Source of the DNA: a virus
IMG/VR virus record: IMGVR_UViG_3300030331_000156
Location: 1 to 24,398 of that record
DNA length: 24,398 nt
Reading direction: 5' to 3' (one strand)
A model generated the notes under the pieces. It worked only from the letters and a program-made list of their open reading frames with translations, did not search any database and was not told the origin of the DNA. Shown here one piece after another: positions 1 through 24,398 of this stretch. Position numbers and translations under genes: made by a program. Every line of letters begins with the position of its first letter. Within the stretch, counting starts at the first letter, position 1.

Positions 1-542
1 CTGTATCTGGTTCTAGTGATTTTTCGCAATCTGGCATAAGTAATCAAATCGCTGCCGAGCAAACACAAACACAAAATGCTTTGCAGTCTGTCCAAACCAT
101 TGAAGTCAATCCTATTGGTAATGACGCAATGGGAGTTGCTATCGTACAAGTTCAGACTGTAACAACTGATAGTATTACCAATGAAATACAATCTATTACA
201 AGTGAGGTTATGACATCATCAGAGGCAGATCAAGTTGTTGCTAGTGTAATCCAAAGTAACATGGAAAGTTTGCAAGAAGAAATAGAAGAAAACCAAAATG
301 AAAGTGGTGAGTATGATGTGCAAGGACAATCTAGTTTAATCGCTTTGATGAATTACAAACAAGGTTGGGATAATTATTCTGCAATAAGTATTCCAGACGC
401 AGCCTTTTATGAACCCTATGAAATATATACAAATATTGTTTTAAGTGATAATGTAAATGCACATACATCAATGACAGAAGCCTCATCTATAGCATTAAAT
501 AAAATGGTGAGCAGTCAAAACTTAGGTTTATTTGGGAGGTAA
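1..542 (+). CDS. Unidentified protein, 5' end cut by the window edge
   Basis: The frame is open from the first full codon at base 3 to the TAA at 540-542, with no ATG near the edge, so this is the C-terminal 179 residues of a longer gene. The first ~110 visible residues are low in complexity and rich in Ser, Thr, Gln, Val and Ile, then acidic (a Glu/Asn stretch near 'LQEEIEENQNESGEYD'). The last ~60 residues look folded, with many aromatics ('YKQGWDNYSAISIPDAAFY') and the end 'SSQNLGLFGR'. I see no membrane segment or catalytic motif and do not recognise the family. The Shine-Dalgarno of the next gene lies in its last codons, so the two are translationally linked. The Ser/Thr/Gln-rich make-up would suit a virion or surface-exposed protein, but that is only inference. 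Confidence 0.75.
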   Translation, partial: VSGSSDFSQSGISNQIAAEQTQTQNALQSVQTIEVNPIGNDAMGVAIVQVQTVTTDSITNEIQSITSEVMTSSEADQVVASVIQSNMESLQEEIEENQNESGEYDVQGQSSLIALMNYKQGWDNYSAISIPDAAFYEPYEIYTNIVLSDNVNAHTSMTEASSIALNKMVSSQNLGLFGR

Positions 543-543
543 C

Positions 544-795
544 ATGAAAAATTTAATGGATAATTTACAAAAGTACATTTTGGCGGCAGGTATTATCGCC
601 AGTATTGGTGGTGGTTTTTATACTGTAGCAACAAGTGTTGCAACAATAAATAATCGTTTAGATAATTTAGAAGCTGTTGAAATAACATCTGTTGATGTTT
701 CACCATTAGAAACAAAGATAGCTATACTTGAAGAAAAGGTATCGAAGTTAGAAAAAGCTAATGATGATAGTCGTAATCCTTTATTAGGTAATTGA
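544..795 (+). CDS. Small membrane protein with one TM segment and a coiled coil
   Basis: 83 residues from ATG 544. GGAGG at 535-539 sits just upstream. A TTG at 532 would extend it by four residues but overlaps that Shine-Dalgarno, so ATG is preferred. Residues ~10-35 form a hydrophobic Gly/Ala-rich segment ('YILAAGIIASIGGGFYTVA'), followed by heptad-like stretches ('INNRLDNLEAVE' and 'LETKIAILEEKVSKLEK') and a short polar tail. One N-terminal TM plus a coiled coil resembles i-spanin/XhlA-like accessory proteins of phage lysis, but also many uncharacterised small phage membrane proteins. It follows the partial gene by one base and is followed by a ~360-base region with a terminator-like hairpin, so it probably ends its transcription unit. 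Membrane location is well supported; lysis is speculative. Confidence 0.7.
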   Translation: MKNLMDNLQKYILAAGIIASIGGGFYTVATSVATINNRLDNLEAVEITSVDVSPLETKIAILEEKVSKLEKANDDSRNPLLGN

Positions 796-872
796 CACAA
801 TTTTGACATAGTTGGGCAACCATAAAAAAACTGTAAAATCTAGCTTTTTTTATTAAACAAAATCAAAAAAAT

Positions 873-898
873 AGTCCTTGTTATTAACAGGGAGGACT
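873..898 (+). terminator. Terminator-like hairpin after the leftmost + unit
   Basis: AGTCC (873-877) pairs with GGACT (894-898), and inside it TGTT (879-882) pairs with AACA (886-889) around a 3-base loop, with an uneven bulge between the two stems. A run of seven A (865-871) precedes it and a run of five T (901-905) follows, so the stem could extend with A-U pairs and would work in either direction. G+C in the stem is modest, so this is a weak candidate. The 3' arm contains GGAGG (891-895), so the same fold could hide a ribosome binding site for the small ORF that follows. Confidence 0.4.
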
Positions 899-905
899 TG
901 TTTTT

Positions 906-1100
906 ATTAATATTAAAAACGAGTGGAAGAACATATTACTTAATGTTGTAAGTATTATTTGTATAATGTCTTTTCACTATATTAACAATAACAATGTAAA
1001 TTTTATGTCTATTGATTTGTCGATTAGTTGCGGCACTAGACGTAAAAGAACTAATGAGTCAGAATTTGTTTACGAAGATACAGAATGTCTTAATGAATGA
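906..1100 (+). CDS. Possible tiny protein with a non-standard start (or ATG at 966)
   Basis: After a TAA at 885-887 this frame is open to the TGA at 1098-1100. GGAGGA at 891-896 is placed for a start near 903-908, and the in-frame codon there is ATT (906), a rare but real start codon. The first ATG in frame is at 966 and gives 44 residues without a Shine-Dalgarno. From ATT it is 64 residues: a basic start, a hydrophobic stretch ('ILLNVVSIICIMSFHYI'), then a polar tail with two cysteines ('SISCGTRRKRTNESEFVY'). The tail looks more protein-like than random AT-rich DNA. I do not recognise a family. It fills most of the otherwise gene-free stretch 796-1161. Whether it is expressed is uncertain. 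Confidence 0.35.
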   Translation: MNIKNEWKNILLNVVSIICIMSFHYINNNNVNFMSIDLSISCGTRRKRTNESEFVYEDTECLNE

Positions 1101-1106
1101 ATATAA

Positions 1107-1134
1107 TTGACCTATGTGAATAATTGAGTATAAT
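1107..1134 (+). promoter_or_regulatory. Sigma70-type promoter for the early operon
   Basis: TTGACC (1107-1112), a 16-base spacer, then a perfect TATAAT (1129-1134). Transcription would start near 1141, about 20 bases before the ATG at 1162. It is the best promoter I can find by eye in the window and lies directly upstream of eight or nine tightly packed + strand genes with no other gap larger than 20 bases, so it probably drives the whole early operon using host RNA polymerase. Confidence 0.7.
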
Positions 1135-1161
1135 GGGGAAAACAAACAAAATGGAAAAAAA

Positions 1162-1644
1162 ATGGAAAAAACACAAACTCAGGTACAAGAAGAATTATCA
1201 ATACTTTTAATGTCATATACTGATATGGATAGCTCTTATGATATAGGTAAGTCTATAGAGAAAATATGCACTAATAATAAATTGTTTCATGTGAAACAGT
1301 CTTTTGAAAATTTAATATTAGATAATGATTTTAATAAATATAATGAATTATACGAAAAAAAATGGTTTAAAATTTATAGAGGACAATTATCTCATATTAA
1401 AACTTTAGGTTATTCTTGGACTATTAATAAAAAAGTTGCAAAGTTTTTTGCTAATAGACAATACAATCCTTTAATTTTAGAAGTGCAAGGTTACGATAAG
1501 GAAACAATTAAAAATATTAAACCAATAATATTAGAATCAAAAATTAAATTTGATGATTTGTTTTTATATATAAATGACAGAAATGAAGATGAAATATTTG
1601 TACCTTTTCCAAAACAATTAAAAACAAAAATAATAGAAATTTAA
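1162..1644 (+). CDS. Putative mono-ADP-ribosyltransferase-like early protein
   Basis: 160 residues. What is visible is the layout of R-S-E class ADP-ribosyltransferases. There is an Arg in a 'KIYRGQ' strand (R73), then 'GYSWTINKKVAKFFANR' (residues 83-99), which supplies the Ser-x-Thr strand and the following helix with conserved aromatics. Near the end comes 'RNEDEIFVP' (140-148), giving an E-x-E pair (E142, E144) like the catalytic ARTT loop. T4 phage enzymes of this class (Alt, ModA, ModB) modify host RNA polymerase and ribosome-associated proteins early in infection. That comparison comes from knowledge of the family, not a search. Residues 1-65 are helical and may hold a substrate-binding region. 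It is the first gene behind the strong promoter, with a very short leader and no obvious Shine-Dalgarno; an ATG at 1151 is in another frame and stops quickly. Activity and target are unproven. Confidence 0.6.
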   Translation: MEKTQTQVQEELSILLMSYTDMDSSYDIGKSIEKICTNNKLFHVKQSFENLILDNDFNKYNELYEKKWFKIYRGQLSHIKTLGYSWTINKKVAKFFANRQYNPLILEVQGYDKETIKNIKPIILESKIKFDDLFLYINDRNEDEIFVPFPKQLKTKIIEI

Positions 1645-1645
1645 A

Positions 1646-2563
1646 ATGGAACTTAAAAACAAATTAGAAAAATATAATATAAAACATTTTTCTGCCTCGC
1701 AGCTAAACATACCATTAAATTTATGGTGGTTTAAATATGTTAAACTTACAGCCGAAGAAAGAAAAAAAATAGAGTTTGGTGTCGCTGCCACATCTGGAAA
1801 TGCAATACATGACGCATTAGATCTATCTTTGCAAAATGTAAATCCTAATACATTTGAATATGACCAAGAAACAATAGATTTAATTTTTGATGAAATAGGT
1901 AATCGTATAGACGAGCATATACCTGTAGATGAAAATGATGAGCTTAAAATACAAGGTTGTAAGGAACACTCACCGAAAACAGCACAAAATATGCTAGACG
2001 CTACTATTGATGTATTAAAAGAAAGACGTGGAGATGATTATAAAGAAACAAAACATAAAACATTTTTAGAAGGCAATTTTGAACAACAAATTTTATGGCA
2101 ACCAAAAGAATTGGTTGTACCTATTATTGGATATGCCGATATGTTAGTTAATTACCCAAAAACAATAATAGAGTACAAAACACTTCAACCAAGACTGGGT
2201 GCTGTAAAAAAAGATGGGAGTAGAGGCTTTTCCGTTGCCTCTATTCCTGTCTTACCACGCATAACATATTTAGAACAAATTACTATATATTGGGAAGCTA
2301 TGAACAGAGAATATTATCCTATTATTATTGTTGGTAACAAAAACAAAGCTCAAGTTTTTCACCCTGAAAATTGTCAAGAAATGTCATTTGATAATATGGA
2401 GATATATTCTAGATCAATGATAAAAAAAGCAAAAATTAGACAATCATTACTAATGATAGACAATCCTATAAATGTTTTAGATATACCTGATTTTGAAACT
2501 GATTTTTACTGGAATATAGGTAAAGAACTAGAGGATAAGGCAAAAGAATTATGGCTAAAGTAG
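1646..2563 (+). CDS. RecB/Cas4-like PD-(D/E)XK nuclease
   Basis: 305 residues, starting one base after the previous stop. The motif order is that of RecB-type exonucleases (PDDEXK_1 superfamily): an N-terminal 'FSASQLN' and then 'SGNAIHDAL' with H55, 'IGYADMLVNYPKTIIEYKT' with D165 and the E176-x-K178 pair, and 'YLEQITIYWEA' with the Q211-x-x-x-Y215 signature. These residues bind two metal ions and cut DNA. No four-cysteine Fe-S cluster pattern is evident, unlike true Cas4. In phage replication modules such a nuclease resects DNA ends to make ssDNA for an annealing protein, and a DUF1071 annealing protein lies three genes downstream, which supports that role. The end overlaps the next gene by 13 bases. 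Confidence 0.85.
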   Translation: MELKNKLEKYNIKHFSASQLNIPLNLWWFKYVKLTAEERKKIEFGVAATSGNAIHDALDLSLQNVNPNTFEYDQETIDLIFDEIGNRIDEHIPVDENDELKIQGCKEHSPKTAQNMLDATIDVLKERRGDDYKETKHKTFLEGNFEQQILWQPKELVVPIIGYADMLVNYPKTIIEYKTLQPRLGAVKKDGSRGFSVASIPVLPRITYLEQITIYWEAMNREYYPIIIVGNKNKAQVFHPENCQEMSFDNMEIYSRSMIKKAKIRQSLLMIDNPINVLDIPDFETDFYWNIGKELEDKAKELWLK

Positions 2564-2745
2564 TAAAACCAAAAAAATATAATGTTACCATAAAACAAAC
2601 TATTACTATTCAGAGAAAATTTACTGCTTGGAAACCAGAACAAGCATTAGAAATGGCAAAAGAAGATTACTGGGATATGCCGCCAATGAAAGCAAAGCAT
2701 TTAATTACACACATGCCAATGACAGCAGAAGTAAAAGAAGTGTAA
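2551..2745 (+). CDS. Small unknown protein, 64 residues
   Basis: The ATG at 2551 lies inside the end of the nuclease gene and the TAA at 2743-2745 overlaps the next ATG as TAATG, so translation is probably coupled at both ends. The sequence is a short basic start, a beta-strand-like stretch ('YNVTIKQTITIQRKFTAW'), then a helix ('PEQALEMAKEDYW') and a Met-rich tail. Strand-strand-helix with 'A..PEQALE.A' resembles small phage proteins of unknown function that follow recombination nucleases. No catalytic motif is visible. Confidence 0.65.
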   Translation: MAKVVKPKKYNVTIKQTITIQRKFTAWKPEQALEMAKEDYWDMPPMKAKHLITHMPMTAEVKEV

Positions 2746-2939
2746 TGACAATTAATGTTAAATCAAAAATATGGGAAAGAAATTATAATTTAATGGAGAT
2801 AAAGTTGGCAAAAAGATTAATAGATGGCAGAAAGAACGCTAAAGGTAAAAAATATAGTCACAGACCAAAAAGAATTAAAAACTCATGGTATTGCCAAGAA
2901 ACTAAAAGTTGGTACAGGAAACCAGATGGACAAGAATAA
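2745..2939 (+). CDS. Small basic unknown protein, 64 residues
   Basis: I chose ATG 2745, which overlaps the previous stop (TAATG). The frame is open further upstream, but only through the interior of the preceding gene. The protein is strongly basic: an N-terminal amphipathic helix, then 'RLIDGRKNAKGKKYSHRPKR', then a Trp/Tyr-rich end ('NSWYCQETKSWYRKPDG'). High charge and aromatic content would suit nucleic-acid binding, but no known fold is recognised. Its last 14 bases overlap the next gene. Confidence 0.6.
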   Translation: MTINVKSKIWERNYNLMEIKLAKRLIDGRKNAKGKKYSHRPKRIKNSWYCQETKSWYRKPDGQE

Positions 2940-3120
2940 AAAATTTCACGTTGTTGTTCAACAATTATTAGATAAATATGGTGAATTTTCTTGGGAAAAA
3001 CATTGGCGTGAAAGAGAAAAAAGAATGGAAGAAGTTTGGGGCGGTAAATGGAAAGCTATTGGAAAAGATAACTACATGAAAACTATGACAAAAATAAAAG
3101 ATGGAGATAAAGATGAATAA
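2926..3120 (+). CDS. Small charged unknown protein, 64 residues
   Basis: ATG 2926 follows AGGA (2917-2920) at suitable spacing. An ATG at 2824 in the same frame would overlap the previous gene by 116 bases and is less likely. The protein is helical, charged and Trp-rich ('YGEFSWEKHWREREKRMEE', then 'VWGGKWKAIGKDNY'), with a Lys/Asp tail. I do not recognise the family. It overlaps the start of the annealing-protein gene by 8 bases, keeping the tightly coupled pattern of this operon. Confidence 0.6.
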   Translation: MDKNKKFHVVVQQLLDKYGEFSWEKHWREREKRMEEVWGGKWKAIGKDNYMKTMTKIKDGDKDE

Positions 3121-3736
3121 AAACACAGTGTTTGAAACACTAAGTACGATTAATATTAATAAAAAAGATATAGAAAAAAAAGGTCAGTTTAATTATATAT
3201 CATGGGCTACTGCTTGGCATGATGTAAGTAAAGTTTATCCAGATATTACTTATAATAAAAAATTAAGTGATATAGATGGTTTTGTATCAGTTTCTATTAC
3301 GATAGAAGGTAGAACTCTTACAGAGGAGTTTCCTATTTTAGATTACAAAAACAAACCTGTTGCACAACCTAATGCTTTTCAAATTAATACTGCTTTTCAA
3401 CGAGGTCTTGTTAAATGTTTGGGTATGTTTGGGTATGGATTGTTTATATATAAAGGTGAAGATTTGCCGCCTGACAATGTTTCACATGAAACAATAGAAA
3501 AAAAATCTAATTTAGAAATTCTTACAGATGAAAGTAATAAATTAACAGATGAAAATGACCATTTAGAAGAAATGGAAAAAGAAGGTTACAGATTTGCTAT
3601 TGATAATATAAAAACTTTAGATGAGTTAGAGGTTTGGGGAAAAAATAATGCAACAAAGATAAATAATTCAAATCATGCAGATTATGTAAGAAAAATTTAT
3701 GCAAGTAAAAGAACTGAATTAAATGAAAGAGTTTAA
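3113..3736 (+). CDS. DUF1071 single-strand annealing protein (Rad52/Sak-like recombinase)
   Basis: 207 residues. I chose ATG 3113 because GGAG (3103-3106) precedes it by six bases; ATG 3101 would place that site inside the coding sequence. The DUF1071 hallmarks are 'FNYISWATAWHDVSKVYPD' (residues 26-44), the strand pair around 'VSVSITIEGRTLTEEFPI', and 'AFQINTAFQRGLVKCLGMFG' (88-107) leading into 'YGLFIYKGEDLP' (108-119). DUF1071 belongs to the phage single-strand annealing proteins (Sak/ERF/Rad52-like group), which pair complementary ssDNA during recombination-dependent replication and repair. The C-terminal ~85 residues are charged, of low conservation, and may contact SSB. The nuclease upstream and SSB 18 bases downstream form a familiar resection-annealing set. 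Confidence 0.85.
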   Translation: MNKNTVFETLSTININKKDIEKKGQFNYISWATAWHDVSKVYPDITYNKKLSDIDGFVSVSITIEGRTLTEEFPILDYKNKPVAQPNAFQINTAFQRGLVKCLGMFGYGLFIYKGEDLPPDNVSHETIEKKSNLEILTDESNKLTDENDHLEEMEKEGYRFAIDNIKTLDELEVWGKNNATKINNSNHADYVRKIYASKRTELNERV

Positions 3737-3754
3737 CAACAAAAGGAGAATATT

Positions 3755-4108
3755 ATGAACTCATATAACACTACTGGTAATCTTGCCAACGATCCAGAAT
3801 TAAAAAAAGTTGGAGAAACATCTGTATTAAATTTTACAGTTGCTTCTAATATTAATAAAGACACTGTTGTTTATAATGATTGTGCTTTATGGGGTAAGTT
3901 AGGTGAAAGTCTATCTAGTTTTTTAACTAAAGGTAAACCAGTTACTATATTTGGTGAATTATCTGGTATTAACGCTTATGTTAAAAAAGATGGTAATGCT
4001 AACGCTACTATAAAGGTAAAAGTTAATCAACTTAAAATGCACGGAACAAATGAAACGCAAGATGCTGCTTCGTCAAATGTTGAACCAAATGATGATATAC
4101 CTTTTTAA
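3755..4108 (+). CDS. ssb: Single-stranded DNA-binding protein (SSB)
   Basis: 117 residues, a short phage-type SSB. AAAGGAGAA just upstream of ATG 3755 is the strongest ribosome binding site in this operon, as expected for a protein needed in quantity. The OB fold is visible: 'GNLANDPELKKV' (first strand and turn), 'SVLNFTVASNI' (second), 'NDCALWGKLGESLSSFLTKG' (the typical W-G-K helix region), 'PVTIFGELSG' and 'ATIKVKVNQLKM'. It ends with the acidic tip 'NDDIPF', the conserved hook with which bacterial SSBs bind partner proteins, so it may recruit host or phage repair and replication proteins. Between OB fold and tip is only a short linker. Confidence 0.93.
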   Translation: MNSYNTTGNLANDPELKKVGETSVLNFTVASNINKDTVVYNDCALWGKLGESLSSFLTKGKPVTIFGELSGINAYVKKDGNANATIKVKVNQLKMHGTNETQDAASSNVEPNDDIPF

Positions 4109-4339
4109 ATGGAAGATGATTTAATTAATAATCCACCTCATTATCAAGGCGATAAGTTAGAGGCTTTAGACTCTATACGAGCCATGCTTGGAGCAAAAGT
4201 TTTTATTGCTTATTGTCTTGGTAATGTCAGTAAGTATGTTTGGAGATGCACTAAAAAAGGTAATTTTGAACAAGACTTACAGAAGGCTAAATTTTATATA
4301 GATAGAGCTATTGAAGAAAATGATAAAATTAAAAAATAA
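4109..4339 (+). CDS. DUF3310 protein
   Basis: 76 residues, ATG directly after the SSB stop. It opens with the hallmark 'NNPPHYQGDK' (residues 7-16) and contains 'FIAYCLGNVSKYVWRCTKKG' (32-51) and a C-terminal helix ('DLQKAKFYIDRAIEEN'). These are the three signatures of DUF3310, a family widespread in phages and found as part of T7 gp1.7, a nucleotide kinase. A link to nucleotide metabolism is suggested by that relative, but this single-domain form has no obvious ATP-binding loop, so its activity is unknown. It overlaps the next gene by 20 bases. Confidence 0.85.
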   Translation: MEDDLINNPPHYQGDKLEALDSIRAMLGAKVFIAYCLGNVSKYVWRCTKKGNFEQDLQKAKFYIDRAIEENDKIKK

Positions 4340-4613
4340 AGATTGTTTAGATAAAACGATTGAAAAGATATGTGATGATTTTAATGTGTCGTCTATTGAT
4401 TTAATTTCACGCAGAAGGGTAAAAGAACTATCTATAGCTAGATGGTTAATATTTAATTTATTAAAAACAAACTCAATATTAAGTTTAGTTGAGATTGGCA
4501 ATAAGTATGACAAAGATCATACAAGTGTTATTCATGGCATACGAGAAATACAAATAAGAGAACCAGAATTAATTAGTAAGTATCAATCTGTTTATGAGGA
4601 TTGTAAGGGGTAA
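4320..4613 (+). CDS. Free-standing DnaA domain IV-like DNA-binding protein
   Basis: 97 residues. I chose ATG 4320 over an in-frame TTG at 4311. The helix-turn-helix of the DnaA C-terminal domain (Bac_DnaA_C) is clear: 'RRRVKELSIARWLIFNLL' (residues 31-48), 'SILSLVEIGNKYDKDHTSVI' (52-71), then a helix ending 'HGIREI'. The D-H-T-S-V block (66-70) matches the DnaA signature that reads bases of the 9-bp DnaA box. The AAA+ ATPase and the helicase-loading domain are absent, so it can bind DNA but cannot itself melt an origin by the usual route. It may mark the phage origin, compete with host DnaA, or act as a repressor. It is the last gene of the early operon and its stop abuts the stop of the opposing gene. 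Confidence 0.85.
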   Translation: MIKLKNKDCLDKTIEKICDDFNVSSIDLISRRRVKELSIARWLIFNLLKTNSILSLVEIGNKYDKDHTSVIHGIREIQIREPELISKYQSVYEDCKG

Positions 4614-5177
4614 TTATTTCCAAGAGTCGCCTGACAGCCAAGACACAATAGAGTGTCGAGTGCCTAGTGTAAGAGGACATACTTTGTGCATTAGAAAACT
4701 GGGAAAACAGACTATATCGCCTTTATCTCTTGGTATAACAAAATCATCTTCATTATCAACATCAAGTCTTAAATCGCCACCTTGATAATCTTTTGTATCG
4801 CTTAATTGTATAATAGTTGTAATTTTTCTATTAGGTAACATAGTGTTAAGACTTTGCCAATTTATATCCATGTGATAGTCATATTTGCCGCTAATACCAT
4901 AAGTTAACATTTGTAAAGGTTCTGCAAAACCTTTTATGTCAAAACCCCAATATTTATTATTAACTGTACTAGCAAATTCACTAACAATACTAGCTACAAA
5001 TTCAAGTTCTTTGTCATCTGCGTCAAAAGCCTTTACGCTAACATTTCTGTAAGATTTATTGTCACCACCTGAAAGACCACCATCTTGTTCAGGTAACTTT
5101 TTTGTTAATTCAAAAATTTTATCTATTTCATCATCAGTCAAACACTGCTTTAAGTGACAAACCTGTGGTGTTGTCAT
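4614..5177 (-). CDS. 2OG-Fe(II) oxygenase
   Basis: 187 residues. The jelly-roll dioxygenase motifs are intact: 'YDYHMDINWQ' gives the H102-x-D104 iron ligands, 'PSFLMHKVCPLTLGTRHSIV' (159-178) supplies the distal iron ligand H164 and R174, which holds 2-oxoglutarate, and 'YQGGDLRLD' (131-139) is the strand typical of prolyl-hydroxylase/PKHD-type members. Such enzymes hydroxylate a protein side chain, nucleic acid base or small molecule using O2 and 2-oxoglutarate. They are common in marine phages, but substrates are mostly unknown. It is the last gene of the late operon, three bases after the lipoprotein stop in the direction of transcription, and it ends flush against the opposing early operon. 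Confidence 0.88.
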   Translation of the reverse strand: MTTPQVCHLKQCLTDDEIDKIFELTKKLPEQDGGLSGGDNKSYRNVSVKAFDADDKELEFVASIVSEFASTVNNKYWGFDIKGFAEPLQMLTYGISGKYDYHMDINWQSLNTMLPNRKITTIIQLSDTKDYQGGDLRLDVDNEDDFVIPRDKGDIVCFPSFLMHKVCPLTLGTRHSIVSWLSGDSWK

Positions 5178-5179
5178 TA

Positions 5180-5353
5180 TTAATTAGTTTTTGATTTTTC
5201 AGTAGTAATTGTAATCTCTATATCTTGACCTTTTGGAACATCTGCATTTAAAAATATTCTTGAAGAACTACAACCAATTAATATAAATGTTGAAATTAAA
5301 ATTGCTATAACAACATTTAAACTACCTAATGATAATTTTGTAAATATATTCAT
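5180..5353 (-). CDS. Small lipoprotein (possible o-spanin)
   Basis: 57 residues. ATG at 5353 with AAGGG upstream on the minus strand. An N-terminal signal ('NVVIAILISTFILIGC', with Lys before it) ends in the lipobox L-I-G-C with Cys28, so the protein is predicted to be lipidated and anchored in a membrane. The mature part is only ~30 residues ('SSSRIFLNADVPKGQDIEIT' and a Lys/Thr tail). Position just after holin and the mini-HTH gene would suit an Rz1-like outer-membrane spanin, but mature Rz1 is usually proline-rich and this is not. A structural or superinfection-exclusion lipoprotein is equally possible. The lipoprotein call is firm; the function is not. Confidence 0.7.
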   Translation of the reverse strand: MNIFTKLSLGSLNVVIAILISTFILIGCSSSRIFLNADVPKGQDIEITITTEKSKTN

Positions 5354-5385
5354 TCTTTATCCCTTTATTTTTAAAAGAAATTTTA

Positions 5386-5553
5386 TCATGTGTTTGTTTT
5401 TTTTACAAGATAATGTTCAACACTGTTTGATACAGGAACTGTACCTTTTATCATGCCATTTATAGCTATTTTAGAAACGCCACAATTTTGCATAAGTTCT
5501 GTTTTTGATGTTCCAGTTTTTACTATTAGTTTGCAAAATACCTTATGATCCAT
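5386..5553 (-). CDS. Mini helix-turn-helix protein, 55 residues
   Basis: The ATG at 5553 overlaps the end of the holin gene by 11 bases. The residues read as one compact HTH: 'FCKLIVKTGTSKTELMQNC' (helix 1 and the start of helix 2), 'GVSKIAINGMIKG' (turn plus recognition helix) and 'VPVSNSVEHYL' (closing helix). The pattern G-V-S-x-x-x-I-x-x-x-x-x-G resembles Cro/CI or resolvase-type DNA-binding domains, with nothing left for another domain. A lone HTH between two lysis-type genes would be an unusual place for a regulator. It could damp late transcription or act on the host. Not assigned to a named family. Confidence 0.6.
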   Translation of the reverse strand: MDHKVFCKLIVKTGTSKTELMQNCGVSKIAINGMIKGTVPVSNSVEHYLVKKTNT

Positions 5554-6004
5554 TTCTTTTTAACATACGATTACCAAACCAAAATGCTATAATCGCAGAA
5601 AACATACTTTGCGTTTCAATGTCCCATGCAGCTACTACACCTTCTAATGGGTCATCACCTTGCTGTATTGCTATATAAACTTGTGTAACTTTAACAAAAG
5701 CAAATACAGAGAACAACAAATACGTTATAACTGGGCGTACTGATGCCTGTAATGCACCTATAAATTTAGAGGAATTATTTTTAGAAAGTTGCTCGGCATG
5801 AGCATAAATAGCTTTTGCTTCGGCTATGTCGGCTTCTGCGTCTAGCTCTTGTATTTTATACTTAGACATTTGTTCGGCATATTTTGCTTTTGCCTCAAGC
5901 ATAAGTAGGTCTTGTTTAAATTTAGCTTTTTTTTCAAAAAAACCTAAAACGCTTGGCAAGAAAGAAGTTCCAAAGCCTAAGAGGCTGCCAAGTAAACTAA
6001 TCAT
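5543..6004 (-). CDS. Holin, GTA-type three-TM family
   Basis: 153 residues. The architecture fits the 'holin of 3TMs' family found in gene transfer agents and marine phages (PF11351-like): a hydrophobic N-terminus ('SLLGSLLGFGTSFLPSVLGF', 3-22), a long charged Ala/Lys/Glu coil (25-75), then 'ASVRPVITYLLFSVFAFVKV' (87-106, TM2) and 'SMFSAIIAFWFGNRMLKR' (133-150, TM3). The ASVRP and W-F-G-N-R motifs are the best family markers. Holins make holes in the inner membrane so that endolysin can act. No endolysin is recognisable nearby. The ATG overlaps the stop of the upstream mini-gene (TAATG), indicating coupled translation. Confidence 0.8.
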   Translation of the reverse strand: MISLLGSLLGFGTSFLPSVLGFFEKKAKFKQDLLMLEAKAKYAEQMSKYKIQELDAEADIAEAKAIYAHAEQLSKNNSSKFIGALQASVRPVITYLLFSVFAFVKVTQVYIAIQQGDDPLEGVVAAWDIETQSMFSAIIAFWFGNRMLKRNGS

Positions 6005-6114
6005 TAATAGCTCATTCTAGTTCTTTTTTTCTTTTTAGTACCCATCTTTTTTGTTTTCTTTTTTGATGGTCTGCCTTTTTTAGAACCATAAGTTCCTTTT
6101 CCCATTGGTGACAT
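6004..6114 (-). CDS. Tiny highly basic protein, 36 residues
   Basis: ATG at 6114 with GGAGAAAG upstream on the minus strand; stop overlaps the holin ATG. More than a third of the residues are Lys or Arg ('SKKGRPSKKKTKKMG', then 'TKKKKRTRMSY'), so it must be natively cationic and probably disordered unless bound to nucleic acid or membrane. It is the last of four basic mini-proteins in a row. No family recognised. A good ribosome binding site and coupling to holin argue that it is real. Confidence 0.65.
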   Translation of the reverse strand: MSPMGKGTYGSKKGRPSKKKTKKMGTKKKKRTRMSY

Positions 6115-6125
6115 ATCTTTCTCCT

Positions 6126-6284
6126 TTATTTTTTAGATTTACGTTTTCTTTTGGCTTTATTTTTTTTGCTGTTTGGAAAACCAGCCTTCATATTTGCATA
6201 AGCCTTTGCAGATATAGTTGATTTTTTCTTAGAACGACTTGTTCCAGCTTTTTTTCTTCTATTTATGTTTCTATATAATGACAT
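6126..6284 (-). CDS. Small basic protein with 'ISAKAYANMKAGFP' motif, 52 residues
   Basis: ATG at 6284 has a perfect GGAGG five bases upstream on the minus strand. The protein starts 'MSLYRNINRRKKAGTSRSKK', continues with a short helix ('STISAKAYANMKAGFP') and ends in a Lys/Arg run. The central motif is one I associate with small proteins seen repeatedly in marine phage genomes near the lysis region; this is recollection, not a search. A role in DNA condensation or virion interior is plausible but unproven. Confidence 0.7.
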   Translation of the reverse strand: MSLYRNINRRKKAGTSRSKKKSTISAKAYANMKAGFPNSKKNKAKRKRKSKK

Positions 6285-6294
6285 TTAGTCCTCC

Positions 6295-6465
6295 TTATTT
6301 GCCAACTTTTTTCATAGCTTCTTTATGTGCTTTTGTAAAAGTATGACCTCTACGCATTAAACTACGCATAAGTGTCATGTGTTTACTTGTATGATGTTTA
6401 CTATGTCTTTTTAAAGTGTCTTTTTGTCTTTGTGTAAGTGGTTTTAATGGTTTTGATTTTTTCAT
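6295..6465 (-). CDS. Small basic His/Met-rich protein, 56 residues
   Basis: ATG at 6465 with GGAGG upstream; ten bases separate its stop from the next gene's ATG. The sequence is two helices rich in Lys, Arg and His: 'LTQRQKDTLKRHSKHHTSKH' (residues 9-28) and 'MTLMRSLMRRGHTFTKAHKE' (30-49), ending 'AMKKVGK'. The H-S-K-H-H-T-S-K-H-M block is distinctive and of a type recurrent in marine phages, including cyanophages, with no known function. Histidine spacing might allow metal binding, though it is more likely part of an amphipathic helix. Confidence 0.72.
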   Translation of the reverse strand: MKKSKPLKPLTQRQKDTLKRHSKHHTSKHMTLMRSLMRRGHTFTKAHKEAMKKVGK

Positions 6466-6475
6466 GTTTACCTCC

Positions 6476-6763
6476 TTAACATTTCCATCTACGCCTTGCT
6501 TGACGAATACGAGAGTTAGGGTTGTTTCTAGTCTTTGCAGAACTGCGTTTTAACTGCCCTAAAGACCTTGCACAATAAGATTTTCTTCTTTTAGCTGCTT
6601 TGCTACCCTTTTTTACTTTTCCTGTTACAGCACCCTTTAATTTTGATTTTGGATTTGCTCTGCGATAAGCACGAATACCTTTTCGTGTCATACCAGCACC
6701 AGATTTAGTTGGTCTATAATTACCGCCTTTGCCTGTTGTCCTTCTTATATTTTTTTGTGCCAT
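6476..6763 (-). CDS. Basic phage protein, DUF6321 / PM2 P5-like
   Basis: 95 residues from ATG 6763 (AGGA six bases upstream); an in-frame ATG at 6781 lies over the end of the preceding gene and lacks a binding site. Recognisable blocks are 'SGAGMTRKGIRAYRRANPKS', 'GSKAAKRRKSYCARSLGQLK' and the end 'NNPNSRIRQARRRWKC'. This combination occurs in a small phage family that I recall as DUF6321, with similarity to structural protein P5 of phage PM2; the name is from memory. The two conserved cysteines and the terminal R-W-K-C are typical. A virion or DNA-associated role is inferred from charge and position in the late operon. Confidence 0.72.
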   Translation of the reverse strand: MAQKNIRRTTGKGGNYRPTKSGAGMTRKGIRAYRRANPKSKLKGAVTGKVKKGSKAAKRRKSYCARSLGQLKRSSAKTRNNPNSRIRQARRRWKC

Positions 6764-6771
6764 GTTAAATC

Positions 6772-7185
6772 CTATAAACAAGTACCAACTTTTCTTAAAG
6801 TATCAAAAACCTCTGCAAATGTCACTCTTTCGTTATCAAGTGTCATTTGTTCTTCATATATTTTTTTTGTAGATTTTAAGTTATCTGGTAACATAAAGTA
6901 AATTAAACGTTTATCTAATGCCACTAATGCTAATACATCACATTGTACTTTAGATATTGGTGTTTTTTGTCCACCAAAATTTGTTTGAAAATTATATCGT
7001 GCAACACTTTTGCCTTTGTCAAAATGAGGTCTTTGTGTTGCTTTTACTTGTATTCTTATTGGTTTTGTTTGCAGCCATGCAAGTAGATCGTAACCAACTT
7101 TAGAAACAATATCATTATTTATGCCATAGCCTTGCAAAACAGAACTTGCTAATAGTTCTCCTTGCAAACCCACCCTTGTTGACAT
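6772..7185 (-). CDS. PD-(D/E)XK endonuclease-like protein
   Basis: 137 residues. The N-terminal 'GLQGELLASSVLQGYG' carries the first acidic residue (E10), 'GYDLLAW' the metal-binding D33, and 'IRIQVKATQRP' the Q46-x-K48 pair. This E...D...QxK order is that of small PD-(D/E)XK nucleases of the group I intron/PF11645 and resolvase-like type. It could resolve branched DNA before packaging, trim DNA during head filling, or be a relic homing endonuclease. It sits in the late operon between a small membrane protein (overlapping by 3 bases) and the basic mini-proteins rather than with the replication genes. A weak ribosome binding site and overlap suggest coupled, moderate expression. Confidence 0.65.
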   Translation of the reverse strand: MSTRVGLQGELLASSVLQGYGINNDIVSKVGYDLLAWLQTKPIRIQVKATQRPHFDKGKSVARYNFQTNFGGQKTPISKVQCDVLALVALDKRLIYFMLPDNLKSTKKIYEEQMTLDNERVTFAEVFDTLRKVGTCL

Positions 7186-7186
7186 T

Positions 7187-7354
7187 TTAAATAAACGCTA
7201 TTTTTAATAATAAGCCTATTGTTGATGCACTTGCACCAATCATTATTGCTTCTATTCTATATAATCGTCTATCTATTGCTTCATACCTATCAGAACAAGC
7301 GTCAACATGGTCATCAATTTTTTGGTTTACAGTTGCGGTTGTTGGTTTAGGCAT
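7187..7354 (-). CDS. Small coil plus C-terminal TM protein, 55 residues
   Basis: ATG at 7354 with AAGGA upstream on the minus strand. Residues 8-35 are a polar helix ('VNQKIDDHVDACSDRYEAID' and then 'RRLYRI') and residues 36-55 a hydrophobic segment ('AIMIGASASTIGLLLKIAFI') at the very C-terminus. This is the XhlA-like layout of phage accessory lysis or tail-tip membrane proteins. It overlaps the next gene's ATG by 3 bases. Function is inferred only from topology. Confidence 0.65.
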   Translation of the reverse strand: MPKPTTATVNQKIDDHVDACSDRYEAIDRRLYRIEAIMIGASASTIGLLLKIAFI

Positions 7355-7366
7355 GTTTGTTCCTTA

Positions 7367-7822
7367 TTATATTTGCGTTACAGAAACATTAGAGGTATGA
7401 CTTGCAGCACTTGTAGATGCAGCCCCTCTAGTGCAACCTGTAAGATTTGTTCCGTCTACTCCAGTGTAAGTAATTTTTTCATCACCTATTTGCACAGTGC
7501 CAGACGCTGTAAATGGATTTGAACTAACAACAGGAATAGTTGTTACAGAGTCATTAATATCAGATGTAAGATTATTCATACCTTTAAAATCTGTATTAGC
7601 TGACCATGAAGAACCATCATGTTTGTATTTCCAACCCCAATAATCTGATTTAGAATCTACTCCAGTATGCAGTATTGCATTACTTGTATTACAATCTGAT
7701 ATAATAAGTTCTGGCGTGCCACCTTCACTAATTGTAGTTTCTGTGGAAGTAATATCTACAGTTTTACTATCTGTTAAATAATAAAGACTAATATTAGTTC
7801 CTTTTCTTACTATTGTTTGCAT
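7367..7822 (-). CDS. Small virion protein with a beta 'TGCTRG' module
   Basis: 151 residues, AAGGAG upstream of ATG 7822. The first half is polar and strand-rich, with a Trp/Tyr patch ('SDYWGWKYKHDGSSW'). The second half contains the phage virion module running from 'VTTIPVVSSNPFTASGTVQI' through 'GDEKITYTGVDGTNLTGCTR' to 'AASHTSNVSV', a strand-loop-strand unit seen in many tail and baseplate proteins. It lies directly after the tail fibre gene with 10 bases between and probably forms part of the fibre tip or its attachment. Exact role not known. Confidence 0.65.
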   Translation of the reverse strand: MQTIVRKGTNISLYYLTDSKTVDITSTETTISEGGTPELIISDCNTSNAILHTGVDSKSDYWGWKYKHDGSSWSANTDFKGMNNLTSDINDSVTTIPVVSSNPFTASGTVQIGDEKITYTGVDGTNLTGCTRGAASTSAASHTSNVSVTQI

Positions 7823-7832
7823 TGTTTACTCC

Positions 7833-10800
7833 TTATTGAATTAGTATTTTTGTTGCAGATAATGCTTTACCTACTGTTACTGAGCCTAAAGTATCTGCAC
7901 TTGTGCTAAGTGAACCATCACTTTGAGCAAAATATGTTTCACCTGCTGTCAGCCCACTTTGTTGAGCATCTATTTGCCCCATTGTTGCTACTTCTACTTG
8001 TGCGTTGTCTGCAACTGTTTTAGTAGCAATTCCTATAAAACCTTTTCCGCTTGTTGGAAATGTTGTTGTTGTTCTTGAACCTGCAGGGTGTATTCCATAA
8101 GTTTCAATGTCATTAGCATTATCTTCATAGGCAGCTAACATTCTGTAATTTTGAGTTGCACCTGCTTGAGCTATAGATGTAAAGAAATTATTTGCAACAC
8201 TATTAAGGGCAACATCTGAACCTTTAGTAATTTTATATCCAACAACTTCTCCAGATGCTTCTTCTAAAGTAAATTCATTATATTTAATATGATTGCTACC
8301 ATCTCTGTAAAGTAAAGGTACAGTTAACATATCTACTTTTTTTGGTATTGCAGGATTATTAGAACCACTAATTGTATTATTATTAGCAGAACTACTCTCT
8401 CCTGTTTCATAACCTATTGTTACTGTTCTATCAGAAGCAACTTTAATTCCCCTTAATATTAATGGACTTGTCCTATAGGCTTGAACAAATATATCTGCAG
8501 GCTCTACATAACATAAAGAATCTTGTTGATAACCGTGGTATATGGTATCATCTTCAAATTCAACTTTACTTCCAAAAGTTAATGTAGTGTCTGAAAGAGT
8601 TGCACCAATAGCTTGCCCATCATTTGTGCTACTATCTTTATATGTAAATAAAAATTTATCATTACCAAAAGATACATCAATGACATCACTAGCACCCTCT
8701 GATTGAACAACTTGTGCTGCACCAAAACTAGGTGTTGTTCCTGATATAGAGCCTACATAAGCTGTTGGATAACTACTATTAGACTGGTCACGAGTATATA
8801 CAACAAACTTACTATTTGTAGTATCATAACATACATTAATATTTGTTCCTGTATTATTGCTATCATCAATAATTACTTCACTTCCTACTGTAACAGAACT
8901 TGCTCCTATTGTTAAAACTCTACATCTTAAATCATTGTTATTTGGGTCTGAAGCATAAACATATAAAACTTTTGCGTTTGTTACGTCATATTCAACTACT
9001 ACCTGTTTACAATCATCACTTGTAGCACTTATTGTTTGAGTCGCTGTAACTGCAACAGCATTATCAGAACCAACACTTACTACTTTTACTTGCGGCACAT
9101 TATTGTCTAAGTAAGCTACAACAAATCTATCTACGTTTGCATCATAGGTAACAGATATTCTATCAGCAGAATCTCCGTCTAATATTTCAGTAGCAGAACC
9201 TTTAGAATGAGTATATGTTGCTGTACTTGATGTTGGCATTAAAAAATCACCATCTGCTTCAACAAATACAGGTTTGCCTGCGGTTACTGCACCTTCTGCT
9301 GTACCATATAGATAACCTTCGTTTTCCAATAATTGTATTTCTGTAGCTGAAATAGCTCTACCAAGATATTGTTCTCCTGTAGAACTGCCTGTTAATCCAA
9401 TAGCACCTGCACCATTTGTAAAGTAATGGTCACCAATATTAAGAGAAGAATGTCCTGTGCTTGTACCACCAATAACATTTATTTTACCTGTAGCAGTATC
9501 AGATATTGCTTCAGCAGCTATGCCTAAATAGTTTCCGTTGTCTAAATTTGATGTTGTAGTTGAAGCATGATAGAAACTAAGGTAAACAACTTTATTGCTA
9601 TCTCCTGTATCATATAAACCAAATAAAGCACCTTTACCTACACCAGCAGAAGCACTGCCTGACCTCACGATATGATAATTAGCAGATACCTCTACAGCAC
9701 TTCCTACACTAAATGAAGAAGCACTTGGGGTAATAACAACATAAGTTAAATCATTTCCATCATCATTATCTCGATAAACAAAATATATTTTATTTTGATC
9801 TTCAAAATAAACCATATCGAAATATTCATAATCAGCACTTGTATTTTTAATACTAGCAGGAGTTGTAAAAGATATAGAGTTAGTTCCTGAATTTACAGTA
9901 CCTATAGCCCCTTTTAATTCTGTATCTGTTGAATTTTCATAAGCTAAAAATACTTTATTATTTGTAGTATCATAAGTTAAAGATGTAGTACCACCTGCAT
10001 CTCCACTATCTACAACAACGTCAGAACCGACTGTTAAAGTAGGAGAACCTGAAGTTCCTGAAGATTGTATAACATTAACAGTGGTATATCCACTATTAGA
10101 ATTATCTTTATATGCTAAAATTGTTCTATTAGTATCTGGATCAAAAACTAAACCTACTCTATATCCTACTTGTTGACCTGAGTGTATTGTAGAAGCACTA
10201 CCTGTAGTATATGTTGTGCCACTAATATGTATTGGTATAGCATAAAAATTACCACTTCCGTCTGTAGCATCTGTATATGTTGCTATTAGATAATTAGTGC
10301 TTGTATCAAAAGCTAGTTTTACTGCACCACTATATGTTCCTGATTGGTCTTCACCAAAAGTATCTACTGCTGTGCTAAAACCGCTAAATGTATTATCAGA
10401 ACCTATTGTAGCAGTTCTTAATTGTATATTACCGCTTCCTGCAGAACCTGCTTGGTATGTAGCGTGAATACGACCATTACCTGCAGCAAGAGCCAATCCA
10501 TCTCCTGTTGTTGCAGCAGAATTTAAAACTTCTGGAGTACCCCATGTTACAGTTCCCTCATTCCATGTTCCTGCTACTATAGTAGGATAACTACTATTAG
10601 AAGTATCTCTATATAACATAACATATTTTCCAGAAGTAGGTTCGTATTCTGTAATAACAGTAGAACCGCTAGTATCTGAGCCGTCTAAGTCTGCTAGTTT
10701 TGTAGATGGATTAGAGGCTACTGTTGTAGTTTCAGCAACTTCTTTTGCTTTACCTGCAGCAGTAAGTACAACTGGTTTTCTAATAGCTATATCACCATCT

Positions 10801-12743
10801 GCAACCATATTTACAACACCGCCTGCTACTACATTAGTTAATTGAGAACCATCAACTGCAGGTAGTTTTGCAGAACCATCTAATTGGACAGCATTATTTG
10901 CAGATGTTCCAAAAGAAAAATTTAAACGAGCATCAGCAACAGTGCCAGAAAGTTGACTTGCATCAATAGTTTTGTTTGTTAAAGTTTGTGTTGCAGTTGT
11001 ACCAACAATTTCTTGGTCACCACCAGCAGGTAAAGTAAGTGCATTTGTTACACCTGCCGAATGTGGTTGTGCTTGTATTGTTTGTGCGTGTGCATTAGAG
11101 CTTTCACAATAAAAATTAATTTTAGATACTGCACCTGTGCCTGTTCTTATATCAATTAATCCATCTGATACAGTAACACCACCTGATGAACCATTACCAT
11201 CAAGATTAATTTTACCACTACCATTAGGTAAAATATCAATATCAGCATTAGATGTAGATACAATGTTTTGACCATTAATATCTAAATCGCCACCTAATTG
11301 TGGGCTTGTATCTTCTGAAAGATTTGACAAAAAGCCACTAGCTGTAAAAGCAGCTTGTACCCATGCACTTGATGAATTTCTTACAAATAATTGGTTTGAT
11401 GTTGTATTAAAATATAAAGCACCTGTTACCAAAGCATCACCATCATTATCAACAGTAGGTGCTGAAGATTTTGCACCTAAATATCTGTCATCAAAACTAT
11501 CTAATGATGCAGCAGCAGACGCAGCACTAGAAGCTGCGTTACTAGCTTGGGTTGTAGCAGTTGTTGCTGAATTTGCAGCGTTTGTAGCTGATGTAGCAGC
11601 TTGTGAAGCTGATGTTGCGGCAGCTGTACCTGAACCAGCTATGTCATCTACATATTTTTTTCTAGCAGCGTCACCATCTGCTGTAGGTGCGGCAAGACCT
11701 GTAATCTTGTTATCACCCATAGCAATGTTGCCAGACAATGTACCACCACTTAAATTAAGTTTTAGTGCGTCAGCAGTATCTACATAGGCTTTTCTTGCAG
11801 CGTCATTTGCACCTGATGGAGCAGCTAAGTTTGTTAAACTATTTGAGTCAAGGTTTATATCACCTGTCATAGTACCACCTGCAAGTGGTAATTTAGCAGC
11901 TATTGAATTTGTTACAGTTGTTGAAAAACTAGCATCATCACCTAATGCTGCAGCTAATTCATTTAATGTATTTAATGTTGATGGTGCGCTGTCAACTAAT
12001 GCTGATACTTCAGTGTCAACATAGCCTTTTGTTGCTGCATCTGTAGAGCCAGAGGGCGTGGCAAGTCCTGTGATTGTTTGTGAGGTTGTACTATCCATAT
12101 CAAGTGTGCCATTTATGGTTACATTGTTAAATGTTGATGTACCACTTGACGCTGTAATATTTCCTGTAACATCACCTGTAACATTACCTGTTACATTACC
12201 TGTTACATTACCTGTTAGGTTGCCTGTGACATTTCCAGTTACATTACCTGTAATATCTCCAGCAAAGTTTGTATTAGCTGTAATAACTGTGCCTGTAATA
12301 GCTGCAGGAGTATTTGCACCTATAACGCCATCTATATTACCACCTGATATTGTTACAGTAGAACCTAAGTTAGCAGTGCTAGAAGCTGATAAGGTTGTAA
12401 ATGCTCCTGTACTTGCACTAGAGCCACCAATAGATGTTCCGTCTATTGCACCACCATTTATATCTACTTTAGCTATTGTAACAGAACCTGTGCCGTTAGG
12501 AGTAAGATTTAGGTCACCATTAGTATCTAAAGTAACAATAGTGTTACCATCTAGGTGTAAATTGTCTATTTTAAGAGTAGATAATACTTCATTACCTAAA
12601 TTAAGATCAGCAAGTTGTGACATGAGTTCACGAATAGCATTATTAATATTAGATGGTGCTGTACCTTCAGCAATACTAATACTATTTAAGTCAGTATTAT
12701 TTGCTGCGTTTGCATCAAACTGTGATATTTTCGTTTTTGCCAT
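7833..12743 (-). CDS. Giant modular tail fibre protein, 1636 residues
   Basis: Modules in order are: a short N-terminal region (1-50); beta-rich 'LTPNGTGSVTI' units; a ladder of V/L-TGN repeats (164-197); three copies of the '[KR]-Y-VD' hinge ('DAATKGYVDT', 'DAARKAYVDT', 'DAARKKYVDD'; around 236, 314 and 358); an Ala/Ser/Thr-rich helical shaft (367-414); and 'DDRYLGAKSSAPTVDNDGDA', common in fibres (418-437). Then come two large beta modules. Each opens with a 'GKPVFV.ADG' type strap (650-665 and 1152-1165), runs through repeats with 'VFLAY.D'-like strands (690-1071 and 1176-1555) and closes with a 68-residue cap (1072-1139 and 1569-1636) ending in 'GRAISATEIQL' or 'GKALSATKILI'. I count about seven repeats in the first module, which fits a beta-propeller. 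The role is host recognition. GGAGTAAA precedes the ATG. Confidence 0.88.
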   Translation of the reverse strand: MAKTKISQFDANAANNTDLNSISIAEGTAPSNINNAIRELMSQLADLNLGNEVLSTLKIDNLHLDGNTIVTLDTNGDLNLTPNGTGSVTIAKVDINGGAIDGTSIGGSSASTGAFTTLSASSTANLGSTVTISGGNIDGVIGANTPAAITGTVITANTNFAGDITGNVTGNVTGNLTGNVTGNVTGNVTGDVTGNITASSGTSTFNNVTINGTLDMDSTTSQTITGLATPSGSTDAATKGYVDTEVSALVDSAPSTLNTLNELAAALGDDASFSTTVTNSIAAKLPLAGGTMTGDINLDSNSLTNLAAPSGANDAARKAYVDTADALKLNLSGGTLSGNIAMGDNKITGLAAPTADGDAARKKYVDDIAGSGTAAATSASQAATSATNAANSATTATTQASNAASSAASAAASLDSFDDRYLGAKSSAPTVDNDGDALVTGALYFNTTSNQLFVRNSSSAWVQAAFTASGFLSNLSEDTSPQLGGDLDINGQNIVSTSNADIDILPNGSGKINLDGNGSSGGVTVSDGLIDIRTGTGAVSKINFYCESSNAHAQTIQAQPHSAGVTNALTLPAGGDQEIVGTTATQTLTNKTIDASQLSGTVADARLNFSFGTSANNAVQLDGSAKLPAVDGSQLTNVVAGGVVNMVADGDIAIRKPVVLTAAGKAKEVAETTTVASNPSTKLADLDGSDTSGSTVITEYEPTSGKYVMLYRDTSNSSYPTIVAGTWNEGTVTWGTPEVLNSAATTGDGLALAAGNGRIHATYQAGSAGSGNIQLRTATIGSDNTFSGFSTAVDTFGEDQSGTYSGAVKLAFDTSTNYLIATYTDATDGSGNFYAIPIHISGTTYTTGSASTIHSGQQVGYRVGLVFDPDTNRTILAYKDNSNSGYTTVNVIQSSGTSGSPTLTVGSDVVVDSGDAGGTTSLTYDTTNNKVFLAYENSTDTELKGAIGTVNSGTNSISFTTPASIKNTSADYEYFDMVYFEDQNKIYFVYRDNDDGNDLTYVVITPSASSFSVGSAVEVSANYHIVRSGSASAGVGKGALFGLYDTGDSNKVVYLSFYHASTTTSNLDNGNYLGIAAEAISDTATGKINVIGGTSTGHSSLNIGDHYFTNGAGAIGLTGSSTGEQYLGRAISATEIQLLENEGYLYGTAEGAVTAGKPVFVEADGDFLMPTSSTATYTHSKGSATEILDGDSADRISVTYDANVDRFVVAYLDNNVPQVKVVSVGSDNAVAVTATQTISATSDDCKQVVVEYDVTNAKVLYVYASDPNNNDLRCRVLTIGASSVTVGSEVIIDDSNNTGTNINVCYDTTNSKFVVYTRDQSNSSYPTAYVGSISGTTPSFGAAQVVQSEGASDVIDVSFGNDKFLFTYKDSSTNDGQAIGATLSDTTLTFGSKVEFEDDTIYHGYQQDSLCYVEPADIFVQAYRTSPLILRGIKVASDRTVTIGYETGESSSANNNTISGSNNPAIPKKVDMLTVPLLYRDGSNHIKYNEFTLEEASGEVVGYKITKGSDVALNSVANNFFTSIAQAGATQNYRMLAAYEDNANDIETYGIHPAGSRTTTTFPTSGKGFIGIATKTVADNAQVEVATMGQIDAQQSGLTAGETYFAQSDGSLSTSADTLGSVTVGKALSATKILIQ
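12153..12254 (-). repeat. 12-base ladder coding for TGNV repeats in the tail fibre
   Basis: On the plus strand the unit is close to 'acattacctgtt', repeated about eight times with drift ('cctgtaacatca', 'cctgttacatta', 'cctgtgacattt'). It codes for T-G-N-V/L/I/D steps at fibre residues 164-197. Three central units are nearly identical, so the tract can slip and change fibre length by multiples of four residues without breaking the frame. Confidence 0.85.
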
Positions 12744-12752
12744 GTTTTACTC

Positions 12753-14996
12753 CTAATTATCCGTAATTTGTTCAGTTATTGGAACTGTTACTGCTGGTCT
12801 TACAACAGTAGGTAATTCTTTACCAGATGGTAAAGTGCCAAATTTTTTATTTAAATCTTCAAAATATTTTGCCATTCTTTGACCTAATAATTTTTGATAT
12901 ACTTTTCCACTTTTACCACTTTTAGCAGCTAAATCAGCTAATTTTTTTGTTGCTGGTAAAGATAAAAATTTACTAATTGCATACATTCCACCCATTCCTA
13001 AAGCTATTGTTGCTATACCACCACCAGCAAATGCTCCAGCTCCTGTCATTCCTAATAATGACATTGGTGTTAAAGAACCTGCTGCTCTTAACATAGTTGA
13101 CCTTTGCACAAATGTTGAAATAGACATAGCTGCGTTTGGCATTACTTCTAAAGCATTTAAAAAACCTTCTAGTTTTTTTGGTGTTACATTAGGAAATCCC
13201 TCTAACAACATTTTTGTAAATTTATATTTATTACTGCCTTTATTATTTAAACCAAGCATTTCTTTTAATGCTTGTGGTTTAAAATTTGCTTTTAAAACTC
13301 TTTGACCTGCTACATCTTCAACAAGTTCTTTCATCATAATTGTATCAAAATGATTTGCCGCTAATAAATTAAAACGCCAATTTACATCTTGTTTGCCAGT
13401 TGCTGTTTTTTTTGTTGTTCTTGGTGATTTTAATAATTCTTTTAATTGTTTTAATTTAGCAGGACTACTATCTTTAAATGCCGCAGTAAATAATCCTTCT
13501 AACTTTCCTGTTTCATCTAAAATACCTTTAGTTGAAAAATCTTTTGATGGACTGCCTGTTACTCTTAAACCTTTAGCTCCTATTTTTTCAGCAACTAATT
13601 TAGGCATAATACCTTGTGCCATACCCATCATTTTTGCCCAATTTTCATGTGCTTTTTGTCTTCTTGCAACTGCTTTATTCCAATTTCTAGCGTCTTTACC
13701 TGTTAATTTTAAAACATCACGACCATATTTTTTTGTTAAAATTCCTTTTTCAATAGATTGTATTAAAGATTGTGATAGTTTCTCTGTTGCGGTTTTTGCA
13801 CCACTTTGACCAACAGTTCCTTTATAAGCTGATTTATAAAAATCTTTTAATCCAAAATTTATGTTTTCAAGTGTTTTATAATCAATTTTTTTTGATTTTA
13901 ATTGAGGCAAAACATCATTAGATAAATATTTAATAAAACCTTTATCTATATTTGCACCTTTTAAATTTTCTTTTTTTAATATTGATTGTATTGCTTTAGA
14001 TAACTCTGCTGTGCTAATTGCATTATTTTTAAAAAGGGTTGCAAAGCCTGTTTCAGATTGTTTATATAATCTTCTAGCCTTTGCACTCATATTTTTAAAT
14101 TTTCTTGCACCAACTCTAGCTATCATTTCACTAGCTTCTAATTCAGTCATTTTTTTAGCAGGACTAAATGCTGTTTCTGTATAATGCAACATTGATTTTC
14201 GTATTGCTTCAATTTGTGCTTGAATAGGTTTACCTATTAATGGCATACGACCAAGTGCGTTAAAAGCACCAGCAATAAATCCACCACCTGTCATACCTAT
14301 AGGAAGCTGAAAACCCTCTGGTTTAAGATTATATTTTTTATAATATTCTTTTAAGGATAAACCTTCTTTTTTTGCTTGTTTAGCAATGGTGTCTTTTAAA
14401 CCTTTTTGCACAAATATTGTAGCACTTTGTTCATCAGGCTTTAAAGAACCTGCTAAACGACTAGCTAATGTAGAATCTAAACCAGCTTTTTCTAATTCTG
14501 TTTTTGATGTTGTAACAACTTTTTCTGCACCTTTTTTTGCAGCTTCTATACCTGCTTTTGTAGGCTCTTTAAATGCTTTATATGCTGTACTAATAACGCT
14601 ACCAGCTCCTTTTGTTGCTAAATTAACGCCACCCATAATTGCTGTATTAAATGCAGAATCTGTTAATTGATCTACATTTGATTTTGATGGTAAATCAGGG
14701 TTTATTAAATCACCAGCTTGTTCTAATAAATAATCTGCTGCTCCATAAGCTAGTGTTGATGAAACTAATGGTGCTGGTGTAAAACTTCCAGCAACACTTG
14801 CAGCTATTTCAACTGGGTACTCAACAAATGGCGATATTTTTTTAGGAAAATAATCTTGAGGAACAACACCTAATGATTTAGCTTTTTCTAAAATTTTTGT
14901 ATTTGCTTCTAATTTTGTAACACGACCTTTATCAGCCATTAAATTAGCAGCCATTTTAAATTGATTAAGTTCTTCTCTAATTTGTTTTTCTGACAT
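12753..14996 (-). CDS. Large putative internal virion / DNA-ejection protein
   Basis: 747 residues from ATG 14996; the frame continues to a TTG at 15008 that overlaps the previous gene, so ATG is preferred. Mostly charged helices with many Lys. Counting from the TTG, there is a hydrophobic Ala/Gly stretch near 62-97 ('YPVEIAASVAGSFTPAPLV'), a Gly-rich one near 238-252 ('GMTGGGFIAGAFNALG'), and a membrane-like segment near 650-683 ('GAGAFAGGGIATIALGMGGM'). Long helical proteins with embedded membrane-active stretches, placed between tail genes and fibre, are typical of podovirus ejection proteins that form a channel through the host envelope. No lytic transglycosylase motif is visible. Family identity is not recognised; the role rests on composition and position. 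Confidence 0.65.
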   Translation of the reverse strand: MSEKQIREELNQFKMAANLMADKGRVTKLEANTKILEKAKSLGVVPQDYFPKKISPFVEYPVEIAASVAGSFTPAPLVSSTLAYGAADYLLEQAGDLINPDLPSKSNVDQLTDSAFNTAIMGGVNLATKGAGSVISTAYKAFKEPTKAGIEAAKKGAEKVVTTSKTELEKAGLDSTLASRLAGSLKPDEQSATIFVQKGLKDTIAKQAKKEGLSLKEYYKKYNLKPEGFQLPIGMTGGGFIAGAFNALGRMPLIGKPIQAQIEAIRKSMLHYTETAFSPAKKMTELEASEMIARVGARKFKNMSAKARRLYKQSETGFATLFKNNAISTAELSKAIQSILKKENLKGANIDKGFIKYLSNDVLPQLKSKKIDYKTLENINFGLKDFYKSAYKGTVGQSGAKTATEKLSQSLIQSIEKGILTKKYGRDVLKLTGKDARNWNKAVARRQKAHENWAKMMGMAQGIMPKLVAEKIGAKGLRVTGSPSKDFSTKGILDETGKLEGLFTAAFKDSSPAKLKQLKELLKSPRTTKKTATGKQDVNWRFNLLAANHFDTIMMKELVEDVAGQRVLKANFKPQALKEMLGLNNKGSNKYKFTKMLLEGFPNVTPKKLEGFLNALEVMPNAAMSISTFVQRSTMLRAAGSLTPMSLLGMTGAGAFAGGGIATIALGMGGMYAISKFLSLPATKKLADLAAKSGKSGKVYQKLLGQRMAKYFEDLNKKFGTLPSGKELPTVVRPAVTVPITEQITDN

Positions 14997-15000
14997 ATTT

Positions 15001-16407
15001 TTACTCAAATGTTACATCTAAATCACTAAAAAATATTTCTTCTGCTTGTTCTTCTGTCATTCCACTATAACCAGAAGTGTCTATTGGGTTTTCAAATAAA
15101 TCCTCTCTTTCACCAAAAAACGCATCTTCACCTCGTCTTTCTTGATTTAAACTATCAATTCTAACATCAGTCATTCTTATTGCCCTTCTTAATTTGTCTA
15201 TTTTAGAATTTGCTTTACGCATTACTGTTTTATCATCTCTTGTGTTAGGGTCTTGCGTTAATGCTATTGCATCTTTTAATTGTCCAGTTAATGCACCTCT
15301 TAAACCTTGATATTTTGCTAATGCTTCACCTTCTGATGAATAACTTGATATTGAACCATCTGCATTAAATTCAGCAGGCAACTGATTATTAACTGCTTTT
15401 TTATCAAAAACTGTTACACGACCACCAACATTATCAACTAATATACCTCTAACTTCATTAAAATAATCTACAGTAGCTGCTCTTGCTTCCTCAGTTCTTT
15501 TTGCTAAATTTCTTGATGTAAATGGTACACTTATACTACCTGCTATTAAAGCTGCTGTATTTTCAATACCATGTGCCATTTCTGCGTTACCATGTGACCT
15601 TAATTCATAATCGCTTAAAACTATAGGTTTTTTAGTTTCATTTAATTGTTCCATTAAATTTTCACTTGAAACATTTGTATCAATATTAGCGTATGTATTT
15701 GGTGCAGCTAATTGATTTTCTATTACAAATTTATTTTGTTGTTCAACAGCTTGTAAAAATTGCTCAGTTGGTAGGTTTGCAAATTGTGCGTATTGAGGGT
15801 CTTGCCTAAGATTAGCTAAATTTTCAGATTGTTGTCTAGTTTGTTGAACTTCCATCATTTTACCATAAGGGTCGCCTTGCATTGGCGAACCTATAGGTCT
15901 TAACGCACCAGCTTTTTGAAACTCTTGTGCTACTGCAAATATAGGTGCTGCACTCATGTAAGCATCAGAAACCCTATCAAATAAACCACTTGCTCTTTGA
16001 CCTAATGTTCTTTTAGGTTGAGGTTGGGCAGGTTGGGTAGGTGATGAATTTACTTGATTATTTAGTAAACTTTGAGTTTGTTGATTTAGTTGTAAGTTAG
16101 CAGAAGGAGCTGGTGGTAAATTTAAAAGTCCTAGTGTTGTTGTATCTACAACAGGTTGTTTATTCATCATAATATTTTCAACAGTTGGTGCAGCTGTCAT
16201 AACACCTGCATTTGCATTTTTCATAGCTTGGTTTTGTGCTAATAAATTTGCAGCTTCCATTCTTTTTTGTGGACTTATTGTTACGTTAGGAGATAATGCA
16301 CTTTGAGCTTTTTTTATATTTTCTGCTCTTTGTAATCGTAACAATTCAGCGTTTTGTTGAGGGTTATTTGTATCGTAAAAATTACCTTTATATTGAATTA
16401 TAGCCAT
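15001..16407 (-). CDS. Putative internal virion protein, Gln/Asn-rich
   Basis: 468 residues; its ATG overlaps the previous stop (TAATG). The N-terminal third is helical and rich in Gln, Asn and Ala ('NNPQQNAELLRLQRAENIKK'), then comes a Pro/Gln hinge ('PTQPAQPQPKR', 123-133), an amphipathic stretch ('SGLFDRVSDAYMSAAPIFAV', 140-159), more helices, and an acidic C-terminus ('MTEEQAEEIFFSDLDVTFE'). The composition suits a flexible protein packed in the head or ejected with DNA. No enzymatic motif is visible and I do not recognise a named family. It is one of three consecutive genes of this style. Confidence 0.6.
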   Translation of the reverse strand: MAIIQYKGNFYDTNNPQQNAELLRLQRAENIKKAQSALSPNVTISPQKRMEAANLLAQNQAMKNANAGVMTAAPTVENIMMNKQPVVDTTTLGLLNLPPAPSANLQLNQQTQSLLNNQVNSSPTQPAQPQPKRTLGQRASGLFDRVSDAYMSAAPIFAVAQEFQKAGALRPIGSPMQGDPYGKMMEVQQTRQQSENLANLRQDPQYAQFANLPTEQFLQAVEQQNKFVIENQLAAPNTYANIDTNVSSENLMEQLNETKKPIVLSDYELRSHGNAEMAHGIENTAALIAGSISVPFTSRNLAKRTEEARAATVDYFNEVRGILVDNVGGRVTVFDKKAVNNQLPAEFNADGSISSYSSEGEALAKYQGLRGALTGQLKDAIALTQDPNTRDDKTVMRKANSKIDKLRRAIRMTDVRIDSLNQERRGEDAFFGEREDLFENPIDTSGYSGMTEEQAEEIFFSDLDVTFE

Positions 16408-17156
16408 TAAAATAACCCCTTTATTCCTGTACCAATTCCAATTACATTACCAATAGTACCTAAAGTTTGATTTAATGGATTTCTTACAAATGGTGAAGTT
16501 TGTGATTTATAACCACCTGCTGCTGTTCCAACTTGACCTAAGAATTGATTTAGGTTTCTTGCTGGTGCAGATTGTAAGAAGTTAAATCTATCCATGTTTG
16601 CTGCAATTTGTCTTTGTGCTTGGTCTTGACGCATTGCACCTACTCTAGCTAAATCTGCATAATCTTGTAAATCAGCTCTTGCTAATGATGGAGCTGCACT
16701 AATCATAGCGTTTTGCCTTCGTCTTTCATTTTCAAAATTTTGCATAAGTGGTGTAGCAAGTGAACGAGCTAATACATCTTGATTAGCACCAGAACCAAGA
16801 CGACCAGCACGACTAAATGTACTTTGTACGTTTTGCGTAATTGGGTCTAATACAGCTTGTCTAAAAAAAGGATTATTGCCTGATAAAAAATCACCACGCA
16901 ATGTATTTAATGAAAGGTTTTGTGCCTCTCTTGTTAATGGACTACCAGATAATGCTCTATTTGTTTGCAAGTTCATAGCCATTTGTTGTTCTGGACTAAA
17001 ACCTGCTACTGTATTTTCTGGAAAATAATTAAAACCACCACCAGTGTTGTATAATCTCTGTGCTTCATTTGCACCATACGCTAAAAATGGTGCTGCATAA
17101 GCAGGGGGATTTATAGTTGTAGTTTGTGGTACTACTTCGTCCTGTCCTATACTCAT
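16407..17156 (-). CDS. Putative internal virion / ejection protein, Gln/Arg-rich
   Basis: 249 residues, coupled to both neighbours by one-base overlaps. The sequence opens 'PPAYAAPFLAYGANEAQRLY' and is followed by 'FSPEQQMAMNLQTNRAL', 'FSRAGRLGSGANQDVLAR' and 'NFENERRRQNAMI', and ends in a Gly/Ile-rich tail ('TIGNVIGIGTGIKGLF'). This pattern of a short Tyr/Pro head, Gln/Arg helices and a Gly-rich hydrophobic end occurs in many short-tailed phages at this place between tail-region genes and large ejection proteins. Membrane insertion by the C-terminal tail is plausible. Function is inferred from context. Confidence 0.65.
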   Translation of the reverse strand: MSIGQDEVVPQTTTINPPAYAAPFLAYGANEAQRLYNTGGGFNYFPENTVAGFSPEQQMAMNLQTNRALSGSPLTREAQNLSLNTLRGDFLSGNNPFFRQAVLDPITQNVQSTFSRAGRLGSGANQDVLARSLATPLMQNFENERRRQNAMISAAPSLARADLQDYADLARVGAMRQDQAQRQIAANMDRFNFLQSAPARNLNQFLGQVGTAAGGYKSQTSPFVRNPLNQTLGTIGNVIGIGTGIKGLF

Positions 17157-17536
17157 TATATACTCCTCATTGATATTGTGCCTACTTCTTCATAAGCTCT
17201 GTCTTTATCTTTTATTCTTGACCACCCTTTGCGACCAATTATTTGTGCATTTTTACAACCAATAGATTTAGCCCATTCACAAATAGGTTGTTCCATTTCT
17301 TTTAATTCTTCTAAATCCCCACCTGCTAACCAAAATCGTATAGATTTAAAGTTAGGGTATGTTACTATCTCCGTAACACAAGCACTTTTTTGACCTGTCC
17401 ATAATTGAGCATCTCCTCGTGCTATTGCATAGAATACATCTTTTTCACTATGAGAATCAATACCTCTTTTTAACGCTTCTAAAATATACTTGCGTGACTT
17501 TAGCCACGATTTTTTATCCAATGATAATGTATTCAT
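17156..17536 (-). CDS. GNAT-like small phage protein
   Basis: 126 residues from ATG 17536; longer in-frame starts overlap the upstream gene by over 100 bases. Blocks typical of a podovirus protein with an acetyltransferase (GNAT) look are present: 'YAIARGDAQLWTG' (36-48), 'CVTEIVTYPN' (53-62), 'SIRFWLAGGDLEELKEM' (65-81), 'EWAKSIGCKNAQIIGRKGW' (87-105). The last contains the Arg/Gly-rich turn where GNAT enzymes hold acetyl-CoA, but the fold may serve a structural role here. It lies among virion genes. Overlap with the previous gene is 23 bases. Enzyme activity is not assured. Confidence 0.65.
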   Translation of the reverse strand: MNTLSLDKKSWLKSRKYILEALKRGIDSHSEKDVFYAIARGDAQLWTGQKSACVTEIVTYPNFKSIRFWLAGGDLEELKEMEQPICEWAKSIGCKNAQIIGRKGWSRIKDKDRAYEEVGTISMRSI

Positions 17537-17828
17537 ATTGTCTTGATGTTCCACTACTATTATGCGTAATCGTAAAAGAGCCGTTTGTTCTAGCTGATAT
17601 AAATAATGCTGTAAGTTCTGCGGCTGCATTTGCAGACTTAGGCATAAAAGTTATAACGCTATTTTCTCCTGCACGAACATCATTTACTGTTGTTGTAGTA
17701 GATGAGGTTTGCAGTGTAACACTACCAGTAGAGTTTATTCCTCCGTCTAATATACGATTAACAACTTCAGCAACTTGTCTAGGGTTGCCACCTTGATGAG
17801 CTAATCGTTTATACTGGTTGTCAGCCAT
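17514..17828 (-). CDS. Small virion protein ('TTTTVNDVRAGENSVI' family)
   Basis: 104 residues, ATG overlapping the previous stop. The first 30 residues are a polar helix ('QYKRLAHQGGNPRQVAEVVN'); the rest is a beta sandwich-like unit with 'SSTTTTVNDVRAGENSVITF' (42-61), 'ALFISARTNGSFTITH' and the end 'SRQYEYIIIG'. This is a familiar phage family encoded just after neck or tail genes in many dsDNA phages and probably forms a virion decoration or fibre-adaptor subunit; the exact role is not established to my knowledge. Confidence 0.7.
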   Translation of the reverse strand: MADNQYKRLAHQGGNPRQVAEVVNRILDGGINSTGSVTLQTSSTTTTVNDVRAGENSVITFMPKSANAAAELTALFISARTNGSFTITHNSSGTSRQYEYIIIG

Positions 17829-19306
17829 TATCTTTTACCTGTTGTTTTTGCCTCTATTTCAACACCTTGTATATACTTCCAAGTGCCTGATACATTTAAT
17901 CTTATTTTATGATACCTACCTTGTTTCGATCTAACATTGCAATATCCATCAGAATTTAATGAACTTGCTGTACCAAAACTATCTTCATCAACCTGTCTAA
18001 ATCGTGATGATACTTGTGCGGTAATGCTAGGTGTTGTGCCACCTACTATTTCTACATAAGGTATAACATTTGTTATTACACTTGCTCGACCATTAGATGT
18101 ATCTAAATCAGCAGTTTCTATTAGTGCTTGTTTATTTATACCACTAAAAGTGTGTAACTTTTTATCTTTAGCACCACCAAATATAAATTGACCACCTATA
18201 TATATTGATGAGTCAAGTGATGCAGGTAAGCCATCAAGTGATGTGCTAATAGCGTCTAATTCTTCTAATGTATAATTAATAGTCATAAATGGTGATATAA
18301 GCTCACAATCTAACTCTGCATACGACCATCTTCGTAACGCATAATTATATATTAATAATCTGTCAGGGTTATCATCATTAGAACTACCTGATGTATATGA
18401 CCACACAACTATTTGTTCTGTAGGGTCAACAGCAGTAGATATTCTGCCCTTGTTTCTTATGGTAAAATCATCAAAGAAAAAACGATTTACTTTTTCTGCA
18501 CCTATAGGTGTACTTCTTTGTCCGTCAAACTGATAAAAACCATCATCTGATAAATAAAATACAGTTTCGCCAACATTTGCTACTGAGTTAGGATAGTTAC
18601 AACCAAACCCTGTTTGCACTTTATCAAACTGAAATATAAGAGGTGTACCAACATACGAACCGCGCACAATACCTTTTTCGCAAAGTATAGTTGCATATTC
18701 GCCACCAACGATACCTGTTATATCGCCCATATCAAATATATCTTGTATATCAGATTGGTCTGTGCCTATTGTCCAACCAGTATGTGATGCTAAAGCAGAA
18801 AAATAAACACGATTAGGATAAGCTGCACCACCATATTTTACATTACCAGTAAATACAAAATCACCAACAACTGCTATATGTTTAGCAGCAGGGCTACCAG
18901 ATATGTCAGCAAAAGCAGAACTTGTACCATTGTCATATACTTGCAATATATTGTTATGTCCTGATGCACCTATAACAAAACCACTAAAGTCTATAAACTT
19001 CCATATATCTTCATCACCTAATGATGTATAATTACCTGCTTTTGATATATTTGTTAAATTAGAGTTTGATTTAGTAAACTCATAAAGTTTTGTAACATCA
19101 CCTGCAAATATCTTAGGATCACCGCTGTCGTCTTTAGCAGCAAAGATACCTCTTAATCTATTGTCAGCAGCATTACTATATTGTGATAAATCTTGTAAAC
19201 CACGATAACCTCGTGCAGCAGGAATAACATTTTTTGCAGTTGTTACTCCGCTCGTGTTATCAGGCTGGTCAGGCAACCATTCGCCAAAAGGTGTATTCAT
19301 TGCCAT
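17828..19306 (-). CDS. Tail hub / DNA-stabilisation protein, beta-propeller-like
   Basis: 492 residues, GGAGAATAAATA upstream of ATG 19306. The protein is dominated by beta strands and repeated 'VVGDFVFTGNVKY', 'GETVFYLSDDGFYQFDGQRS' and 'LLIYNYALRRWSYAELD' elements. Those phrases mark the large neck/tail protein of podoviruses that plugs the portal (P22 gp10-like or T7 gp12-like nozzle; I cannot choose between them by eye). The neighbours are the adaptor upstream and small virion proteins downstream, as expected for the tail tube or stopper. The start 'MAMNTPFGEWLPDQPDNTSG' is conserved in style, with a proline-rich surface loop. No enzymatic motif. Confidence 0.72.
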   Translation of the reverse strand: MAMNTPFGEWLPDQPDNTSGVTTAKNVIPAARGYRGLQDLSQYSNAADNRLRGIFAAKDDSGDPKIFAGDVTKLYEFTKSNSNLTNISKAGNYTSLGDEDIWKFIDFSGFVIGASGHNNILQVYDNGTSSAFADISGSPAAKHIAVVGDFVFTGNVKYGGAAYPNRVYFSALASHTGWTIGTDQSDIQDIFDMGDITGIVGGEYATILCEKGIVRGSYVGTPLIFQFDKVQTGFGCNYPNSVANVGETVFYLSDDGFYQFDGQRSTPIGAEKVNRFFFDDFTIRNKGRISTAVDPTEQIVVWSYTSGSSNDDNPDRLLIYNYALRRWSYAELDCELISPFMTINYTLEELDAISTSLDGLPASLDSSIYIGGQFIFGGAKDKKLHTFSGINKQALIETADLDTSNGRASVITNVIPYVEIVGGTTPSITAQVSSRFRQVDEDSFGTASSLNSDGYCNVRSKQGRYHKIRLNVSGTWKYIQGVEIEAKTTGKR

Positions 19307-19309
19307 TAT

Positions 19310-19930
19310 TTATTCTCCATATACGCTTCGCATCTCTAAACCAACACCATAACTACCTTTTTCATCATCTACTCTAATTTGTTGTAACATTGTTTGTATT
19401 AATGCTTCGTACTGTGTTGCCCTTTGTTCATCTAACAAAAACGTGTAAGCGTGAAATAAGCTCGTATAGAGGTATAAATCAGGATAGCGTGTCAATATAG
19501 TGTTAGAGGTGTTACTGTCGCTTAGAGAGCTTACAGAGCCTTTATAGGTTAGTTCTATATTGTATGTAGAGTCAGGTATTGGTGCTAAGAATAAATTATC
19601 ACCAATAACGCTATAAACTTTAGGACAACCAGTAGCTGCAGTTGCATATTCTTTTTTTACTTGTAAGGGTGATAAAAACCTTAATGTAACTCTTGGATTA
19701 TTCATAATTTTTACATTACGAATAGTACGCATATCGCTTGGCAAAGATACATAAGCATTGTCTGCTGTGGTTGTTAATGTTGTTCGTGTATCTTGCGATC
19801 TTGTTTCTAATTCACGAGATATACGGCTTTCAGCTAAATCAATAAAAGTATCTATTTCATTTGTTAAATCATCTCTTGCTAAAAAATCAGCAATAGCTGT
19901 TTTAAGTTCTGAATAAGTTGTAATTGCCAT
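19310..19930 (-). CDS. Head-tail adaptor protein
   Basis: 206 residues, coupled to the upstream gene by a one-base overlap. It begins with 'TTYSELKTAIADFLARDDLT' and 'IDTFIDLAESRISRELETRS', the two helices that open phage adaptor proteins (P22 gp4/T7 gp11-like function, DUF6682-like family), then strands ('YVSLPSDMRTIRNVKIM' and 'PKVYSVIGDNLFLAPIPDST') and C-terminal helices ('LFHAYTFLLDEQRATQYEAL'). The adaptor ring sits below the portal and receives the tail. Its place between capsid genes and the beta-rich tail protein supports this. Confidence 0.78.
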   Translation of the reverse strand: MAITTYSELKTAIADFLARDDLTNEIDTFIDLAESRISRELETRSQDTRTTLTTTADNAYVSLPSDMRTIRNVKIMNNPRVTLRFLSPLQVKKEYATAATGCPKVYSVIGDNLFLAPIPDSTYNIELTYKGSVSSLSDSNTSNTILTRYPDLYLYTSLFHAYTFLLDEQRATQYEALIQTMLQQIRVDDEKGSYGVGLEMRSVYGE

Positions 19931-20253
19931 TATACGTTACCACCACCTGTTCTAAAATATTTATTATCAGGGTCATTAAGCCATCTAGCCCATGCCCTTT
20001 TGTTATGTTTTGGTTCTCCAAGTTTTTGTTTTAATTCAAAATATAAGTTTGCAGGTATTTCTGCAATTTGCCTCATGTGTTTTTGTGTGCCTACTAAATC
20101 GTATGGCTTGTAATCAATATCTAAATTTTTTGCTTTTTGTATAATATGTTTTGTTTCTTGTTCTACTGAAACATGATGTTGACCATTATTGCCACCATGA
20201 AAATATGTTGTTTTCTTTTGGTATGGGTCATATCCAATAATTTTTTTTGTCAT
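19930..20253 (-). CDS. Small conserved head-region protein ('WARWLNDPDNKYFRTGGG')
   Basis: 107 residues. It has a basic, His-rich start ('YFHGGNNGQHHVSVEQETKH'), a middle helix and a conserved C-terminus ('NKRAWARWLNDPDNKYFRTG'). That last block is a strong family marker in phages with this kind of capsid gene, always next to the major capsid protein as far as I recall, though a function has not been assigned that I know of. It could be a minor capsid or connector protein. The ribosome binding site is weak (GAG), and a hairpin lies between it and the capsid gene, so it may be expressed far less than the capsid. Confidence 0.7.
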   Translation of the reverse strand: MTKKIIGYDPYQKKTTYFHGGNNGQHHVSVEQETKHIIQKAKNLDIDYKPYDLVGTQKHMRQIAEIPANLYFELKQKLGEPKHNKRAWARWLNDPDNKYFRTGGGNV

Positions 20254-20270
20254 TATCTACTCTTGTTTTT

Positions 20271-20296
20271 GAGGGCTGCCCTCAAAGACAGCCCTC
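20271..20296 (-). other. Hairpin after the major capsid gene, with two alternative folds
   Basis: GAGGGCTG (20271-20278) pairs with CAGCCCTC (20289-20296), giving an eight-base, G+C-rich stem. The loop carries a second copy of the 5' arm on the minus strand, so GAGGGC and GCCCTC can instead form a tighter palindrome (20271-20283). Transcription here runs on the minus strand, where the stem is followed by A's and not T's, so it is not a typical terminator. On the plus strand only TTT follows. An RNA-stability or processing element that shields abundant capsid mRNA is a reasonable reading. Confidence 0.65.
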
Positions 20297-20306
20297 TTTA
20301 GTTAGA

Positions 20307-21251
20307 CTAAGATGTGCTTAGGTCTGTAACCATAGCGTGTGCTTTTGGTGCAGTTGGAATAAATGTCCATTCTGAAACAATAGCAAACTTAGTAGCGTCA
20401 CCAGTAGGTGCTACATCTGATACAGAGAATAATCTATTAGGTAATGAACCAACTGAATAATGGTCACTATCCAATAAGAATATTGTATCATTTAGCATTT
20501 GTCTGTCTATTGTGACATTTAACTCACCAAAGTCAGTTAGATACATTGACACACTTCCAATAATAGCAATATCTCTTGGTGCTGTATATTGTAATTGTGC
20601 AGTTGCAACTGAACCACTTGATAAGTCACTAAACGCAACTTTATTAGCAGGGGAAACAACTAACATATCAGGTTGTCCACCATCATCATACGCAAGTTTC
20701 ATTGCAGCATCTATTTTAGCTAAAGTAAGTGCAGCGTTAGTACCAGCTTTGTCAGAAACATCACTACCATCACCTGTTGGTGTTGTAGATGGTGATACAA
20801 GGTTTACATTAGTTATATAAGAACTAATTTTACCTGCTTTTCTTGGGTCTGATGCTGAACGAGCCTCATTTTTACATAATGCTTTTTCAATGTCTCTACG
20901 TTGTTCTAGTCCTTTTAGAACCTTAACATAAGCTGTTTCTTTATCTCTACCAGCTTTATCTACTACATCTAGTGTACCAGATACTGATGCTGCTTGTACT
21001 GAGATTTGATGATAATTACCAAGTCTGGTAGTTACAGTTGGATTGACATAAGAATAGTCTGCTCCTTCTGCAACATAGTTATCATCAGCTGCTGCTGTAA
21101 GTTCTTGAACTTGCCATTCGTAAAATACGCCTGATGTTGTTACTTTTTTACCATTAGAAAAAATAGGTGTTTCTGCTGGGTCAATACGAGTAATTACATC
21201 TGACAAATCTTCTCTTTCACCAATGGCGTTTGCGGTTTTATATACTGCCAT
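20307..21251 (-). CDS. Major capsid protein, DUF5309 type (HK97 fold)
   Basis: 314 residues, with AAGGAGTTAATT before ATG 21251, a strong ribosome binding site. The opening 'TANAIGEREDLSDVITRIDP' and 'AETPIFSNGKKVTTSG', followed by 'YEWQVQELTAAADDNYVAEG', is the signature of the DUF5309/SU10-type major capsid family, in which the N-terminal arm leads into the HK97-like core. Later blocks also fit: 'NYHQISVQAASVSGTLDVVD', 'KLAYDDGGQPDMLVVSPANK' and 'LFSVSDVAPTGDATKFAIVS'. The length is typical of the family. It follows the scaffold gene directly, as in most dsDNA phages. Expected to be the most abundant virion protein. Confidence 0.9.
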   Translation of the reverse strand: MAVYKTANAIGEREDLSDVITRIDPAETPIFSNGKKVTTSGVFYEWQVQELTAAADDNYVAEGADYSYVNPTVTTRLGNYHQISVQAASVSGTLDVVDKAGRDKETAYVKVLKGLEQRRDIEKALCKNEARSASDPRKAGKISSYITNVNLVSPSTTPTGDGSDVSDKAGTNAALTLAKIDAAMKLAYDDGGQPDMLVVSPANKVAFSDLSSGSVATAQLQYTAPRDIAIIGSVSMYLTDFGELNVTIDRQMLNDTIFLLDSDHYSVGSLPNRLFSVSDVAPTGDATKFAIVSEWTFIPTAPKAHAMVTDLSTS

Positions 21252-21268
21252 AATTAACTCCTTTTAGG

Positions 21269-22306
21269 CTATGTGGATTTTTGTAAAAGATAATCAACAG
21301 CCGAATCCATGCTACCTGTTGATTTTAGTTTTTTAAAGGCTTTATCAACCTTACTTTTGTTCAAGGAGTTTTTACTAACAAGTTTTTTACCAGATTTTGT
21401 CATCTTTGGTGCTTTTTTAACTTTTTTCTTAACAAGAGGTTTCTCGTTTTGAAGTTGGTCAAATAAGTACGCTTTTCGCATTGTAACAATAGCTCTATGG
21501 TCTGAAGCCTGATTTAACTCTTGATCAGTAAATCCTGCTCTTTTTGCCCATGTTACCATATTAGCTTTTTCAGCTTCAGCTTTTTTTGCATCTTTCCATT
21601 CAGGAATTGCTTTTAATAACTTTTCTTGCTCTTGAGCCAAGTGTTTTTGAAACTGTACTTGTTGTTCTTGAGCTTGTTGCTGGGCTAATTGCTGCTGTGC
21701 AGCATTAACTTGTGCTAATTGTTCTTTTTTGTCACGAAAATCATCACGTTGCTTTACATATTCTAATGGGTCATCTTGATAAAGCTGATCCCAATATTCT
21801 TTTGTAGGCTCGTTTGATGTTTGTGATGTCAACTGTTGGTTTAACTGTTGTAATCCTTGTTGCAGAGCTTGACGCTCCTGTAAAAGTTCTGCTTGTAACT
21901 GTTCAACTTCTTTTCTTTGATTAGCTACCTCAGTTGTCTTTTTTGTATAATCAGATTGTCTTGAATATCCTGCAGCTAGTTCATCAAGGGTAACATCTTT
22001 TTCTTCACCATTAATTTTTACAGTAAAGTATTCTTGTTCCTCGTATTCCTCAGCTTCTTCTTCAGATACTTCTTCTTCATCTAATTCTTCCGATACATCT
22101 TCCTCAACAGCTTCAAGTGCCTCATCAGGTTCTTCACTTGTTGATTCTTCTGTATCTGTAACATCAGGGGTTTCTTCAACCTCTGACTCTGGTTGTGCCT
22201 CTTGATTCGGTTGTGGATTATCTTCTGATTCCTGCCTGTCAAGAAGTAGGCTTGTGGCTTCCGCCATGTTGATAGGTTCGTTCCCTGTAGGGTTGTCGTC
22301 TGTCAT
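21269..22306 (-). CDS. Capsid scaffolding protein
   Basis: 345 residues, GGAGAAAA upstream of ATG 22306. Residues 1-95 are very acidic and disordered ('EEDVSEELDEEEVSEEEAEE'). Then comes 'YFTVKINGEEKDVTLDELAA' (93-112) with 'GYSRQSDYTKKTTEV', a short domain repeatedly found in phage scaffolds. A long Gln-rich coiled coil follows ('QALQQGLQQLNQQLTSQTSN' and 'AQQQLAQQQAQEQQVQFQKH'), and the C-terminus is basic ('KKKVKKAPKMTKSGKKLVSK'). An acidic head, coiled coil and basic capsid-binding end just upstream of the major capsid gene is the classic scaffold layout. It is presumably released or degraded after head assembly. No protease is evident. Confidence 0.88.
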   Translation of the reverse strand: MTDDNPTGNEPINMAEATSLLLDRQESEDNPQPNQEAQPESEVEETPDVTDTEESTSEEPDEALEAVEEDVSEELDEEEVSEEEAEEYEEQEYFTVKINGEEKDVTLDELAAGYSRQSDYTKKTTEVANQRKEVEQLQAELLQERQALQQGLQQLNQQLTSQTSNEPTKEYWDQLYQDDPLEYVKQRDDFRDKKEQLAQVNAAQQQLAQQQAQEQQVQFQKHLAQEQEKLLKAIPEWKDAKKAEAEKANMVTWAKRAGFTDQELNQASDHRAIVTMRKAYLFDQLQNEKPLVKKKVKKAPKMTKSGKKLVSKNSLNKSKVDKAFKKLKSTGSMDSAVDYLLQKST

Positions 22307-22339
22307 GTTTTTCTCCTGTTTGACTGCTAACGCTTGGTC

Positions 22340-22597
22340 TTATTTGGTTAATTGGTCATTGGCTAATTTGCCAGTCATGACCACACTTTCTATGTGTTGC
22401 TTAACAGTTTGTAAGTTTTGCAACATCATAAAAATTTTTTCTCGAGCTTCGTTTTGATCTACAGAAGAATTTGCCCATGCGTCATGGTATTGTTTCTCAA
22501 GAAAATCAAAAGTCTCGATAAGAATTTCGTTTCGTAATAGAGCTTGTGCTTTTTCACCTCTATCTAAGTTTTGTCTTAATTTACCTTCGTTTTCCAT
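22340..22597 (-). CDS. Small helical head-region protein, 85 residues
   Basis: GGGG lies just upstream of ATG 22597. The whole protein is helical: 'LDRGEKAQALLRNEILIETF', then 'DFLEKQYHDAWANSS', then 'REKIFMMLQNLQTVKQHIES' and 'VMTGKLANDQL'. The 'DRGEKA..LL.N..L.E' start and 'GKLA..QL' end form a pattern common to small proteins between portal and scaffold genes in phages. I recall no proven function. A role in head assembly is inferred from position only. Confidence 0.68.
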   Translation of the reverse strand: MENEGKLRQNLDRGEKAQALLRNEILIETFDFLEKQYHDAWANSSVDQNEAREKIFMMLQNLQTVKQHIESVVMTGKLANDQLTK

Positions 22598-22613
22598 TTT
22601 TTCCCCTTTTTAA

Positions 22614-24398
22614 TTATCCATACAGTATTTGATTAAGCTGTTCTTCTGTATAACCTTTGTCTAATAAACTTGTTTTTTCTGCATCTGTTAAAAATAAATC
22701 TTCATTAGTTGTGTTAGGTATTATTAAACTACCTAATAAACTAATTGTTTCAGTATTTGCTTGTTGTGATGTAGATGTAAGCATATTTGCTGCATTTTCA
22801 TCTAAACCCATTGATAAATATCTATTTTTTGCATCATTTTCAGAAAGTGCAGGTACTTTAAAATCTTTCATATTAATAGTATCTTCATCATTTGCTATTG
22901 CTTTTAATGATAATAAATTTGTACCTCTAATAACATTACTAGCAAGAGCAGAACCATCATTACCTTCTGCACCTGTGTAATATAATCTAGTAATGTCCTC
23001 ATTGGTATTTAATATATCGCCAGTTTCAGGACTATAATTTAATCTATTTGTATTTGTTTGTTCTTCATCAGTATCTCCAAAAGTAACATTTAATGGTCTT
23101 TCTCTGCCAAACTCTACTAAATGGTCACCTTCAACATTTAATCCATATCCTTCTGCAATAGTATTAACTGCTTGACCAATTCCTTGTGAAATTGCTGATG
23201 CTGTATCAACATGACCTTGTTTAAATTTATCACCTGCCATGCCAAACTCAGTGTTAGTTGATGTATTGTAATCATAAGCACCTGAACCAGTTTTACCACT
23301 TGAGGGTGGTGCTAAACCTTGAGCTATAGCTAAAATTGTTCCAAGTGCTATTGCAGCAGGACTAGTTGCAAGACCTTGTGCTGTTCCTCCTAATAAACCT
23401 GATGCACCTAATCCTGCACCTGTATTATAAACATTAGAAATATTGCCTTCTTCTATTGCATCTAAACCTGATAAAATACCACCACCTAAAGATAATGCTT
23501 CTGCACCTGTAAAACTTGTAGCATCATTTAATGCTGAACCAGCAGCTCCAAAACCCTCATTAATTGGGTTAGTTAAAAAATCACTAATACCAGTTTCAAT
23601 TCTATCAAATAATCCTCTTGGGTCACCATCAATATCTATATAAGTTATATTACCAAATTTATCTGTAGTTTGTTGAGCAAAACTACCATCAGCATTTTGT
23701 ATAAAAATTCCTTTATCATTATTAAATGTTATATTACCAAAAGGGTCAACACCCATAGCAGAATTTGGTATTCCTGTGTCACCTAAATTAATTGAAGCAT
23801 CAATAGAGCCATCAAGACTTAATGCTCCATCTGTTCCAACTTGTTTAAAAGTAGAACCAGCTACTCCTGTTGGTATACTTGTATTTCCTAATGTTGTCGT
23901 TCCAGTACCTTTTAAAATTGTTTCTGCACTATTTATTAAATTAGTTGCTTGAGCAGAACTACCTACAATAGAACCTAAACCACTTTTAAGTGCTGTGCCA
24001 AAATTTGCGTTTGTTTTTTCTATTGTATTTGTTAAATCAGTAGCTTCATCTGATGTAATGGTGTTATTGTTTGTTAATGTTTCTATAATGCTTAAAGCAT
24101 CATTTTTTGTAATATAACCTGTGCCTGTTTCTATTGTTTCAGTGCTAGTACCACTATCAACAGTATCGTTACCAGTTCTACCAATTATTGTATTTGTTAA
24201 ATTATTATTTCCTGTTGTTGAAATTTCTGTTGTTTCAGTACCTGTGCCATCATCAACAGTATCATCACTTCCTACTCCTGTAATTGTACCTATTGTATTA
24301 TCAACGCCACCTGTATTTGAACTAATTTCTGTTGTATTAGTACCTGTATCACCAGTAAGAGTATTATTACCTGAAACTCCTGTAGTAATTGTTCCAAC
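22614..24398 (-). CDS. Large repeat-bearing virion-region protein, 5' end cut by the window edge
   Basis: The minus frame is open from base 24398 to the stop at 22614, so at least 594 residues are present; the start lies outside the window. An ATG at 23756 would give 380 residues but ignores 214 in-frame codons without a stop, so it is probably internal. The N-terminal visible part has tandem Thr/Gly/Asp repeats of about 34 residues, then a helical Asn/Thr-rich linker, a 'MGVDPFGNITFNNDKGIFIQ' unit, an Ala/Gly-rich hydrophobic stretch ('GAGLGASGLLGGTAQGLATS' then 'PAAIALGTILAIAQGLA') and an acidic C-terminal half. The hydrophobic part suggests membrane contact. It is not a portal or terminase. 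Position between the expected portal and the scaffold region suggests a virion protein, possibly ejected, but no family is recognised. Confidence 0.7.
   Translation of the reverse strand, partial: VGTITTGVSGNNTLTGDTGTNTTEISSNTGGVDNTIGTITGVGSDDTVDDGTGTETTEISTTGNNNLTNTIIGRTGNDTVDSGTSTETIETGTGYITKNDALSIIETLTNNNTITSDEATDLTNTIEKTNANFGTALKSGLGSIVGSSAQATNLINSAETILKGTGTTTLGNTSIPTGVAGSTFKQVGTDGALSLDGSIDASINLGDTGIPNSAMGVDPFGNITFNNDKGIFIQNADGSFAQQTTDKFGNITYIDIDGDPRGLFDRIETGISDFLTNPINEGFGAAGSALNDATSFTGAEALSLGGGILSGLDAIEEGNISNVYNTGAGLGASGLLGGTAQGLATSPAAIALGTILAIAQGLAPPSSGKTGSGAYDYNTSTNTEFGMAGDKFKQGHVDTASAISQGIGQAVNTIAEGYGLNVEGDHLVEFGRERPLNVTFGDTDEEQTNTNRLNYSPETGDILNTNEDITRLYYTGAEGNDGSALASNVIRGTNLLSLKAIANDEDTINMKDFKVPALSENDAKNRYLSMGLDENAANMLTSTSQQANTETISLLGSLIIPNTTNEDLFLTDAEKTSLLDKGYTEEQLNQILYG
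24117..24398 (-). repeat. Tandem ~34-residue Thr/Gly/Asp repeats at the right edge
   Basis: Within the partial right-hand gene, units begin 'TGVSGNNTLTGDTGTNTTEI', 'TGVGSDDTVDDGTGTETTEI' and 'RTGNDTVDSGTSTETIE', with spacing of 34 and then about 32 residues. 'VGTIT' at the very edge matches 'IGTIT' just before the second unit, so at least one more unit lies beyond the window. The G-N-D-T-V-D-x-G pattern recalls calcium-binding RTX-style turns, but the nonapeptide spacing is not present. Confidence 0.7.

What the first reader, a model, noticed from the sequence alone, without database searches (positions are those of the whole stretch)
1162..1644. ADP-ribosyltransferase-like gene as the first gene of the early operon
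The protein shows R-S-E class hallmarks in the right order (R73 in YRG, S85-x-T87, E142-x-E144) and lies directly behind a near-consensus host-type promoter with a very short leader. T4 uses Alt/ModA/ModB in just this time window to reprogramme host machinery, so a host-takeover enzyme in a small AT-rich marine-type phage would be of interest. Its helical N-terminus (1-65) has no parallel that I recognise.
Basis: partly seen in the sequence, partly recalled or inferred. Interest (0 to 1): 0.75.

Follow-up and report, generated by a model that had tools for sequence, protein, structure and literature searches.

The report
Swappable early phage ADP-ribosyltransferase-like gene
A small phage carries, right behind its early promoter, a gene for a protein that looks like an ADP-ribosyltransferase of a family nobody has named, and sister phages gain or lose it like a plug-in part, as expected of a weapon against the host rather than a core gene.

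Summary
Window 1162-1644 (+) is a 160-aa gene behind a conserved TTGACC-16-TATAAT promoter. It belongs to an unnamed family (phrog_4776, "unknown function"; no significant Pfam, NCBIfam or PADLOC match) found in phage contigs, mycobacteriophages, a roseophage, Bacillus-group plasmids and about 2% of Bacillota genomes sampled. In 27 relatives, mostly 19-31% identical, R73-G74, S85-W86-T87 and E142-x-E144 are invariant. AlphaFold2 (pLDDT 85.5) gives the ART core: six strands and a helix, with R73 on strand 1, S85 on strand 2 and E144 on strand 5. Weak Foldseek hits are to ART folds, and the profile aligns to T4 ModA/ModB above all shuffles. No activity is shown.

Two corrections. The helical N-terminus is not unique: it is the shortened end of a helical domain found across the family. 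And the gene is not a fixed operon part: 16 sister contigs have an empty site (promoter directly followed by the nuclease gene), while ART copies in diverged backbones are almost identical (dS 0.02-0.06 versus 0.47-1.15 for the next gene). This fits an exchangeable accessory gene (counter-defence or modulation of a host target) better than a core takeover enzyme. In Bacillota most sampled relatives are fused to an HD domain.

The parts
1107..1134 (+). sigma70-type promoter TTGACC-N16-TATAAT of the early operon
   Evidence: Pattern scan, 11/12 matches; both hexamers conserved in relatives with and without the ART gene
1141..1645 (+). segment present only in ART-carrying phages (insertion relative to empty-site sisters); 'AATGGAA' occurs at both ends (1150-1156 and 1645-1651)
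   Evidence: Empty-site comparison with 16 sister contigs
1162..1644 (+). ADP-ribosyltransferase-like protein, 160 aa, member of phrog_4776
   Evidence: ORF, phrog_4776 E=1.2e-12, AlphaFold2 model pLDDT 85.5, pTM 0.81
1174..1359 (+). N-terminal helices (residues 5-66), shortened form of the family's N-terminal all-helical domain
   Evidence: Helices in the model; alignment with the W-x-D-x-E-N segment of longer relatives; phrog_4776 match starts at profile position 116 of 237
1378..1383 (+). R73-G74 (predicted NAD+-binding arginine, strand 1)
   Evidence: Invariant in 27 of 27; on strand 68-76 of the model
1414..1422 (+). S85-W86-T87 (S-x-T motif, strand 2)
   Evidence: Invariant in 27 of 27; strand 85-87 of the model
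1585..1593 (+). E142-D143-E144 (E-x-E at the end of the presumed ARTT loop; E144 predicted catalytic, strand 5)
   Evidence: E142 and E144 invariant in 27 of 27; strand 144-146 of the model
1646..2563 (+). next gene of the operon: putative nuclease (phrog_1706, CRISPR/Cas-associated, E=5.9e-5), first gene of the operon in ART-less sisters
3101..3736 (+). Sak-type single-strand annealing protein (context)
   Evidence: Pfam SSAP_Sak E=7.8e-31
3755..4108 (+). single-stranded DNA-binding protein (context)
   Evidence: Pfam SSB E=5.4e-12

Best explanation
The gene encodes a small cytoplasmic mono-ADP-ribosyltransferase of the R-S-E class, made at the start of infection from the phage's first early promoter. 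It would bind NAD+ in the cleft of the ART core (R73 and S85 holding NAD+, E144 promoting release of nicotinamide) and, since E142-x-E144 is strictly E-x-E, most likely transfer ADP-ribose to an arginine or other guanidinium group of a bacterial macromolecule. Its sporadic, recently exchanged presence at one site suggests that the target matters only in some hosts, so the most likely role is counter-defence or modulation of a host- or strain-specific target. Shown here: family membership, conserved catalytic signature, predicted ART topology, empty sites, lateral exchange, conserved promoter. Inferred: NAD+ use, arginine specificity, timing, target and role.
For: Invariant R-G, S-W-T, E-x-E in 27 diverged family members. 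The predicted topology matches the published ART core, six strands and a helix with R on strand 1, S on strand 2, E on strand 5 (definition in PMC7827354). A full-length relative modelled at pLDDT 93.2 finds IcmQ (E=0.006), Tpt1 (prob 0.96), cholera toxin A1 and ParT in PDB; the window model finds IcmQ, CNFy and pertussis S1 in its list. hhalign to T4 ModA/ModB relatives scores 28.2 against a shuffle mean of 12.1 and maximum of 20.2 (0 of 100 reach it), with R, S and A-x-x-F-A in register; ten unrelated window proteins score at most 16.3. Exchange: dS 0.024-0.063 in the ART gene against 0.47-1.15 in the adjacent gene. Empty site in 16 sister contigs. At least 3 gains or losses on the tree.
Against: No activity is shown. 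Foldseek to PDB never reaches E<0.001, and the hhalign probability is low (13-23%) because only about 30 columns align. The aromatic residue usual at the third position of the ARTT loop is D139 here, though SdeA and SidE also lack it. No host or defence system is identified, so counter-defence rests on distribution alone. No recurrent neighbour points to a pathway.
Confidence: 0.62

Rival explanations
1. Core host-takeover enzyme as in T4 ModA/ModB: it ADP-ribosylates host RNA polymerase or translation proteins to redirect gene expression early in infection.
For: First gene behind a host-type promoter; nearest characterised ART profile is the T4 Mod family, whose genes are also early (own knowledge) and whose R73A/G74A ModB mutant loses activity (PMC10468400).
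Against: Absent from 16 of the 22 contigs in which the site is covered, including sisters whose nuclease protein is 97% identical; recently exchanged. A core takeover step would not be expected to be so dispensable. But T4-like ARTs are not strictly essential either, so this is not excluded.
Confidence: 0.2
2. NAD+-consuming or target-modifying toxin used for superinfection exclusion or abortive killing of competing phages in the infected cell.
For: ART folds serve as toxins in many systems (PMC9503650); the gene is accessory and exchanged.
Against: No recurrent antitoxin-like neighbour in 37 relative loci; PADLOC gives no hit to the window protein; toxicity is not testable here.
Confidence: 0.1
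3. ART-fold protein that has lost catalysis and only binds a nucleotide or a partner (as IcmQ and the CNFy domain resemble the fold).
For: Best PDB matches include IcmQ and CNFy, which I recall as non-transferase users of the fold.
Against: Catalytic R, S-x-T and E-x-E are invariant over 27 diverged members, which a non-enzyme would not be expected to keep.
Confidence: 0.08

Closest known systems
phrog_4776 (PHROGs, unknown function; relatives include Mycobacterium phage LeBron gp117)
   Same: The window protein and all 27 aligned members match it; the C-terminal half aligns end to end with invariant R, S-W-T, E-x-E
   Different: The window protein lacks about the first 115 profile positions, most of the N-terminal helical domain; the family has no assigned function
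T4 ModA/ModB (phage arginine-specific R-S-E ARTs)
   Same: YRG/WRG, S-x-[ST], A-x-x-F-A, E-x-E in the same order; profile alignment above 100 shuffles; small early phage proteins
   Different: No significant single-sequence similarity found; only about 30 columns align with confidence; window protein is shorter, has S-W-T and an extra invariant R99, and is an exchangeable accessory gene
AcrIF11 (phage and plasmid ART anti-CRISPR)
   Same: Small phage/plasmid ART-like protein carried by mobile elements (PMC12421852)
   Different: In AcrIF11 the acidic residues noted are D115 or D146/E147, not an R-S-ExE set; the family profile does not pick it up in PDB; no Cas target is known for the window protein
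Tpt1/KptA and RES/ParT ARTs
   Same: Appear among the best fold matches of the full-length relative (Tpt1 prob 0.96, ParT prob 0.30)
   Different: Different active-site signatures (they lack the R-S-E or H-Y-E motifs, PMC7827354); hhalign to KptA and RES is at background (13.1 and 11.4)

Membership tests
[quoted passage not shown]
   AlphaFold2 model: strands 68-76, 85-87, 121-129, 135-137, 144-146, 156-159, helix 90-100; definition in PMC7827354. Predicted, not solved.
R-S-E class ADP-ribosyltransferase | R on strand 1, S on strand 2, E on strand 5, conserved in homologues | tested here: met
   R73, S85, E144 on those strands, invariant in 27 of 27
R-S-E class ADP-ribosyltransferase | E/Q-x-E at the end of the ARTT loop | tested here: met
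   E142-x-E144 invariant
R-S-E class ADP-ribosyltransferase | Aromatic residue at position 3 of the ARTT loop (usual, not universal) | tested here: not met
   Position 3 of residues 137-144 is D139; SdeA and SidE lack it too
R-S-E class ADP-ribosyltransferase | Structural match to solved ARTs | tested here: inconclusive
   ART folds are enriched among the top hits but no E<0.001
R-S-E class ADP-ribosyltransferase | R, S and E clustered in one pocket (distances) | not testable with these tools
R-S-E class ADP-ribosyltransferase | NAD+-dependent transferase activity | not testable with these tools
   Needs the purified protein
T4 Mod family | Sequence-profile homology to ModA/ModB | tested here: inconclusive
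   hhalign score 28.2 against shuffle maximum 20.2, but probability only 13-23% and about 30 columns
T4 Mod family | ADP-ribosylation of RNA polymerase or translation proteins | not testable with these tools
   Needs assay
phrog_4776 | Profile match | tested here: met
   E=1.2e-12, residues 19-158 to profile 116-234 of 237
Toxin-antitoxin module | Conserved partner gene next to the ART gene | tested here: not met
   No recurrent partner cluster among the neighbours of 37 relative loci beyond mostly close phage kin

The most novel reading that the evidence does not exclude
phrog_4776 is an unrecognised family of R-S-E ADP-ribosyltransferases used by phages as an interchangeable early counter-defence enzyme, dropped into the first position of the early operon. 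In Bacillota the same enzyme is fused to an HD hydrolase, which would form a transferase plus hydrolase in one chain that acts on ADP-ribose adducts or nucleotide signals.
Probability: 0.3. Interest if true: 0.72.

Novelty: new variant of a known kind. Interest (0 to 1): 0.56.

Why it matters
Phage ARTs known in detail (T4 Alt, ModA, ModB, AcrIF11) come from few phages. This one defines an unnamed, widely spread family with a clear catalytic signature. Near-identical phages with and without the gene exist as natural pairs, so its benefit and target can be tested directly. If it counters a defence, it adds an enzymatic anti-defence family reaching from small, probably marine phages to mycobacteriophages and Bacillota.

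Tried and rejected
Pfam, NCBIfam and PADLOC scans of the window protein and relatives gave no significant ART family, so membership rests on motifs, fold and profile alignment. A PDB sequence hit to a TrpR-like protein over residues 3-67 (3g1c, E=0.003) was dropped, because the family profile does not find it and the segment aligns with the family's own helical domain. The idea that the ART gene carries its own promoter was dropped: ART-less sisters have the same promoter in front of the nuclease. An upstream ATG at 1151 opens only a 19-codon frame and is not the start. hhalign to KptA and RES families is at background, though only two or three sequences stood for each; the high hhalign score to the HD domain is an artefact, since the family alignment contained those fusion proteins. 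An antitoxin partner was looked for and not found. Two alignment scans failed because the alignment was too diverse, and two genome searches failed on a handle error.

Full report
What is there. The gene at 1162-1644 (+) encodes 160 aa. It is the first gene of a rightward early-type operon: putative nuclease (1646-2563), Sak annealing protein, SSB, DUF3310 and a DnaA C-terminal domain protein. The record is a virus contig of 24,398 bases. Its capsid protein is closest to Phage C72C1 (53% identity) and more distantly to Pelagibacter and Methylophilales phages. C72C1 has the same run of Sak, SSB and DUF3310-type genes; the ART protein search found no relative in it.

Family. hmmscan puts the protein in phrog_4776, unknown function (E=1.2e-12), with no significant match in Pfam, NCBIfam or PADLOC. 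tblastn finds relatives in cluster-L and other mycobacteriophages, a Ruegeria phage, a Lysinibacillus phage and Bacillus-group plasmids, the weakest of them recognised by the shared motifs rather than by E-value. Scans found 38 viral and 4 genomic loci, and the family profile hits 9 of 398 Bacillota genomes. All 27 aligned members match phrog_4776.

Catalytic signature. R73, G74, S85, W86, T87, A93, F96, R99, E142 and E144 are invariant in 27 sequences; apart from one 94% relative they are 19-31% identical to the window protein. The published ART core has six strands and a helix, with R on the first, S on the second and E on the fifth strand, and a loop ending in E/Q-x-E (PMC7827354). The AlphaFold2 model (pLDDT 85.5, pTM 0.81) has strands 68-76, 85-87, 121-129, 135-137, 144-146 and 156-159 and helix 90-100, so R73, S85 and E144 fall on strands 1, 2 and 5. 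The aromatic residue often found in the loop is missing (D139).

Structure and profile comparisons. A longer relative (L054, 242 aa) is modelled at pLDDT 93.2. Its PDB matches start with IcmQ (E=0.006) and Tpt1 (prob 0.96) and include cholera toxin A1 and ParT. The window model gives IcmQ first and CNFy third by E-value, and lists pertussis toxin S1. No match is below E=0.001, but ART folds are clearly enriched. (That IcmQ and CNFy contain ART-like domains is my own knowledge.) The viral library gives four matches below 0.001, all without function, plus a head-morphogenesis-domain protein and a Bodo saltans virus WWE protein; ART fusions to MuF head proteins and many ARTs in Bodo saltans virus are described in PMC9503650. 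Profile alignment to T4 ModA, ModB and relatives scores 28.2 against a shuffle mean of 12.1 and maximum of 20.2 in 100 trials, with R, S and A-x-x-F-A in register. Ten unrelated window proteins score at most 16.3 with the same ART-domain profile; KptA and RES are at background.

N-terminus. Longer relatives carry an all-helical domain with conserved H-E-R-P-Y-R and W-x-D-x-E-N segments. The window protein keeps only its end: its residues 10-25 or so (EELSILLMSYTDMDSS) align with the yWsLLsdiWTDtENqW segment, and the phrog_4776 match starts at position 116 of 237. The frame upstream of the ATG is closed after a few codons in relatives, so this is a short form, not a wrong start.

An exchangeable gene. 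Of 22 contigs in which the sequence upstream of the nuclease gene is covered (the window included), six carry the ART gene and 16 do not. Two of the six (window and L090) are near-identical, and two (L003 and L107) have identical nuclease genes, so there are about four distinct carriers. In empty-site phages TATAATggggaaa is followed by a GGA-rich ribosome site and the nuclease ATG; in carriers the ART gene lies exactly between. The simplest reading is that the promoter predates the ART gene. ART copies are almost identical in diverged backbones: window against L100, ART dS 0.036, nuclease dS 1.15; against L002, 0.024 and 0.47; against L003, 0.063 and 1.13. The high-identity block begins at the promoter and ends just after the ART stop codon. 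The nuclease tree needs at least three gains or losses on well-supported branches.

How it most likely works. Made at once after infection from a host-type promoter, the protein would use NAD+ to modify a bacterial macromolecule, probably on arginine since the loop is strictly E-x-E, as in ModA and ModB (PMC10468400). The target is unknown. Presence in only some sisters and fast exchange fit an arms-race function, so I put counter-defence or modulation of a strain-specific host target above constitutive takeover. These last steps are inference.

A related finding. Most Bacillota relatives outside phages carry a C-terminal HD domain after the ART domain: 11 of the 15 loci examined, two of them on plasmids. 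This recurrent fusion has no explanation here.

Noticed in passing
L014:1925-3445, L018:2075-3490, L076, L113-L120: Recurrent fusion of the same ART domain to a C-terminal HD domain in Bacillota genomes and plasmids (11 of 15 loci examined); one Bacillus genome (G001) has three family members.
   Followed up: partly
window 1101-1669: High-identity block (379 bp without a mismatch against L001) within flanks that are 70-90% identical, marking recent recombination of the ART gene between phage backbones.
   Followed up: yes
window 1091-1106: About 110 bp upstream of the promoter present in L001-L004 and many ART-less sisters is missing in the window and its nearest kin.
   Followed up: no
window 4311-4613: Stand-alone DnaA C-terminal (DNA-binding) domain protein in the early operon, overlapping the end of the DUF3310 gene.
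   Followed up: no
window 4614-5177 (-): 2OG-Fe(II) oxygenase gene at the switch between the early operon and the leftward structural genes.
   Followed up: no
window 6772-7185 (-): Weak match to a PD-(D/E)XK endonuclease family (PDDEXK_5, E=2.9e-4, below cut-off) among the leftward genes.
   Followed up: no
L042:2549-5560: The family's ART domain sits inside a 1003-aa protein, suggesting a polyvalent or virion-delivered version in another phage.
   Followed up: no
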